A DNA stretch of 64,000 bases from Gluconacetobacter dulcium. Its GTDB lineage: Bacteria; Pseudomonadota; Alphaproteobacteria; Acetobacterales; Acetobacteraceae. The notes under the pieces are model-generated. The model ran no database searches. It worked only from the letters and a program-made list of their open reading frames with translations, and was not told where the DNA came from. This document shows, piece after piece, positions 1 through 64,000 of the stretch (its first letter is position 1; every line of letters starts with the position of its first letter). Position numbers and translations under genes: made by a program. Location: assembly GCF_014174165.1 (NCBI RefSeq), contig NZ_JABEQN010000005.1, forward strand, positions 1 to 64,000, written 5' to 3'.

Positions 1-33
1 GCTATGGTCCAGCCCGGGCGACCCGTCCCCTTC

Positions 34-67
34 CCGTTCAGCCGGGGTGGCCACCCCGGCTGAACGG
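34..67. terminator. Perfect 34-bp palindrome, terminator-like
   Basis: Positions 34-50 are the exact reverse complement of 51-67, giving 17-bp arms with no spacer. A short pyrimidine run with three T's (68-73) follows on the plus strand; no T-tract follows on the minus strand. It lies about 100 bases past the stop of the minus-strand propeller gene and may also end a plus-strand gene left of the window. A palindromic operator is the alternative. Confidence 0.5.
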
Positions 68-166
68 TCCTTTATCGCTCAACGCGACAAAAAAATCATA
101 AGACAAGCCCTGAGACCTGGGCTTGCCACGAACGACAACAGGAGCCTCCCCAGACCGCCGCCGCTG

Positions 167-1189
167 TCACGGCATGGCGGGGCGGTCGGCCATGGACAGG
201 TGAAGCAAGGGCTGGTTGGTGTTCAGCCAGATGCCGTGCGGCGAACGACCGGTGCGAATGGTGTCGACGATCTCGCCGCTCGTGGGGTCGATGATCGCGA
301 CATGCTGCCGCCAGCGCAGCGTTGCCCACATCTTGCCATCGGGCGCGAAGACGATGTCGTCCGGGCCGCCGGCCACATGATAGGACTGCACGACGTTCAG
401 CGTATCCCAGTCCAGCCGCTCGATCACGCCCGAGGCGCGGCAGGTTACATACAGGTGCTTCTGGTCGGGGGAGACGAACAGGTTGTGCGGGCCGGGCGCC
501 ATTTCGATCTTGCGCGCGATATGCCCGTCGGCCGGGTCGAGGACGGCGACGTAGTTGGTGCCCATTACGCCCACCAGCACCTGCCCGTTATGCCACAGCA
601 CGCCGGCGGGCGTGGACCCGACATCGGAGGTCCACAGCACGTTGCCGGTCGCGGTCTCGATGGCCGTGACCTTGCCGGTATCCTGGAGGCTGACATACAC
701 GACCGAGGAGTCCGGCGCGTAGTTCATGTGGCTCGGCATCGCGTCGACATGCAGGCGGTGCAGCAGGTGATAATCCGAGCCGTCGTAGATATCGACCTGG
801 TTGCGCGCCAGTCCGGCGATGGTGAAGAAGCGGCCGTCGGGGCTGAACTGAAGCTGGTAGGGGTCGGCCAGGGGGATCTGCTTCAGCCGTTCGCCGGTGA
901 CGGCGTCGAGAAAGAACAGCATGTTGCCGGCGGTGTCGCCGACCAGCAGGTATTTGCCGTCCGGCGTGGGGGCCGTGTGGTGCGGTTCGCGCAGGACCGA
1001 GACCCGCCGGACTTCCTGATGGGTGTCGATATCGAATTCGCTGATGGTGGCATCGGCGGAATTCAGCACGAAGGCCAGGCGCTCGGCCCGCGCCGCTCCG
1101 GCGGACAGGACGGCCAGTGCCGCGCCGGCCATCATCAGCACGCTGGCGCGGTGAACAAGACGGGTGCGGCGGAACGGAACGGAACGCAT
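167..1189 (-). CDS. Secreted YVTN/YncE-type beta-propeller protein
   Basis: The 340-residue product starts with a typical Sec signal: basic MRSVPFRRTR, a hydrophobic stretch, then AGAARA before the mature part. The rest is a run of about 40-residue beta-propeller blades with phrases such as SPDGRFFTIAG, APDSSVVYVSL, SPDQKHLYVTC and APDGKMWATL, typical of the YVTN/YncE family. Such proteins fold as seven-bladed propellers and are usually periplasmic; the ligand or partner cannot be told from sequence. The ATG at 1189 was chosen because it opens the signal peptide; the frame runs further upstream but that extension looks non-coding. It is divergent from the nfuA-like operon. No catalytic residues are visible, so it may bind or scaffold. 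Confidence 0.85.
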   Translation of the reverse strand: MRSVPFRRTRLVHRASVLMMAGAALAVLSAGAARAERLAFVLNSADATISEFDIDTHQEVRRVSVLREPHHTAPTPDGKYLLVGDTAGNMLFFLDAVTGERLKQIPLADPYQLQFSPDGRFFTIAGLARNQVDIYDGSDYHLLHRLHVDAMPSHMNYAPDSSVVYVSLQDTGKVTAIETATGNVLWTSDVGSTPAGVLWHNGQVLVGVMGTNYVAVLDPADGHIARKIEMAPGPHNLFVSPDQKHLYVTCRASGVIERLDWDTLNVVQSYHVAGGPDDIVFAPDGKMWATLRWRQHVAIIDPTSGEIVDTIRTGRSPHGIWLNTNQPLLHLSMADRPAMP

Positions 1190-1525
1190 GGTGGATTCGA
1201 TGCCTCGGTTGTCAGAACGGGCCTTCGCCGTGGATCGCACGTCCGTCGCCGGGCCTGAGATCATGCAAGGCCAGAGCCCTTCCCGTGTGTCAACGCATTT
1301 CAGAGATATGGTGCGTCTTTCGCCATGACTTCGCGCAAGGATACATTGCGTTTCGGTCATTTTCACGAATTTTGCACGATATACGCAGTCGTCCGGCAGG
1401 CACGGACATGCCTCCATTCCGCCATCGGGGCTTGTTTCGCCGCGCATCTTGGCACATCTGGACAGTAACCGGACCGCTGCGGTCCGCCTTGCGCTGCCCC
1501 CCCCTGCCGGATAAGGCGATTATTG
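1190..1525. other. Divergent intergenic region, no gene seen
   Basis: These 336 bases separate the minus-strand propeller gene from the plus-strand nfuA-like gene and must hold both promoters. I see no convincing reading frame or RNA gene. A small inverted repeat (GGACCG-CTG-CGGTCC, about 1471-1485) is the only structure noted, and no clear -35/-10 pair could be assigned. Confidence 0.4.
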
Positions 1526-2089
1526 ATGTTCATCGAAACCGAAGACACCCCCAATCCCGCGACCCTGAAATTTCTGCCTGGTCGCACGGTCATGCCCGGC
1601 CGCACCACCGCGGATTTCGTCAGCCCCGACGGCGTGGCCGGCCGGTCCGCGCTGGCGGAGGTCCTGTTCGACCAGCCCGGCGTGGCGCGGGTCTTCCTCG
1701 GGGGCGATTTCGTGGCGGTGACGAAGGACGAGAGCGTCGAGTGGTCGGCGCTGAAGCCGCAGATCCTGTCGGTCCTGGTCGATTTCTTCGTGTCCGGTCG
1801 CCCGGTCATTGATGAGGATACGGCGATCGAGGAAGACCTGATCGCGCCGGAGGACGAGGAAATCGTCCGCCAGATCAAGGAACTGCTGGATACTCGTGTT
1901 CGTCCGGCCGTGGCGGGCGATGGCGGCGACATCGTGTTTCGCGGCTATCGCGACGGCGTGGTGCGGCTGACGATGCAGGGGGCCTGCTCGGGCTGTCCGT
2001 CCTCGCGCGCCACGCTGAAGCATGGTGTCGAGAACATGTTGCGGCATTATGTGCCGGAAGTGGTGTCGGTCGAGCAGGTGGACGCCTGA
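1526..2089 (+). CDS. NfuA/NifU-type Fe-S cluster carrier protein
   Basis: This 187-residue protein has the two-domain layout of alphaproteobacterial and mitochondrial Nfu proteins. The N-terminal Nfu domain begins FIETEDTPNPATLKFLPG (residues 2-90). The C-terminal NifU-like domain (about 110-187) carries AGDGGDIVFRGYRDG and the cluster-binding CxxC in GACSGCPSS. The family carries and delivers [4Fe-4S] clusters to client enzymes in the cytosol; clients nearby include succinate dehydrogenase and PurF, though that link is inference. The ATG at 1526 follows a TTG; I take the ATG. It leads a tight same-strand run with rutE-like, tsaB and rimI. Confidence 0.9.
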   Translation: MFIETEDTPNPATLKFLPGRTVMPGRTTADFVSPDGVAGRSALAEVLFDQPGVARVFLGGDFVAVTKDESVEWSALKPQILSVLVDFFVSGRPVIDEDTAIEEDLIAPEDEEIVRQIKELLDTRVRPAVAGDGGDIVFRGYRDGVVRLTMQGACSGCPSSRATLKHGVENMLRHYVPEVVSVEQVDA

Positions 2090-2125
2090 TCCGCCGCATA
2101 CCGGTCACGTAAGGTGGGAGACGAC

Positions 2126-2710
2126 ATGGTTCTGGACGAAGCCGGGCTGGATCTGCTGTTCCGTACGGCGCGTACGCCCGAACGCTGGCGCGACGAGGCG
2201 GTGACGGACGATGTGCTGCATCGTCTGTATGATCTGGTGCGGCTGGGGCCGACCTCGGGCAATTGCTCGCCGGCCCGGTTCGTCTTCCTGCGGACCGTCG
2301 ACAATCGCGAACGGCTGCGTTCCACCCTGTCGGAAGGCAATGTCGAGAAAGTGCTGTCGGCGCCGGTGACGGTGATCGTGGCGCACGATCCGCTGTTCTT
2401 CGACCGTTTCGCGACGCTGAACCCGGAGCCGGGCCTGCGGTCCTGGTTCGCGGCCGATGTCGGGCTGGCCGAGGAGACGGCCTTTCGCAACGGCACGCTC
2501 CAGGGCGGATACCTGATCATGGCCGCGCGGGCGCTGGGGCTGGACGTGCTGCCGGTTTCCGGTTTCGACGCCTATGCGGTCGAGGATTCGTTTCTGGCCG
2601 GGCAGGGCTGGCGGGTCAATTTCCTGGTCAGCCTCGGCTATGCCGACGGGCAGCCCGAGCGCCCGCGTGCGCCGCGCCTGTCCTTCGACGATGCCTGCAT
2701 GATGCTCTGA
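2126..2710 (+). CDS. rutE: Malonic semialdehyde reductase-like nitroreductase (RutE/HadB family)
   Basis: The 194-residue protein matches the RutE branch of the FMN nitroreductase superfamily along its whole length: LGPTSGNCSPARFVFLRT near residues 45-62, RSWFAADVGLAEETAFRN in the middle, and a C-terminal RLSFDDACMML. In E. coli RutE reduces malonic semialdehyde to 3-hydroxypropionate in pyrimidine breakdown. No other rut gene lies nearby, so here it more likely works as a general aldehyde or quinone reductase. The ATG at 2126 is set by a strong Shine-Dalgarno stretch (AAGGTGGGAG) just upstream; an in-frame GTG at 2114 lies inside that stretch and is unlikely. Six bases separate its stop from tsaB. 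Confidence 0.85.
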   Translation: MVLDEAGLDLLFRTARTPERWRDEAVTDDVLHRLYDLVRLGPTSGNCSPARFVFLRTVDNRERLRSTLSEGNVEKVLSAPVTVIVAHDPLFFDRFATLNPEPGLRSWFAADVGLAEETAFRNGTLQGGYLIMAARALGLDVLPVSGFDAYAVEDSFLAGQGWRVNFLVSLGYADGQPERPRAPRLSFDDACMML

Positions 2711-2716
2711 TCCCGC

Positions 2717-3406
2717 GTGCGGATTCTGGTTGTCAACGGTGCGCCGGCCGGGGCGGACGCAACGGCCCTGCTCGGTTGTGTCGAGGGGGACGAGGGGGCG
2801 TTGCGGCCGGTGCGCCTGCGCGACCTGCCCGGACGCGGCGGGGCCGAGGCGATGCCGGCCCATTGCAACGCGCTGCTGGCCGAATGCGGGTGGCGGCCGG
2901 CCGATCTCGACCTGATCGCGGTGGTGGTCGGGCCGGGTTCGTTTACCGGGCTGCGGGCGTCGCTGGCCATGGCGCATGGTCTGGCGCTGGGCACGGGTTG
3001 CCCGCTGGCGGGCGTGACCGGCGGCGAGGCCATGGCCCGCGCCCTGCGGGAAGAGGCCGGGCCGGGGCGGGCGGTGTTGTGCCTGTCGTTCGCGCGGCGC
3101 GGGCGCATCTTCGTGGAGCAGGACGGCGTGGTGTGCGCCGCGATGGGGGACGATTTCGTCTTTCCGCCCGGCAGGCTGCTGGTGGCGGGGGATGACGCCG
3201 CCGGAGTGCTGGCCGCGCGCGGCGAGGGACGGGAGGATATCGCCCTGTCGTCGTGGCGCGTGCCCGATGGGGTGATGATCGCCCAGGCGGCTCTGGACCA
3301 GCGGGCGGGCCGGGTGGCGGCGCGGGAAATTCTGCCGCTCTATGTCGATCCGCCGGAAGCGAAGCTGCCGGCGGCGGGGTTGCGGCCGGCGCCCTCCGCG
3401 CCATGA
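2717..3406 (+). CDS. tsaB: tRNA threonylcarbamoyladenosine synthesis protein TsaB
   Basis: TsaB is an inactive ASKHA-fold paralogue of TsaD. With TsaD and TsaE it transfers the threonylcarbamoyl group to A37 of tRNAs that read ANN codons. The 229-residue product shows the family signature VGPGSFTGLRASLAMAHGLA at about residues 75-95 and the N-terminal ILVVNG strand in place of the usual ILALDT. The start is a GTG seven bases after the rutE-like stop, and rimI follows closely, the common tsaB-rimI pairing in bacteria. Confidence 0.93.
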   Translation: MRILVVNGAPAGADATALLGCVEGDEGALRPVRLRDLPGRGGAEAMPAHCNALLAECGWRPADLDLIAVVVGPGSFTGLRASLAMAHGLALGTGCPLAGVTGGEAMARALREEAGPGRAVLCLSFARRGRIFVEQDGVVCAAMGDDFVFPPGRLLVAGDDAAGVLAARGEGREDIALSSWRVPDGVMIAQAALDQRAGRVAAREILPLYVDPPEAKLPAAGLRPAPSAP

Positions 3407-3425
3407 TCGGGGGCGCTTGACCGGC

Positions 3426-3905
3426 ATGGCGGCGCGGCCCGTCATCGTGGCGGGCGGCAGGCATGCGGGGGCGCTGCTCGCGGCCCTGCATCGTGCCGCT
3501 TTTCCGCCCGCCGAATGCTGGGACGAGGCCGCGATGGCGGCCGTGCTGGCGATGCCGGGCGTGCTGGTCGGGCTGGGCAGCCTGGGTGAGGAACCGGTGC
3601 CCGGCGGGTTCGTCATCGGCCGGGTGGCGGCCGACGAGGCGGAGATCCTGACGCTGGCCGTGACCGGAGGGGCACGGCGGCGGGGGCTGGGGCGCGCGCT
3701 GCTGGACTGGATGGCGGACCAGGTGGCGGCCCATGGCGCCGGGCGGCTGATCCTGGAAGTCTCGGCGGGCAACGATGCCGCGCGGGCGCTGTATCGGGGG
3801 GCGGGTTTTACCGAAATCGGCCGCCGCCGCGCCTATTATCCCGATGGGTCGGACGCGCTGGTGCTGGAACGGGCGTGGGTGGGCCAGGAGCCCGCCGCGC
3901 CCTGA
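3426..3905 (+). CDS. rimI: Ribosomal protein S18-alanine N-acetyltransferase (GNAT)
   Basis: The 159-residue protein is a single GNAT domain. The acetyl-CoA loop is RRRGLGRALLDWM (residues about 83-97), preceded by the beta-4 strand AEILTLAV and followed by LEVSAGNDAARALYRGAGF, diagnostic for RimI-like enzymes. RimI acetylates the N-terminal alanine of ribosomal protein S18. The start is ATG 3426; the frame continues upstream into tsaB but with no better start. Position directly after tsaB supports the assignment. Confidence 0.9.
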   Translation: MAARPVIVAGGRHAGALLAALHRAAFPPAECWDEAAMAAVLAMPGVLVGLGSLGEEPVPGGFVIGRVAADEAEILTLAVTGGARRRGLGRALLDWMADQVAAHGAGRLILEVSAGNDAARALYRGAGFTEIGRRRAYYPDGSDALVLERAWVGQEPAAP

Positions 3906-3936
3906 CGGGCGGTGAAATTTTCATGACGGGCCGGTG

Positions 3937-4179
3937 TCAGGCCGGTGACTTGACGATCAGGATTTCGTGGATCTCGTGACCGTGATCGGTCTGCGCCGCG
4001 ATCGTATGGCCCAGTTGCCGGACGCTGCGGCTGACATTGTCGAGCGGTACCGCACCCCGGAGCCGGACCCGCAGCTTTCCGCCATCGGGCAGTCGATCGA
4101 GGGCCAGGCGGGTGCGCACGAAAGTCATCGGGCAGCTCTCCGCAGTAATGTCGAGTGACGCATTTTCCAGATCGTTCAT
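3937..4179 (-). CDS. TusA-family sulfur carrier-like protein
   Basis: An 80-residue single-domain protein with the TusA/SirA fold: DITAESCPMTFVRTRLAL, then a LRVRLRGAVPLDNVSRSV segment and a closing beta strand. Family members carry sulfur on the conserved cysteine (Cys16 here). The motif reads CPMT rather than the CPxP of E. coli TusA, a variant I associate with an alphaproteobacterial subgroup. The ATG at 4179 has a good ribosome site (AGGAGA). It is divergent from mucR and convergent with rimI. The sulfur acceptor is unknown. Confidence 0.85.
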   Translation of the reverse strand: MNDLENASLDITAESCPMTFVRTRLALDRLPDGGKLRVRLRGAVPLDNVSRSVRQLGHTIAAQTDHGHEIHEILIVKSPA

Positions 4180-4224
4180 CACTATCTCCTTCTGCCCGAT
4201 GTGGTTGCGGCGGCGCGGGGTTCA

Positions 4225-4230
4225 ATTATA
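4225..4230 (-). promoter_or_regulatory. Candidate -10 box (TATAAT) of the TusA-like gene
   Basis: Read on the minus strand these bases spell a perfect TATAAT, about 45 bases before the TusA-like ATG, in a short AT-rich patch of an otherwise GC-rich region. No good -35 box is visible at 16-18 bases, so it remains a candidate. The same patch lies upstream of mucR. Confidence 0.3.
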
Positions 4231-4266
4231 AGGGACGCGATTTATTTGACTGGCAGGATCTTGGGT

Positions 4267-4671
4267 ATGGCCACTGAAATGGAAAACAACACTCTGCGCG
4301 ACCTGACGGCGCAGATCGCGGCGGCCTATGTTTCGGGCAATGCCGTCGAGGCGGCGGCCCTGCCGGACCTGATCCGGCAGATCTATGGCACGCTGGACGG
4401 GTTGGGCCGCGTGGCGCCGGAGCCGGAGCGCCCGGTGCCGGCGGTTTCGCCCAAGCGGTCGGTCTTTCCGGACTATATCGTGTGTCTGGAAGACGGCAAG
4501 AAGCTGAAAATGTTGAAACGGCACCTGAAGACGGCCTATGATCTGACCCCGGACCAGTATCGGGAGCGGTGGGGCCTGCCCCATGACTACCCGATGGTGG
4601 CACCGAACTATGCGAGCCACCGGTCGTCCCTCGCGCGGAAAATCGGACTGGGTACGAAGCGCGAGGAGTGA
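4267..4671 (+). CDS. mucR: MucR/Ros-family zinc-finger transcriptional regulator
   Basis: This 134-residue protein matches the Ros/MucR family throughout its second half: PDYIVCLEDGKKLKMLKRHL, then YDLTPDQYRERWGLPHDYPM and ending near RSSLARKIGLG. Family members bind AT-rich DNA as oligomers and control exopolysaccharide, motility and cell-cycle genes in alphaproteobacteria; the several polysaccharide islands in this window are plausible targets, but that is inference. The canonical Cys2His2 finger has only its second cysteine visible (VCLED), as is usual in MucR-type members. The start is ATG 4267. Confidence 0.92.
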   Translation: MATEMENNTLRDLTAQIAAAYVSGNAVEAAALPDLIRQIYGTLDGLGRVAPEPERPVPAVSPKRSVFPDYIVCLEDGKKLKMLKRHLKTAYDLTPDQYRERWGLPHDYPMVAPNYASHRSSLARKIGLGTKREE

Positions 4672-4762
4672 ATATGGGGCGCCCGACGGCGGGTCGGCCC
4701 TTCTCGGAGGAGGCGGTAGCTTCGTTGGACCACACGTCTGAGGTTCGGGCCGGACTGCCAGC

Positions 4763-5254
4763 ATGGTAGCGTCGGGCGATGTCATGGAATCGCGCATCGG
4801 CCAGATGTGCATCGAGCGTGGCCTGAAAATGACGGGGCAGCGGCGCGTGATCGCCCGCGTCCTGTCCGAGGCCGAGGATCATCCCGATGTCGAGGAGCTG
4901 TACCGCCGCGCGGTCAGCCTCGATGCGCGGATTTCGGTCGCGACCGTCTATCGGACGGTGCGGCTTCTCGAAGAGAAGGGCATTCTCGAACGCCGGGATT
5001 TCGGCGGCGGGCGTGCGCGCTACGAAGCGACCGAGGACGGCGACCATTATCACCTGATCGATGTGGACACCGGCAAGGTCGTCGAGTTTGAAGACGCGGA
5101 ACACACGGCCCTGATGCATCGGATCGCGGCACGGATGGGTTTCGACCTGGTTTCCCACCGTTTGGAACTGTTCGGGCGCCGCAAGCCGACGCCGCCGGAA
5201 GAAAAGCCGGCCAGGGCTGCCCGGACGGCAAGCAAGGATGGATCACGTCGTTGA
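4763..5254 (+). CDS. Fur-family metal-responsive regulator
   Basis: A 163-residue Fur-family repressor. The winged helix covers residues about 15-90 with MTGQRRVIARVLSEAEDHPD and ISVATVYRTVRLLEEKGIL. The dimerisation domain contains GDHYHLIDVDTGKVVEFED where E. coli Fur has HHDHLICLDCGKVIEF, so the structural-zinc CxxC pair is absent, as in Irr/Mur-type alphaproteobacterial members. The C-terminus is a basic, Ala-rich tail. It probably senses iron, manganese or haem state. The start is ATG 4763, with ATG 4784 possible. Its TGA overlaps the TTG start of olsB, so the two are translationally coupled. Confidence 0.88.
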   Translation: MVASGDVMESRIGQMCIERGLKMTGQRRVIARVLSEAEDHPDVEELYRRAVSLDARISVATVYRTVRLLEEKGILERRDFGGGRARYEATEDGDHYHLIDVDTGKVVEFEDAEHTALMHRIAARMGFDLVSHRLELFGRRKPTPPEEKPARAARTASKDGSRR

Positions 5255-6096
5255 GCCTTGAAAAACCGATCCGGTCGCTGTCGACCCTGGAATTCGAACG
5301 GGATGGGTTTCCCGAACTGCGCGGCGGCAATCTTGGTGTGCGCATCGCCGCCACCGACGCGGAGCGCGATGCCGCCCAGGCGTTGCGCTATCGCGTCTTC
5401 TATGAAGAGATGGGCGCGCGGCCCGATGAGCGGACCCTGCGCACCCGCCGGGATGTCGATGAATTCGACGAACATGCCGATCATCTGCTGGTCATCGACC
5501 ATGCGATTTCCTCCGGCCCCAAAGGGGTCGTGGGGACCTACCGGCTGTTGCAGGGCGACAACGCGCGCAAGGTGGGGCGTTTCTACAGTTCGGGCGAATA
5601 TGACCTGTCGCCGCTGACCGATTTTCCGGGGCGGCTGCTGGAAGTCGGCCGGTCGTGCGTCGACCCCAACTATCGCGGCCGGGCGGCGATGCAGTTGCTG
5701 TGGCGCGGCATCGCCTCTTACATCTTCCTGCACCGGATCGACGTGCTGTTCGGGTGCGCCAGCCTGCCGGGGACCGATCCCGCGCCGCTGGCCGACGAGC
5801 TGACCTATCTCTATCACAATCATCTGGCGCCGCCCGCGCTGAGACTGCGCGCCCTGCCGCATCGGCGGGTCGAGATGCTGCGCGGCGATCCGAACCTGCT
5901 GGATCATCGCCGCTGCCTTGCCCGCCTGCCGCCCCTGATCAAGGGCTATCTGCGGCTGGGCGGCTATATCGGCGACGGCGCCGTGGTGGACGATCAGTTC
6001 AATACGACCGATGTCGCGGTGATCGTGAAGAGCGAACTGCTGGCCGACAAATATTACCGTCACTACGAACGACGGCTGCGTGACGCTCTCGACTAG
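5251..6096 (+). CDS. olsB: OlsB-like ornithine N-alpha-acyltransferase (GNAT)
   Basis: The 281-residue protein resembles OlsB, which transfers a 3-hydroxyacyl group from ACP to the alpha-amine of ornithine, the first step of phosphate-free ornithine lipids at the inner membrane. Diagnostic pieces are ALRYRVFYEEMGA (residues about 46-58), DEFDEHADHLLVID, VVGTYRLL, and the acyl-binding RLLEVGRSCVDPNYRGRAAM. The start is TTG 5251, overlapping the Fur-family stop by four bases; no ATG in frame precedes the conserved core. The coupling to a Fur regulator and to lnt suggests an envelope-lipid unit. Confidence 0.88.
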   Translation: MSLEKPIRSLSTLEFERDGFPELRGGNLGVRIAATDAERDAAQALRYRVFYEEMGARPDERTLRTRRDVDEFDEHADHLLVIDHAISSGPKGVVGTYRLLQGDNARKVGRFYSSGEYDLSPLTDFPGRLLEVGRSCVDPNYRGRAAMQLLWRGIASYIFLHRIDVLFGCASLPGTDPAPLADELTYLYHNHLAPPALRLRALPHRRVEMLRGDPNLLDHRRCLARLPPLIKGYLRLGGYIGDGAVVDDQFNTTDVAVIVKSELLADKYYRHYERRLRDALD

Positions 6097-6100
6097 GGCC

Positions 6101-7708
6101 ATGCCCGCTGGCGCGCTGCCAGGGGGCGCCCTGCCCGTTGCGCCGGTTCCGCCCGTCTGGCTGGGGAATGGCTTGGCGCGGGTGATCGGGGCCGGCGGAT
6201 GGCGGACCGACCTGCTGATGCTGCTGGCGGGCGCGCTGGCGGCGCTGGCCTTTCCGCCGGTCGATCTGTTTCCGATCCTGATTCCGTGCTTCGCCGTGCT
6301 GACGGCGGCGATCGACGCCGCCAGTTCGTGGCGGGGGGCCGCGCGGCGGGGTTTTCTGTTCGGGCTGGGGCTGCATACCGCCGGGCTGTACTGGCTGACC
6401 GATGCGATCCTGGTCCGTGCGGATACGTTCTGGTGGCTGGTGCCGCTGGCCTCGCCCGGCTGCGCGCTGATCCTCGCGCCCATCGCGGCGTTTCCGGCGG
6501 CCCTGTGCCGTCTGGCCCCCGCAGGCTGGCGGCGCCTGCTGGCATTCGCCGGACTGTGGACGCTGTTCGACATGGCGCGGGTCTTCATCTTCAGCGGCTT
6601 TCCGTGGAATCCGCTGGGCACGACCTGGGAACTGCCGGGCCGGCTGGGCGACGTGATGATTCAGCCGGCAGCCTGGATCGGGGTCGATGGACTGACCCTC
6701 TGTACCGTTCTGCTGGCCCTGCTGCCGCAGGCGGGGCGGCGCGGTGTGCTGGCGCTTGTGGCGGGACTGGCGGTCTGGGGGCTGGCGGGCTGGGGGCGGC
6801 TGGCGCTGACGCCGCTGCCTGCCGGTCGGAACCCGATGGTGGTGCTGGTTCAGGGCAATGTGCCGGAAACCGAGAAGATCGGCGGCCGCGACAATGTCGC
6901 GATCTTTCGCCGCTATCTGGCCCTGACGCGCTCCGGCATTGCCGACGCGCTGCCGGAGACCGGCGGACGACCATTGGTGTATGTCTGGCCCGAGACGGCC
7001 TTTCCCGGCCTGCTGGCGGAAGACGATATCGCGCGGCGGATGATCGCGCGGGCCGGCGCGGGGGCGGCGGCGGGGGTAATCGGCACGATCCGCAGCGATT
7101 CCGAGGGGCGCTGGCGCAATAGCGTGATGGCGGTGACCGGGCCTGACGGGCGGGTGGCCGATCTCTACGACAAATCGCATCTGGTGCCGTTCGGCGAATA
7201 TCAGCCGCGTTTCCTGCCGTTCCACGTCGTGCCCGGCGAGGGCATGGCGGCGGGGAACGGCGTCCAGACCTGGCATCTGCCGGATGTGGCGCCGGTCGGG
7301 CCGCTGATCTGCTATGAGGTGATCTTCTCCGGTCAGGTCGTGGACGCGAAGGATCGTCCGGACTGGCTGGTCAATGTGACCAACGATGCCTGGTATGGCG
7401 ACAGCGCCGGGCCGCGCCAGCATCTGGCGGCGGTGCGGATGCGCGCGGTCGAGGAAGGGTTGCCGGTGGCGCGGGCCGCCAACACCGGCATTTCCGCCGT
7501 GTTCGATGCCCATGGCCATGAACTGGCGCGGCTGGGCTGGAACCGGCAGGGGGTGCTGGCCGTTTCCCTGGGGGGGGCATTGCCCGTGACAGTGTTCGGC
7601 CGGTGGGGACGTTGGATCCCGATCCTGCTGGCGATGATGACGCTGTTGCCCGCATTGGGAAAATGGCTGCCGGGAATCGGCAGGCGCATGGCGATCCGCC
7701 GCCCGTAG
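6101..7708 (+). CDS. lnt: Apolipoprotein N-acyltransferase Lnt
   Basis: Lnt is an inner-membrane enzyme that adds the third acyl chain to the N-terminal cysteine of lipoproteins. The 535-residue product has an N-terminal block of hydrophobic segments (about 30-240), a periplasmic nitrilase-like domain, and a last membrane helix near 505-525. The catalytic triad is visible: Glu in VWPETAFPG, Lys in DKSHLVPFGEYQP, and Cys in GPLICYEVIFSG; NDAWYGDSAGPRQHL follows as in all Lnt proteins. ATG 6101 lies five bases after the olsB stop; an in-frame GTG at 6080, inside olsB, is a possible alternative start. Confidence 0.95.
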   Translation: MPAGALPGGALPVAPVPPVWLGNGLARVIGAGGWRTDLLMLLAGALAALAFPPVDLFPILIPCFAVLTAAIDAASSWRGAARRGFLFGLGLHTAGLYWLTDAILVRADTFWWLVPLASPGCALILAPIAAFPAALCRLAPAGWRRLLAFAGLWTLFDMARVFIFSGFPWNPLGTTWELPGRLGDVMIQPAAWIGVDGLTLCTVLLALLPQAGRRGVLALVAGLAVWGLAGWGRLALTPLPAGRNPMVVLVQGNVPETEKIGGRDNVAIFRRYLALTRSGIADALPETGGRPLVYVWPETAFPGLLAEDDIARRMIARAGAGAAAGVIGTIRSDSEGRWRNSVMAVTGPDGRVADLYDKSHLVPFGEYQPRFLPFHVVPGEGMAAGNGVQTWHLPDVAPVGPLICYEVIFSGQVVDAKDRPDWLVNVTNDAWYGDSAGPRQHLAAVRMRAVEEGLPVARAANTGISAVFDAHGHELARLGWNRQGVLAVSLGGALPVTVFGRWGRWIPILLAMMTLLPALGKWLPGIGRRMAIRRP

Positions 7709-7876
7709 CCGAGCGCTGCCTCGGATGACGGCGTGGCTGTATACGGTCATTTTTGGTAACATTTATACGTCTTGCGTATAGTCGGCTGCCCGTCACTGCC
7801 GGGCCGATCATGCGCGCACCGACGCGATATCTTACAAATTGATTGTCAAATTGTCAGTTAGCGGACTGTCAGGACG

Positions 7877-8434
7877 ATGGTAAATCAAACGTTAATGTCG
7901 CATTATCCTGCCCGTCGCATATTGGACCCCGCTAATGCTCAGGGACAAGAAGAACCGTTGACCGACAAGCTTAGTGGTCCCAAGCCTGTGGATGTCCATG
8001 TTGGCGGTCGTATCCGGTTACGCCGGACGTTGCTGGGCATGTCGCAGGAACGTCTTGGCGAGGCGCTGGGTCTGACGTTTCAGCAAGTCCAGAAATATGA
8101 GCGCGGGACCAATCGGGTCAGCGCATCGCGGCTGTATGAATTGTCGGACGTGCTGGATGTGCCGGTCAGCTTCTTTTTCGATGGGCTGGACCGTGGTCGC
8201 CGTTCGTCCGGCCAGACGGCTGGCAGACCCGGCCTCGAAATGTCATACGGCTTTGCCCAGGCCCAGGAGGCTTTTGGCGGCACGCCCGATGGTGCGCTGG
8301 CATCGACCAGTGAAGTGACCCTGCTGGCGCGTCGCGAGACGATCGAACTCGTGCGCACCTATTATCGCATCGAGGACGCCGCGATCCGCCGACGGGTGCT
8401 GGACCTGATCCGGATGATGATTCCGCCTGAATAA
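7877..8434 (+). CDS. XRE-family helix-turn-helix transcriptional regulator
   Basis: A 185-residue regulator with a central XRE/Cro helix-turn-helix: VGGRIRLRRTLLGMSQERLG, then LGLTFQQVQKYERGTNRVSA and LYELSDVLDVPVSFFFDGL. The C-terminal tail, TIELVRTYYRIEDAAIRRRV, matches a widespread alphaproteobacterial family of single-HTH proteins with no known ligand domain. The start is uncertain: ATG 7877, ATG 7895 and TTG 7958 are in frame, and the first 40 residues are not conserved-looking. The upstream region is AT-rich and carries three GTCA repeats that may be an operator. Confidence 0.85.
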   Translation: MVNQTLMSHYPARRILDPANAQGQEEPLTDKLSGPKPVDVHVGGRIRLRRTLLGMSQERLGEALGLTFQQVQKYERGTNRVSASRLYELSDVLDVPVSFFFDGLDRGRRSSGQTAGRPGLEMSYGFAQAQEAFGGTPDGALASTSEVTLLARRETIELVRTYYRIEDAAIRRRVLDLIRMMIPPE

Positions 8435-8441
8435 GCGGGGT

Positions 8442-8485
8442 CAAGGGGCCGACTGGCCCCTTGCGGGTCGAGGGCTGAGCCCTCG
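8442..8485 (+). repeat. GC-rich double hairpin, copy A
   Basis: Two hairpins in a row: 8442-8463 (9-bp arms, loop GACT) and 8469-8485 (7-bp arms, loop TGA), joined by CGGGTC and followed by a short pyrimidine run. It sits between the convergent XRE and phosphatase genes and probably ends both transcripts. The same two-hairpin layout recurs at 57786-57829 and, reversed, at 15984-16023, with different but still paired stems. Confidence 0.7.
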
Positions 8486-8491
8486 CCTTTC

Positions 8492-9154
8492 CTACTCGCG
8501 CCGAAGAACCCGGTCATTGACGAAGGACGCCAGCCGCCCGGCGATGAAATCCCGGCGCAATTGCGTCTCGTCATATTCATCACGCACCCAGTCCAGAAAC
8601 GGGATGCGGCCTTCGGCCTGCTGCTGGTAGCGCAGGAAGAAGGCATCGAGAATACCGGTGCGCGAGCGGTTGAAATGGCCGAACCGCCATGAAAGCTGGC
8701 GCAGGGCCTGCGCCGCGGTGCCGCCTTCGAACAGGATGACCAGCCCCGAGGCGAGGCCCGCCCGGTCGGCGCCGGATTTGCAGTGCATCAGCATCGGGAA
8801 TGCGATTGTCTGGTACATCGCGGCGAAGCGCAGGATGCGTTCCCGGTGCGGGGCGCCCCGACTTTCGAAGGCCATGTCCAGATGGGCCAGCCCCAGCCGG
8901 GACGCGGCCTCGCGCGACAGGGCGTCGGACCCGCATTTGCGGTGGCCGCGCAGATTGACCAGCGTGCGCAGGTGATGGCGGCGCTTGGCCGCCGCCAGCC
9001 GGGCCGGGGTGGGGTGGTTGCAGCGATAGACCTTGCCGGGGATGACGGCGGCGAGGTTGGTCCAGGGGATGCGGAAGATGGCATGATCGACGAACAGGCT
9101 GTCGATCCATGCCCGCCTTCTGCCGCCGGGCGCGGCCAGAGAACCTTCGAACAC
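8492..9154 (-). CDS. Protein tyrosine / dual-specificity-type phosphatase
   Basis: The cysteine-phosphatase P-loop is plain: MLMHCKSGADRAGLASG fits HCx5R, with TLVNLRGHRKC and a preceding Arg-rich strand typical of Siw14-like and bacterial DSP-like phosphatases. The substrate (phosphoprotein, phosphoinositide or nucleotide) is unknown. The longest frame begins at ATG 9208, but those codons lie inside the strong terminator that ends the sdh operon, so I prefer GTG 9154 (220 residues), which has a GAGGAAG ribosome site. If 9208 were used the protein would have 238 residues. It is read in the same direction as sdhCDAB but appears to be separately transcribed. Confidence 0.8.
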   Translation of the reverse strand: MFEGSLAAPGGRRRAWIDSLFVDHAIFRIPWTNLAAVIPGKVYRCNHPTPARLAAAKRRHHLRTLVNLRGHRKCGSDALSREAASRLGLAHLDMAFESRGAPHRERILRFAAMYQTIAFPMLMHCKSGADRAGLASGLVILFEGGTAAQALRQLSWRFGHFNRSRTGILDAFFLRYQQQAEGRIPFLDWVRDEYDETQLRRDFIAGRLASFVNDRVLRRE

Positions 9155-9179
9155 GGCGGACGGCTTCCTCGGTCGGGGC

Positions 9180-9217
9180 AAAAAGAAAGGGCGCCGGATG
9201 TGTGTCATCCGGCGCCC
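9180..9217 (-). terminator. Rho-independent terminator of the sdh operon
   Basis: On the minus strand a perfect 12-bp stem (arms 9206-9217 and 9189-9200, 5-base loop) is followed at once by TTTCTTTTT. It lies 44 bases past the sdhB stop and is the best intrinsic terminator in the first 20 kb. It overlaps the most upstream possible start of the phosphatase gene. Confidence 0.88.
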
Positions 9218-9260
9218 CCTCCGTCAATCTCTTCCCGTTACACGGGATGGGAGATCGGGA

Positions 9261-10043
9261 TCAGACCTTGCGTTCCAGTTGCAGTTCCTTGATCCGGGCG
9301 ATGGCCTTCGCCGGGTTCAGGCCCTTGGGGCAGGTCTGGGTGCAGTTCATGATCGTGCGGCAGGCATACAGCTTCAGCGGATCTTCCAGCGCATCCAGCC
9401 GGTCGCCCGTATGCTCGTCACGGCTGTCGGCGATCCAGCGATAGGCTGCCAGCAGGGTGGCCGGGCCGAGATACCGGTCGCCGTTCCACCAGTAGGACGG
9501 GCAGGAGGTCGAGCAGCAGAAGCACAGGATGCATTCCCACATCCCGTCCAGCTTCTCGCGTTCCTCGATGCTCTGGCGGCGCTCGGAATCCGGCGGCGGC
9601 GCCGTGTCGGACTTCAGCCAGGGCTCGATCGAGCGGAGCTGGGCATAGGCGCCGTTCAGGTCGGGCACCAGGTCCTTGACCACGGGCATGTGCGGCAGCG
9701 GGTAGATCGATACCGCGTCCTTCACGTCCTTGATCGGCTTGAGGCACGCCAGCGTGTTCTCGCCGTCGATGTTCATCGCGCACGAGCCGCAGATGCCCTC
9801 GCGGCATGAACGCCGGAAGGTCAGCGTCGTATCGACGTTGTTCTTGATGTGGATCAGCGCGTCCAGCACCATCGGGCCGATCTTGTCCAGATCGAGCTCG
9901 TAGGTGTCGACCACCGGGTTGGCACCGTCGTCAGGATTCCAGCGATAGATCCGGAAGGGCTTGACGTTCTTGGCACCGGGCGCGGCCGGGAAGATGCGGC
10001 CCTTCCCGATCGTGCTGTTCTTTGGCAGGCTGAATTCGACCAT
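9261..10043 (-). CDS. sdhB: Succinate dehydrogenase iron-sulfur subunit
   Basis: SdhB passes electrons from FAD in SdhA to the membrane quinone. All three cluster sites are present in 260 residues: the [2Fe-2S] ligands in [15 protein letters not shown] plus a later Cys, the [4Fe-4S] set [12 protein letters not shown], and the [3Fe-4S] set [12 protein letters not shown]. The start ATG 10043 has an AAGGA ribosome site, 27 bases after the sdhA stop. It is the last gene of sdhCDAB. A complete SDH separates this organism from Gluconobacter, which lacks the enzyme. Confidence 0.97.
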
Positions 10044-10070
10044 CGTCTCGTTCCTTTTCCGCCGCTTCGC

Positions 10071-11882
10071 TCAGTAGACGCGCTTCTTGGGGGGGAAGAC
10101 CTGGACCTCGTCGGTCAGCGTCTTCATATGCACCGGGCGGTAGGTCAGGGTGACGCCGCCCTTGTCGTCCAGATGGGCGACGGTGTGCTTCATCCATTCC
10201 TTGTCGTCACGGTCCGGATAGTCGTCGTGGGCCTGGGCGCCGCGGCTCTCGTGCCGGGCTTCGGCACCCGCCATCGTGACCGTGGCGTTGGCCAGCAGGT
10301 TCTCGAACTCCAACGCTTCCATCAGGTCGGTGTTCCAGATCAGCGAACGATCGGACACCGCGATGTCGGGCACCTCGGTCCAGATTTCCTTGATCTTCTC
10401 GACACCTTCCGCGAGGCTCTTGGAATTGCGGAACACCGCCGCGTGCTTCTGCATCGTGCGTTGCAGCTTGTCGCGCATGGCCGACACATGGGTGCCGCCC
10501 TTGGCGTTGCGCAGCTTGTCCAGACGGTCCAGCGCGGCCTCGCCGGCCTTGGGCGGCAGCGGCGCGATGGTCTCCAGCGGCTTGATCAGCTCGGCGGCGC
10601 GCTTGGCGGCGGCGCGGCCGAACACGACCAGATCCAGCAGCGAGTTGGTGCCCAGGCGGTTGGCGCCATGCACCGACACGCAGGCGGCCTCGCCCACCGC
10701 CATCAGGCCGGGAACGACGGCATCGGGATTGTCGGCGGTGGGGCGGATGACCTCGCCATGATAGTTCGTGGGAATGCCGCCCATGTTGTAATGCACGGTC
10801 GGCAGGACGGGCACCGGCTCCTTGGTCACGTCGACGCCGGCGAAGATGCGCGCGGTCTCGACGATGCCGGGCAGGCGCTCATGCAGCAGGTCCGCGCCCA
10901 GATGCTCGAGATGCATCATGATGTAGTCCTTGTGCGGACCACAGCCACGGCCTTCGTTGATCTCGATGGTCATGGAGCGCGAGACGACATCGCGCGATGC
11001 CAGATCCTTGGCGGTCGGCGCGTAACGCTCCATGAAGCGCTCGCCTTCCGAGTTCGTCAGGTAGCCGCCTTCGCCGCGGCAGCCTTCGGTCAGCAGGCAG
11101 CCGGCGGGATAGATGCCGGTGGGGTGGAACTGGACGAATTCCATGTCCTGCGTCGGCACGCCGGCGCGCATCGCCATGCCGCCACCGTCGCCGGTGCAGG
11201 TATGGGCCGAGGTGCAGGACTGGTACGCGCGGCCATAGCCGCCGGTCGCCAGCACCACCGTCTGCGCGCGGAAGCGATGGATCGTGCCGTCTTCCAGGCA
11301 CCAGGCGACGACGCCGCGGCAGGCGCCTTCGTCGTCCATGATCAGGTCGATGGCAAAATATTCGACGAAGAACTCGACGTTATGCTTCAGGCACTGCTGG
11401 TACAGCGTGTGCAGGATGGCATGGCCGGTGCGGTCGGCGGCGGCGCAGGCGCGGGGCACCGGGGCCTCGCCGTAATTGCGCATGTGGCCGCCGAACGGGC
11501 GCTGGTAGATCTTGCCCTCTTCGGTGCGCGAGAAGGGAACACCCAGATGTTCCAGCTCCTGCACCGCCGGCACGGCCTCGCGGCACATATATTCGATGGC
11601 GTCCTGGTCGCCCAGCCAGTCCGACCCCTTCACGGTGTCGTACATGTGCCAGCGCCAGTTGTCCTCGGCCATGTTGCCCAGCGAGGCGCCGATGCCGCCC
11701 TGGGCGGCGACGGTGTGGCTGCGGGTGGGGAAGACCTTGGTGATGCAGGCGGTCTTCAGCCCGGCCGCCCCCATGCCCAGCGTCGCGCGCAGGCCCGACC
11801 CGCCGGCGCCCACGACCACAACGTCGTACGCGTGGTCGATGATGCGGTAGGCATTCGATGATGGAAGAGTGATCGCGTTCAT
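10071..11882 (-). CDS. sdhA: Succinate dehydrogenase flavoprotein subunit
   Basis: The 603-residue catalytic subunit oxidises succinate to fumarate using covalently bound FAD. Visible signatures are the dinucleotide fold [18 protein letters not shown] (residues 19-36), the flavin-linking histidine in [17 protein letters not shown], the substrate region [17 protein letters not shown], and [12 protein letters not shown]. The C-terminal end carries the usual DEWMKHT-like and R-P-V motifs ([17 protein letters not shown]). Length and start are standard. It faces the cytosol on the SdhCD anchor. Confidence 0.97.
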
Positions 11883-11977
11883 TGTTTGGACGTGTCCCGA
11901 TGCTCGTCCGGCCCGATGGGCGCCTTTGGCGGCTGCTCCGGGGCCGGAACTGTCCTCTGTGTCACTTGCCTCGCGGC

Positions 11978-11998
11978 CCCCCGGACATCCGCCGGGGG
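11978..11998 (-). other. Hairpin in the sdhD-sdhA gap
   Basis: The 123-base gap between sdhD and sdhA is unusually long for an sdh operon. It contains a perfect 7-bp GC stem (CCCCCGG / CCGGGGG with a 7-base loop) just past the sdhD stop. No T-run follows on the minus strand, so it is more likely a processing or attenuation element than a full terminator. Confidence 0.45.
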
Positions 11999-12005
11999 AG
12001 CCCGA

Positions 12006-12428
12006 TCAGGCACCCGCCTTGGTCGACGGAGCCAGCGCCAGCTTCAGGACGGCGATCACCGCAAACAGCCCGATCAGAAGGGCGGCGCCCTTGAGAAGCA
12101 GGCTGGCCGGCAGATGCGCCTTGCCGTGCACGTAGTCATCGATGATGACCTGCAGGCCCAGCTGCATGTGGTAGAACGTCAGGACCATCAGGGCCAGCAG
12201 CATCGAGGCGTTGACGGGCTTGCCGCCCCATTCCACGACATCCTGCTGTTCCGCGCCGGCGAGGCGCAGGACCTGGATGACGAACCAGCCCGAAAGCGGG
12301 ACCAGCGCCACGGCGGACATCCGTTCCAGCCACCAATGGTCGACACCGGTCTTGGCCGAGCCGAGGCCCCTGGCCCGGCCGAGTTGCGAGCGCATGACAT
12401 CAATGCGCGGCGTGTGGGACGCGTTCAT
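12006..12428 (-). CDS. sdhD: Succinate dehydrogenase membrane anchor subunit SdhD
   Basis: A 140-residue hydrophobic protein with three membrane segments and the family features GLGSAKTGVDHWWLERMSAV near the start and TFYHMQLGLQVIIDDYVHG, whose histidine is the likely haem b ligand. With SdhC it anchors SdhAB and forms the quinone site. It starts one base past the sdhC stop, so the two are co-translated. Confidence 0.93.
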   Translation of the reverse strand: MNASHTPRIDVMRSQLGRARGLGSAKTGVDHWWLERMSAVALVPLSGWFVIQVLRLAGAEQQDVVEWGGKPVNASMLLALMVLTFYHMQLGLQVIIDDYVHGKAHLPASLLLKGAALLIGLFAVIAVLKLALAPSTKAGA

Positions 12429-12429
12429 G

Positions 12430-12891
12430 TCAGGATGCCTTCTTCTTTCTGGAGCGGCAGGCGGCGACGCCGAAGATGCTGGCGAGCAGCACCAGCGTGG
12501 CCCCCACCGTCACACCCACGGCCACCGGGCCGTCTTCGTTGATCTCCTTCTTTTCGAAGCGGTGGCCGGTATCCCATGCGAGATGCCGCAGCCCCGCGAC
12601 GAAATGGTAGACCAGCGCCAGCGTCCACCCCGCGAGGGCGAGCTTGCCCAGCGGATTGCGGGTGACCTTCTGAACCTTCTTGAAGGATTCTGGCCCTTTC
12701 GCCGCGGCGCTCAGCCAGCAGACGCCCAGCGCGGACCCTGCCGCAGCCGCGACGCCGGCTGCCCGGTTCGCAATCGAAAGAAACATGGAGAGGCGGAAGC
12801 GATAGACCTGGAGATGCGGGGACATGGGTCGCCGGGTCAGTGTTCCGTCGCTTCGGTGCCCTATATAGAGCGCATCACGGACATCCTGCAT
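12430..12891 (-). CDS. sdhC: Succinate dehydrogenase cytochrome b556 subunit SdhC
   Basis: The 153-residue protein shows the SdhC signature RPMSPHLQVYRFRLSMFLSI with the quinone-site Ser/Arg region, three membrane helices, and VYHFVAGLRHLAWDTG with the haem-ligand histidine. The start at 12891 gives about 20 residues before RPMSPHL; a start at the Met within that motif would be shorter but is less usual. It is the first gene of sdhCDAB. A strong hairpin lies between it and asd. Confidence 0.93.
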   Translation of the reverse strand: MQDVRDALYIGHRSDGTLTRRPMSPHLQVYRFRLSMFLSIANRAAGVAAAAGSALGVCWLSAAAKGPESFKKVQKVTRNPLGKLALAGWTLALVYHFVAGLRHLAWDTGHRFEKKEINEDGPVAVGVTVGATLVLLASIFGVAACRSRKKKAS

Positions 12892-13029
12892 GGTCGTCTC
12901 GTCGATTTCCCTGATTATGGCTCCGGTTTGTTCCGTCGCCTTGTGCCTGTTCGGTCCTACGCCGGGGATGCGGCGCGGTCAACGCAGGGGGGAACACGAG
13001 GTCGCGAGACGCGCGGCCGGCATTCGGGT

Positions 13030-13070
13030 CCGGGGAACCGGAACGGTGTCGAACCGTTCCGGTTCCCCGG
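13030..13070 (-). terminator. Long perfect stem-loop downstream of asd
   Basis: Two exact 17-bp arms (13030-13046 and 13054-13070) enclose a 7-base loop, starting 14 bases past the asd stop. No T-run follows on either strand. In GC-rich alphaproteobacteria such stems commonly end transcripts or protect 3' ends. It separates asd from the sdh operon. Confidence 0.6.
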
Positions 13071-13083
13071 CAGTCAGGTGCGG

Positions 13084-14118
13084 TTATACTCGGTGGGCAC
13101 GGGGGCGAATCAGGTCCAGCGCGATCATGGTTTCGGCGATCTGCACCGCGTTCAGCGCCGCCCCCTTGCGCAGATTGTCGGAGACGCACCAGAAGGCCAG
13201 CCCGTTGGGCACGGTGGGGTCGATCCGCAGCCGCGACACGTAAGTCGCGTCCTCGCCGACACATTCGATCGGCGTGACGTAGCCGCCATCCTCCTGCTTG
13301 TCGTGCAGGATGACGCCCGGCGCGTCGCGCAGGACGGCGCGGGCGCGCTCCAGGTCCACCGGTTCCTCGCATTCCACCACCACGGCCTCGGAATGGCCGA
13401 TGAAGACCGGCACCCGCACGCAGGTAGCGAATACAGAGATATCAGGGTCGAGGATTTTGCGGGTCTCGACCGCCATCTTCCATTCCTCTTTCGTCGCGCC
13501 GTCATCCATGAAGCGGTCGATATGGGGAATGCAGTTGAAGGCGATCTGCTTGGTGAACTGTTCCGGGCTGGCCGGGTCGCCGACGAAGCTGCCGCGCGAC
13601 TGGATGAACAGCTCGTCCATGCCTTCCTTGCCCGCGCCGGCCACCGCCTGGTAGGTGGCGACGACCACGCGGCGGATGGTGAACAGGTCGTGCAGCGGCT
13701 TCAGCGCCACCACCATCTGGATGGTCGAGCAGTTGGGGTTGGCGATGATGCCGCGCTTCGCCTTCTTCAGCGCGTCGGGGTTCACCTCGGGCACCACCAG
13801 CGGCACGTCGGGCTCCATGCGGAACTGCGACGTGTTGTCGATGACGATGCAGCCCGCCTTGGCCGCGCGCGGCGCATGCACGGCCGAGACCGAGGCGCCG
13901 GGCGAGAACAGGGCGATGTCCCAGCCGGTGAAGTCGAAGGTTTCCAGGTTCTGGACCTTCAGCACCTTCTTCTCGCCGAACGAGATCTCCTGCCCGGCCG
14001 AGCGGGCCGAGGCGAGGGCGGCAATCTCGGTAATCGGGAACGCGCGTTCGGCCAGCGTTTTGAGAATTTCACGCCCCACGGCTCCCGTGGCGCCTACGAC
14101 CGCGACGCGGTATCCCAT
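13084..14118 (-). CDS. asd: Aspartate-semialdehyde dehydrogenase
   Basis: Asd reduces aspartyl phosphate to aspartate semialdehyde, the branch point to lysine/diaminopimelate, threonine and methionine. The 344-residue product opens with the NADP fold VAVVGATGAVGREILKTLAE. It has the catalytic cysteine in IANPNCSTIQMVVALKPL (about residue 124) and the active-site histidine region RVPVFIGHSEAVVVE. The ATG at 14118 directly precedes the fold; the frame extends upstream without homology. It is divergent from zwf. Confidence 0.96.
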   Translation of the reverse strand: MGYRVAVVGATGAVGREILKTLAERAFPITEIAALASARSAGQEISFGEKKVLKVQNLETFDFTGWDIALFSPGASVSAVHAPRAAKAGCIVIDNTSQFRMEPDVPLVVPEVNPDALKKAKRGIIANPNCSTIQMVVALKPLHDLFTIRRVVVATYQAVAGAGKEGMDELFIQSRGSFVGDPASPEQFTKQIAFNCIPHIDRFMDDGATKEEWKMAVETRKILDPDISVFATCVRVPVFIGHSEAVVVECEEPVDLERARAVLRDAPGVILHDKQEDGGYVTPIECVGEDATYVSRLRIDPTVPNGLAFWCVSDNLRKGAALNAVQIAETMIALDLIRPRAHRV

Positions 14119-14435
14119 CGACACAATCCCTGATCTATGCCCCCGGCCTGTCCGGCGAGCGTTGAATCTCCGAAACGGAGCGTGGTGAGAGGTAGTGCCA
14201 GACCGGGTGCTATGCAAGCGAACGCCGCCGTCGGGCGCGGTTTTTCCCCGTTCCGGCCCCTGCGGGCTGGCCGGGGTCTCATGCTTGTGTTGCCTTTCGG
14301 GCGTTGCCGCGCGTTGTCATGATGGCCGCGCGGGTGCCACATGGGCGTGGTGATCCGGGGCGTGATGTCCGGCGCCATGCGTCCGCTTCCGCCATCGGTC
14401 CGCGCGGTGGCGGCCTGTCCAGGGGGATTCCTGTC
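14119..14435. other. Divergent region between asd and zwf, no gene seen
   Basis: 317 bases that should hold the promoters of asd (minus) and zwf (plus). A small inverted repeat (CTCCG-AAA-CGGAG) lies about 50 bases upstream of the asd start. No reading frame with family resemblance and no clear promoter pair was found. Confidence 0.35.
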
Positions 14436-15980
14436 ATGTCGTTTTCTCGCGATATTTCGTCGCCGGCGCGCAGCAGGCACGCCATTCCGCCGTCGGGCAC
14501 GAAGCCGGCACCGGCCTGCACGCTGGTCATTTTCGGCGCGCGCGGCGACCTGACCAAGCGGCTGCTGGTCCCGGCACTCTATAATCTGGCGGGCAGCTCC
14601 CTGCTGGACGCGGATTTCCGCGTTCTGGGCGTGGACCGTGTGCCCGGCACCGCCGCCGACTGGCGGGATGGGCTGGCCGCCACGATGCAGGATTTCACCA
14701 AAGACCCGGACGGTGAGTTTTATACGCCGACCATCGACCAGGACGCCTGGACCTGGGTCGCCGACCGGCTGGACTACGTTCAGGCCGATTTCGCGGATCT
14801 GGGGCAGATGCGCGCGCTGGCGGAGCGGGTGAAGGGCAATGCCGTCTTCTACCTGGCGGTGCCGTCGCGCTTCTTCGGCCCGTTGGTGGAGATGCTGGGG
14901 CAGGCCGGGCTGGTGACCCAGCAGGAGGGGACCTTCCGCCGCGTGGTGATCGAGAAGCCGTTCGGCTCCGACCTCGCCACGGCGCGGGCCTTGAACCGGC
15001 AGGTCCTGGGGGTGCTGGACGAGCAGCAGGTCTATCGGATTGACCATTTCCTGGGCAAGGAGACGGTCCAGAACATCCTGGCCATGCGGTTCGGCAACCT
15101 GATCTTCGAACCGCTCTGGCGCAGCGACTATATCGACCATGTGCAGATCACGGCGGCGGAGACCATCGGGGTGGAGCAGCGCGGCGCGTTCTACGAGCCC
15201 ACGGGCGCGTTGCGCGACATGGTGCCCAACCATCTGTTCCAGTTGTTCGCCATGGTGGCGATGGAGCCGCCGGCCTCGTTCTCGGCCGAGACGGTGCGCA
15301 CGGCGAAGGAGCAATTGTTCGAGTCCGTCCGCCCCGTGCGGCCGGAGGATGCGGTGCGCGGCCAGTATCGGGCCGGCACCGTCGAGGGCCGGCCGGTGGT
15401 GGCCTATCGCGCCGCGCCCGGTGTCGCGCCCGACAGCGTGACGGAGACCTATGTGGCGCTGAAACTGCATGTGGATAACTGGCGCTGGTCGGGGGTGCCT
15501 TTCTATCTGCGGACGGGCAAGTCGCTGGGCGGGCGGCGGACCGAGGTGGTGGTGCAGTTCAAGAAGCCGCCGGTGGCGATCTTTCGCGGCACCGCGACCG
15601 ACAGCCTGCCGCCCAACCGCATGATCCTGAACGTGCAGCCGGCCCAGGGCCTGACGATCGAGATGGCGGCCAAGCATCCCGGCCCGGCGATGGATCTGGC
15701 GGGGGTGCAGGTGAAGTTCCGCTATGAGGATGCGTTCGAACTGCAACCCAATGTGGGGTACGAGACGCTGCTGTACGATTGCCTGACCGGCGATGCCACG
15801 CTGTTCCAGCGGGCGGACAATATCGACGCGGCCTGGGCAGCGGTCGATCCGGTGCTGCAATCCTGGGGGCAGGGGGCCGAGGGGCTGGAATTCTACGATG
15901 CCGGGGCCACCGGGCCAGCGGGCGCCGATGCGCTGCTGGCGCGCGACGGGCGGGCCTGGTACCCGCTTGACGGGTCCTGA
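14436..15980 (+). CDS. zwf: Glucose-6-phosphate 1-dehydrogenase
   Basis: Zwf oxidises glucose 6-phosphate to 6-phosphogluconolactone, the entry to the pentose phosphate and Entner-Doudoroff routes that dominate sugar use in acetic acid bacteria. The 514-residue protein has the coenzyme motif VIFGARGDLTKRLLVPALYN, the active-site signature YRIDHFLGKETVQNILAMRF (about residues 199-218), and VIEKPFGSDLATA. ATG 14436 has an AGGGGG ribosome site nine bases upstream. It stands alone and ends in a reversed copy of the double-hairpin repeat. Confidence 0.96.
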   Translation: MSFSRDISSPARSRHAIPPSGTKPAPACTLVIFGARGDLTKRLLVPALYNLAGSSLLDADFRVLGVDRVPGTAADWRDGLAATMQDFTKDPDGEFYTPTIDQDAWTWVADRLDYVQADFADLGQMRALAERVKGNAVFYLAVPSRFFGPLVEMLGQAGLVTQQEGTFRRVVIEKPFGSDLATARALNRQVLGVLDEQQVYRIDHFLGKETVQNILAMRFGNLIFEPLWRSDYIDHVQITAAETIGVEQRGAFYEPTGALRDMVPNHLFQLFAMVAMEPPASFSAETVRTAKEQLFESVRPVRPEDAVRGQYRAGTVEGRPVVAYRAAPGVAPDSVTETYVALKLHVDNWRWSGVPFYLRTGKSLGGRRTEVVVQFKKPPVAIFRGTATDSLPPNRMILNVQPAQGLTIEMAAKHPGPAMDLAGVQVKFRYEDAFELQPNVGYETLLYDCLTGDATLFQRADNIDAAWAAVDPVLQSWGQGAEGLEFYDAGATGPAGADALLARDGRAWYPLDGS

Positions 15981-15983
15981 AGG

Positions 15984-16023
15984 CGGGCTCTGCCCGAACC
16001 CGGCAGGGGTCGCGGACCCCTGC
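15984..16023 (-). repeat. GC-rich double hairpin, copy B (reversed)
   Basis: Hairpins at 16003-16023 (9-bp arms, 3-base loop) and 15984-15996 (5-bp arms, triloop) are joined by a segment that reads CGGGTT on the minus strand. The order and linker match copies A and C when read on the minus strand. It separates the convergent zwf and Spy-like genes and starts three bases after the zwf stop. Confidence 0.62.
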
Positions 16024-16044
16024 ACCCCAATAGGTCGATCGTGC

Positions 16045-16536
16045 TCAGTGCGTGGCGGCAGCCTGTTTCGGATGGTTGTCCGACTGGCGGAACAGGGTGT
16101 CGGCGGCTTTCTTCTGCGCGTCGCTCAAGCCGTTATACAGCGTGCGGAAGGCCATGTTCAGTGCCTGGAGGTCCTGCGCGCGCTGGGTGATCAGGTCGGC
16201 GTAGGACTGCATGTTGTCCGGCGCGCTCATGGTGGCGAGCTTGGCGCGGCGCTGCTCGATCGTGTCATGAAAACGCGCGGCGTTGTCGCGCATCACCTGC
16301 GCGAAGGCGTTCCATGCGCTTTCCTGCGCGGTGGTGATGCCCAGTTGCCGATGCAGCGTGGCGATATGGGATTCGAGCTGGTCCGGTGAAGGATCATGCG
16401 GCGTGTGGACCGGCACGGCCGAGCCCTGCGTGGCCGCAGGCGTGGCGGAGGTCGGGGCCGTGGTGTCGGCGGCCGCCAGGGCTGGCGTGGCCAGCAGGGT
16501 GAGGGCGGCGATGAGGGAAAGCCGGCGGACAGTCAT
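16045..16536 (-). CDS. Periplasmic Spy/LTXXQ-like helical protein
   Basis: The 163-residue product has a signal peptide (MTVRRLSLIAALTLLATPAL then AAAD) and a helical mature domain: LESHIATLHRQLGITTAQES, WNAFAQVMRDNAARFHDTIE and LNMAFRTLYNGLSDAQKKA. This helix pattern with L-T/S-x-x-Q type turns is that of the LTXXQ/Spy and CpxP-like group, ATP-independent periplasmic chaperones or envelope-stress proteins. The ATG at 16536 was chosen because it opens the signal peptide. A glycine-rich exported protein is encoded just upstream on the same strand. Confidence 0.75.
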   Translation of the reverse strand: MTVRRLSLIAALTLLATPALAAADTTAPTSATPAATQGSAVPVHTPHDPSPDQLESHIATLHRQLGITTAQESAWNAFAQVMRDNAARFHDTIEQRRAKLATMSAPDNMQSYADLITQRAQDLQALNMAFRTLYNGLSDAQKKAADTLFRQSDNHPKQAAATH

Positions 16537-16597
16537 GGACGGAGGTCTCCGGAAAATCATGGGCTGAACGGGGCCGGACCTTTCGGCCTGGGCGAGT

Positions 16598-16993
16598 TCA
16601 GTAAGGGGGCGCCCCGTAACCGTAGGGCGCCTGAGGATAATAAGCCGGCGGGGGCGGCGGCGGTTCCGGCTGGGGCGGATAATAGACGGCGGGCGGCGGC
16701 GCGGCCTGCGAGGCCAGCGCGCCCCCCAGGAGGGCGCCGACCGCCAGGCCGGCGATGCCGGCACCGATGGCGGCCCCGGCGCCGGGACCGCGACGGCGGC
16801 CCCGGTCATCGCCGCGCCAGCCGGGTCCGCCGCCCCGGTTCCAGCCGCCGCGCTCCGGCCCGCGACCGTGCCAGCCATTGTCGTGACGGCCACGGTCCCA
16901 ATGTTGCGCATGGGCCGGGCCGGAGGCCGCGATTGGTGTGGCGGTGGCCAGCAGGAGGCAGGCCATCAGAAGTGGGCGTGTGCGGACCCGCAT
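16598..16993 (-). CDS. Exported Gly/Arg/Pro-rich protein with a glycine-zipper segment
   Basis: A 131-residue protein of no recognised family. It begins with a signal peptide (MRVRTRPLLMACLLLATATP, ending near AHAQ). The next 45 residues are rich in Gly, Arg, Trp and His. Then comes a hydrophobic AGAAIGAGIAGLAVGALLGG stretch of glycine-zipper type, and a Pro/Tyr-rich tail (PPQPEPPPPPPAYYPQAPYG). This layout is common in small outer-envelope proteins of proteobacteria. It lies 61 bases upstream of the Spy-like gene in the same direction, so the two may be co-transcribed. Confidence 0.7.
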   Translation of the reverse strand: MRVRTRPLLMACLLLATATPIAASGPAHAQHWDRGRHDNGWHGRGPERGGWNRGGGPGWRGDDRGRRRGPGAGAAIGAGIAGLAVGALLGGALASQAAPPPAVYYPPQPEPPPPPPAYYPQAPYGYGAPPY

Positions 16994-17120
16994 GACGGGA
17001 CTCCTATGGGTCTGTCGCCAGTTCGGCCCTGGTGAACCGAATTCTGTTTCATGTCAGGATGATCGGTGCCGATCGTGTCAGAAACAGGGCTGAAGCGGGG
17101 TGCGGATCGGGCGTTCGGGG

Positions 17121-17768
17121 TCAGGCGGCGGGCGACAGGCGCTTTGCCAGGGCGGACAGGCGGTGCCGGCGCAGTTCGTTCCGGGCCTTGGCGTCGTTTT
17201 CCATGTAGTTGAGCTGGATCGTGTAGCGCCGGCCGACATATTGCCGGTGGCCGTGCCAGGTGGTGGGGCCATTGGGGAAGATCAGCAGCGTGCCGTCGAC
17301 GGGCGGGATCTCGGCCGCGTAATCCTCGACATCGTCCGGGCCGCGCAGCAGGCGCAGGCAGCCTTCCTGCCGGGCCCACGCCTCGCTGGCCGGGTTGAGA
17401 TACAGCAGCACCGTCACGCGCTTGGCCACGGAATCGCAATGGATGCGTCCATCCTTGGCCCGCGTGCGACCGCGCAGGGTCAGCATGGTCGGCGCGTCGG
17501 TCAGGTCCAGGGCGAATTTGCGGGCGATCGCCGCGCGCAGGACGGGGCCTTCCAGTTCCGCGACCAGGTCCCGTGCCAGGGGCGACAGGTTGAGCGAAGA
17601 GGGGGGGAACGACCCGCCGGACGACAGTTCGGGCAGGGAGGCCACCAGCGCCGCCAGGTCGTCCGGCCGGATGAAGTTCCGGACCACGGCATGGGGAAAC
17701 GGCGTGCTGGAAACGGGAGCGGCTTCCAGGGCGGCATAATCGGGGCGGATGGGCGTGGTGACGGTCAT
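17121..17768 (-). CDS. 2-oxoglutarate/Fe(II)-dependent oxygenase (2OG-FeII_Oxy family)
   Basis: The 215-residue protein has the double-stranded beta-helix iron site: His and Asp in GRIHCDSVAKRVTVLLYLNP, the distal His in TTWHGHRQYVGRRYTIQLNY, and an Arg that would bind 2-oxoglutarate. The N-terminal part (FPHAVVRNFIRPDDLAALVA) is typical of prolyl-hydroxylase-like oxygenases of the PF13640 kind. Its substrate is not apparent. ATG 17768 is the best start; the frame upstream is low-complexity. It is a single gene on the minus strand, 84 bases upstream of the Gly-rich exported protein's reading direction. Confidence 0.8.
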   Translation of the reverse strand: MTVTTPIRPDYAALEAAPVSSTPFPHAVVRNFIRPDDLAALVASLPELSSGGSFPPSSLNLSPLARDLVAELEGPVLRAAIARKFALDLTDAPTMLTLRGRTRAKDGRIHCDSVAKRVTVLLYLNPASEAWARQEGCLRLLRGPDDVEDYAAEIPPVDGTLLIFPNGPTTWHGHRQYVGRRYTIQLNYMENDAKARNELRRHRLSALAKRLSPAA

Positions 17769-17850
17769 GGAACCTGCATGGGATGATGAAAACCACATCC
17801 CGATTCCTAGAGCCGGAGCCGGCGAGAAAGCAAGGCGGCCGGAAACGGGG

Positions 17851-17874
17851 GCGGCGGGGCCGAGGCCCCGCCGC
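17851..17874 (-). terminator. Stem-loop downstream of the AhpD-like gene
   Basis: An 11-bp perfect GC stem with a 2-base apex lies six bases past the AhpD-like stop codon on the minus strand. There is no T-run, so it may act as a pause or 3'-end element rather than a classical terminator. Confidence 0.5.
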
Positions 17875-17880
17875 TGGGAT

Positions 17881-18225
17881 TCAGGCCCCGCTGCCGGCCT
17901 TTTCGGCGGCATCGAGCGCCCGGGTGGAATAGACCGCGGCCGCGCCGGCGTTCAGCGCCACGGCCACGCCCAGGGCTTCGGCGATCTCTTCCTTCGTGGC
18001 GCCGGCTTTTACGGCAGCCTTGGAATGGACCGCGATGCAGCCGTCGCAGCGGGTGGTCACGGCGACGGCCAGCGCGATCAGTTCGCGCGTCTTGGCATCC
18101 AGCCGGTTGGTGGCCTTGGCGGCGTTGTCCAGCGTCGTCAGCCCTTCGACCGTGCCCGGTGAAAGGGTGGCGAAGGCGGGTACGGCCTGGCCGAGAAAAT
18201 GGCGGTAGGCGGACCAGTCGATCAT
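17881..18225 (-). CDS. AhpD-like carboxymuconolactone decarboxylase-family protein
   Basis: A 114-residue all-helical protein with the AhpD motif: LIALAVAVTTRCDGCIAVHS contains the redox CxxC with the partner histidine four residues later, followed by AAVKAGATKEEIAEALGVAV. Members act as alkylhydroperoxidase-type thiol oxidoreductases. The ATG at 18225 has an AAGGA ribosome site nine bases upstream; an ATG at 18252 in frame is less well placed. It is divergent from zapE. Confidence 0.85.
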   Translation of the reverse strand: MIDWSAYRHFLGQAVPAFATLSPGTVEGLTTLDNAAKATNRLDAKTRELIALAVAVTTRCDGCIAVHSKAAVKAGATKEEIAEALGVAVALNAGAAAVYSTRALDAAEKAGSGA

Positions 18226-18357
18226 CGCGATATATCCTTGATGTGTGGTCATGGACCGCGGCGGAGTTCACCAGATGGAGAGCAGGCCTGTCACGACACG
18301 GTTTGGCGAGTTGATGCCCTTGATGAGATGCGTCGCCGGCGCTATCGGCCATAGATC

Positions 18358-19545
18358 ATGGAATCCGCGCTGACAGCCTTCGCATCCGACCTGAACCTGC
18401 CCCCTGGCTCGGGGCCTCTGGCAGCGTACGAGGCGCGCGTGGCCGCCGGGTTGCTGTCCCGCGACCCCGAGCAGGCCAAGGCGGCCGCGCGGCTGGACCG
18501 GTTGTGGCGGGAACTGCCCGGCTATCACCCCGTGGTGCGGCGGCCGAAACCCAAGGGCCTGCTCGGCGGCCTGAAAGCGCGGCTGGGCCTGGAAGGCGGC
18601 GCGCCGGAGGCCCCGCGTCCGCGCGGGGTCTACATGGTCGGGCAGGTCGGGCGCGGCAAGACCATGCTGATGGACCTGTTCTTCGAACTGGCGCCGGTCG
18701 AACACAAGATGCGGGTGCATTTCCACCGCTTCATGCAGGATGTGCACAAGCGACTGCATGACATGAAGCGCGCGCATCCGGAACTGACCGACCCGATACC
18801 GCCGCTGGCCCACGCCATCGCGCAGGACGCCTGGCTGCTCTGCTTCGATGAATTCCAGGTGAACGACATCGCCGATGCGATGGTGCTGGGGCGCCTGTTC
18901 GAATATCTGTTCGCCGATGGCGTGGTGGTGGTCGCGACCTCGAACACCGAACCGCAGGACCTGTTCCAGAACCGGCCGGGGGCCGATGCCTTCCGGCCCT
19001 TCATCGCGATCATCCAGCGCGAGGTCGATACGGTGGTGCTGGACTCGCCGCGCGACTATCGGCGTGGCGGCATGCGCGGCATGACGACCTGGATCGTGCC
19101 GCCCGGCCCCGATGCGGTGCAGGAACTGGATTCGATCTTCATGCGCCTGGCTGACGGCGCCCCGATCCGCCCGGTGACGCTGGAGGTGATGGGCCGCAAG
19201 CTGGCGGTGACGGTCGCGGCCGGTCCGGTCGCGCGCTTTACCTTTGCCGATCTGTGCGGGCGGCCGCTGGGCGCGGGCGATTACCTTGCGCTTGCCACGC
19301 GCTTCCCGGCGCTGGTGCTTGAGGATATTCCTCGTCTGGGCCCCGATAATTTCGATGTTGCCCGCCGTTTCATCGTTCTGATCGACACGCTGTACGAGCA
19401 GAAGGTGAAGCTGTTCGGCTCGGCCGAGGACCAGCCGGATGCGATCTACCAGAAGGGTGAAGGCGCGCAGGCGTTCGAACGCACGGCCTCGCGCCTGGAG
19501 GAGATGCAGAGTGCCGCCTATCTGGACCTGCCGCATCTCTCCTGA
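18358..19545 (+). CDS. zapE: Cell division protein ZapE (AFG1-type ATPase)
   Basis: ZapE/AFG1 is a P-loop ATPase that acts on the FtsZ ring and, in mitochondria, on respiratory chain assembly. The 395-residue protein has Walker A GVYMVGQVGRGKTMLMDLFF (residues about 91-110), RVHFHRFMQDVHKRLH, Walker B LLCFDEFQVNDIADAM, and the sensor VVVATSNTEPQDLF, all in family order. ATG 18358 fits the usual length. It lies before the sucA operon but is separated by more than 500 bases. Confidence 0.93.
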   Translation: MESALTAFASDLNLPPGSGPLAAYEARVAAGLLSRDPEQAKAAARLDRLWRELPGYHPVVRRPKPKGLLGGLKARLGLEGGAPEAPRPRGVYMVGQVGRGKTMLMDLFFELAPVEHKMRVHFHRFMQDVHKRLHDMKRAHPELTDPIPPLAHAIAQDAWLLCFDEFQVNDIADAMVLGRLFEYLFADGVVVVATSNTEPQDLFQNRPGADAFRPFIAIIQREVDTVVLDSPRDYRRGGMRGMTTWIVPPGPDAVQELDSIFMRLADGAPIRPVTLEVMGRKLAVTVAAGPVARFTFADLCGRPLGAGDYLALATRFPALVLEDIPRLGPDNFDVARRFIVLIDTLYEQKVKLFGSAEDQPDAIYQKGEGAQAFERTASRLEEMQSAAYLDLPHLS

Positions 19546-20076
19546 TCCGGCGCGGGGCACCGTCGGGCCTGTTAAAATAGATGCAGGGTCTGCCTTTCTT
19601 TTCATCATGTCCAACGGGTGGGTGCGGGGCGGTGGCAGGGTCTTCCGGACCATGCGCGCCGGGGTGCGCGGGCGGCGGCATGGGGTGTTCGGCCTTCGGT
19701 GCGGGCGTTCCCTTCCGTCACGGTATCGTGACGCATATGGCGGTGGTGTGAGCGGTGCGGCGGTAGGCAAGTGGTTCGCTCTTTGCTTGGGTATGGGCGG
19801 CCCTTCGGGTCGTCCGCCGGTTTTGCCGCCGTTGGTGCGCTTTGCGTCTGGTCGCGGGTTCCGTGCCCCGTCGCGCAGGCGGGTGGAAACGGAAAGGTGA
19901 GTATGCGTGCGAAGCAATCCTGACCGTGGCGAAAGATGGCGGCGGATGGCCGAAGGTGGCGTTAGGGTTGAGACGATAAACGGCCGGGGCCGATATTCCG
20001 CCATGATTGGCGGCGATGGCTCCGGCCCGGATAATGACGTGGCCGGTCAGGTCATGAACGAGGAGATGTCTTCAAG
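19546..20076. other. Long leader upstream of sucA, no gene seen
   Basis: 531 bases between zapE and sucA. Several open frames cross it but none shows family resemblance or a good ribosome site. Structures noted are a perfect dyad CGTCACG-GTAT-CGTGACG (19716-19733), an imperfect stem at about 19797-19819, and a nested inverted repeat around 19998-20013. The region should contain the sucA promoter and may carry a regulated leader. The sucA ribosome site GAGGAG lies near its end. Confidence 0.4.
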
Positions 20077-22944
20077 ATGGCGGGCGTAGATATCCTGTCG
20101 ACCGCGTTCAGCGGAGCCAACACGGCCTATCTGGCCGACCTGTATGCTCGCTGGGCGGCGGACCCCGGCAGCGTCGATCCTTCTTTCGCATCGCTGTTCG
20201 CGGCGATGGACGAGGAAGGCGCTGCGATTTTGCATGACGCGGAAGGGGCCTCGTGGGCGCCGCGCCCGTCCAGCATCGATGGCGGCGACGTGGTGGCGGC
20301 CCCGGCCAAGGGCGCGCCCGTCTCGGCGGAGAGCCTGAATGCGGCGGCCGATGACAGCCTGCGCGCGACGCAGCTGATCCGCGCCTATCGCGTGCGCGGC
20401 CACCTTGAGGCCCGGCTCGATCCGCTGGGGTTGCAGGTGCCGAAGCCCCATACCGATCTCGACCCCGAGACCTACGGGTTCGGCCCGAAGGATCTCGACC
20501 GCCCGATCTATCTGGGCAAGATCGTTTCCAACCTGATCGGCAAGCAGACCGCGACGATCAACCAGGTGCTGGACGCGCTGCGCGCCGTCTATTGCGGGCC
20601 GATCGGCTCGGAATACATGCATGTGCAGGACCCCGAGCAGCGCAACTGGTTGCAGCAGCGGCTGGAAGGCGACAACTGGCGCGCCGGGGCCTCGGTCGAA
20701 GAAAAGAAGCTGATCCTGAGCCATCTGACCGAGGCCGAGGGTTTCGAGGCGTTCTGCCAGAAGCGCTATGTCGGCACCAAGCGGTTCGGGCTGGAAGGCG
20801 AGGACGTCACCATTCCCGCGCTGCACGCGCTGATCGACCAGGTGGCCAAGGACGGCGTGCGCACGGTGGCGATCGGCATGCCGCATCGCGGCCGCCTGAA
20901 CACGCTGGTCAACATCGTACGCAAGCCCTACACGGCCATCTTCAGCGAATTCGCCGGCGCCTCGTTCAAGCCGGACGACGTGCAGGGCTCGGGCGATGTC
21001 AAATACCATCTCGGCACCTCGACCGACGTGGATATCGACGGCAACCCGGTGCACATCTCGCTCCAGCCCAACCCGTCGCATCTGGAAGCCGTCGATCCGG
21101 TGGTGATCGGCAAGGTGCGCGCGGCCCAGGACGATGACGACCCGAATGTGCGCAGCCGCCATATGGCGGTGCTGATGCATGGCGATGCCGCCTTCGCCGG
21201 CCAGGGCCTGGTCTACGAGACCATGGCGATGTCGCAACTGATCGGCTATCGCACCGGCGGCACGGTCCATATCGTGGTGAACAACCAGATCGGGTTCACC
21301 ACCGTTTCGGCCCATGCGTTCTCCGGCCTGTATTGCACGGACGTTGCCAAGGCGGTGCAGGCGCCGATCCTGCACGTCAATGGCGACGAGCCCGAAGCCG
21401 TGATCTACTGCGCGCGTCTGGCGGCCGATTTCCGCCAGAAATTCGCGACCGACATCGTGCTGGACATCGTGGGCTATCGCCGCCACGGCCATAACGAGTC
21501 CGACGAGCCGTCCTTCACCCAGCCGACGATGTACAAGGCCATCGCCGCCCGGCCGACGGTGCGCACGCTCTATGCCGACCGTCTGGCGCGCGAAGGCGTG
21601 GTGAGCGAGGCCGACGCCGCGGCGCAGTGGGATGCGTTCCACAACAAGCTGGAAGAAGCCTATCAGGCCGCGCAGACCTACAAGCCCAACAAGGCCGACT
21701 GGCTGGAAGGCGCCTGGACGGGCCTGAAGCCGCCGCCGGTGGGCAAAGTGGATGCCGAGCCGGCGACCGGTATTCCGGTCGAGGCGCTGCGCAAGATCGG
21801 CGCCGCCATCAGCACCGCCCCGGCCGATTTCAACGTCAACCCGAAGATCGTGCGCCAGCTCAAGGCCAAGGCTGCGATGTTCGAGACCGGCGAAGGCATC
21901 GACTGGGCGACGGGCGAGGCCCTGGGCTTCGGCTCGCTGCTGCTGGAAAAGCATCGCGTCCGCCTGTCGGGCGAGGATTGCCAGCGCGGCACCTTCAGCC
22001 AGCGCCATGCGGTGCTGATCGATCAGGTCAACCAGAACACCTATGCGCCGCTGAACAATATCGACCCGGCGCAGGGCGTGTTCGAGGTCTATAACTCGCT
22101 GCTGTCCGAATTCGGCGTGCTGGGCTTCGAATATGGCTACTCGCTGGCCGATCCGAACGCGCTGGTGCTGTGGGAAGGCCAGTTCGGTGACTTCGCCAAC
22201 GGTGCGCAGGTCATCATCGACCAGTTCATCGCATCGGGCGAGACCAAGTGGCTGCGCATGTCGGGCCTCGTGCTGCTGCTGCCGCACGGCTATGAAGGCC
22301 AGGGTCCGGAACATTCCTCGGCCCGTCTGGAGCGTTACCTCCAGCTCTGCGCCGAGAACAACATGCGGGTGTGCAACATCACCACGCCGGCGAACTATTT
22401 CCACGCCCTGCGTCGCCAGCTCAAGATGGATTACCGCAAGCCGCTGGTGATCATGACGCCGAAATCGCTGCTGCGTCATCGTCTCGCGGTGTCCAATCTG
22501 GAAGAGTTCGCGTCGGGCACCACGTTCCGCCCCGTCATCGGCGAGATCGATCCGATCGCGTCGGGTGACAAGGTGGAGCGGGTCGTGATCTGCTCGGGCA
22601 AGGTCTATTACGACCTGCTGGCCGAGCGGCGCGAGCGTGGGCTGGACAAGGTCGCGATCCTGCGGCTGGAGCAGTTCTATCCCTTCCCGGAAAAGCTGCT
22701 GGCCGAACAGCTTGCGCTCTATCCCAAGGCCCAGGTGATCTGGTGCCAGGAAGAGCCCGAGAACATGGGGGGATGGACCTTCGTCGATCGCCTGATCGAG
22801 GGCGTGATGGGCAAGGTGGGCCGCAAGGGCGGGCGTCCGATCTATGTCGGCCGCGTCGCGGCCGCCAGCCCGGCAACGGGTCTGGCCCGCGTGCATGCCA
22901 GCGAACAGGCGGCCCTGGTCGCCAGCGCGCTGGGCGTGGCCTGA
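20077..22944 (+). CDS. sucA: 2-oxoglutarate dehydrogenase E1 component
   Basis: SucA is the thiamine-diphosphate decarboxylase of the oxoglutarate complex. The 955-residue protein has the family N-terminus with the E2-binding segment (FSGANTAYLADLYARWAADP), then TVAIGMPHRGRLNTLVN (about 264-280), GDAAFAGQGLVYETMAMSQL, the histidine-rich GYRRHGHNESDEPSFTQP, and the C-terminal WCQEEPENMGGW. ATG 20077 is preceded by GAGGAG. It leads sucA-sucB-lpdA, with two strong hairpins between it and sucB. Presence of this enzyme means a complete oxidative branch of the TCA cycle. Confidence 0.97.
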   Translation: MAGVDILSTAFSGANTAYLADLYARWAADPGSVDPSFASLFAAMDEEGAAILHDAEGASWAPRPSSIDGGDVVAAPAKGAPVSAESLNAAADDSLRATQLIRAYRVRGHLEARLDPLGLQVPKPHTDLDPETYGFGPKDLDRPIYLGKIVSNLIGKQTATINQVLDALRAVYCGPIGSEYMHVQDPEQRNWLQQRLEGDNWRAGASVEEKKLILSHLTEAEGFEAFCQKRYVGTKRFGLEGEDVTIPALHALIDQVAKDGVRTVAIGMPHRGRLNTLVNIVRKPYTAIFSEFAGASFKPDDVQGSGDVKYHLGTSTDVDIDGNPVHISLQPNPSHLEAVDPVVIGKVRAAQDDDDPNVRSRHMAVLMHGDAAFAGQGLVYETMAMSQLIGYRTGGTVHIVVNNQIGFTTVSAHAFSGLYCTDVAKAVQAPILHVNGDEPEAVIYCARLAADFRQKFATDIVLDIVGYRRHGHNESDEPSFTQPTMYKAIAARPTVRTLYADRLAREGVVSEADAAAQWDAFHNKLEEAYQAAQTYKPNKADWLEGAWTGLKPPPVGKVDAEPATGIPVEALRKIGAAISTAPADFNVNPKIVRQLKAKAAMFETGEGIDWATGEALGFGSLLLEKHRVRLSGEDCQRGTFSQRHAVLIDQVNQNTYAPLNNIDPAQGVFEVYNSLLSEFGVLGFEYGYSLADPNALVLWEGQFGDFANGAQVIIDQFIASGETKWLRMSGLVLLLPHGYEGQGPEHSSARLERYLQLCAENNMRVCNITTPANYFHALRRQLKMDYRKPLVIMTPKSLLRHRLAVSNLEEFASGTTFRPVIGEIDPIASGDKVERVVICSGKVYYDLLAERRERGLDKVAILRLEQFYPFPEKLLAEQLALYPKAQVIWCQEEPENMGGWTFVDRLIEGVMGKVGRKGGRPIYVGRVAAASPATGLARVHASEQAALVASALGVA

Positions 22945-22949
22945 GGGTG

Positions 22950-23009
22950 CGTCCCGGCCAGCGGGCCGGGACGTTCGCAGGTCGGCCGGCGCGGTCTTTT
23001 CGCGCCGGC
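22950..23009 (+). other. Two tandem hairpins between sucA and sucB
   Basis: Stem 1 (22950-22973) has perfect 10-bp arms and a 4-base loop, six bases past the sucA stop. Stem 2 (22985-23009) has perfect 9-bp arms with a 7-base loop. No long T-run follows. They lie within the 179-base gap before sucB and could attenuate transcription or mark an RNA-processing point that sets E1/E2 ratios. Confidence 0.6.
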
Positions 23010-23123
23010 TTCAGTCTGGTTAAGTTGAGAATACACAAGCCGGCAGACGACGGGTGGGGGGCATGGAAGGCCATGCCCCGTTCCAGCACGCGGATCTGAC
23101 CGGCAGAGGGAATGGAAAGAAAG

Positions 23124-24383
23124 ATGTCTGCCGAGATCAAGGTTCCGACACTGGGCGAGAGCGTGACGACCGCCACGATTGCCAAGTGGCTGAAGAATCC
23201 GGGTGACAGCGTCGCCGCCGACGAACCGGTGGTGGAGCTGGAGACCGACAAGGTCAGCGTCGAGGTCGCAGCACCCGAAGCCGGCGTGCTGGGGCCGCAG
23301 CTCGTCGCCGAAGGCGCCGAGGTCGAGGTCGGGACCATCCTGGCGTCGGTCGAGGCCGGCAGCGGCGCCCCCAAGGCAGCCGCGCCCGCCAAGGCCCCCG
23401 AGGCCCCGAAGGCCCCTGCCGGCGTGCAGGCCCAGCCGGTCGCCGCCGGTCCGGTCGCGCGTCCCGCCACCCCGCCCTCCGATGTCGCGGCGCAGGGCGC
23501 GGCCCATGCCCCGATGCCGTCGGCGCAGAAGATGATGGCCGAGAAGGGGATCTCGACCGCCGAGATCGGCACCGGCACCGGCAAGGACGGCCGGGTGACC
23601 AAGGGTGACGTGCTGTCGTTCCTGGCCCAGCCGCCGGTGGCCAAGGCCGCTGCCGCCCCCGCCACGCCGCGCACCGACGATCCGCGCGAGGAACGGGTGA
23701 AGATGACCCGCCTGCGCCGGACCATCGCCCGCCGCCTGAAGGACGCCCAGAACACCGCCGCCCTGCTGACCACCTTCAACGAGGTGGACATGACGGCGGC
23801 GAAGGAACTGCGCGCCGAATATCGCGACGCCTTCGAGAAGAAGCATGGCGGCACCAAGCTGGGCTTCATGTCGATCTTCGCCAAGGCGGTGATGGCGGCG
23901 CTGAAGGAATTCCCGGCGGTCAATGCCGAGATCGATGGCGAGGACATCATTTATCGCGAGTTCGTCAATCTCGGCATCGCGGTCGGTGGACCCAACGGGC
24001 TGGTGGTGCCGGTGATCCGCGACGCGGAGAAGCTGAGCTTCGCCGGAATCGAGAGCGCGATCGCGGGCTTCGGCAAGCGCGCGCGTGACGGGTCGCTGAA
24101 GCTGGACGAACTGTCGGGCGGCACGTTCTCGATCACCAATGGCGGCATCTACGGCTCGCTGATGTCGACGCCGATCATCAACGCGCCGCAGTCGGCCATC
24201 CTGGGCATGCATGCCATCGTGGATCGGCCGATCGCCCTGAACGGGCAGGTCGTGATCCGGCCGATGATGTATATCGCCCTGACCTACGATCACCGCATCG
24301 TCGACGGCAAGGAAGCCGTCAGCTTCCTGGTGCGCGTGAAGCAGAACGTGGAAGACCCGCGCCGTCTGCTGCTCGAGGTCTGA
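23124..24383 (+). CDS. sucB: Dihydrolipoyllysine succinyltransferase (2-oxoglutarate dehydrogenase E2)
   Basis: E2 core of the oxoglutarate complex; it moves the succinyl group from lipoate to CoA. The 419-residue product has one lipoyl domain (1-78, lipoyl Lys in ETDKVSVEV), an Ala/Pro linker, the peripheral-subunit-binding domain (about 132-170: [20 protein letters not shown]), and the acyltransferase domain ending [17 protein letters not shown] with the catalytic His and Asp. ATG 23124 has a GGAAAGAAAG ribosome site; ATG 23112 in frame overlaps a purine run and is less likely. Confidence 0.96.
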
Positions 24384-24391
24384 TGCGCCGG

Positions 24392-24420
24392 GGCGGACCG
24401 GGCTTTCGGCCCGGTCCGCC
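24392..24420 (+). other. Hairpin between sucB and lpdA
   Basis: A perfect 12-bp GC stem with a 5-base loop starts nine bases after the sucB stop, within the 73-base gap to lpdA. As in the sucA-sucB gap there is no T-run, so an RNA-processing or attenuation role is more likely than full termination. Confidence 0.55.
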
Positions 24421-24456
24421 GATCTGATTCCGACGCAGCGAACGCAGGACAAGAAG

Positions 24457-26199
24457 ATGACCATTGAAATCAAGGTGCCGACTCTCGGCGAGAGCGTGAC
24501 CACGGCCACGATCGGCAAGTGGCTGAAGCAGCCGGGCGACAGCGTTGCCGCCGACGAACCGGTGGTGGAACTGGAGACCGACAAGGTCAGCGTCGAGGTC
24601 GCCGCGCCGTCGGCCGGCCGTCTGGGCGCGCATGCCGTGGCCGAGGGTGACGAAGTGGCCGTCGGCGCCGTGCTGACCACCGTCGAGGACGGTGCCGGCG
24701 CCGCCCCGGCGAAGCCCGCCGCCGCCAAGCCCGCCCCGGCGGCGAAGCCTGCCGAGGCCAAGGCCGCGCCGGCTCCCGCTCCCGCCGCCCCGGCGGTCGC
24801 CCCCCCGGCCGAGACCGATTACGATGTGATCGTCATCGGTGCCGGTCCCGGCGGTTATGTCTGCGCCATCCGCGCGGCGCAGCTTGGCTTCAAGGTCGCC
24901 TGCGTCGAGAAGCGCGCGACGCTGGGCGGCACCTGTCTGAATGTCGGCTGCATTCCCTCCAAGGCGCTGCTGCAATCCTCCGAGAATTTCCATGCCGCCG
25001 GCCATGATTACGCGGGCCATGGCATCCTGATCGACAGCGTCAAGCTGGATCTGAAGCGGATGATGGCGCGCAAGGCCGAGGTGGTCGATGCCAACGTCAA
25101 GGGCGTCGAGTTCCTGTTCAAGAAGAACAAGGTCACCTGGCTGAAGGGCTTCGGCAAGCTGGAAGGCACCGGCCGCATCACCGTTGACGGCAAGCCGGTA
25201 ACGGCGAAGCACATCGTGATCGCCAGCGGCAGCGACAGCGCCGGCCTGCCGGGCGTCGAAGTCGATGAGAAAGTCGTCGTCACGTCGACCGGCGCGCTGG
25301 AACTGTCGGCCGTGCCGAAGAAGCTGGTCGTCATCGGCGGCGGTGTGATCGGTCTGGAACTGGGCAGCGTGTGGCACCGTCTGGGCGCCGAGGTCACGGT
25401 GGTCGAATATCTCGACCGTCTGGTGCCGGGCACGGATGGCGAAATCGCCAAGCAGTTCCAGCGCATCCTGACCAAGCAGGGTCTCCAGTTCAAGCTGGGC
25501 CACAAGGTTACCAAGGCCGAGAAGACCGGCAAGGGCGTGACGCTGACCGTCGAGCCGGCGGCCGGTGGCGCCGCCGAGACGCTGGATGCCGATATCGTGC
25601 TGTTGGCGATCGGTCGCACCGCTGCCAGCAAGGGCATGGGCCTGGAAGAAGCCGGCGTGGCGCTGGACAAGCGCGGCCGTGTTGTCACCGACGCGCACTA
25701 CGCGACCAATGTGCCGGGCGTGTATGCGATCGGCGACGTGATTGCCGGCCCGATGCTGGCGCACAAGGCCGAGGATGAGGGCGTTGCCATCGCCGAGATC
25801 CTGGCCGGCCAGGCGGGCCATGTGAATTACGATGCCATCCCCGGCGTCGTCTACACCTGGCCGGAGGTCGCGACCGTCGGCCGCACCGAGGAAGACCTGA
25901 AGGGTGCCGGCGTCGCCTACAAGACCGGCAAGTTCCCCTTCACCGCCAACGGCCGCGCCCGCGCCATGGGCATGACCGACGGTTTCGTGAAGGTGCTGGC
26001 CGATGCCACCACCGACAAGGTGCTGGGCGTGCATATCATCGGCCCCGGCGCCGGCGAACTGATCGCCGAAGCCACGCTGGCGATGGAATTCGGTGCTTCG
26101 TCGGAAGACATCGCCCGGACCTGCCATGCCCACCCGACGCTGAGTGAGGCGGTCAAGGAAGCGGCGCTGGATGTGGAGAAGCGCGCGATCCATATCTGA
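24457..26199 (+). CDS. lpdA: Dihydrolipoyl dehydrogenase (E3) with an N-terminal lipoyl domain
   Basis: E3 reoxidises the lipoyl groups of the oxoglutarate complex using FAD and NAD+. The 580-residue protein is about 110 residues longer than plain E3 because it begins with a lipoyl domain (1-80) and an Ala/Pro linker. The E3 part starts at [20 protein letters not shown] (about 123) and has the redox pair in [23 protein letters not shown] site [20 protein letters not shown], and the C-terminal [13 protein letters not shown]. The lipoyl domain is nearly the same as that of SucB, suggesting local duplication or conversion. It ends the operon with a clear terminator. Confidence 0.96.
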
Positions 26200-26225
26200 T
26201 CGCACGTTCGCAGTCGTTTCTGTCG

Positions 26226-26259
26226 CGCCCGGTCATTTCGATGGCCGGGCGTTTTTTTT
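26226..26259 (+). terminator. Rho-independent terminator of sucA-sucB-lpdA
   Basis: CGCCCGG (26226-26232) pairs with CCGGGCG (26245-26251) and is followed by eight T's. It lies 27 bases past the lpdA stop and is a textbook intrinsic terminator. Confidence 0.93.
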
Positions 26260-26312
26260 GTGCTTTGGATAATAGAAGATGAAGAGCCGGCTTTGTCCGG
26301 CCCTGTGTTCGT

Positions 26313-26639
26313 TCATGCCTTGCGCAGGAACTCGGCTTTCAGCATGTAGCCGCCCGCTTCGACCGCATGGTCGCCGCCGCGCAGGCGGATGTTCTTGATC
26401 TTGGTGCCGACCTTCAGCGTCGTTGACGAGCCTTTGACCTTCAGATCCTTGATGACGACCACGGTGTCGCCGTCGGCCAGTGCGACGCCGTTGGCATCGC
26501 GGACCGTTTCTTCCGGCGGTGCCGTATCCGCGATCTCGACGGGCCATTCATAGCCGCACGTATCGCAGACATGGTTCGTACCGTCGATATGCGTTTCGTC
26601 CAGAGTGCATTGCGGGCAGGCGGGTGCGGTGGTGCTCAT
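26313..26639 (-). CDS. yjdM: PhnA/YjdM-family zinc-ribbon protein
   Basis: A 108-residue protein with the YjdM layout: an N-terminal zinc ribbon (CPQC-x13-CDTCGYEW) and a C-terminal SH3-like beta domain (VRDANGVALADGDTVVVIKD, LKVGTKIKNIRLRGGDHAVE) ending AEFLRKA. Once named PhnA for an assumed role in phosphonate use, the family has no firmly known function. ATG 26639 opens directly on STTAPACPQC; the upstream frame is unrelated. It is convergent with lpdA. Confidence 0.92.
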   Translation of the reverse strand: MSTTAPACPQCTLDETHIDGTNHVCDTCGYEWPVEIADTAPPEETVRDANGVALADGDTVVVIKDLKVKGSSTTLKVGTKIKNIRLRGGDHAVEAGGYMLKAEFLRKA

Positions 26640-26859
26640 GAAACGGGGCTTAAGCCTGCGCCATCTGACATGCAATCCCTGGCGCGGAACAGAAATCACT
26701 TTGGAGGGGAGGGCAGCCAGCCGCTTCCCGCGGGATGAGAGCCTGTTCTGGAAATACACGCCGGACGCGACATTTTGGGTCGATCTTGCCCTTCACCCCA
26801 CATGTCCAGACAGGTTCTGAGAATGTCTTCTCTCCCTGGGAACCAGAAACAGCGATTGA
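26640..26859. other. Intergenic stretch next to the IS remnant
   Basis: About 220 bases between yjdM and the IS5-like remnant. A GAGCCTGTTCTG sequence near 26739 and an imperfect inverted match near 26806 could be ends of a second, more decayed element, but I cannot support this. No gene seen. Confidence 0.3.
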
Positions 26860-27273
26860 GAGTCTGATCCGAAAGTTTTTCAATGATGACAATGTTTTGC
26901 GGCTCTGCGGGTGAGCATTCGGATTGATGCGATCAGGGTCCATGCGTTTGATGAGGCTACGGACTTTTCCCAATCTTTGGCGCGCCGCCGGCAACGACCC
27001 AACGGCACCTCGAACAGTCCGGCATCACGCCACGCATAAAAGTAACGTCGGACCGTCGAGACCGGTGGAAAGCATTTCGGCAGGCGACGCCACGCCCGCC
27101 CGCCTGACGCGATATAAAGCATGGTGTTGACGACTTCGCGCATGTCTGTCGTTCGAGGGTGTCCGCCTCGCCGCAGGCGCGCATGGCAAGACCAAAGCCC
27201 TCTCCGCGTCCGTCATTGCGGCGTGATCCATGAAACGCCCGATCATCCAGAAGATCTGTAGAAAACTGATCTC
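26860..27273 (-). mobile_element. Internally deleted IS5-family (IS1031-like) element
   Basis: The interval has end-like sequences: GAGTCTGATCCGAAAGTTTT at 26860 and, read on the minus strand, GAGATCAGTTTTC from 27273. Between them lies a decayed transposase gene. At about 414 bases it is far shorter than a roughly 900-base IS5 element, so most of the transposase core is gone. It could still move in trans if an intact relative exists in the genome. Confidence 0.6.
26880..27246 (-). pseudogene. Broken IS5-family transposase (frameshift plus internal deletion)
   Basis: The start MTDAERALVLPCAPAARRTP is in one frame. After a frameshift near 27140 the next part, MREVVNTMLYIASGGRAWRR then LPKCFPPVSTVRRYFYAWRD, is in another. 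That frame then jumps to RRAKDWEKSVASSNAWTLIA and SIRMLTRRAA, the usual C-terminal end of these transposases. About 150 residues including the DDE catalytic core are missing between AWRDAGLFE and the C-terminal piece. Not functional. Confidence 0.75.
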
Positions 27274-27319
27274 CTACCGCCCATCCGTGTGGCAGTAGAA
27301 AAAGGCACCGGATGTTCCG

Positions 27320-27348
27320 GGCAGCGTCATCATGGGGATGACGCTGCC
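27320..27348 (-). terminator. Stem-loop downstream of purD
   Basis: Perfect 12-bp arms (27320-27331 and 27337-27348) with a 5-base loop, 11 bases past the purD stop on the minus strand. A run of five T's follows only about 15 bases later, so termination strength is uncertain. Confidence 0.6.
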
Positions 27349-27359
27349 TGCGGCGGGTT

Positions 27360-28655
27360 TCAGTGGGAGGGGTTTTCGGTCGCGGCGCGCAGGGCGCGGT
27401 CGCCGATATCGCGCCGCCAGATGGCGTCTTCCCAATGGATGGCGGGGATGGCGTTGTAGGCGCGGGAGCGGGCTTCACCCAAGGTGGCACCCGTGGCACA
27501 GACGGTCAGGACACGGCCACCGGCGGCGACGAGCTGGCCCTGGTCGTTCCGTTTGGTGCCGGCATGGAAGATATGGACGCCGGGCTGGGCTTCGGCCTGT
27601 TCCAGCCCCGTGATCACGCCGCCGGCGGCGGGCTTGCCGGGGTATCCGCGCGCGGCGAGGACGATGCTGATGGAGTGATCGTCGGAGAAGCGGATGTCCG
27701 CCGCGTCCAGCGTGCCGGCGGCGACCGAGGCCAGGGCCGGCAGCAGGTCGGATTGCAGGCGGATCAGCAGGGCCTGGGCCTCGGGGTCGCCGAAGCGGAC
27801 GTTATATTCGATCAGTTTCGGGCCGTCGGCCGTCAGCATCAGGCCGGCGAAGATGACGCCACGGAAGGGTGTGCCACGCCGCGCCATTTCCGCCAGCATC
27901 GGGCGTACCAGCAGGTCGAGCGCGGCTTCCTGCCTTGCACGGTCGAAGCCGGCGGGGGGCGAGACCGCGCCCATGCCGCCGGTGTTGGGGCCGGTGTCGC
28001 CCTCGCCGATGCGCTTGTGGTCCTGCGCCGCGCCGATCAGCACGGCGGTTTCGTCGGCGCAGAAGGCGAACAGCGACACTTCGTCGCCCATCAGGCATTC
28101 CTCGATCACCACCGACTGTCCGGCGGCGCCGAGGGCGGCATCGTCCATCATGGACCGGATGGCCTCTTCGGCTTCCGCGACCGTCATCGCGACGACCACG
28201 CCCTTGCCGGCGGCCAGGCCGTCGGCCTTGATCACGATCGGCGCGCCACGGCGGCGGACGAAATCCAGCGCCGGGGCGGCTGCGTCGAACCGTTCCCAGC
28301 GGGCGGTGGGGATGGAGGCGGCGTCGCAGACTTCCTTGGTGAAGCTCTTGCTGCCTTCCAGTTCGGCGGCGGCGCGGCTGGGGCCGGCGCAGGGGATGCC
28401 GGCGTCGCGGCAGGCATCGGCCAGGCCGGCGACCAGCGGGGCTTCGGGGCCAGGCACCACCAGGTCGATCCGCTCGGCCTTTGCGAAGGCCACCAGGGCC
28501 GGTACGTCGTCGACGGCGATGGCGACATTGGTGCCCAGCGCGGCGGTGCCCGGATTGCCGGGCGCGATGAACAGGGCCTCCAGCGCCGGCGAGCGGGCGA
28601 TCGCTGCCGCCATCGCATGTTCCCGTCCACCCGATCCGACCAGAAGCACCCGCAT
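27360..28655 (-). CDS. purD: Phosphoribosylamine-glycine ligase
   Basis: PurD joins glycine to phosphoribosylamine with ATP, the second step of purine synthesis; purF, the first step, lies about 10 kb away. The 431-residue ATP-grasp protein has VLLVGSGGREHAMAAAIARS at the start, PIVIKADGLAAGKGVVVAMT in the ATP-grasp domain, GPNTGGMGAVSP, and LIEYNVRFGDPEAQALLIRL. ATG 28655 is preceded by a GTG that the frame could also use. It is the standard single-domain form. Confidence 0.96.
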   Translation of the reverse strand: MRVLLVGSGGREHAMAAAIARSPALEALFIAPGNPGTAALGTNVAIAVDDVPALVAFAKAERIDLVVPGPEAPLVAGLADACRDAGIPCAGPSRAAAELEGSKSFTKEVCDAASIPTARWERFDAAAPALDFVRRRGAPIVIKADGLAAGKGVVVAMTVAEAEEAIRSMMDDAALGAAGQSVVIEECLMGDEVSLFAFCADETAVLIGAAQDHKRIGEGDTGPNTGGMGAVSPPAGFDRARQEAALDLLVRPMLAEMARRGTPFRGVIFAGLMLTADGPKLIEYNVRFGDPEAQALLIRLQSDLLPALASVAAGTLDAADIRFSDDHSISIVLAARGYPGKPAAGGVITGLEQAEAQPGVHIFHAGTKRNDQGQLVAAGGRVLTVCATGATLGEARSRAYNAIPAIHWEDAIWRRDIGDRALRAATENPSH

Positions 28656-28763
28656 CACGTTACCGTCCCTGTTGCTGACATATCTGACATCCCCGGCTGT
28701 CCGGGGAGGCCGTCTCTATCATACCCGGCGCGGCGGGACGATGTCCTTTGCGGCGGCGCGGGG

Positions 28764-30608
28764 TCATGACCGGCGTTTCCGCCCGCGTTTCACGAGCCTG
28801 TCCACGGTTCTTCCCAGGCCGGCGAGCAGGCTGCGCCGCTCGGGCGGTCGTGGCCCGGCGCGCCGGATGGTGACGCCGCCGAAGGAAAGCGCGGCCGAAA
28901 AGGGCTTGGAGAATGCAACGCGGAATTCGGTGGTCGGATCGCCGGCCGGCAGGTCGAAACGCAGCGTAAAGATTGTGGATGGCCCGATTGTCGCGGCACG
29001 CAGCCGGTGCCTGCCGACGACGCCGCCGGGCATGCAGAAGACGTCGATCACCACGTCGCTGGCGAACGGGTTGCCGGCAGGGTCGATGACGAGATCGAAT
29101 ACGACCTCGAAATAGCCTTTCGGCAAGGTGAGATAGGGTCCGAAGATCCGGTGGCCGGATGGGTAGGGGCCGGCCGCGAAGTCCAGCCTGCCGTCGACCA
29201 GTCTGGAATCGCGGCCAGTGAACAGTTCCGCCCCGAAATGGAGCTGCCCCTGCGTTGCTGGCGCTCCAAACGCCGCGGCATGGAGGGCCTCCCGCCCCTC
29301 TGTGAGATCGCGGAACATCCGGAGATCGTGGAACGAGACGAGATTGCTGCCGCTGTCATGCAGCACCGCGGTTTCGAACGCGTCGATCGCGGGCGGCTGG
29401 CTGCCGCGTGCGGTCTCGCCCGCGCGCAGCAGCCAGCCGCCGAGGGCTTTTTCGATGTCGGGCGTCAGGGCGCTGGTGTCCTCCGACAGCGCGCGCAGCC
29501 TGGCCATCGTCGTCTCTCGGTCGTTTTCGGCCAGACGGCGGAGACCTTGCGTGATCTGGTCGCGCACCACGCGCGGGGAATAATGTTCGCGGATATGCTG
29601 CTGGGCGTCGAGGACCTGACTGTGCACCAGCGGGTCCGCAAGGCTGGCCACGGCGGCGGCGAACAGGTTCAGGTCGTAATGCTGGAAGGCCAGCGGATGC
29701 TCGGCGAGAAGGGAGTCCAGCGCCGTATTGCGCCAGGCGACGACCGGCAGGTCGCACCGCATGGCCTCGAAGACGGGCAGGCCGAATCCTTCATGCTCGG
29801 AGAGGCAGAGAAGTGCGTCGGACTGCCTGTAGAGCGCGCTGAGTTCGGCTTCGGAAATCTCGCCCAGGAAACGGACATCGACCTGGAGCTTCGCCGCGAA
29901 TGCCGCGATGTCCTTCTTGACGTCATCTTCCCGGCCGGCGAAGCGCACGATGACGGGGCGGCCGGTGAGGGCCGCGACGCGCCGGGCGATCGCCACGATG
30001 GAGCGATGGCCCTTATGGGCCACCACGCGGCTGACGAAGACGAGATTGATCGGCCCTTCCTGCGGGAAAATCCGGTGCCGCGGCGTGCTGTCGGGGTTTG
30101 TCGCGGCGGTCAGGTAACGGCTCGCGGGGAAGACGGTCGTGCATCGGCCGGGATCGCCGCCCAGGGCTGCGAACTGGTCGCGTGTGAAGTCCGAATTGAC
30201 CCAGAAACGCAGATGCGGTGCCTGTGCGAGGGCAACGATGTTTTCGAATCCTGCCAGCGTATGCGACAGGTGCGTGGACTGGGAGAGGTAGAACCACGGC
30301 GCGGTGTTGTTGTGCCAGCGTATGACCGCGCGGGCAGGGCGCCCGCGCAGGAAATCGTCGATCGCCGGCCATGCGCCGCAATAATGATAGATGATGATGC
30401 CATCGGGGTTTTCGTCGCACCATGCGTGGAATTGGGGCAGGTCCTCGATCGGCACGTCGGGGTGGCGGGCCTGGTCGAAACGCTCGGCGAACAGGCGGGC
30501 TGTTTCGCCGCCCGGCATGTCGCGCAGGAGACGATATTGATAGACGCAATCGAAGCCGATCGAGTCGCTGATTTCGAACAGGCCCTGAACAAGGAAAGCG
30601 ATTTTCAT
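28764..30608 (-). CDS. GT4-type glycosyltransferase with an extra C-terminal beta domain
   Basis: A 614-residue protein. Residues 1-380 form a GT-B glycosyltransferase of family 4: MKIAFLVQGLFEISDS at the N-terminus, RVVAHKGHRSIVAIARRVAA in the second Rossmann domain, and the donor-binding LCLSEHEGFGLPVFEAMRCD near 265-285. Residues about 430-590 (VSFHDLRMFRDL ... FGPYLTLPKGYFEVVFDLVI ... SAALSFGGVTIRRAG) form a separate, probably beta-sandwich domain that is also found in the next gene. Sugar donor and acceptor are unknown; a role in exopolysaccharide or surface glycan is inferred. The start MKIAFLV matches that of its neighbour (MKIALWT). Confidence 0.85.
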   Translation of the reverse strand: MKIAFLVQGLFEISDSIGFDCVYQYRLLRDMPGGETARLFAERFDQARHPDVPIEDLPQFHAWCDENPDGIIIYHYCGAWPAIDDFLRGRPARAVIRWHNNTAPWFYLSQSTHLSHTLAGFENIVALAQAPHLRFWVNSDFTRDQFAALGGDPGRCTTVFPASRYLTAATNPDSTPRHRIFPQEGPINLVFVSRVVAHKGHRSIVAIARRVAALTGRPVIVRFAGREDDVKKDIAAFAAKLQVDVRFLGEISEAELSALYRQSDALLCLSEHEGFGLPVFEAMRCDLPVVAWRNTALDSLLAEHPLAFQHYDLNLFAAAVASLADPLVHSQVLDAQQHIREHYSPRVVRDQITQGLRRLAENDRETTMARLRALSEDTSALTPDIEKALGGWLLRAGETARGSQPPAIDAFETAVLHDSGSNLVSFHDLRMFRDLTEGREALHAAAFGAPATQGQLHFGAELFTGRDSRLVDGRLDFAAGPYPSGHRIFGPYLTLPKGYFEVVFDLVIDPAGNPFASDVVIDVFCMPGGVVGRHRLRAATIGPSTIFTLRFDLPAGDPTTEFRVAFSKPFSAALSFGGVTIRRAGPRPPERRSLLAGLGRTVDRLVKRGRKRRS

Positions 30609-30649
30609 GAATGGCTGGTCCGAGGTTCCGGGCGATGGCGCGGGCGATG

Positions 30650-32869
30650 TCACGATCCTGCCCCCTGAAGTTCGGCACGCGCCAGGCTGGCGGCGGGATG
30701 CCGGGTGGCCGCGGCGGCTTCGTAATACCGTCGCGCGTCGTCGGGCCGTCCGGTTATCTTGTAGAAATGGCCGATCTGAAGAGTGAGATCGGGATCGTCG
30801 GGGCGCATGCCGAGCGCCCGCAGATAAAACCGCTCCGCCACGGCCATCGCCCCTGTTTCCTTGAGCATATGGGCACATTGAACGGTATAGTCGAAATGAT
30901 CCGGTTGCAGCAGCAACCCCTTTAAATAGAGCCTGGCCGCGCCCGCCCATTGGGCTTCGTCACGCGCAACGTCGCCGGCGCGGAAAAGACGGCGGGCACG
31001 AACCTTGCCCAGAACAGCGCGGCCGCGCCCCCCTGTCAGCAGCGTTTCGATCTCCGATACCGGAAGCGGCGGATTTTCCTGGTCTTCGGTCTCGTGCTCG
31101 ACCGTGAAACCGCGATGTGCGTTCCGCAGCCTGGCACCGCCGAACGTCACCGTCCCTGTGAAAGCCTGGCGGGGATGGATGCGAAACGTGACCGGGGCGG
31201 ATGCGTCCGCCGTCTCGAAGGTAACGCCGGCGGGGGGCATTTTCTCTCCCGGCCGGCGTGTCAGGCAGTCGCGACCAACGACGTGCGTGCCGTTCACGAC
31301 GGCTTCGATATCGACCGTCAGTTCGCCTGGGGTGTGGAGCGTGATGTCGAGGATGAAGCGTATCCGATAGGCGCCGGCGGGCAGGGTGATGGAGGGGCCG
31401 GTGACAAGGGGCCTGGCAGGATAACGCCGTGCCGTGCCAGTGGAGCCGGATTGACGCGCAGGCGTGGTGATGACGGCGGGAAAGCACTGGAAATCCGCTG
31501 GGCTGATTGGAAGGTCGGTATCGTTTTCCGTCGCCAGGGCCGCATAGCGCCGGGCTGTCGTCATCTCGGTGTGTGCGCGTGTCAGCCTGAGGTCGTGAAG
31601 CGAGGTGATGTTGATATGGCTGTCATAGGCCAGGTCGGCTTCGCTGCTTTGCGGAAAATGCTCTGCCGCGCGATGCCATTCGCGCACGACCTGCCGGAGG
31701 ATGGCGGGATAGCGCTCAAGCGACGGTTCGCCCAGATCCGCATCGGGCGCCGATGCCGCCTTGTCCTGCCGGCCGGTCGGAAACACGCCGGCCAGGCCCG
31801 CGAGAATCTGATCGTTCGTGATCTCGGGCCGATAGCGGGGCAGGAGCGTTGCCTGGCATTCCAGAACGCGGCTGCGCACCGCCGGATCGTGCAGGGCGGC
31901 GATGGCGGATGCGAACGTGTCGATATCAAAATGCCGGAAAGCGAAAGGATGGCCATCCAGCAGGGTTTCCAGCGCCGTCACCGCCCAGGCGACCACCGGA
32001 ACGCCAGCAAGCAGCGCGCCGAAGACATCGTGCCCGAAGCCCTCATGTTCGGAAAGACTGAGACATGCATGCGACCGGGTGTGGAGATCGCGCAACGTGC
32101 TCTGTGAAATGCCTTCATGCAGCACGATTTTGCAGTCTGCCGTTTCGATGCTGTCGCGCAGGGCACAGGCATAAGGTGTGGGATCGTGGAAGCCATTGCC
32201 CACGAAATGGAGCGTGAGAGGGCGGCCGGTGAGCGCCTTGACCCGCTCGGCGACATGGATGGCGTTGATCTGCCCCTTGTGGGGGGCGACGTGTCCGATG
32301 ACCAGAACGATCGTTTCGTGGGGGGACGTGTCATGCGCCGTTCGTGCTTCTGGTGTCGCCTGTTCCGCGACGGCATGTGTTGCGGGAAAGACGACGCGGC
32401 TTCGGTCGGCCCGGCCACCCAGGGCACGGAACTGTTCGCGCGTGAAAGGCGAATTGCACCAGACGTGGATGTTGGGGTGGCGCGCGATCTCGGCAATGGT
32501 TTCGTAGCCCGCCAGGGCGGCGTGTGCATCGGCATTCTGCCGGCCGAACGTGAACCAGGGAGGTGTGGCGTTATGCCAGCGCAGGATCACGGGCGCGCGC
32601 CGGCTGGTCAGAAGATCGAGGAGCGGAAGCGGGCCGTCCCGGTAATGGACCAGGAGGACGGCATCGTCATGTTCCGCACACCAGCGCGGAAGATCGGCCG
32701 GGGAGGCGATGTCGGAGGTCGGGGACGTGCCGGAGTCAGGCTGGTCGGTAAAGAGCGTTACCGCCTGGTCAGGGAAATGATCGCGCAGGAACCGGTATTG
32801 CGCGGCACAATCGAACCAGGCCGGATCGCCGGGGTCGGAGAGAGGGGCGGTCCATAAAGCAATTTTCAT
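30650..32869 (-). CDS. GT4-type glycosyltransferase with C-terminal beta domain and TPRs
   Basis: A 739-residue paralogue of the following gene. The GT4 part (1-390) includes LRWHNATPPWFTFG, VIGHVAPHKGQINAIHVAER and LSLSEHEGFGHDVFGALLAG. The middle (about 420-615) repeats the extra domain seen in its neighbour: ITSLHDLRLTRAH, GPSITLPAGAYRIRFILDI, FTGTVTFGGARLRN. The end (about 640-735) has two or three TPR-like units, for example AARLYLKGLLLQPDHFDYTV and AERFYLRALGMRPDDPDLTL. ATG 32869 was chosen over 32872 and 32923 because of ribosome-site spacing. Forty-one bases separate it from the next gene, so the two form an operon. Confidence 0.85.
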   Translation of the reverse strand: MKIALWTAPLSDPGDPAWFDCAAQYRFLRDHFPDQAVTLFTDQPDSGTSPTSDIASPADLPRWCAEHDDAVLLVHYRDGPLPLLDLLTSRRAPVILRWHNATPPWFTFGRQNADAHAALAGYETIAEIARHPNIHVWCNSPFTREQFRALGGRADRSRVVFPATHAVAEQATPEARTAHDTSPHETIVLVIGHVAPHKGQINAIHVAERVKALTGRPLTLHFVGNGFHDPTPYACALRDSIETADCKIVLHEGISQSTLRDLHTRSHACLSLSEHEGFGHDVFGALLAGVPVVAWAVTALETLLDGHPFAFRHFDIDTFASAIAALHDPAVRSRVLECQATLLPRYRPEITNDQILAGLAGVFPTGRQDKAASAPDADLGEPSLERYPAILRQVVREWHRAAEHFPQSSEADLAYDSHINITSLHDLRLTRAHTEMTTARRYAALATENDTDLPISPADFQCFPAVITTPARQSGSTGTARRYPARPLVTGPSITLPAGAYRIRFILDITLHTPGELTVDIEAVVNGTHVVGRDCLTRRPGEKMPPAGVTFETADASAPVTFRIHPRQAFTGTVTFGGARLRNAHRGFTVEHETEDQENPPLPVSEIETLLTGGRGRAVLGKVRARRLFRAGDVARDEAQWAGAARLYLKGLLLQPDHFDYTVQCAHMLKETGAMAVAERFYLRALGMRPDDPDLTLQIGHFYKITGRPDDARRYYEAAAATRHPAASLARAELQGAGS

Positions 32870-33304
32870 CATATTGCCCTGGTTATTGCCAAAATGAAGT
32901 GTCCAGCCAACGAAAACGCGCATCAGGCGGCATAAGGCGCGGGAGGTGGCGCCTGATCGGGAGAAGGGAAAAAGCGGGCCGTCGGCACCGCGTCGGCGGC
33001 GACCGGGTGCATTGCGCGCGCATGGCGGGCAGCGCGCCGCCGTCGCTGATCACTGCCGGGGCGCCAGACGCCATCGTGTCCGGCCCGGCAGGCCGTTCTT
33101 GACTCGACATCGGCACTTTTCAGACAGTCTTTTAATGGTGTTACCCATTACGCCCTATCGGTAACAGAGGCAACCGTCCGGGGCCGGCCGGGATGGGGTG
33201 TGACGGCTGGAAAGCGGCGACCACGCCGGCGGCACCGTCGGGAATGAGTCCGGTCGGGTCTGTCCGGTCTTTCGGGATCGGCGCGTCTATCCTACCTTAC
33301 GGCG
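32870..33304. other. Divergent intergenic region, no gene seen
   Basis: 435 bases between the glycosyltransferase pair (minus) and xseA (plus). A short AT-richer patch near 33109-33165 is the likeliest promoter area. No open frame with a ribosome site or family resemblance and no clear hairpin was found. Confidence 0.35.
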
Positions 33305-34762
33305 ATGGACGAAACGCTGCGCACTTCCGGTGGCCCCGGACCGGGTAACGTGCCCGAATATTCAGTCTCCGAGATTTCGGGGGCGATCCGCCGTACGCTT
33401 GAGGGGACCTTCGGCCGCGTGCGCGTGCGGGGCGAGATCACGGAATTCAAACGCTATTCCTCCGGCCATCTTTATTTCTCGCTGAAGGATGAGAGCGGGA
33501 AAATCTCGGGCGTCGTCTGGCGCGGGTCGGTGTCGCGGCTGGGGCTGGTGCCGGAAAACGGGCTGGAAATCATCGCGACCGGCAAGGTCTCGTCGTATGG
33601 CGAGCGCTCGTCCTACCAGTTGATCGTCGAGCGGATGGAATATGCCGGCGAAGGGGCGCTGCTGGCGCGCATCGAGCGGCTGCGCCTGAAACTGGCCGCC
33701 GAGGGGCTGTTCGATGCCGCGCGCAAGCGGGCGCTGCCGTTCCTGCCCGGTGTGATCGGTATCGTCACCTCCGCGCAGGGGGCGGTGCTGCATGATATCC
33801 GCACCACCGTCGCCCGGCGTTTTCCGCGCCGGCTGCTGGTGTGGCCGGTCGCCGTGCAGGGCGAAGGGGCCGCGGCGCAGATTGCCGCCGCCATCGCCGG
33901 GTTCGATGCGATCGACGGGCGCGGGGCGGTGCCGCGCCCTGATGTGCTGATCGTCGCGCGCGGCGGCGGGTCGCTGGAAGACCTGATGGCCTTTAATGAC
34001 GAGGCCGTGCTGCGGGCGGTGGATGCCTGCCGCATTCCGCTGATTTCGGCGGTCGGGCATGAGACCGACACCACGCTGATCGATTACGTCTCCGACCGGC
34101 GCGCGCCCACCCCCACGGCGGCGGCCGAGATGGCGGTGCCGGCGCGGGCCGAACTGGTGGCCGACCTGGCGCATCGTGTCGCGCGCCTGACCAGCGGGTT
34201 GACCCGCCTGACGCAGACCACGCGGCTGCGGCTGGACCGGGCGGCGGCGCGGATGCCCGACCTGCCGTCGCTGCTGGCCACGGCGCGGATGCGGGTGGAC
34301 GACCGGGGCGAGCGGCTGGACCGTGCATTGCCGGGGCTGATCGAGCGGCGGCGCGCCGCCCTGCTGGCGACCGGGCGCATGATGCCCTCGCCGTTGCTGC
34401 TGACGGGGCCGGCACGGGCGCGGTTGGACCTCGTGGCCAGTCATCTGCTCTCGGGCCTGCGCCAGGCGCTGCGCGACCGCCGGGCGCGAACCGACCGGAT
34501 GCGCCTGTCGGCGGCGCCGCTGGCGGGGATGGTGCGCGAGCGGCGCGCCCATCTGAACGGGCTGGCGGGGCGGCTGGAGTCGCTGTCGCCCATGGCGGTG
34601 CTGGAGCGCGGCTATGTGCTGGTGCGCGATCCGTCAGGCGTGCCGGTGACCCGCGCGGCCGACGTGCGGCCGGATGGCCGGCTGGAACTGACATTCGCCG
34701 ATGGCGTGGCGGAGGTTCGCGCGCTGCGGCCCGACGGGTCGCAGGGGCGGCTCGATCTTTGA
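33305..34762 (+). CDS. xseA: Exodeoxyribonuclease VII large subunit
   Basis: XseA with XseB degrades single-stranded DNA to oligonucleotides. The 485-residue protein begins with an OB-fold DNA-binding domain (VRVRGEITEFKRYSSGHLYF, then LKDESGKISGVVW). The catalytic domain follows, with PFLPGVIGIVTSAQGAVLHD, LIVARGGGSLEDLMAFNDEA (about 218-237) and VGHETDTTLIDYVSDRRAPT. The C-terminal third is coiled-coil rich. The xseB small subunit is not in the window. A lipoprotein gene follows 80 bases after its stop. Confidence 0.95.
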   Translation: MDETLRTSGGPGPGNVPEYSVSEISGAIRRTLEGTFGRVRVRGEITEFKRYSSGHLYFSLKDESGKISGVVWRGSVSRLGLVPENGLEIIATGKVSSYGERSSYQLIVERMEYAGEGALLARIERLRLKLAAEGLFDAARKRALPFLPGVIGIVTSAQGAVLHDIRTTVARRFPRRLLVWPVAVQGEGAAAQIAAAIAGFDAIDGRGAVPRPDVLIVARGGGSLEDLMAFNDEAVLRAVDACRIPLISAVGHETDTTLIDYVSDRRAPTPTAAAEMAVPARAELVADLAHRVARLTSGLTRLTQTTRLRLDRAAARMPDLPSLLATARMRVDDRGERLDRALPGLIERRRAALLATGRMMPSPLLLTGPARARLDLVASHLLSGLRQALRDRRARTDRMRLSAAPLAGMVRERRAHLNGLAGRLESLSPMAVLERGYVLVRDPSGVPVTRAADVRPDGRLELTFADGVAEVRALRPDGSQGRLDL

Positions 34763-34842
34763 CCCTGCGGGCGATAAGACGGATGATGGATCGGACCGGA
34801 TCGGCTTGCCCGATAGCCGGCCGGAGGACACAGGACAGAGCC

Positions 34843-35229
34843 ATGAACACACGTCTCCGGTCTTCTTTCGCGCGCTCGGTCGGCCGGGTGGCGCTGGGCG
34901 TGCCGCCGGTTCTGGTTCTGCTGGCCGGCTGCGCCCAACCCCCCGCGCCGGTGGCGAGCCAGCCGGTGCGGCATCCGCCCTTGCAGTTCGCGCCGGGAAC
35001 GGTGACGGAAGCCCCGCCGCCCGCCAACGAGGCGCAACTGGTGAACGATCCCTCCGCGCCGCTCGATACGCCGCTCTGCGGTGCCGCGGCGCATGCGACG
35101 CAGGCCATGGCGGCGCGGGTGAATCCGGCGCCGCTGGCGTCGGGGAATGCCTGCGTGGCCAATGCGTGCTTTGATCCGCTGACCGGGACTTATATCGGCG
35201 CGGACGGGGAGCGGCATATCTGCCGTTGA
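34843..35229 (+). CDS. Small predicted lipoprotein, unknown function
   Basis: The 128-residue product starts MNTRLRSSFARSVGRVALGV and has a lipobox VLVLLAGC, so the cysteine near residue 30 should be lipid-modified by the Lgt/LspA/Lnt pathway (lnt is in this window). The mature part is Pro/Ala-rich with four further cysteines (LDTPLCGAAA, GNACVANACFDP and the terminal HICR), which may form disulfides. I do not recognise the family. ATG 34843 is preferred over an earlier in-frame ATG at 34759 that overlaps xseA. Confidence 0.72.
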   Translation: MNTRLRSSFARSVGRVALGVPPVLVLLAGCAQPPAPVASQPVRHPPLQFAPGTVTEAPPPANEAQLVNDPSAPLDTPLCGAAAHATQAMAARVNPAPLASGNACVANACFDPLTGTYIGADGERHICR

Positions 35230-35235
35230 GTATTT

Positions 35236-35355
35236 GTTCTTTTTTGAAAAAAAGAACCAAAAAACTTTTGATCTGTTTAGGACTCTTCTGCGCGGGTAGA
35301 GAGCGTTCTTAAACGAATAAAAGTCTTTTTGCTTCTTTTTCTTCAGAAAAAGAAG
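35236..35355. repeat. AT-rich paired inverted hairpin repeat, copy 1
   Basis: Left half (about 35236-35280) is a hairpin GTTCTTTTTT/GAAAAAAAGAAC followed by CAAAAAACTTTTGAT. Right half (about 35310-35355) is the same design reversed: TAAAAGTCTTTTTG then CTTCTTTTTCTTCAG closing to AAAAAGAAG. The halves are inverted copies of one unit separated by about 30 unrelated bases. Positions 35317-35355 are identical to 37564-37602. The hairpin next to a T/A-rich run on each side would act as a terminator. Confidence 0.8.
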
Positions 35356-35477
35356 GCTCTTTCTTTGCCCTCATGCCAACACAGACCGAGATCGCATAAG
35401 GCTTATCCGGAAACACGCCTGCGGTCGGTGCAGGTTATGATTGACAGCCGAAGCCACGGGGCAACATCGTCGGGGGG

Positions 35478-35963
35478 ATGAGCGGCCTCACTCCTCCGGA
35501 TGGCGCCAGTGACGGCTTGGCGACCGTTCACGTTTTTCCGCTGCGGCGCATGTTGCCGCTGGTCGATGCTGCGCTTTATCTGGGCATTCCCGCGCGACGG
35601 CTGCGTATGTTGGGCCTGCTGCATGCGGGGCCACGCCCGGCGGCGCGGAACGGGCGGACCCTGATGTATCGGGTCGAGGACCTGGATCGCTATGTGACGC
35701 AATTATACGGTCGGGCCAGGATTTCGGCGGGAGAAGAAGCGCGGCAGCGGCAGGAATGGCGGGCGCGGATCGCGGCGCCGCCCGTGCGGGACGCACGCGG
35801 GCGCCCGGCCAGGCTGATCGACCCCTGCATGCAGGCTTTGACGCTGGATGCGTTGGTATCGTCTGGCGGGCCGCTGGGGCTGAAGCTGCTGTTCGCCTCG
35901 GGGCTGGGGCTGATCTTTCTCTCTCATACGCCGGTGATGTGGCGGCTGTATGCGATGTTGTGA
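35478..35963 (+). CDS. Unknown protein with excisionase/MerR-like N-terminal motif and C-terminal membrane segment
   Basis: A 161-residue product. Residues about 25-75 (LPLVDAALYLGIPARRLRML, then GRTLMYRVEDLDRYV) look like the winged-helix 'excisionase/MerR-like' fold, in which a helix-turn-helix is followed by a wing and a D/E-L-x-x-Y-V helix. The middle is Arg-rich, and the last 30 residues (LGLKLLFASGLGLIFLSHTP) could span the membrane. A DNA-binding protein tethered to the membrane would be unusual. No neighbour clarifies its role, and a purely chance fold match cannot be excluded. Confidence 0.55.
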   Translation: MSGLTPPDGASDGLATVHVFPLRRMLPLVDAALYLGIPARRLRMLGLLHAGPRPAARNGRTLMYRVEDLDRYVTQLYGRARISAGEEARQRQEWRARIAAPPVRDARGRPARLIDPCMQALTLDALVSSGGPLGLKLLFASGLGLIFLSHTPVMWRLYAML

Positions 35964-36072
35964 TGCTTGCCCGCATAGGGGTGTGACGTCGGGAACATTT
36001 GCATCACGCACCGACGCCACAACCGTGGATTGCGCTCGAATTACAGCGGAATTGTGGCTTTTGGGGCGTTTG

Positions 36073-36459
36073 TCAGCAGGCTCCGGCGCAGGGTGGTTCC
36101 GGCGGCGGCAGCAGGCCACCGGTCAGGCCGGGCGGGCGCATGGAGGGCTCGGGCGCGCGGGCGCCGGGTGGTGGCGGGGGCACGATCTGCGGCACGTTCG
36201 GCGGCAGGCTCTGCACGTCCATCGGCTGGGCCTGGGGGATGGGCTGGCCGCGATAATAGAGCGGCCCGCGATAGCTCTGCGGCAACTGGGCCGCATTCAG
36301 CCGGTCGACCAGCGAGTCGCCTGTTCCATCGGGATAGGCGGAGTGCGATGGCCGGGGGGCCGAGGCCGGTGCGTGGCGCGCGCAGGACAGCGCCGGCGGC
36401 AGGCACAGGGCGGCGAGGGTGAGGCAGCCGGCAATCTGCCGATGGAGACGCGGGTTCAA
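36073..36459 (-). CDS. Small exported proline-rich protein, unknown function
   Basis: From the TTG at 36459 the 128-residue product begins MNPRLHRQIAGCLTLAALCL then PPALSC, a signal sequence that could be a lipoprotein type although the box (ALSC) is atypical. The mature part is Pro-rich (PQIVPPPPPGARAPEPSMRP), has no recognised domain, and ends PPEPPCAGAC. The frame stays open to an ATG at 36531, but that has no ribosome site, whereas AAAGGG precedes the TTG. It is divergent from the OmpH-like gene, an arrangement that suggests both serve the envelope. Confidence 0.55.
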   Translation of the reverse strand: MNPRLHRQIAGCLTLAALCLPPALSCARHAPASAPRPSHSAYPDGTGDSLVDRLNAAQLPQSYRGPLYYRGQPIPQAQPMDVQSLPPNVPQIVPPPPPGARAPEPSMRPPGLTGGLLPPPEPPCAGAC

Positions 36460-36657
36460 GGCGACGGACCCTTTCAGAGTGGGAGAGAGGGCAAGTATGG
36501 CATGTTCCGGGGTTGATCGTCGTGCCTGCATGTACGTGTTTGAACGGCCGAGGACTGGTCAGGCTCCCGGTGATCGGCTAGGCAGGGCAGCATTGCTGTT
36601 CTGCTGTTTCCGGCCTTCGCGCCGTCGCGTTTGCTCCCTGCCTTACGGATTGCGATC

Positions 36658-37443
36658 ATGACCGATATTTCCCGGCCCTCGTGCCGCCGGCTTCTGGCTG
36701 GATTCTTCGTTGTGACCGGGATGGGCGCCGTCCTGACCCCCGCTTTCGCGGCGGCGCCGGCGGCGCGGACAGCGCATGCGGCAGCGCCCGCGCCCGCGGC
36801 GGCTTCCGCTCCCGCCTCCGCTCCCGCCGGTGCCGACCAGCAGCCGCTTCTGCCCGCGCCGCCGGTGCCCGATTTCGCGCCGTTGCCGCCTGGCGCCAAG
36901 CCGCCCGCGCCGATCGTGGGCGTGTTCGATACCGATGCGATCATGCGGCAATCGGTTGCGATCCAGGAAGTCGAGAAGGAAATGGCCGCGCGGCGCGATG
37001 CCCTGATCCGCGAGGTGCGGACCGAGGAACAGCAGCTTCAGACCCTGCGCCAGCAGATGATGAATGCGCCCCGGGCCGAGGCGGAGGCCCAGCAGCGCGC
37101 CTTGCAGCAGCGCGCGGCGGCCGATCAGCGCAAGTTCGGCAATCGCAACCGCATTCTGGAGGAAGATATCCAGATCGCGTTGAATCAGGTTCAGCGTGAA
37201 ATCGCCCAGGTGGTGCATACCGTGGCGAAGGCGCGCGGGCTGACGCTGGTGGTGCAGTCGGGCCTGACCGTGCTGCATGGGCCGCAGGTCGATATCAGCG
37301 ACCAGGTGGCGAGCCGGCTGAATGCCATTCTGCCGCATGTCTATCTGCCGGCGGCGAACGAGGACCCGGAAGTGATCGCGAAATCGGGCAAGTTCCCGAC
37401 CGCGCCGGTACAGATGACCGACCCGCAGCAGCAGCAGGGATAA
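36658..37443 (+). CDS. OmpH/Skp-family periplasmic chaperone-like protein
   Basis: The 261-residue product has a signal peptide (RRLLAGFFVVTGMGAVLTPA then FA-AAP), a long Ala/Pro-rich spacer (about 40-85), and an OmpH domain: IVGVFDTDAIMRQSVAIQEV, a long coiled coil (about 110-195) and ARGLTLVVQSGLTVLHGPQV. Skp/OmpH proteins hold unfolded outer-membrane proteins in the periplasm. The spacer is longer than in classical Skp and it is not beside bamA or lpxD, so this may be a paralogue. ATG 36658 is the natural start. Confidence 0.82.
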   Translation: MTDISRPSCRRLLAGFFVVTGMGAVLTPAFAAAPAARTAHAAAPAPAAASAPASAPAGADQQPLLPAPPVPDFAPLPPGAKPPAPIVGVFDTDAIMRQSVAIQEVEKEMAARRDALIREVRTEEQQLQTLRQQMMNAPRAEAEAQQRALQQRAAADQRKFGNRNRILEEDIQIALNQVQREIAQVVHTVAKARGLTLVVQSGLTVLHGPQVDISDQVASRLNAILPHVYLPAANEDPEVIAKSGKFPTAPVQMTDPQQQQG

Positions 37444-37449
37444 GAAGGC

Positions 37450-37602
37450 GTTCTTCTGTAAGAAAAGACCCAAGAAACTCTTGAATCTTTAGAACGTGAT
37501 GCGGCCCGACAAATGGCCGCCTCACGTCCCGAACTCGCCTGCCGCAAGCAGATCGAAAAACGGATAAAAGTCTTTTTGCTTCTTTTTCTTCAGAAAAAGA
37601 AG
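37450..37602. repeat. AT-rich paired inverted hairpin repeat, copy 2
   Basis: The left half (37450-37490) has GTTCTT-CTGT-AAGAA then GACCCAAGAAACTCTTGAAT, diverged from copy 1 but with the stem kept. The right half (37557-37602) includes 39 bases identical to copy 1. The spacer is about 65 bases here against about 30 in copy 1 and is unrelated in sequence. It fills the gap between the convergent OmpH-like and ybaK genes and ends one base before the ybaK stop, so each half can terminate one of them. Confidence 0.8.
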
Positions 37603-37603
37603 A

Positions 37604-38095
37604 TCACTCCGCTGTCAGATCCGCCAATATGGCCGCGCTGGCGCGCAATGCGTCGGCCGGTACCAGGCGTACCTGCAAGCCGCGCTGGCCGCCATTGGTA
37701 TAAAGATAAGGCAGGTCGGCGGCCTGCCGCGCGAAGGCCGTGGGCACGCGCTTCTTCTGCCCGAACGGGCTGATGCCGCCGACGCGGAAGCCGGTGATGC
37801 GCTCGGCATCGGCCGGCTTCATCATCCTGGCGCTCTTGCCGCCGAAGGCGGTGGCCAGTTTCTTCATGCTGACTTCGTGGTCCGACGGCACGACGACGCA
37901 TACGGCGTTGCCGTCGATTTCCGCCATCAGGGTCTTGAAGACGCGGGCCGGGGGTTCGCCGATCGCTTCGGCGGCCTGGACGCCCAGGCGGTCGGCGTCG
38001 GGGTCGTAGCTGTAGAGTACGGCGGTGAAGGCGATTCCGGCGCGGGTGAGGGCCAGCGTGGCCGGCGTGCCGGGGGTCTGGGGTTTCTTGGCCAT
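37604..38095 (-). CDS. ybaK: Cys-tRNA(Pro)/aminoacyl-tRNA deacylase YbaK
   Basis: YbaK removes cysteine wrongly attached to tRNA(Pro). The 163-residue single-domain protein shows the family features VFKTLMAEIDGNAVCVVVPS, KKLATAFGGKSARMMKPADA and the catalytic-loop GGISPFGQKKRVPTA with the conserved lysine earlier in KTL. Length is standard. The stop is next to the right half of the AT-rich repeat. Confidence 0.93.
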   Translation of the reverse strand: MAKKPQTPGTPATLALTRAGIAFTAVLYSYDPDADRLGVQAAEAIGEPPARVFKTLMAEIDGNAVCVVVPSDHEVSMKKLATAFGGKSARMMKPADAERITGFRVGGISPFGQKKRVPTAFARQAADLPYLYTNGGQRGLQVRLVPADALRASAAILADLTAE

Positions 38096-38126
38096 GAAGG
38101 TGTCATAACAGGATCGGGCGTGCGCG

Positions 38127-38855
38127 TCAGGCTCTCGCGTGTGCCGTGATCCGTTGGCCGTGGCGCTGCTCGTCGGGCCGGCACAGGGCGGCGATGGCGG
38201 TGGCGGCCTGTTCGGGCCGGGGCAGGGCGGACAGGTCGGCGGCGGGCATGGCCTGCACCCGCAGGCGGGTGGCGACCGGGCCGGGGTCGTAGAGATTGAC
38301 CCGGAGCGCCGAGTCCGGCCCGATTTCGTCGGCCCAGGTCAGTACCACGGCCTCCATGACTGCTTTCGAGGCGGCCATCATGCCCCAGAAACTGGCGGGG
38401 CGGGTGGTGTGTCCGTCGGTCAGGAACAGGGCGCGGCCGGCGGGGGCGCGGTCCAGCAGGGGGGCGGTGGTGCGGATCAGCCGCCAGGCGGCGGTGGCGT
38501 TGACCGCGAGCGTGGTGTCCCAGTCGGTGTCGCGCATGTGGGTGACGGGCGTGAGCACGCCCAGCATGGCGGCGCAATGGACCAGCACGTCCAGCCGGCC
38601 GAAGCGGGCGGCGATCGAGGGACCCAGCGCGTCGATCGCGGCGCCGTCGCGCAGGTCCATGGGCAGCAGGGTGGCGGGCCGGCCGGTGCGGCGGGTGATC
38701 AGGTCGTCGGTTTCCTCCAGCCCGCCCGGCGTGCGGGCGGTGAGGATGCAGTGCGCCCCGGCATCGGCCAGGGCCAGGGCGGTGGCGCGGCCGATGCCCC
38801 GGCTGGCGCCGGTGATCAGGGCGATGCTGCCGGGAGGGGCGCTATCCGGCGGCAT
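38127..38855 (-). CDS. Short-chain dehydrogenase/reductase fold lacking the catalytic Ser and Tyr
   Basis: A 242-residue SDR with a good cofactor fold (IALITGASRGIGRATALALA, residues 11-30; VLVHCAAMLG in place of NNAG). The catalytic positions are changed: the strand that normally ends in Ser reads ALFLTDGHTT, and YxxxK reads MAASK, with Met160 in place of Tyr and Lys164 kept. Without Ser/Tyr it is unlikely to be a normal reductase; it may bind NAD(P) in a regulatory or structural role, or act on a substrate by another mechanism. It lies 31 bases upstream of ybaK in the same direction and 23 bases past purF. Confidence 0.8.
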   Translation of the reverse strand: MPPDSAPPGSIALITGASRGIGRATALALADAGAHCILTARTPGGLEETDDLITRRTGRPATLLPMDLRDGAAIDALGPSIAARFGRLDVLVHCAAMLGVLTPVTHMRDTDWDTTLAVNATAAWRLIRTTAPLLDRAPAGRALFLTDGHTTRPASFWGMMAASKAVMEAVVLTWADEIGPDSALRVNLYDPGPVATRLRVQAMPAADLSALPRPEQAATAIAALCRPDEQRHGQRITAHARA

Positions 38856-38878
38856 GTGGTCTCAGCCCCGGCAGGGGA

Positions 38879-40420
<1,542 letters not shown>

Positions 40421-40508
40421 GATCAGTTCTCTCTTTCCTCGGCTTGCGACCGGGCGAAGACCCTGGGCAGGCCCCAGGGAGGCGAAGGGGGAAGGTCCCG
40501 TTCAGGGG

Positions 40509-41039
40509 TCATATCGGGGCGTCATGGCGCGTCTGCATCGGTTGCGCAAGGCGTGACTGCATGGAAATGGGCAGGAGTCCGCTCAGAAAGAAGGCCCCCC
40601 GTGCAACGAAAGCGGTTACCCGTGCGTCCTGCACCGGCTGGGGCCAGTCCATCGGGGCCACTTCCGTGCCGACCGCGATGTAGAGCGCGGCCAGAAGAAC
40701 GTAGCCACGCAGGCCGCCGAACAGCAGGCCCAGCATGCCGTTCAGCCCCCCGAAAACCGAATCGCGGACGAGCTGGCCGAGAAGATGGGCCACCAGCGTG
40801 AAGACGATCAGCAGCCCGATAAAGGGCAGGACGAAGCCGGCGGCGGTGGCAACCAGCGGATTGTCGATCCAGGGCGCGAGCGCCTGATGCACCGGGTCCA
40901 TCCAGCGCAGGGCCAGGACCAGCGCGCCGGCCCAGGTCGCCAGACCCAGGATTTCGCGGACCAGGCCGCGCGCCCACCCGAACAGCGCCGAGGCCAGCAC
41001 GACCAGTGCCGCCGCCAGATCCACCCAGGCCCCGTTCAT
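40509..41039 (-). CDS. cvpA: CvpA-family membrane protein
   Basis: A 176-residue membrane protein with four hydrophobic segments and the family signature VDLAAALVVLASALFGWARG at the N-terminus, then REILGLATWAGALVLAL and LLFGGLRGYVLLAALYIAVG. In E. coli CvpA is needed for colicin V production and affects envelope integrity; its position just before purF is conserved in many proteobacteria. Between cvpA and purF lies a 7-bp hairpin (40461-40479). Confidence 0.92.
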   Translation of the reverse strand: MNGAWVDLAAALVVLASALFGWARGLVREILGLATWAGALVLALRWMDPVHQALAPWIDNPLVATAAGFVLPFIGLLIVFTLVAHLLGQLVRDSVFGGLNGMLGLLFGGLRGYVLLAALYIAVGTEVAPMDWPQPVQDARVTAFVARGAFFLSGLLPISMQSRLAQPMQTRHDAPI

Positions 41040-41210
41040 GGACCGGGATCGGCCACCGGGCCGGATGCTGGCGAAAAAGGGACCCGAGACATGAGGGGCA
41101 GGGCTGTCCTTGTGCTGCGGCGGGCCGTCATGGCCCGATGAGGCGCGATCCAGGCGCGCTTATGCCACCCGTTTTCCTTTGAAGCCAAAGGAAAGATCGC
41201 ACCCCCGCCA

Positions 41211-41636
41211 TCAGGGCAGCTTGGTGGACTGGATCTTCCACGGCCGGCCCAGGGCGCGCCCGGCCGACCGCCCGGCACGGCGGCGCGGCGTGTTGTTCAG
41301 CATCATCAGCAATTCGCCGACCTGGGTGCGGCGGTCCAGTTCGGTCCAGACGGCGCCGGCCGAGAGGTTCCGCGCCGCCCAGATCCGCATCAGGCTGGTC
41401 AGCACATGGGCGCTCTCGCGGATGAGCTGGCTCCTGTCGCCGGCGATCAGCCCCACCACGCAATGGTCGCCATGGACGCCGAAGGCGCGGGTCATGCGGC
41501 GGATGTCGCGCTCCGTGGGCGGGGGCGCCTGGGCGGCATCGTGCGACAGCGCCTGCCACAGGGCCTCGACCGCCTGCCGTGCCTCGGGCGCGGCGGCGGT
41601 GTCGTCATCCGGCGGTGGAAGGGGGGAAGGTGCCAT
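41211..41636 (-). CDS. HisE/MazG-like protein lacking the metal-binding residues
   Basis: The 141-residue product has the helical pattern of phosphoribosyl-ATP pyrophosphatase: VVGLIAGDRSQLIRESAHVL, LTSLMRIWAARNLSAGAVWT and ELDRRTQVGE match the second half of HisE. However, the acidic pair of the first helix (EEAxE) is replaced (FGVHGDHCVV) and ESAD becomes ESAH, so the magnesium site is lost. It is probably not an active pyrophosphatase. The N-terminal 20 residues are Pro-rich. It is divergent from nothing nearby and sits between cvpA and metH on the same strand. Confidence 0.65.
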   Translation of the reverse strand: MAPSPLPPPDDDTAAAPEARQAVEALWQALSHDAAQAPPPTERDIRRMTRAFGVHGDHCVVGLIAGDRSQLIRESAHVLTSLMRIWAARNLSAGAVWTELDRRTQVGELLMMLNNTPRRRAGRSAGRALGRPWKIQSTKLP

Positions 41637-41705
41637 CCCGCGATGATGCCGGGGGCGGGATCATGCGGTCAACATCATGCGGGGGCGGCGAGTGGCTGTC
41701 CTGCG

Positions 41706-44700
41706 TCAGATCGAAAAATATTTCGCCTGCGGATTGAGGACGACCAGCGCCGAGGTCGATTGCTCGGGGTGCAACTGGTAGCCGTCGGTCAGCGACACGC
41801 CGATGCGTTCGGCATCCAGCAGCTTCAGGATCGGCTCCTGGTCCTCCAGCCGGGGGCAGGCGGGGTAGCCGAAGGAATAGCGCGATCCGCGATAGCCCTG
41901 CTGGAGCAGCTTCGCCATGTCGCGGTCGTCCTCGGCGGCGAAGCCCAGTTCGGCGCGGATGCGCTTGTGGGTGTATTCGGCCATCGCCTCGGCCATTTCG
42001 ACCGAAAGCCCGTGCAGGTAGAGGTAATCCTTGTAGCGGTTGGCTTCGAACCATTCGCGGGCCATGTCCGACGCCTTCTGCCCCACGGTGACGACCTGCA
42101 ACCCGATCACGTCGCGGGCTTCGTCATCCACGTCGCGCACGAAATCGGCGATGCAGGCACCGTCCTCGCGCGGCTGGCGGGGCAGGGCGAAGCGGGCGAC
42201 CTCGGTGGTGCCGTCCTCGGCGAACAGGATCAGGTCGTTACCCTGCCCCGCCGCCTTCCAGTAGCCGTAGGACGCCTGGGGCCGCAGGATGTCGTGCTCG
42301 GCCGCCAGCGCCAGCATGCGGCGCAGTACGGGGCGCAGCTCCTGCTTCGCCCAGCCCATGAAATCGTCCAGCGAGCGGCCCTGTTTGCGGAAGCCCCACT
42401 GGAATTGATAGAGCGACCGCTCGTTGAGGAACGGCAGCACGGCATCCGGCGCGGCTTCCAGCACCCTGGCCCCCCAGAAGGGCGGGGTAAGGGCCGGCTC
42501 GCCCTGCGTCAGGCGGTGGCGGCGGGCGCGGGCGGCGGCGAGATCGACCGGGCCGAAGCCGCGCTGCTCCTGCTGCTCCATGTCGCGGGGCCGCGAACGG
42601 GTGGCCTTGCCGGCGCGGCGGGAGCGGACGGCGGCGAGGTAATTGTCGAACTCGCCCTTCGCCACCTGATCCATCAGCGACAGGCCGTCGAACGCATCGC
42701 GGGCATAGGCCACGCGGCCGTCGGTGCCGTAGGCGGCGGCGCAGTCTTCCTCGACGTAATTGCGGGTCAGCGCGGCACCGCCCAGCAGCACGGGCAGGTC
42801 CACGCCCTGGCGGGCCATCTCTTCGAGGTTCTCGCGCATGATCACCGTCGATTTGACCAGCAGGCCCGACATGCCCACCGCGTGGGCGTTGTGCTCGCGC
42901 GCGGCGGCGATCATGTCGGCGACCGGCACCTTGATGCCCAGGTTGATGACCCGGTAGCCGTTGTTGGTCAGGATGATATCGACCAGGTTCTTGCCGATAT
43001 CGTGCACGTCGCCCTTGACGGTGGCCAGCACGATGATGCCGCGCGCCTGGCCTTCGACGCGCTCCATGTGCGGCTCCAGATGCGCGACGGCGGCCTTCAT
43101 CGTCTCGGCCGATTGCAGCACGAAGGGGAGCTGCATCTTGCCGGCACCGAACAGTTCGCCCACCACCTTCATGCCGTCCAGCAGGATGGTGTTGATGATG
43201 TCCAGCGGCGGGATGGTCTGCATCGCCTCGTCGAGATCGGCTTCCAGCCCCTTGCGGTCGCCATCGACGATGCGATCCTTCAGCCGGCCTTCCACCGTCT
43301 CGGCGCGCACCTTCTTCACCGCGTCGCTGGCCTTGCGGTCGGCGAACAGTTCCAGCAGCTTTTGCAGCGGGTCGTAGCCCTCGGCGCGGCGGTCGAAGAT
43401 CAGGTCTTCGGCCACTTTCACCTCTTCCGCCGGGATCAGGTGCAGCGGGCGGATCTTGGAGACATGGACGATCGCCGCACTCATGCCCGCGCGCACCGCG
43501 TGGTCGAGGAACACCGAGTTCAGCACCGCGCGCGCCGCCGGGTTCAGGCCGAACGAGATGTTCGACAGGCCCAGCACGATCTGGATATCGGGGAAGCGTT
43601 CATGGATCTGGCGGATGCCCTCCAGCGTCCACAGCCCCAGCTTGCGGTCGTCCTCGACGCCGGTGCCGATGGTGAAGGTCAGCGGGTCGATCATCAGGTC
43701 CGACTGCGGCAGGCCGTGGCGGTCGCAGGCGAATTCCACCAGCCGGGTGGCGATGCGCAGCTTGTCCTCGGCCGTCTTGGCCATGCCGACTTCGTCGATC
43801 GTCAGCGCCACCACGGCGGCGCCGAACTTGCGGGCCAGGATCATGCGATCGTGCGCGTGGCCCTCGCCATCCTCGAAATTGATCGAGTTGATGATCGCCT
43901 TGCCGCCATAGAGCTTGAGCGCCGCTTCGATGACCGGGGTTTCGGTGGAATCGATCACCAGCGGCGCGTTGACCGAGGCGGTGAAGCGGGTCACCACCTC
44001 GTTCATCTCGCGCATCTCGTCGCGACCGACGAAGGCGGTGCAGATATCCAGCGCGTTGGAGCCTTCGCCCACCTGCTCGCGGCCCACGGCCACGCAGCCG
44101 TCCCAGTCGCCCTCTTCCTGAAGGGTGCGCCATTTCTTGGACCCGTTGGCGTTGCACCGCTCGCCGATCGAGAAATAGCTGTTTTCCTGCCGCAGCGGCA
44201 CCTGGGTGTACAGGCTGGCGACCGAGGGAATCCAGACCGGGCGGCGGACGATCGGGGCAGGGCGGTGGCGGCCGGTGCCCTCGGCCCGGCGGCGCAGCAT
44301 GGCGTCCAGCGCCGCGATATGCGGGGTGGAGGTGCCGCAGCAGCCGCCGACCAGGTTCAGCCCGTCCTCGGTGATGAAGCGTTCCACCCAGCTTGCCATG
44401 TCGGCGGGCGAGAGCGGGTAGTGGGTCTGGCCGTTGACCAGTTCGGGCAGGCCGGCATTGGGCTGGATGGAGACCAGGCCCGGCCAGTTGGTGGCCAGCC
44501 AGCGCACATGCTCGGCCATTTCCTGCGGGCCGGTGGCGCAGTTCAGCCCCATCAGCGGCACGTCCAGCGCGTGGATGGCGGTGGCCGCCGCCGCGATGTC
44601 CGGCCCGACCAGCAGGGTGCCGGTGGTTTCGACCGTCACCTGTACGAAGATCGGCGTGTCGGTGCCGTGTTCGGCGCGGGCGATCTTCGCGCCGTTCACC

Positions 44701-45212
44701 GCCGCCTTGATCTGGAGCGTATCCTGGCAGGTTTCGATCAGCAGCGCATCGACGCCGCCTTCGATCAGGCCCCGGCACTGTTCGGCGATGCCGGATTCCA
44801 GCGTGTCGTAATCTATATTGCCCAGCGAGGGCAGCTTGGTGCCCGGACCGATCGAGCCGATCACATAGCGGTGGCGGCCGTCGGCGAAGCTCTCGGCGGC
44901 CTCGCGCGCCAGATGGGCGGCGGTGCGGTTGATCTCGCGCGCCCGGTCGGTCAGGCCGAATTCGCCCAGCGTGATGGGCGAGCCGCCGAAGGAATTGGTC
45001 TCGACCATGTCCGCGCCGGCTTCGAAATAGCCGCGATGGATTTCGCGCACCAGTTCGGGGCGGGATAGGTTCAGGATCTCGGTGCAGTTCTCCTGCCCCC
45101 AGTAATCGCGCTCGACATCGAGGTCGAGCACCTGCACGCGCGAGCCCATGCCGCCGTCGCAGAGCAGGACCTGGTCACGGAGGGCGTCGAGAAGGTGGGG
45201 GCGAGCGGTCAT
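41706..45212 (-). CDS. metH: Cobalamin-dependent methionine synthase
   Basis: MetH transfers a methyl group from methyl-tetrahydrofolate through cobalamin to homocysteine. The 1168-residue protein has all four modules. The homocysteine domain has zinc ligands in GLNCATGPQEM and GGCCGTSTPH. The folate domain carries FSIGERCNANGSKKWR. The B12 domain has KGDVHDIGKNLVDIILTNNG with the lower-axial histidine, and the reactivation domain contains SRYSFGYPACPRLEDQEPIL for AdoMet. Length is the usual alphaproteobacterial size. The start ATG is at 45212; no riboswitch was recognised in the short 69-base gap upstream. Confidence 0.97.
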   Translation of the reverse strand: MTARPHLLDALRDQVLLCDGGMGSRVQVLDLDVERDYWGQENCTEILNLSRPELVREIHRGYFEAGADMVETNSFGGSPITLGEFGLTDRAREINRTAAHLAREAAESFADGRHRYVIGSIGPGTKLPSLGNIDYDTLESGIAEQCRGLIEGGVDALLIETCQDTLQIKAAVNGAKIARAEHGTDTPIFVQVTVETTGTLLVGPDIAAAATAIHALDVPLMGLNCATGPQEMAEHVRWLATNWPGLVSIQPNAGLPELVNGQTHYPLSPADMASWVERFITEDGLNLVGGCCGTSTPHIAALDAMLRRRAEGTGRHRPAPIVRRPVWIPSVASLYTQVPLRQENSYFSIGERCNANGSKKWRTLQEEGDWDGCVAVGREQVGEGSNALDICTAFVGRDEMREMNEVVTRFTASVNAPLVIDSTETPVIEAALKLYGGKAIINSINFEDGEGHAHDRMILARKFGAAVVALTIDEVGMAKTAEDKLRIATRLVEFACDRHGLPQSDLMIDPLTFTIGTGVEDDRKLGLWTLEGIRQIHERFPDIQIVLGLSNISFGLNPAARAVLNSVFLDHAVRAGMSAAIVHVSKIRPLHLIPAEEVKVAEDLIFDRRAEGYDPLQKLLELFADRKASDAVKKVRAETVEGRLKDRIVDGDRKGLEADLDEAMQTIPPLDIINTILLDGMKVVGELFGAGKMQLPFVLQSAETMKAAVAHLEPHMERVEGQARGIIVLATVKGDVHDIGKNLVDIILTNNGYRVINLGIKVPVADMIAAAREHNAHAVGMSGLLVKSTVIMRENLEEMARQGVDLPVLLGGAALTRNYVEEDCAAAYGTDGRVAYARDAFDGLSLMDQVAKGEFDNYLAAVRSRRAGKATRSRPRDMEQQEQRGFGPVDLAAARARRHRLTQGEPALTPPFWGARVLEAAPDAVLPFLNERSLYQFQWGFRKQGRSLDDFMGWAKQELRPVLRRMLALAAEHDILRPQASYGYWKAAGQGNDLILFAEDGTTEVARFALPRQPREDGACIADFVRDVDDEARDVIGLQVVTVGQKASDMAREWFEANRYKDYLYLHGLSVEMAEAMAEYTHKRIRAELGFAAEDDRDMAKLLQQGYRGSRYSFGYPACPRLEDQEPILKLLDAERIGVSLTDGYQLHPEQSTSALVVLNPQAKYFSI

Positions 45213-45281
45213 CGTGATCCTGCGATCCGGGCGGAAGGGGAAGCAGGTGTTATGCCCCAGCGCGGCCGCGTGTCCAGCCTG

Positions 45282-46574
45282 TTATGGCCGGACGGCCCGC
45301 CATGCCGCCGCCGCCAGCAGCATGAGGCCGAGCAGCGAGGACATGACCATGGCCACCGCGACGCCCATGGTGCCGAAATGCGGCATGAAGGCGCCGAGCC
45401 CGGCGAACAGCACGAGCGTGCGTATGAGGCGAACCCGCAACGCGCGTCCGGCATGGCCGATCGCGAGCAGGGCCGGTTCGAAATTGACGCCGATCAGATC
45501 CAGCGCGGCGGCGATGCCCAGCACCAGCAGGAGCGGGAAAACCCCCACGGATTCCCTGCCCGCCATGAGGTGCAGCACCGGCTGCCCCAGGGCGAAAAGC
45601 ATGACGAGGATGATGGCCGTGCTGCCGATTGCCAGCCGGGTGGAGCGCCCCAGCAGCCGGCGGATGCTGGCCCGGTCCTCTGTCGCGTGCGAACGCGCGA
45701 ATTCCGGCAGGACGGCGCGGGCGAACATTTCGGACACCCGCACCAGCGCCTGGCTGAGCTGATAGGCCAGGCGATAATGGCCGGCATCGGCGGCTCCGGT
45801 GGCGACGCCCACCACCAGCACGAGCATGTTGTTGCAGCCGGTGCCGACGATCGAATTCAGGTTGGTCAGCCAGGCAAAGCGCCAGATGCCGGGGTTTTCG
45901 TCGGGGGCGGACCAGATGGTGCGCAGGTTCATCGCGCGCGTAAAACCCGGCATGACCCGCTGCGCGCAGACCCAGTAGATGACGGCCGTGAAGATGTCGG
46001 CGACGGCCCAGGCGAGGAGAAAGCCCATGACCGTGGGAGCCCACAATACGGCCGCGACCGCACCGATGAAACGCATGATCGGTGTCGCCGCGTCGGCCAT
46101 CGCGCCGATGCGGTAGCGGTCGCGCACGCGCAGCACGCCGACCGCCGTGGAGCGAATGGACAGCAGCAGCACGGAGCAGAAGGCCAGCGCGGCGTGGGAC
46201 AGGCCGTCCGACCAGCCGAGCAGCGGTTGCAGGAGCGTGACGCCGCCCCAGGCGATCAGGCATCCAGCCACGGCACCGGCGATGTCGAGCCCCAGGCAGA
46301 AGCCGATCAGGCGTGCCAGCGCGCCTTCGTTGCCGGCCAGCAGGTGGCGCGCGCCGTAGCGGATGACGATCTGCCAGGTCTGGAAGCTGACGATCGCGGC
46401 GACGGACTGCGCGGTGCCGAAAATGAGGGTGAATTCACCGAAGCCCTCGCTTTTGAGCACCCGTACGGCCAGTCCCAAATAAATAAGGCTGAGTACTGCG
46501 CCGACGCCCTTGCCGGCCAGGAGCCAGGAGACGTTCATCAGTGCGCGTTTGAGCGAACCCTGCTTGTTTTCCAC
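45282..46574 (-). CDS. Polysaccharide flippase (Wzx/MATE-like, oligosaccharide flippase family)
   Basis: A membrane protein of about 430 residues with some 12 to 14 hydrophobic segments and the family opening KRALMNVSWLLAGKGVGAVL followed by LGLAVRVLKSEGFGEFTLIF. Flippases of this kind move lipid-linked oligosaccharides across the inner membrane. The start is uncertain: I take the GTG at 46574 that gives VENKQGSLKRALMNVSW; TTG 46577 and ATG 46538 are alternatives. It is divergent from two genes of the CDP-glycerol transferase type, with which it probably makes one surface-polymer locus. Confidence 0.82.
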   Translation of the reverse strand: MENKQGSLKRALMNVSWLLAGKGVGAVLSLIYLGLAVRVLKSEGFGEFTLIFGTAQSVAAIVSFQTWQIVIRYGARHLLAGNEGALARLIGFCLGLDIAGAVAGCLIAWGGVTLLQPLLGWSDGLSHAALAFCSVLLLSIRSTAVGVLRVRDRYRIGAMADAATPIMRFIGAVAAVLWAPTVMGFLLAWAVADIFTAVIYWVCAQRVMPGFTRAMNLRTIWSAPDENPGIWRFAWLTNLNSIVGTGCNNMLVLVVGVATGAADAGHYRLAYQLSQALVRVSEMFARAVLPEFARSHATEDRASIRRLLGRSTRLAIGSTAIILVMLFALGQPVLHLMAGRESVGVFPLLLVLGIAAALDLIGVNFEPALLAIGHAGRALRVRLIRTLVLFAGLGAFMPHFGTMGVAVAMVMSSLLGLMLLAAAAWRAVRP

Positions 46575-46625
46575 CAATGTCAGAAGCTCTTGTTCTTTAT
46601 AAATCCATGGCTTATGCGTCGGGAT

Positions 46626-47741
46626 ATGATCGAGGTCGCCTTCCTGTACATTGCCGAATCCTATCAATGCTATCACGCCGCGGCGATTGCTCTCGAACTG
46701 GCGCAATATGACGGCGTGAAGGTGACGAATTTCCATAACGACCCCGAAACGCCCTATCACCTCGAACGTGTTCGCCAGGCCTTGGGGGGCGCCGAAATCC
46801 CCTGTCATCGCCTGCGCCGGTCTATGCCGACGGTCGCGATGCAGTCAATCCGCCGGCTCGGCATGTTCAAGGACATGGTCCTGCGCGACAACGCATTGAT
46901 GCTTGACCGATATGATGCAATTGTAACGGTGGAGGACACCGTCGCCTCCGCGCGGCGGCTCGGGATCACCCGGCCGAAGCTTATTTATATCCCGCATGGC
47001 TGTGGAGATCGGGCGCGCGGTTTTACCGAGGAGGTGCGGTCGTTTGATTATGTTCTGTTGCCGGGACAGAAATCGGCGCGGAGAATGCTCGCGTCCAGTC
47101 TGATCAAACCCGACAATCATGCGGTGATCGGTTCGGTCAAGCTGGAGACATGCGCCATATTGCCGCATGGCGATGGCCCTCTTTTCCCGGTGGCCCGGCC
47201 TACCGTTCTCTATAATGCCCACAAGGCGCGCGGCCTGTCGTCCTGGCGGCGGTTCGTCAAGCCGATGCTGCGGCAGTTCGCCGATCAGTCGGAATTCAAC
47301 CTGATCGTCGCGCCGCATACGAAGATGTTCCGCCGCCGCAGCCAGAAGGTGCGCGATCGGTGGAACGGGCTGGGCAATGCGACGACCCTGGTCGATACCG
47401 GGTCCAGCAAATGTGTCGATATGACCTACACGATGGCGGCGGATATCTATGTTGGCGATGTCAGCAGCCAGGTCTACGAATTTCTGAATACGCCAGGACC
47501 GTGCGTCTTTCTGAACGCGCATGATATTGCCTGGCGGGACGATCCGAACTTCCAGCACTGGCACCTGGGCGACGTCGTGGAGACGCCGGACGATCTTCTG
47601 CCCGCGATCAGGGCCGCCGAGGCGCGGCATGTGCTTTATCGCGCGCGTCAGGAGGACATGGCGGGCCGGTCTCTGGGGGATCGCTCTCCGGGTGCCGCGC
47701 GACGCGCCGCGACGATTATTCGGGACATTCTGCGGACATGA
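46626..47741 (+). CDS. CDP-glycerol glycerophosphotransferase-like protein (first of pair)
   Basis: A 371-residue GT-B-fold protein related to TagB/TagF-type glycerophosphotransferases. Supporting motifs are KLIYIPHGCGDRARGF, where the HG matches the catalytic-histidine loop, VLLPGQKSARRML, and the donor-side MAADIYVGDVSSQVYEFL, corresponding to the family's ADxxITDYSSxxFE. It probably adds a polyol-phosphate or sugar to a surface polymer; the true substrate is unknown. ATG 46626 is taken; ATG 46614 would add MRRD. Its stop overlaps the next start (ATGA), so the pair is translationally coupled. It is divergent from the flippase. Confidence 0.75.
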   Translation: MIEVAFLYIAESYQCYHAAAIALELAQYDGVKVTNFHNDPETPYHLERVRQALGGAEIPCHRLRRSMPTVAMQSIRRLGMFKDMVLRDNALMLDRYDAIVTVEDTVASARRLGITRPKLIYIPHGCGDRARGFTEEVRSFDYVLLPGQKSARRMLASSLIKPDNHAVIGSVKLETCAILPHGDGPLFPVARPTVLYNAHKARGLSSWRRFVKPMLRQFADQSEFNLIVAPHTKMFRRRSQKVRDRWNGLGNATTLVDTGSSKCVDMTYTMAADIYVGDVSSQVYEFLNTPGPCVFLNAHDIAWRDDPNFQHWHLGDVVETPDDLLPAIRAAEARHVLYRARQEDMAGRSLGDRSPGAARRAATIIRDILRT

Positions 47742-48925
47742 AAATCGGTTTTCTCTTCAATCACGATGCCTTGCACCAGATCCCCCATACGGCGCCGATC
47801 ATCGCGGAACTGGTGGCGTCGGGTGCCGATGTGTCGGTTTTCACGTCCTGCCCCGCACAGGAAAGCAGGGCGCGGGATTTCATTCCGGCCGGCCTGCCGG
47901 TGCGTTTCGTCCGGCTCGCGACCTCCCGCGCGGCGGAGATCATGAATATTGCGACGCTGGGGGTGATTCCGTTCCGGCGTCTGGCAATCCTGCGAGGAAA
48001 TTCTTCTGTTTTTCGGGAAATTGACGCGCTGGTGGTGCCGGAAACGACCTCCACGCGGCTGAAGCGCCAGCCGGGACTGGGCGATCTGAAGCTGATCTAC
48101 CTGCCGCATGGGGCGGGAGACCGCTCGGTGGGGTTCCATGAAGTGACCCGCCTGTTCGATTTCGTCCTGCTGTCGGGCAACAAGGTGCGCGACAGGATGC
48201 TGCGCAGCGCCTTGATCTCGCCGGAGAACCATGCGGTCGTCGGTTATCCGAAGTTCGATACCGTGGATTTCGCGCATGCACCGCGCATCTTCGATAACGA
48301 TCGGCCGACCGTCCTGTACAATCCCCATTTCGATCCGCTCCTGTCGTCGTGGGGGGCGATGGGCGAGAAGGTGCTCGATTACTTTGCCGCGCAGGACGGG
48401 TTCAATCTGATTTTCGCGCCGCATGTCATGCTGTTCAAACGGCGGCTGCATGCGTCGCTCGAACATCGGCGCATGCGGCTGCGCAAGGCGATTCCGCGTC
48501 ACGTCCTGGACGCGCCGCATATCCATGTCGACATCGGGAGCACCCTGTCGACGGACATGACCTATACGCGCGCCGCCGATATCTATCTCGGGGATGTCAG
48601 CAGCCAGGTTTATGAGTGGATCTACAAGCCCCGGCCTTGTATTTTCATCAATTCGCACGATGCGGCATGGAAGGCCAATCCGGATTACGCGCATTGGTCG
48701 CTGGGCGAGGTGATCGACGACGTGTCCGGCCTGCCGGGCGCGCTGGCGCGTGCCGTGGCCGGTAACGGCGGGTTCGCCGGCCTTCAGTCCACAGCGTTCA
48801 GGGAGACGTTCTGCATGTCCGGCGTCCCGTCTTCGCGCCGGGCGGCGGATGCGATCAGGCAGTTTCTGGGGGCGCCCCCGGTCGCCTGCCCCTCGGACGC
48901 GCCGGTGCTCCAGAAAGCTCTGTAA
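47738..48925 (+). CDS. CDP-glycerol glycerophosphotransferase-like protein (second of pair)
   Basis: A 395-residue paralogue of the gene before it, with the same landmarks: KLIYLPHGAGDRSVGFHEVT, DFVLLSGNKVRDRMLRSALI, VLYNPHFDPLLSSWGAMGEK, and TRAADIYLGDVSSQVYEWIY. The two share layout but only patches of identity, so they are old duplicates that may act in succession on one polymer. The ATG overlaps the previous stop by four bases. The C-terminal 50 residues are less conserved. Confidence 0.75.
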   Translation: MKIGFLFNHDALHQIPHTAPIIAELVASGADVSVFTSCPAQESRARDFIPAGLPVRFVRLATSRAAEIMNIATLGVIPFRRLAILRGNSSVFREIDALVVPETTSTRLKRQPGLGDLKLIYLPHGAGDRSVGFHEVTRLFDFVLLSGNKVRDRMLRSALISPENHAVVGYPKFDTVDFAHAPRIFDNDRPTVLYNPHFDPLLSSWGAMGEKVLDYFAAQDGFNLIFAPHVMLFKRRLHASLEHRRMRLRKAIPRHVLDAPHIHVDIGSTLSTDMTYTRAADIYLGDVSSQVYEWIYKPRPCIFINSHDAAWKANPDYAHWSLGEVIDDVSGLPGALARAVAGNGGFAGLQSTAFRETFCMSGVPSSRRAADAIRQFLGAPPVACPSDAPVLQKAL

Positions 48926-49057
48926 CCGCCTTCCCCGGCTGGCGGGGCGGGCCGCGAAGGCCGTGTCGCCTTGCGGACGGAGGTGGGCTTTTCTACCGTC
49001 CGGGTCACGCCGGCCGAGACGATAGCGGCCTGTCATCCCCTTGAAGGAGCCATCGCG

Positions 49058-50437
49058 GTGCGTCGTCAGTCATCCTGGGCCTCTCATCTGGCAGACGGCA
49101 TGGCGTCCCCGGCCGAGCGCCTGGCCGAGGCGCTGGGCGGCGACATCCTGTCCGGCGTGCTGCGGGAGGACGAGCGGCTGCCCGCCCATCGGCCTTTGGC
49201 CTGGCAACTTGGGATCGGCGTGGGGTCGGTGACGCGGGCCTATGCCATCCTGGAGCGGCGGGGGCTGGTGCGCAGCGTACATGGGCGCGGCACCTTCGTC
49301 GCCGTGCGGCATGATGCGGCGAGGCCCATGCTGGACCTGGCGACGAACATGCCGCCGCCCATGTTCAGCGACCGCGCCCTGGCCCGCACGCTCAACCGGC
49401 TGGCGAAGCATGTCGATCCGGGCCTGTTCAACATCTATCCCCCCGTGGCCGGGCATCTGGAGCATCGGCGGATCATGGCCCACTGGCTGGCGGGAATGGG
49501 GGTCGCGGTGACACCGGACCGGCTGCTGCTGACCGGCGGCGCGCAGCAGGCGCTGAACGTGGCGGTCCATGTCGCCCGGCAGCATGTATCCTATGCCGTG
49601 GCCGAGGCGCAGACCTACCCCGGCATGCTGGGCGCGATGCGTCAGGCCGGGCTGGCGATCCGCCCCGCCGCCATGGACGGGCACGGCATGCGGCCCGCCG
49701 CGCTGGAAGCCATTCTGGCGGGCAGGCGCGGCGAACGCGCGATCGTCTATCTGACGCCGGAGATGCACAACCCGACCACGGCGACGATGGATCTGCGCCG
49801 ACGCCGCGACATCGTGGCGCTGTGCCGGAAGTTCGATGCGCTGATCGTCGAGGATGCCGTGTATGTCCATCGGGACGATCCCGCGCGGCCCGCGCTGATG
49901 ACGCTGGCGCCGGAACGCACGTTCCATGTCAGCAGCCTGTCGAAGATCCTCAGCCCCGGCCTGCGCATCGGCGCGCTGATCCCGCCTGACCGCTATGCGG
50001 AGGCATGTCTGCCGGCGCTGCTGGCATCTTCCCTCATGATCGCCCCGCTCTCCTACGCGATGATGGCGCAATGGATGCAGGACGGAACGGCGGAGAGCGT
50101 GCGCGCCGCCCTGCATGCCGAAGCCGTGCGCCGTCAGGATCTCGTGCTGTCCGTGCTGGGCACTTGGGTCGTAAAGCCCGCCAGCCATGCCTTCCACGCG
50201 TGGTTGCCCCTGCCGGCCGGGCAGGCGGCGCGCGTGGTGGCGCAGGCTCAGGCCCTGGGCGTGGCGCTGCCGCCGTCCGACGCCTTTCTCGGGGGCGAGG
50301 GCGTGAAGGGCACCGGGGTGCGCCTGGCGTTCGGCAACGTGACGTTCCGCGCCCTGCCGGAAGCTCTGGCGCGGGTCAGGCAGGCCTGCGCCGATAAAGT
50401 GGGAAAAGTGTCTCGTGACACTATGGCGATATCCTGA
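49058..50437 (+). CDS. MocR-type GntR/aminotransferase transcriptional regulator
   Basis: A 459-residue MocR-family protein: an N-terminal GntR winged helix (about 20-85: RLPAHRPLAWQLGIGVGSVT, AYAILERRGLVRSVHGRGTF) fused to a fold-I aminotransferase domain with YLTPEMHNPTTATMDLRRR and the PLP-lysine region FHVSSLSKILSPGLRIGALI. Such proteins use PLP as a cofactor or ligand sensor to control adjacent operons. GTG 49058 has an AAGGAG ribosome site eight bases upstream. It is followed in the same direction, 53 bases later, by the ABM gene and the rest of the cluster, so it probably controls them. Confidence 0.92.
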   Translation: MRRQSSWASHLADGMASPAERLAEALGGDILSGVLREDERLPAHRPLAWQLGIGVGSVTRAYAILERRGLVRSVHGRGTFVAVRHDAARPMLDLATNMPPPMFSDRALARTLNRLAKHVDPGLFNIYPPVAGHLEHRRIMAHWLAGMGVAVTPDRLLLTGGAQQALNVAVHVARQHVSYAVAEAQTYPGMLGAMRQAGLAIRPAAMDGHGMRPAALEAILAGRRGERAIVYLTPEMHNPTTATMDLRRRRDIVALCRKFDALIVEDAVYVHRDDPARPALMTLAPERTFHVSSLSKILSPGLRIGALIPPDRYAEACLPALLASSLMIAPLSYAMMAQWMQDGTAESVRAALHAEAVRRQDLVLSVLGTWVVKPASHAFHAWLPLPAGQAARVVAQAQALGVALPPSDAFLGGEGVKGTGVRLAFGNVTFRALPEALARVRQACADKVGKVSRDTMAIS

Positions 50438-50490
50438 AAGTGTGTTGCCCTGTAGGGTCCTGCCACGTTCATCCGTGACGGAGGCAGGTC

Positions 50491-50808
50491 ATGCACGAGG
50501 AACAGCGGGGCGTCGTGACGGTGGTTGCGGCGTTTCACATCAATCCCGGCCATCTGGACGCGGCGCTGCCGGTGATCGCCGCCTGCGTGAAGGCGTCGCG
50601 GCAGGAGGCGACGAACCTGGCCTATACCTGCCGGCAGGATCTCGACGATCCGTCGCATTTCGTCTTCATCGAGCAGTGGCGGAGCGTGGCGGCGATCCAT
50701 GAACATGAGAAACTGCCGCATTTCCTGGCGCTGAAGGCGCTGTTCGAGAACGGGCTGGCCGGGTCTCTGCACGTGACCCTGCTGGGCGATGTCGACAGCC
50801 TGTCCTGA
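50491..50808 (+). CDS. ABM/YgiN-type quinol monooxygenase-like protein
   Basis: A 105-residue dimeric ferredoxin-like alpha+beta barrel of the antibiotic biosynthesis monooxygenase type: VTVVAAFHINPGHLDAALPV, then LAYTCRQDLDDPSHFVFIEQ and HEKLPHFLALKAL. Relatives such as YgiN oxidise quinols or small phenols without a metal. The stop overlaps or abuts the next gene. Its place in a MocR-led cluster suggests catabolism or detoxification of a small molecule, but the substrate is unknown. Confidence 0.85.
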   Translation: MHEEQRGVVTVVAAFHINPGHLDAALPVIAACVKASRQEATNLAYTCRQDLDDPSHFVFIEQWRSVAAIHEHEKLPHFLALKALFENGLAGSLHVTLLGDVDSLS

Positions 50809-50828
50809 TGACGGGGGGCAGGCACCTC

Positions 50829-52052
50829 ATGGCATCGCACGTCTATATCCTGGGCACGGCGGACACGAAGTCTGACGAATTGCTGTTCCTGCGCGGCGTC
50901 CTGGCCGATCGGGGCGTCAGCGGCCGGATCGTAGATGTCAGCACCGGTGGCATGTCGCCGGACTGCGTCGATATCGCCGCGCGGGTGGTGGCCGATTGCC
51001 ATCCCGAGGGCGCGGCGGCGGTGTTCTGCGGCGAGCGCGGCCGGGCCATCGCGGCCATGTCCGAGGCCCTGCGACGTTTTCTGCCGGCCCGTGACGATCT
51101 GGCCGGGGTGGTGGCGATCGGCGGGTCCGGCGGGGCCGCCGTCGTGGCGCCCGCCATGCAGGCGCTGCCCATCGGGTTGCCGAAGATCCTGGTTTCGACC
51201 GTCGCCTCGGGCAACGTGGCGCCCTATGTCGGCGATGTCGATCTGTCCATGGTCTATTCGGTGGTCGATCTCATGGGGCTCAACCGCATTTCGCGGAGCA
51301 TCCTGACCAATGCCGCCAACGCCATGGCGGGCATGACGCGGCATCGTCCATCGCCGGATGCCGACCGGCATCCCGCTGTCGGCATCACCATGTTCGGCGT
51401 GACGACGCCCTGTGTCACCGAAGCCGTACGGGTTCTGGGGGAGTCGTTCGAAAGCCTCGTCTTCCACGCGACCGGCACAGGCGGCCGGTCGATGGAGCGG
51501 CTGGTCGATCAGGGCGTGATCCGGGGGGTGTTGGATATCACCACCACCGAGTTCTGCGATTTCGTGGCGGGCGGGATCTTCGCCTGCCGGGCAGAGCGGC
51601 TGGAGGCGATCGCGCGGACGGGCGTGCCGTATGTGGGAAGCTGCGGTGGGCTCGACATGGTCAATTTCGGAACCATGGAGAGCGTGCCGGACCATTATCG
51701 CGATCGGGTCTTCGTGCGGCATAATCCCTTCATCACGCTGATGCGCACGACGGCGGACGAATGCCGCGAGATGGGGCGGCTGATCGGCGAGCGGCTGAAC
51801 CGATGCGACGGGCCGGTGCGGTTCTATTATCCCGAAAACGGGTTTTCGGAACTCGACCGGCCCGGACAGCCCTTTTACGACCCGGAGGCGGATGCGGCGT
51901 TTCGGGACGCGCTGCTGGCGACGCTCCGGCAGACGGCGCGGCGGCGCGTCGTCAGCCTGCCCTGCGCCCTGAACGACCCCGCCTTCGCCCGCGCGATGGC
52001 GACGGACTTCAAAACCCTTTTCAAGGAGACACAGCCCCATGCCCAGAATTGA
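50829..52052 (+). CDS. Tm-1-like ATP-binding protein (UPF0261 family)
   Basis: The 407-residue protein matches UPF0261, whose plant relative forms the N-terminal half of the tomato Tm-1 virus-resistance protein: [20 protein letters not shown] at the start, [40 protein letters not shown] (nucleotide-binding region), [19 protein letters not shown], and [17 protein letters not shown] near 275. Function in bacteria is unknown. ATG 50829 was chosen; ATG 50808, overlapping the ABM stop, would add seven residues. The gene overlaps the next by 14 bases. Confidence 0.9.
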
Positions 52053-52869
52053 ACGTGACGCCATCCTCGGCCGCCTGCGCGGGCTGATCGCGGAGCGCAA
52101 GCCCATCGTCGGCGGGGGCGCGGGCACGGGCCTCTCGGCGAAATGCGAGGCCGCAGGCGGGATCGACCTGATCGTGATCTATAATTCCGGCCGCTATCGC
52201 ATGGCCGGACGCGGATCGCTGGCCGGTATCCTGGCCTATGGCAATGCCAACCAGATCGTCATGGACATGGCGCGCGAGGTGCTGCCCGTGGTGCCGGACA
52301 CGCCGGTGCTGGCGGGGGTGAACGGCACCGACCCGTTCGTGGATTTCGACGTGTTTCTCGACGATTTGCGCCGTGTCGGCTTCTCCGGCATCCAGAATTT
52401 CCCGACAGTGGGGCTGATCGACGGCAATTTCCGCAAGAACCTCGAAGAAACGGGCATGAGCTACAGCCTGGAGGTCGATGTGGTGGCGCGCGCGCGCCGC
52501 AAGGACATGCTGACGACGCCTTATGTCTTCGACGTGGCGCAGGCGAAGGACATGGCCCGCGCGGGTGCCGATATCCTCGTCGCGCATATGGGGCTGACGA
52601 CCGGCGGCAGCATCGGCGCCGAGACGGCTTTCACGCTGGAGGATTCGATCGCGCTGATCAACCAGATCTCCGATGCCGCGAAGAGCGTGCGCGACGATGT
52701 CATTCTCCTATGCCACGGCGGGCCGATCGCGATGCCGGCCGATGCGCAGACGGTGCTGGATGCCTGCCCGGACTGCCACGGCTTCTATGGCGCATCGAGC
52801 ATGGAGCGCCTGCCCACCGAAACCGCGCTGGTCGCGCAGACGCGCAACTTCAAGGCCATGACGCGGTGA
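52039..52869 (+). CDS. TIM-barrel enzyme, PEP hydrolase-like (Tm-1 C-terminal half)
   Basis: A 276-residue TIM barrel of the PEP mutase/hydrolase-like family: [72 protein letters not shown], and [16 protein letters not shown]. In tomato Tm-1 this domain is fused behind the UPF0261 half; here it is encoded separately with a 14-base overlap, so the two products surely work together. The family has no settled reaction. Confidence 0.9.
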
Positions 52870-52931
52870 GCCTCGTGTTTCCCGAACCTGCCGCCGCCGA
52901 GAGCGGGCCTGTACGAAAGGATGATCCCGCG

Positions 52932-53543
52932 ATGGATCTTGATGTTGCCGCCTCCATCCGCAAACGCCGTGCGACCAAGGTGTTCGATGCCGCCCACCGC
53001 ATGCCGGATGCCGACCTGGACACCATCCTCGGCCTCGCGCGGCGCATGCCCACCGCGTTCAATATCCAGAACTGGCGCTTTTTGGTCGTGACCGATCCGG
53101 ATCTTCGCCGGCAGATCCGTGCGGTGGCGTGGGACCAGCCGCAGGTAACGGATGCCTCCGCCCTGCTGGTGCTGTGCGCCGATATCCGGGCGTGGGAGAA
53201 GGCGCCGGAACGCTATTGGGCAAATGCCGACCAGTCGGTGCGCGATTTCATGGTCGGGGCGATCGACCAGTATTATCGCGGGCGCGAGCAGGTGCAGCGG
53301 GATGAGGGCATGCGCTCCTGCGGCATGGCCGCCGGCGCGATCATGCTGCTGGCGGAAAGCATGGGCTATGCGACCTGCCCGATGGACGGCTTCGATTTCG
53401 CGGCGGTGGGGGAACTGATCCGGCTGCCGTCCGACCATGAGATCGTGATGTTCGTCGCCATCGGCAAGGCGGCGGCCGCGCCGTATCCGCCGGGTGGAAT
53501 CATGCCTGAGAAGGAGATCATTTTCGCGAACCGCTTTTCCTGA
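52932..53543 (+). CDS. Nitroreductase-family FMN protein
   Basis: A 203-residue protein with nitroreductase-like features: VAASIRKRRATKVFDAAHRM, LGLARRMPTAFNIQNWRFLV (FMN-binding Arg/Ser/Asn region with T-A-F-N-I-Q-N-W), and the C-terminal DHEIVMFVAIGKAAAAPYPP. Substrates of such enzymes include quinones and nitro or unsaturated compounds. ATG 52932 follows a GAAAGGA ribosome site. Sixty-two bases separate it from the TIM-barrel gene, consistent with one operon. Confidence 0.86.
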   Translation: MDLDVAASIRKRRATKVFDAAHRMPDADLDTILGLARRMPTAFNIQNWRFLVVTDPDLRRQIRAVAWDQPQVTDASALLVLCADIRAWEKAPERYWANADQSVRDFMVGAIDQYYRGREQVQRDEGMRSCGMAAGAIMLLAESMGYATCPMDGFDFAAVGELIRLPSDHEIVMFVAIGKAAAAPYPPGGIMPEKEIIFANRFS

Positions 53544-53611
53544 TCGCAGGATATCTGCCGCCTCCGCCTGCTTTCGTCTATCAAGGCGGAGAGCGGGGGC
53601 GGAGGACCATC

Positions 53612-54004
53612 ATGCAAGGCGACGACGGGCGGATCGCATTGGACCTGATGGACGAGACCGCCTTCGCCCGCCTGTCGGGCGACGGCAAGACGCTGGTGCT
53701 GCGCATGGCGGGCACCGATGGCGGTGAGGGGCAATGGCTGGATCAGCTTGTGCTGCCGGCGTCCTCGCCCTTTGCGCATGGCGGAGGATGCGTTTGCTGT
53801 ACGCCGGACGGTGCGATTGCCGCCATGCTGGCCGATCTGTTCCGTGCCCGCGTCACCGGCCAGCGCCCGTGGTTCGCGCGGGTCATCGTGGTGGTGCCCG
53901 CCGCGTTGCGCGAAGGCACGCGGCAGGCGCTGGAGGCTAACCGCGTGGTGGCGGCACGCTATCGCCCTGTCTGGCTTTCGATGACGAACACGCCCGCGCA
54001 TTAA
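53612..54004 (+). CDS. Short protein with a CobW-like CxCC motif, unknown function
   Basis: A 130-residue product whose centre, HGGGCVCCTPDGAIAAML, resembles the GCxCC metal site of G3E GTPases (CobW/YeiR/HypB-like), followed as in those proteins by a helix and a hydrophobic strand (FARVIVVVPAAL). The Walker A/P-loop and the rest of the GTPase are absent, so it cannot hydrolyse GTP alone. It may be a metal-handling domain, or the resemblance may be convergent. It ends the MocR cluster, 68 bases after the nitroreductase. Confidence 0.55.
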   Translation: MQGDDGRIALDLMDETAFARLSGDGKTLVLRMAGTDGGEGQWLDQLVLPASSPFAHGGGCVCCTPDGAIAAMLADLFRARVTGQRPWFARVIVVVPAALREGTRQALEANRVVAARYRPVWLSMTNTPAH

Positions 54005-54062
54005 CCGTCCATTCGTCTTCCCGCTTTAGGGTCGCCTGACCGGCACCAGCGAAGGACGATCC

Positions 54063-56300
54063 GTGGCGCAACCAGGTCAGGGGGCAGATCAAGGGACAGG
54101 GGCGCGGCCGACGCCGACGATGATCCGCCTTTATGCGGCGGTCGCGGCGGCGCGCTTCCATGGCCTGTCGGTGGATGTACGCGATTTCGTCGCCGAGCCC
54201 GGCGAGGCCGCGCCCTCGCCGGCGGCGCTGGCGCGCTGGCTGAACGAGTGCGGCGCGGTGGCGCGGGGCATGCGCCTGCGCTGGCGCGACCTGGTGCGGC
54301 TGCGCAACGTGCCGCCGATCGTCCTGATGTTTCGCGATGGCTCGGCGGGGCTGATGGTGGCGGGAGACCCGGACCGGGGCGTGGTGTGGCTGCGCGACCC
54401 GTTGGGTGACGAGGGCACGCCCCCCGTGCCGCTGGATGAACTGCGCCTGGCGCAGGTCTGGACGGGGGACGTGCTGCTGGTCAAGCGCCGCCGCGACCAG
54501 AGCGAGGCCGATGCGCCGATCAACGCCGCGTGGCTGGGCCGCATGGTGCTGCGCGAGAAGGGGCTGCTGCGCGATATCCTGCTGTCGTCGATGGTGCTGA
54601 GCGTGCTGGCGATCTTCCCGCCGCTGATCGTCATGCAGGTGGTCGACAAGGTGGTGAGCTACCACTCGTTCTCGACCCTGATCTCGATCGCCGCGATCCT
54701 GGGCATGATGAGCTTCTACGAGGTCCTGCTGTCCTATGCGCGGCGCGAGCTGGCGCTGGTGGTGACGACGCGGCTGGATACGAGGATCTCGCTGCTGGTG
54801 TTCGATCGCCTGCTGTCCCTGCCGCTGGAATTCTTCGAGCGCGAGCAGGCGGGGCAGGTGATCGGCCGCGTATCCGCCATCTACAAGGTGCGCGATTTCA
54901 TGACCGGCAAGCTGATGAACACGGTGCTGGACCTGTTCACGCTGGTCGTCGTGCTGCCGTTCCTGTTCTATTTCAGCATGTCGCTGGCCTGGATGACCAT
55001 CGCCGCCGCCTGCTGCATCGGCCTGGTGGTGTTCGGCTTCATGCGGCCGGTCGGGCATCTGGTCGGCCGCAAGGTGGCTGCCGACATGGCCCGTGGCGCC
55101 GTGCTGTACGAGACGGTAGCGGGCATCCGCACGGTCAAGACGCTGGCGCTGGAACAGACAAGGCGCCAGCTCTGGGACGACCGCTCGGCCGAATCCGCCC
55201 TGTGGGGGCTGGCCGCGGGGCGCATGGGCAACATGGCCGCGACCGTGGCCCAGCCGTTCGACATCTTCATCAATCGCGGGATCATACTGGTCGGCGCGTG
55301 GCTGATCCTGACGCATCACGGCGATATGGGCGCGGGGGCGCTGATGGCGTTCATGATGCTGGGCGGGCGCGTCGCGTCGCCGCTGGTCGGGCTGGCCCGT
55401 CTGCTGGACGACCTCAGCGAGGTGCGCACCGCGCTGGCCGAGGCCGGGCATGTGCTGAACCAGCCGACCGAACGTCAGGCGCTCACGACCGGGTTGCGCC
55501 CGGTGATTCATGGCGCCCTGTCGTTCCGCGAGGTGTATTTCACCTACCCCGGCGCGACCACGCGGGCGCTGTCGGGGGTGAATTTCGATGTCCCGGCCGG
55601 CAGCACGCTGGGGCTCGTGGGGCGCAGCGGTTCGGGCAAATCGACCGTCACCCGGCTGCTTCAGGGCGTCAGTCGCTCCTATACCGGTTATCTGCGGCTG
55701 GACGGGGTGGACCTGCGCGAGATCAACCTGACGCATCTGCGCCGGTCGCTGGGCGTGGTGTTGCAGGACAATTTCCTGTTCCGGGGCACGGTGCGCGACA
55801 ACATCACCGCCGGGCGGCCGGGCCTGACGCTGGATGACGTGATCCGCGCCGCCCGGCTGGCGGGGGCGGAGGAGTTCATCGAGCGCATGCCGGCCGGGTA
55901 CGAAACCTGGATCGAGGAAGGCTCGACCAACATCTCCGGCGGCCAGCGGCAGCGGCTGGCCATTGCCCGCGCGCTGATCTGCGACCCGAAACTGCTGATC
56001 CTGGACGAGGCGACCTCGGCGCTGGACCCGGAGAGCGAGGCCGTGGTCAACGCCAACCTGCAACGCATCGCGCGCGGGCGGACCATGGTCATCGTCTCGC
56101 ACCGCCTGTCCTCGCTGGTCGATTGCGACCAGATCTGCGTCATGGACCAGGGGCTGGTGGTCGATATCGCCCCGCATGCCGTCCTGCTGGAACGCTGCGC
56201 GATCTATCGTTCGCTGTGGCAGCAGCAGAACCGGCATGAGGCAGGCGGACGGGGGCATGCCCATCCGGCGGCGATGCTGGCCGAGGGAGACATACCATGA
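54063..56300 (+). CDS. Type I secretion ABC transporter with a C39-like domain (HlyB family)
   Basis: A 745-residue exporter. The N-terminal domain (1-150) is a C39-like peptidase fold (TPTMIRLYAAVAAARFHGLS) without the catalytic cysteine, the HlyB-type arrangement that binds but does not cut its substrate. Six membrane helices follow (about 165-450). The ATPase has Walker A VGRSGSGKSTVTRLLQG (about 519), signature NISGGQRQRLAIARAL and Walker B LLILDEATSALD. GTG 54063 has a GAAGGA ribosome site. It is coupled (ATGA) to the HlyD gene. No RTX substrate lies in the window. Confidence 0.93.
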   Translation: MAQPGQGADQGTGARPTPTMIRLYAAVAAARFHGLSVDVRDFVAEPGEAAPSPAALARWLNECGAVARGMRLRWRDLVRLRNVPPIVLMFRDGSAGLMVAGDPDRGVVWLRDPLGDEGTPPVPLDELRLAQVWTGDVLLVKRRRDQSEADAPINAAWLGRMVLREKGLLRDILLSSMVLSVLAIFPPLIVMQVVDKVVSYHSFSTLISIAAILGMMSFYEVLLSYARRELALVVTTRLDTRISLLVFDRLLSLPLEFFEREQAGQVIGRVSAIYKVRDFMTGKLMNTVLDLFTLVVVLPFLFYFSMSLAWMTIAAACCIGLVVFGFMRPVGHLVGRKVAADMARGAVLYETVAGIRTVKTLALEQTRRQLWDDRSAESALWGLAAGRMGNMAATVAQPFDIFINRGIILVGAWLILTHHGDMGAGALMAFMMLGGRVASPLVGLARLLDDLSEVRTALAEAGHVLNQPTERQALTTGLRPVIHGALSFREVYFTYPGATTRALSGVNFDVPAGSTLGLVGRSGSGKSTVTRLLQGVSRSYTGYLRLDGVDLREINLTHLRRSLGVVLQDNFLFRGTVRDNITAGRPGLTLDDVIRAARLAGAEEFIERMPAGYETWIEEGSTNISGGQRQRLAIARALICDPKLLILDEATSALDPESEAVVNANLQRIARGRTMVIVSHRLSSLVDCDQICVMDQGLVVDIAPHAVLLERCAIYRSLWQQQNRHEAGGRGHAHPAAMLAEGDIP

Positions 56301-57730
56301 CGATGCCCCCGCTGGTGCCGCCGGAAACCGATGCGGTCGAAGCCTATGTGCTGCCCGAGACCGTGGATCGCGACATGCCGCGCGCGCTGCTGGAATTTCA
56401 TTCGCCCAGCCTGGCGCTGATCGACCTGCCGCCCACCGCCTCGGCGCTCTATCTGGCATGGATCGTCTCGGCGCTGGCGATCATGGGGGTGATCGTGATG
56501 TCGGTCTTCCCGCTCGATCAGGTGGTGGCGGCGCAGGGGCGAATGGTTTCCACCGAGGCGACGCTGGTGATCCAGCCGCTGGAAACCGCGATCATCCGCA
56601 CCATCGACGTGCATGAGGGCGATTTCGTCCACAAGGGGCAGATCCTTGCCCGGCTGGACCCGACCCTGACCGGCGCGGATGTCGAGGATATGGGCCAGCA
56701 GGCCGGCGCCTATGCCGCCCAGGTCGCGCGCCTGACGGCCGAGGCCGAGGGCCGCGATTATGCACCCGATCCCAATGACCCGGCCGCGATGCAGGAGGCC
56801 GCCGCTTTCGCGCGGCGCCGGGCCGAACTGACCGCCCGCATCCAGAACTACGACAAGCAGATCGCCGGCGCGCGCAGCGACATGCAGGGCAACCTGGCCG
56901 ATGCCGCGATGTATGGTGCCCGCGCCCGCGTGGCGGACAGCGTGCTTGCCATGCGCCTGCGCCTGCAACGGGACCAGGTGGGCAGCCGCCTTTCCACGCT
57001 TTCGGCGCAGAACGACCTGATGGAGGTCGAGCGCGCCCAGATCGCCGCCCATCAGGCCGCCGACGGCGCCCGCGCGAAGCTGGAGGCCGTGACGGCCGAA
57101 CGCGATGGCTTCGTGCAGAACTGGAAAGCCACGATCTACGAGGATCTCGCGACCGCCCAGCACCATCTGGCCGATGCGCGCGACGAAGCCCGCAAGGCGG
57201 GGCTGCGGCACAGCATGATGGTGATGCGCGCCGACCGCGACGCGGTGGTGCTGAGCATCGCCGCCCTGTCCGTGGGCTCGGTCATGCAGTCGGGCACGCA
57301 GTTGATGACGCTGGTGCCGGTCGATAGCGGGCTGGAGGTCGAAGCGGCGATCCGGGGGTCCGATGTCGGCTTCATCCGGCCGGGGGATCATGTGCTGCTG
57401 AAATTCGCGACCTTTCCCTACACCCAGTATGGCGGGGCCGAAGGCACGGTGCGCGTGATCAGCGCGGATTCCTTCTCCGCCGGAGAAAGCGGGCGGGGCG
57501 CCCCAGGTTCGCCGGCCCCCGCGCAGTCGGCCGATGTCGGCGGGATGGATGCCTTCTACCGTGCGCGGGTGCGGGTCGATCGTTACACGCTGCATGGCGT
57601 GCCGCCATTCTTCCACCCCCAGCCCGGCATGCCGGTCGAAGCCGATATCCATGTCGGCCGTCGCACCATCATGCAGTATCTGATGAATCACCTGGTGCCG
57701 GCGCTAACCGATGGCATGCGCGAACCATAA
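56297..57730 (+). CDS. HlyD-family membrane fusion protein
   Basis: The 477-residue adaptor links the ABC exporter to a TolC-like outer-membrane channel. It has a short cytosolic start, one membrane helix (ALYLAWIVSALAIMGVIVMS, about 51-71), a periplasmic lipoyl-like half (STEATLVIQPLETAIIRTID), a long coiled coil (about 140-290), and the second half GTQLMTLVPVDSGLEVEAAI with the family's adaptor signature. The TolC partner is not here. Two hairpins follow, ending the transcript. Confidence 0.93.
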   Translation: MTMPPLVPPETDAVEAYVLPETVDRDMPRALLEFHSPSLALIDLPPTASALYLAWIVSALAIMGVIVMSVFPLDQVVAAQGRMVSTEATLVIQPLETAIIRTIDVHEGDFVHKGQILARLDPTLTGADVEDMGQQAGAYAAQVARLTAEAEGRDYAPDPNDPAAMQEAAAFARRRAELTARIQNYDKQIAGARSDMQGNLADAAMYGARARVADSVLAMRLRLQRDQVGSRLSTLSAQNDLMEVERAQIAAHQAADGARAKLEAVTAERDGFVQNWKATIYEDLATAQHHLADARDEARKAGLRHSMMVMRADRDAVVLSIAALSVGSVMQSGTQLMTLVPVDSGLEVEAAIRGSDVGFIRPGDHVLLKFATFPYTQYGGAEGTVRVISADSFSAGESGRGAPGSPAPAQSADVGGMDAFYRARVRVDRYTLHGVPPFFHPQPGMPVEADIHVGRRTIMQYLMNHLVPALTDGMREP

Positions 57731-57785
57731 TTTCGGCCCGCAAACGCGGATGGCCGGCAATCCCACCCGCCCCCTGACCGGGTTT

Positions 57786-57829
57786 CCAAAGGGCGACTGC
57801 CCTTTGGTGGGTCAAGGGCAAAGCCCTTG
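57786..57829 (+). repeat. GC-rich double hairpin, copy C
   Basis: Hairpins 57786-57807 (9-bp arms, loop GACT as in copy A) and 57813-57829 (7-bp arms, triloop AAA), joined by TGGGT. It lies past the HlyD gene and ends before the Sel1-repeat gene, so it probably terminates the exporter transcript. It overlaps a TTG (57827) that could be read as the Sel1 gene start, which argues for a later start. Confidence 0.75.
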
Positions 57830-57859
57830 TCAGGCCATGCGCCCGATCCGGTGCGCCAA

Positions 57860-59623
57860 ATGAGGCGGGTTCTTTCCGCTTTGGGCGCGCGGTTTTCGCC
57901 GCGGGCGCGCCTGGCGCATGCCTTGCGGCTGATCGAGGACGGGGATGTGGTGGCCGGGGTGGCGCTGTTGGGCAGCGTGGCCGAGGCCGGGGTGCCGGAG
58001 GCGCAGTTTCGGGTAGGCCGGGCTTATCTGGATGGCACCGGCGTGCCGCCCAGCCTGGTGGAGGGCGCGCGCTGGATGCGGCGCGCGGCCGAGGCCGGAT
58101 GGGTCGAGGCCCGGATGGTGCTGGGCACGCTGTATCTGTTCGGCCTGCCGCGCGAAGGCGCGGCGGACGAGGGCGTGCGTCTGGTGGCCGAGACGCCGGC
58201 CGATCGGGTGCCCGATCCGGCCTCCGCCGCCCGCTGGGCCTTGCTGGCGGCGGAGGCCGGATCGCCCGATGCGCAGGCGTTGTACGGCTATATTCTCGCC
58301 GACGGGCCGGCCGACATGCGCGATGTGGTGGCGGCGGAGGGCTGGTTTTCCCGCGCGGCCGCCGCCGGTTGCCCGCAGGGTTATCTGGGGCTCGGGCTGG
58401 TGTGGATGCGCGCGGCGCGCGACGAGGCCGGGCATGCGCGGGCGGCGGAAGCCCTGCGCGTGGCGGCCGAGGCCGGGCTGGGGTCGGCGCAGTTCATGCT
58501 GGGGGCGCTCACCGAACGGGGGCAGGGCGTGGCGCGGGATATCGCGGCGGCCACCGCGCTGTATGGCCGCGCGGCCGAGGCCGGGGTGCGCGCGGCCCAG
58601 GCGCGGTTCGGTCTGGCCCTGCTGGAGGGGCGGGGCTGCACGCGCGATGCGGCGCGGGCGGAAAGCTGGCTGCGTCGCGCCGCCCTGGCCGGCGATCGCG
58701 AGGCGGCATCGCTGCTGGGTGATCTGTACGCCTGCGGCGGCGACCTGCCGCCGAATTATATCGAGGCCGCGCTGTGGTATCGGCGCGCCGCCTCGGAGGG
58801 CCACGGGGCGGCCTGGCGGGCGCTGGGCATGCTGGCCCTGACGGGGGCCGGCCAGTCCCGTGACGTGACCGAGGCCGCGCGCTGCTTTCGTCAGGCGGCG
58901 GCCCTGGGTGACGGGCGGGCGGGCGCCGATCTGGGCAATCTGCTGCTGGACCAGGATGTGTCGGAGGAGGACCGGCGCGACCTCGGGCGGTATTTCGCCC
59001 ATGCGGCCGAGGCCGGAGACCCGGTCGCGGCCTTCAATTTCAGCATCTGCCTAACCCACGGGTTGGGGATGGCGCGAGATGAACAGGCGGCGGCGGCCTG
59101 GATGCTGCGTGCCGCCGACGGGGTGGTGAATGCACAATACTGGTATGGCCGCATGCTGCTGGAAGGGCGCGGCTGCGCGCCCGATCTCGCGGCGGGGCGG
59201 GGCTGGATCGCGCGCGCGGCCGAAGCCGGCATGGCCGATGCCCAGGTGGCGCTGGCGCAATTGATGCTGACCGGCCGTGGTGGGCCGCGCGACCATGCGG
59301 CGGCGGCGGCGCTCTATCGGACGGCGGCCGAACAGGGGCAGGTCGATGCCATGTTCTCGCTGGGGGCGCTGCTGGGTGGCGGCCACGATGTGCCGGCGGA
59401 CCGGGCGCAGGCCCAGCACTGGTTCCGCATGGCCGCAGAACGCGGCAACGCGCTGGGTCAGTTGATGCTGGGCCGCTATCTGCTGCGCGGACTGGCCGGC
59501 ATGAGCGACCCGGCGGAAGCCCGGTTGTGGCTGGAACGCGCCGCCGCGCAGGGCGTGCCCGATGCGGCGACCGAACTGGTCCGGCTGGGGGCAGGGCCGG
59601 CGGCCGGCGCCGGGGCGGGCTGA
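57860..59623 (+). CDS. Sel1-repeat (SLR/TPR-like) protein
   Basis: A 587-residue protein made almost wholly of about 13 Sel1-like repeats of some 36 residues, for example AEAGVPEAQFRVGRAYLDGT, AEAGLGSAQFMLGALTERGQ and AAEQGQVDAMFSLGALLGGG. SLR proteins scaffold protein complexes. No signal peptide was found, so it is probably cytosolic. ATG 57860 was chosen since an earlier TTG (57827) lies within a terminator hairpin; GTG 57851 is also possible. Four bases separate its stop from the giant glycosyltransferase gene, so the two may act together. Confidence 0.82.
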   Translation: MRRVLSALGARFSPRARLAHALRLIEDGDVVAGVALLGSVAEAGVPEAQFRVGRAYLDGTGVPPSLVEGARWMRRAAEAGWVEARMVLGTLYLFGLPREGAADEGVRLVAETPADRVPDPASAARWALLAAEAGSPDAQALYGYILADGPADMRDVVAAEGWFSRAAAAGCPQGYLGLGLVWMRAARDEAGHARAAEALRVAAEAGLGSAQFMLGALTERGQGVARDIAAATALYGRAAEAGVRAAQARFGLALLEGRGCTRDAARAESWLRRAALAGDREAASLLGDLYACGGDLPPNYIEAALWYRRAASEGHGAAWRALGMLALTGAGQSRDVTEAARCFRQAAALGDGRAGADLGNLLLDQDVSEEDRRDLGRYFAHAAEAGDPVAAFNFSICLTHGLGMARDEQAAAAWMLRAADGVVNAQYWYGRMLLEGRGCAPDLAAGRGWIARAAEAGMADAQVALAQLMLTGRGGPRDHAAAAALYRTAAEQGQVDAMFSLGALLGGGHDVPADRAQAQHWFRMAAERGNALGQLMLGRYLLRGLAGMSDPAEARLWLERAAAQGVPDAATELVRLGAGPAAGAGAG

Positions 59624-59626
59624 GGG

Positions 59627-62600
59627 GTGGCGGAGCACATGGTGCCGCCCGCGCGTGGGCGGACATCGCCGGAGGGTCGCGCGGCATGGCAGGTCTGGGC
59701 CGATGCGCAGGCCCAGTCGGCCTTTCGCCAGGCACGGGCCTGCGAGGAAACGGGCGACGCCGGGAGCGCGCGAGCCTGGTACGAGCGCGCCCATCGTCTG
59801 GCGCCGGAGAGCGTCGTGGTGGCCTTTCCGCTGGCGATGGCGCGGCTGCGCGACGGCGATGCCGGGGGGGCCGCGCATATACTGCGCGCGCTGACCGCGC
59901 GTTTCGATTTCCGCGAGGCCTGGGTCGCCCTGGCCGCCGCCCTGCTGATGGCGGGCGAGGATACGGCCGCGATCGCCGCCGGGCAGCACGCCCTGTCCCG
60001 CCACGCGCCGCCCGGCGACATGGGGGCGTTGTTCGCACGGCTGGCGGCATTGGCCGGGCGGCCGGGCTGGTGCGGGCTTTCGGTGTCGGGACGGTTGTTT
60101 CTGGGCGCGTCGGCGGTGACGGTACTGATCGACGGGCGGCCGGTCTCCGGCGTGGCGGACGGCATGAAGCTGCCTGTGCGGTGGCGTCGGGCGCGGCAGG
60201 TGGTGGTTCTGGGCGGCGGCGTGCCGCTTCTTGGCAGTCCGCTGGAGCCGGCGGCGCTGCAACGGATCGACGGGCTGGTGGAGGCCGGACCGGACGGCCT
60301 GTCGGGCTGGGCCTGGCATCCGTCGGACCCGGATCAGGCGCCGGCCCTGCATATCCGCGACGCGCGGGGGCGCATGATCCGGCGCCTCGTGGCCGCCGAG
60401 CCCGCGCCGGAGGCGGACAGCCTTCTGCCCCTTGCCCGGCCGCGCCGCTTTGCCGTGGCGGCGGCGGATCTGCCGCCCGGCCCGCTGCATGTGGAAGGGC
60501 CGGATGGCAGCGATCTGGCGGGCAGCCCGCTGGCGGCGCATCCCGTGGTGTCGCCCGGCGATGAGGGGGCTGTCTGCCCCCCGCCCGCGGTGCCGCCATG
60601 CCGGGCCGGACTCGCCATCGTCATTCCGGTGCATGGCGACCGTGCCGGCACGCTGGCATGTCTGGACTCGGTGCGGGCCAGTGTGGGGGACGCGGTGCCG
60701 GTGTTCGTGGTGGACGACGCGACGCCGGACCCGGCTCTGGCGGCGGAACTGGATAGGCGGGCGCAGGCGGGTGCCATCCGCCTGATCCGTCACGCACGTC
60801 GCCTGGGCTTTCCGCAATCGGCCAATGACGGCATGCGCGCGGCGGCGGGACAGGATGTGGTGCTGCTGAACAGCGACACGCTGGTTGCCGGGGGCTGGCT
60901 GGCGGAACTGGCCGACATTGCCTATGGCGCGGCGCATATCGGCACCGTCACGCCGCTGTCGAACCATGCCAGCCTTTTTTCCTGGCCCGGCCCCGATGCG
61001 CTGCCCGACGACGCGCCGGCGCCGATGCCCGATCTGGAAACGGTGCGGCGCCTGATGGCGGCGGCACGGGCGGCCAATGGCGGGCAGGCGGTCGAAGTGC
61101 CGACCGGCCATGGATTCTGCCTGTTCATCCGCCACGATTGCCTGGCCGCCGCTGGCCCGTTCCGCGCCGACCTCTTCGCGCAGGGCTATGGCGAGGAGAA
61201 TGCGTTCTGCCGCCGCGTCGCCGAGGCGGGCTGGCGGCATGTCGCGGCCACGGGGGTCTTTGTCGGCCATGCGGGGAGTGCCTCCTTCGGCGCCGCCGGC
61301 CCGGCGTTGCTGCGGCGCAATCTGGCGATCCTGGACCAGCTGTATCCCGGCTATGGCGCACTGGTTGAAGCCCATGCCGTCGTCGATCCGCTGTTCGCTT
61401 CCCGGCGGCGGCTGGCCCTGGTGTGCTGGCAGCGTGGAGGGGCCGGCTGGCGCCACGCGGTGTTGCTGGTCACGCACGATCAGGGTGGCGGTGTGGAACA
61501 GGTGGTGCGGGACCGCGCCCGGATGTGGCGTGCCCAGGGCACGCGGCCGGTGCTGCTGCGGCCCACGCCCGACGGATGCCGGTTGGAGGATGGGGCGGGC
61601 GACGCATGGTCCGCCATGCCACGCTTTCGCCTGCCGGAGGACTGGGACCTGCTGCTGGCGGTACTGCGCGCGTCGGGTGTGGAGCGTGTGGAATGGCACC
61701 ACGGGCTGGGGCACGAGATCGACGCGCCGACGCTGGCGGCCGGGCTGGGTGTACCCTACGCGGTGTATGTTCATGATTATGTCTGGCTCTGCCCCCGCGT
61801 CGCGCTGGTGGATGCGTCCGGCCGCTATTGTGGGGGGCCGGAGCCGGAGGGATGCGCTGCCTGCCTGCGCGCAGGGGGCAGCCTGCTGAAGGGCGCCGGC
61901 CCGGTGCCCGTACGCCTGTCGGCCTATCGCGCCCGGTCGGAAGCCGTGCTGCGCGGGGCAGGGGAGGTTCTCGTGCCCTCCGATGACACGGCCGGGCGCA
62001 TGCAGCGGGCCTTTCCCGGTCTTGCCATCGGCGTGGCCGCGCTGGCGGATGACCGGGTGCTGGCGCCGCCGGCGGCGCGGGCGCGGGTTCCGGGGCAGCG
62101 GATACGGGTGGCGGTTCCCGGCGCGATCGGCGTCGAAAAAGGGTACCGCGTGCTTCTGGCGGCGGCGCAGGACGCCGCGACGCGGGCGCTGGACCTGGAA
62201 TTTATCGTGGTGGGGCATACGCCGGACGATGACGCGCTGATGGCCACCGGCCGGGTGTTCGTCACCGGCCCCTATGAGGAAAGCGACGGCACCGCGCTGC
62301 TGGCGGCGCAGCGGGCGGACCTGGCCTTCCTGCCGTCGATCTGGCCCGAAACCTGGTGTTTCGCGCTGGGGCTGGCGTGGCGGGCGGGGCTGCGGGCGGT
62401 GGTTTTCGACCTGGGGGCCATGGCCGAGCGCGTGCGGCGCGCCGGCTGGGGGGCGGTGTTGCCGCCCGACCTGCCCATTCACGAATTGAATACGTTTTTC
62501 CTGTCTTATGGGCAGATCGGGGCGGCTACCGCGCGCCGCCAGGAGAAAAGGGAGATCGCGACCGTGCACCCAGTCGACCGCCTGCCGGCGCACCATGCCG

Positions 62601-62638
62601 CGCCTTGTTCCACCGCCCCTAGACGGAAGGCTCGCTGA
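59627..62638 (+). CDS. Large bifunctional glycosyltransferase (TPR + GT2 + GT4)
   Basis: A 1003-residue protein. Residues 1-130 are TPR-like (ARAWYERAHRLAPESVVVAF). A small domain about 205-250 has AGPDGLSGWAWHPSDPDQAP, often seen in large glycosyltransferases. A GT2 module (about 328-600) starts LAIVIPVHGDRAGTLACLDS and has VVLLNSDTLVAGGWLAELAD and GYGEENAFCRRV. A GT4 module (about 610-940) has VLLVTHDQGGGVEQVVRDRA, GAIGVEKGYRVLLAAAQDAA, and FLPSIWPETWCFALGLAWRA. It likely adds two different sugars. GTG 59627 is used; ATG 59639 is possible. The stop overlaps the next start by one base. Confidence 0.85.
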   Translation: MAEHMVPPARGRTSPEGRAAWQVWADAQAQSAFRQARACEETGDAGSARAWYERAHRLAPESVVVAFPLAMARLRDGDAGGAAHILRALTARFDFREAWVALAAALLMAGEDTAAIAAGQHALSRHAPPGDMGALFARLAALAGRPGWCGLSVSGRLFLGASAVTVLIDGRPVSGVADGMKLPVRWRRARQVVVLGGGVPLLGSPLEPAALQRIDGLVEAGPDGLSGWAWHPSDPDQAPALHIRDARGRMIRRLVAAEPAPEADSLLPLARPRRFAVAAADLPPGPLHVEGPDGSDLAGSPLAAHPVVSPGDEGAVCPPPAVPPCRAGLAIVIPVHGDRAGTLACLDSVRASVGDAVPVFVVDDATPDPALAAELDRRAQAGAIRLIRHARRLGFPQSANDGMRAAAGQDVVLLNSDTLVAGGWLAELADIAYGAAHIGTVTPLSNHASLFSWPGPDALPDDAPAPMPDLETVRRLMAAARAANGGQAVEVPTGHGFCLFIRHDCLAAAGPFRADLFAQGYGEENAFCRRVAEAGWRHVAATGVFVGHAGSASFGAAGPALLRRNLAILDQLYPGYGALVEAHAVVDPLFASRRRLALVCWQRGGAGWRHAVLLVTHDQGGGVEQVVRDRARMWRAQGTRPVLLRPTPDGCRLEDGAGDAWSAMPRFRLPEDWDLLLAVLRASGVERVEWHHGLGHEIDAPTLAAGLGVPYAVYVHDYVWLCPRVALVDASGRYCGGPEPEGCAACLRAGGSLLKGAGPVPVRLSAYRARSEAVLRGAGEVLVPSDDTAGRMQRAFPGLAIGVAALADDRVLAPPAARARVPGQRIRVAVPGAIGVEKGYRVLLAAAQDAATRALDLEFIVVGHTPDDDALMATGRVFVTGPYEESDGTALLAAQRADLAFLPSIWPETWCFALGLAWRAGLRAVVFDLGAMAERVRRAGWGAVLPPDLPIHELNTFFLSYGQIGAATARRQEKREIATVHPVDRLPAHHAAPCSTAPRRKAR

Positions 62639-63879
62639 TGCCCGACAGCATGACGATGGACAATCCGGGCCGGCTGACGGACCTGAAGGTCGCCGGCCGC
62701 CTGATGACGCTGGATGCGGGCCTCTATTGCATCTTCCACGCCGCCGGAAGCGAGGCGCCGACCGGTGCGGACCTGCCGGGCGTGCGGATCTCGCGCGCAC
62801 CGGGGCCGGGGGGGGCCGGGGTCGGAATCGCGACGTTCGATGACGAGGGCTGGCTTGGCGCGGCGCGCAACGCCGCACTGGTCCGCGTGCCGGGGGCGGC
62901 GGGGCAGATCCTGATCACCATCTATCACGACCCGGCCCGGATGGCCGAGACGCCGCGCCTTCAGGTGGTGCGTCTGGCCGATGCGGCGGCGGCCGGCCCG
63001 GCGCCTGCCATGGCCCCGCCGCAGCCCGGCGCCGTGCCGCCCTTTCCCGTGGCCCCGTCATCCACGCAGCCGAAGCTGGAACCCCAGGGCACAAAGGGCC
63101 CCGCCGGCGAACTGACGGCGCATATCCAGCGTCGCGGCGATGTGGCGGCTTCGCTGATGGACTGGATGGGCACGCCCGGCAGCCGGAACTGGATCGAGGG
63201 TTTCGCCATCGCGCCGGCCCAACTGATCACGACCGAGGATATCGAATATCAGGCGGTGCTGGGGCGGGGCTGGCTGTCGCCCTGGGCCTCGGGCGGCCAG
63301 TTCTGCGGCAGTCGCGGCATGGCGCTGCCGATCCTGGGCCTGCGCGTTCGGCTGAAGCCGCAGGCCGCCGGCCGGTATCATTGCCGTGTCTGGGCCAGTT
63401 TTACCGATGGCAGCCGGGTGGGGCCGGTGACGGATGGCGGGGTGGCCGAGGCCGAAAGCGCGGCGCCGCTGGAAGCCTTCCGCGTCGAGATCGTGCCCGT
63501 GGCGGTGGCCGAGCGCCCCGATGAAGGGGAGCGCGCGCTGTTGGCAGCGGCGACGGCGGTGGAGACGAAAGCCGGCCATCGCCCCTCGGCCCCCATGGAG
63601 CCCACCCGCCCCGTGACGGAAGCGCCGCCCCGGAAGCGCCGGGTCAAAACCGCTGGAACGGCGGCGGAAGCGCCCGCCGAGCCGGAACCGGTGAGGGAGG
63701 CCCCGGCCGCCCCCGCCCCGAAACGCCGGGGCAAGGCGACTGGACCCGTCCTGGAGGCCGCCGTGCCCGTCGAGTCCCTTCATCCGGGGCGGGGGCGCAA
63801 GGCGGCGGGGTCGCGCGTCGACCTGCTGAAGGCGCGCCGGCAGATGGTGGCGCGGCGCCGGTCCCGGCAGGAGACGTGA
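62638..63879 (+). CDS. Protein with ChW-like repeats and a basic Ala/Pro-rich tail
   Basis: A 413-residue product I cannot place in a named family. Residues about 175-280 read as two tandem units with the hydrophobic-W pattern: IEYQAVLGRGWLSPWASGGQ then GSRGMALPILGLRVRL, and YHCRVWASFTDGSRVGPVTD then EAFRVEIVPV. The N-terminal 90 residues form another domain, followed by a Pro/Ala linker. The C-terminal 120 residues are low-complexity, rich in Ala, Pro, Arg and Lys. No signal peptide is visible. Start overlaps the stop of the glycosyltransferase, so it belongs to that operon. Confidence 0.6.
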   Translation: MPDSMTMDNPGRLTDLKVAGRLMTLDAGLYCIFHAAGSEAPTGADLPGVRISRAPGPGGAGVGIATFDDEGWLGAARNAALVRVPGAAGQILITIYHDPARMAETPRLQVVRLADAAAAGPAPAMAPPQPGAVPPFPVAPSSTQPKLEPQGTKGPAGELTAHIQRRGDVAASLMDWMGTPGSRNWIEGFAIAPAQLITTEDIEYQAVLGRGWLSPWASGGQFCGSRGMALPILGLRVRLKPQAAGRYHCRVWASFTDGSRVGPVTDGGVAEAESAAPLEAFRVEIVPVAVAERPDEGERALLAAATAVETKAGHRPSAPMEPTRPVTEAPPRKRRVKTAGTAAEAPAEPEPVREAPAAPAPKRRGKATGPVLEAAVPVESLHPGRGRKAAGSRVDLLKARRQMVARRRSRQET

Positions 63880-63924
63880 GCAGGCCCGCGCCTGCTCCCA
63901 TGCGCCGGACCACGGGATGATGTC

Positions 63925-64000
63925 TTGAGATATCTGTTCGTTCATCAGAATTTTCCCGGACAGTTCCTGCATCTGCTGCGGCATCTGGGCCAGGACCCGG
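63925..64000 (+). CDS. Glycosyltransferase, N-terminal 25 codons (cut by window end)
   Basis: From TTG 63925 the first residues are (M)RYLFVHQNFPGQFLHLLRH, the highly characteristic opening of a family of GT4 glycosyltransferases that begin 'FVHQNFPGQF'. Forty-five bases separate it from the previous stop. The rest lies beyond the window. A TTG start is the only in-frame choice. Confidence 0.75.
   Translation, partial: MRYLFVHQNFPGQFLHLLRHLGQDP

Follow-up and report, generated by a model that had tools for sequence, protein, structure and literature searches.

An A/T-rich paired-hairpin repeat of the Acetobacteraceae as a candidate bidirectional transcript-end element

Introduction

Two A/T-rich segments of a 64,000-nucleotide stretch of Gluconacetobacter dulcium DNA (the window), at positions 35236–35355 and 37450–37602, each carry a pair of facing hairpins. 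The original prediction, made from the letters of the window, took them for copies of a repeated intergenic element that supplies back-to-back terminators, or of a small mobile or recombining repeat. The question raised by this locus is what kind of repeat the two segments belong to, how its copies came to their present places and what they do there.

Results

Two paired-hairpin copies in the window

We re-read the sequence and found both A/T-rich paired-hairpin copies as they had been described. In copy 1, the left unit (L type, 35236–35269, minus strand) consists of an outer hairpin at 35236–35257 followed by the inward run CCAAAAAACTTTT, the ends of the centre (35270–35310) pair together in the predicted fold and lengthen the central stem, and the right unit (R type, 35311–35355, plus strand) opens with AAACGAATAAAAGTCTTTTTG and closes with a hairpin at 35332–35355. 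Copy 2 has a decayed L-type left unit (37450–37481, minus strand) that lies 7 edits from the consensus, a centre (37482–37557) that exceeds most centres of this genome in length, and an R unit (37558–37602, plus strand) identical to that of copy 1 at 44 of 45 nt. The 39 identical bases originally reported for the right units extend to 45 nt with one mismatch (35311–35355 versus 37558–37602), and the reported divergence of left units and spacers holds as well: the centres of the two copies differ, and that of copy 2 is also unlike its orthologues, with 25–27% identity to the centres in the genomes G174, G200 and G042. The stop codon of a BA14K-like ORF ends at 35229, 6 nt before copy 1; an OmpH-like gene ends at 37443, 6 nt before copy 2, and 1 nt past copy 2 lies the end (37604) of a minus-strand gene that has a tRNA_edit domain. 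A search for the 37-mer of the right unit with up to 3 mismatches returned just these two sites in the 64-kb window, where 0 were expected from 100 shuffles, which rules out chance.

A repeat family of the Acetobacteraceae

A search of the 4.41-Mb genome for the 37-nt right unit (up to 3 mismatches) gave 37 copies, 24 of them exact, and a reversed-pattern control gave 0. The inner core was found 63 times (control 7), mostly within units; we rejected a DNA uptake sequence as a candidate, since the core is too rare for one. The repeated intergenic element of the original prediction was borne out, and its many copies are spread over many genera: the R unit (up to 3 mismatches) occurs in 43 of 200 Acetobacteraceae genomes and 26 of 102 genera, with a maximum of 273 copies in one genome (G171). 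A second draw, consisting of 150 genomes that all belong to the Acetobacteraceae and searched with a slightly wider pattern, yielded 28 genomes with matches. In an Alphaproteobacteria draw of 289 genomes, 0 of 285 from other families of the class held the R unit, the sole match being this genome. In the genomes searched, the repeat family is confined to one bacterial family, the Acetobacteraceae.

Named matches among those listed include Gluconacetobacter, Asaia, Nguyenibacter and many Acetobacteraceae or Rhodospirillales MAGs, and full elements with about 79% identity were found on two plasmids of Pseudoroseomonas cervicalis. Copy number is patchy within genera, with 72, 0 and 0 copies in one genus (g56), 54 and 0 in another (g49) and 2 to 49 in the genus of this genome. 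Presumably a similar hairpin occurs in Komagataeibacter. An Rfam search of 34900–37900 gave no match at the gathering score; two plastid 3′UTR matches (27.7 versus 55.8 bits and 26.5 versus 48.4 bits) were sub-threshold and were taken as chance A/U-rich hairpins. No published description of the repeat was found in searches of open-licence PMC papers. A second and different repeat, about 85–120 bp long and present many times across the genus, was seen next to an R unit at L023:4341–4461 in genome C25.

Layout, folding and conservation of the units

The full element is about 120 bp long and has one hairpin on either side of a central inverted repeat; each copy runs from the left hairpin through an inward CAAAAA-ACTTTT run, the centre and the reverse of the run to the right hairpin. 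Taken from all 37 copies of this genome, the full layout is GTTCTTTTTTGAAAAAAAGAAC, CAAAAAACTTTTGATTCGTTCAGG, a loop, CCTGAACGGATAAAAGTCTTTTTG and CTTCTTTTTCTTCAGAAAAAGAAG. In the inner-core search, an L-type unit was found to face the R unit about 63–65 bp away in many own copies. By a strict pairing count, the loci of this genome comprised 22 L-R pairs, 15 solo R units and 1 solo L unit, and 80 named loci among the matches listed gave 70 L-R, 7 R-R and 2 L-L pairs along with 32 solo R and 15 solo L units. A pair normally consists of two different unit types, L and R.

The plus strand of copy 1 is predicted to fold into two outer hairpins and a central stem (−41.8 kcal/mol, z −4.4), while its minus strand and the plus strand of another copy (L026) fold rather as a single long stem. 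The outer hairpins alone are weak, at −5.8 and −8.9 kcal/mol, the latter value being that of the right hairpin of copy 1. Compensatory changes were seen as CTCC..GGAG in one copy of this genome and as GTGC..GCAC at the 89362 site in G042, and the top stem pair varies as C-G, G-C and T-A. Among 19 distinct R hairpins there were 11 double changes, 6 single G-U changes and 20 broken pairs; the corresponding counts for 15 distinct L hairpins were 1, 10 and 23. Because the units vary so little, covariation gives modest support only, and conservation of the sequence itself appears as the stronger signal. The TTCA loop is kept in 202 of 212 R contexts (the named ones among the matches listed), and the R contexts behind the consensus and covariation counts were largely pre-selected by an exact pattern. 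The named loci (L054–L133, among the matches listed) were obtained with the exact 39-nt pattern, which inflates R-unit conservation in those counts; comparisons at orthologous sites are mostly free of this bias.

Two variants of the layout were observed. At the orthologue of the 89362 site in G200 (L205:13967–14021), the R hairpin has the same stem and a TGAA loop instead of TTCA, as expected if the hairpin had been flipped in place. At L023:4226–4350 and 6631–6850, with orthologues in L233–L236, the element is longer, and its centre contains a common stretch, CGTTTCTCGATAGCATCCGGATGG..AAAAATCCATAG, that is kept between species, unlike other element centres.

Inheritance in place and apparent recombination between copies

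At sites with readable flanks, inheritance of the element in place prevails in G204, G174, G200, G206 and G042 and is frequent in G205; G202 and G123 lack it at the compared sites and hold 12 and 2 unit copies elsewhere, respectively. Identity to this genome at orthologous sites was 94.8% for the R unit, 87.3% for the L unit, 68% for the centre and 90.8% for the flanks, in 27 comparisons covering 5 of 8 orthologous sites, with the pair 96753/G205 dropped (no R unit) and the solo-hairpin G206 row at 37450 retained. Conservation at these five sites, all of them other than that of copy 1, is highest in the R unit and lowest in the centre. One hairpin is left in G206 at the OmpH site and in G205 at 96753, as if L and R had fused via deletion. 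The sites that lack the element in G174, G200 and G206 (35236) and in G202 (104436) have flanks too diverged for the junction to be read. These patterns and the patchy copy number together suggest that the element multiplied in ancestors and then descended vertically, with occasional loss.

These observations bear on a rival explanation, in which the element is a non-autonomous mobile element (MITE- or REPIN-like) served by an enzyme from elsewhere and its position at stop codons reflects tolerated or aimed insertion. Such mobility would account for the strongly differing copy numbers inside genera, for the plasmid copies and for the centres, which are the same in paralogous own copies and different in other genera. 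It is opposed by the occupation of orthologous sites across a clade of the genus, by the lack of an excess of 2–6 nt direct repeats (target-site duplications) beside 103 elements, and by the fact that no clean recent insertion was seen at the compared orthologous sites. In addition, the Y1_Tnp domain (PF01797) of RAYT transposases had no match in this genome and was present in just 5 of 30 genomes searched. The small mobile repeat of the original prediction is to this extent unsupported as regards present-day mobility, and we consider a mobile element a somewhat unlikely explanation.

The suggestion of a recombining repeat fared better. In the sister species G204, which is about 95–98% identical to this genome at compared sites, a single element stands between the left flank of copy 1 (97%) and the right flank of copy 2 (96%), and the segment between the copies (about 2.2 kb, with the OmpH-like gene) has no G204 match beyond 46 bp; G042, G174 and G205 hold this segment whole. 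Deletion by recombination between the two copies of the window is the simplest reading, and G204 apparently lost about 2.2 kb together with the OmpH-like gene in this way.

Position behind stop codons

We compared 93 deduplicated full intergenic elements (22 own and 71 named, the latter among the matches listed) with 242 intergenic regions of at least 100 bp without the element, using our own codon-usage gene caller. Full elements lay between convergent genes in 30 cases, tandem genes in 63 and divergent genes in 0 (named ones among the matches listed), against 25, 143 and 74 in the background, in a sample of non-independent elements from related genomes that leaves out copies without a recognisable L unit. 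Convergent contexts were enriched (Fisher p = 0.005 for own elements and 0.0003 for named ones among the matches listed) and divergent contexts depleted (p = 0.0006 and 3.5e-9, respectively, the latter again among the matches listed). With L-less copies added, divergent contexts amounted to 1 of 35 own and 2 of 98 named copies (among the matches listed). A facing stop codon lay within 15 nt of the outer end in 78 of the 93 elements (named ones among the matches listed), whereas about 40 were expected when the same elements were placed randomly in the same regions, and many elements sit 1–4 nt from the stop codon. The RefSeq annotation of the two plasmid copies agrees: two convergent CDSs end 9 and 4 nt from one of them, and a CDS ends 6 nt from the other. 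Among the types of explanation, a role at the ends of genes has the best support.

At L025:2585, L030:2498 and L031:2578, the frame of the neighbouring gene appears, by the gene caller only, to enter the R unit, so that the element supplies the stop codon; such a frame would add a short C-terminal tail.

The element as a candidate transcript end

The location of the elements and their folds on both strands fit the back-to-back terminators of the original prediction, whereas solo units behind tandem genes fit this part of it badly. Behind a gene, each strand offers a stable stem and then a U-rich, interrupted tract, as in an intrinsic terminator. In the proposed mechanism, full-length copies would have multiplied in ancestors of the lineage and been inherited in place thereafter. 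Whichever neighbour is transcribed, its RNA would contain the central stem and next to it the inner, U-rich arm of the far unit, which reads CUUUUUGCUUCUUUUUC or UUUUUUGGUUCUUUUUUU depending on the strand; together these would end transcription, and the A/U hairpins would cap the RNA 3′ end. Because the stem and a far-unit U-rich arm are available on both strands, one element could serve the ends of both neighbouring genes. By this model, the copies probably mark transcript ends; termination by the element is what the predicted folds would provide, and protection of the RNA may be a function as well.

The transcript-end reading is helped by the L-less copies of this genome, in which the left gene points toward the remaining stem and U-rich tract in 8 of 8 cases. 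It is hurt by 9 of 23 L-less named copies (among the matches listed), whose flanking genes are both read from the R side, where the far-unit U-rich tract is gone. Also counting against it, the outer hairpins are weak, no uninterrupted U run follows either of them, the U-rich arms being broken by G and C, and the close relatives G174, G200 and G206 have neither a copy at 35236 nor an obvious substitute. In tandem pairs the next gene may start 8–30 nt past the element, which leaves little room for a promoter. Losses of near and far units showed no clear asymmetry when own and named loci (the latter among the matches listed) were pooled.

By analogy with E. coli, the hairpin beside the stop codon might instead stall the terminating ribosome and lower expression of the upstream gene. 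One report counts 446 REPs, of 4,072 in E. coli, that have a stop codon no more than 15 nt away, and attributes ribosome stalling and lower upstream expression to REPs in that position (PMC12306157). The close facing stops of our full elements agree with this, and stalling would account for solo units immediately behind a stop codon. The hairpins here are, however, A/U-rich and weak, many of them lie 1–4 nt from the stop, and the facing pairs and the far unit kept in tandem contexts are left unexplained. A hairpin 1–4 nt from a stop codon is possibly inside the ribosome footprint. We regard stalling as doubtful.

A double-stranded or cruciform DNA site between gene ends, at which gyrase or a nucleoid protein would bind in the way described for BIMEs, would be consistent with the enrichment at convergent gene ends and with a sequence, including the TTCA loop, conserved beyond base pairing, although the R contexts that show this were largely pre-selected by exact pattern. 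The tight spacing to stop codons, as opposed to mid-intergenic positions, points to RNA or translation, and a DNA site seems to us improbable.

A local duplication inside the window without wider meaning, suggested by two copies 2.2 kb apart with nearly identical right units, has a negligible chance of being correct and is ruled out as the origin by the 37 genome copies, so that these are not the only two copies in the genome; the two copies moreover have unlike left units and unlike centres, and in G042, G174 and G200 the left unit of copy 2 is intact and its centre is a different one.

GC-rich hairpins at the same gene ends

In relatives without the A/T element, GC-rich hairpins were seen directly behind the same stop codons (L188, L189, L209, L221 and L250, in G123 and G201), at orthologues of window positions 37443–37604 and of other element sites. 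Some have a similar facing layout, with AACCC..GGGTT inside. Judged by their sequence and place, they are possibly a functional counterpart of the A/T element. Counts of A/T copies against strict-pattern GC matches were 0 versus 27 in G049, 54 versus 1 in G178, 0 versus 16 in G076 and 44 versus 4 in G190. Mutual replacement stays an idea, because G132 (0 versus 0), G202 (12 versus 0) and G123 (2 versus 5) break this suggestive contrast.

Discussion

We compared the element with known kinds of repeat and terminator. Like REP, BIME and REPIN sequences, it is built of short palindromic extragenic units in high copy number (37 here and up to 273 elsewhere), often as inverted pairs of two types. 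E. coli BIMEs contain inverted pairs of the unit types Y and Z2 (PMC2817692), and REPs are frequently found close behind stop codons (PMC12306157). The element differs in being A/T-rich inside a 67% GC genome and in a unit consensus (37 own and 101 named R contexts, the latter among the matches listed) without a GTAG/GTRG or CGTC tag; CGTC repeats are reported to be missing from the Acetobacteraceae (PMC3733652). A RAYT-driven REP was rejected, no Y1_Tnp having been found in this genome.

The likeness to ERIC/IRU and NEMIS/Correia elements lies in a length of about 105–155 bp, imperfect palindromy, intergenic position and occurrence in several genera or species. The inverted ends of such elements and of MITEs are present, with L facing R in 22 own and 70 named pairs (the latter among the matches listed). 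Transcripts of ERIC/IRU and NEMIS/Correia fold into long stem-loops (PMC2229807). Those elements differ in their TA target duplications and TA ends, none of which was seen here; by inspection the sequences are unrelated, and the present element has two hairpin units and a central stem. Since the tag, transposase and target-duplication features are missing, we place the element in neither the REP nor the MITE class.

Bidirectional intrinsic terminators share with it an A-tract, stem and U-tract on both strands and a place behind stops that is enriched between convergent genes. They differ from it, the element having one near-fixed sequence across genera, an extra hairpin at each end and interrupted U tracts. 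With a confidence that we would call even, we read it as a REP/ERIC-like palindromic repeat that would act as a bidirectional transcript-end element.

A broader and tentative proposal, which we think rather unlikely as it stands, is that the Acetobacteraceae possess a sequence-constrained transcript-end module, ancestrally multiplied, kept alike by selection or conversion, and swappable with GC-rich paired hairpins at the same gene ends in element-less relatives. This would be a swappable set of 3′ ends, unlike ordinary single terminators.

If the transcript-end reading is true, tens to hundreds of genes in many genera would owe their 3′ ends to one repeat family. The finding also bears on the persistence of palindromic repeats where no RAYT gene is found, and the apparent deletion in G204 offers a concrete case of gene loss through recombination between two copies. 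Related species that differ at the same site, some having the full element and others a solo hairpin, a hairpin rich in GC or none of these, would constitute a natural experiment on the function of such repeats.
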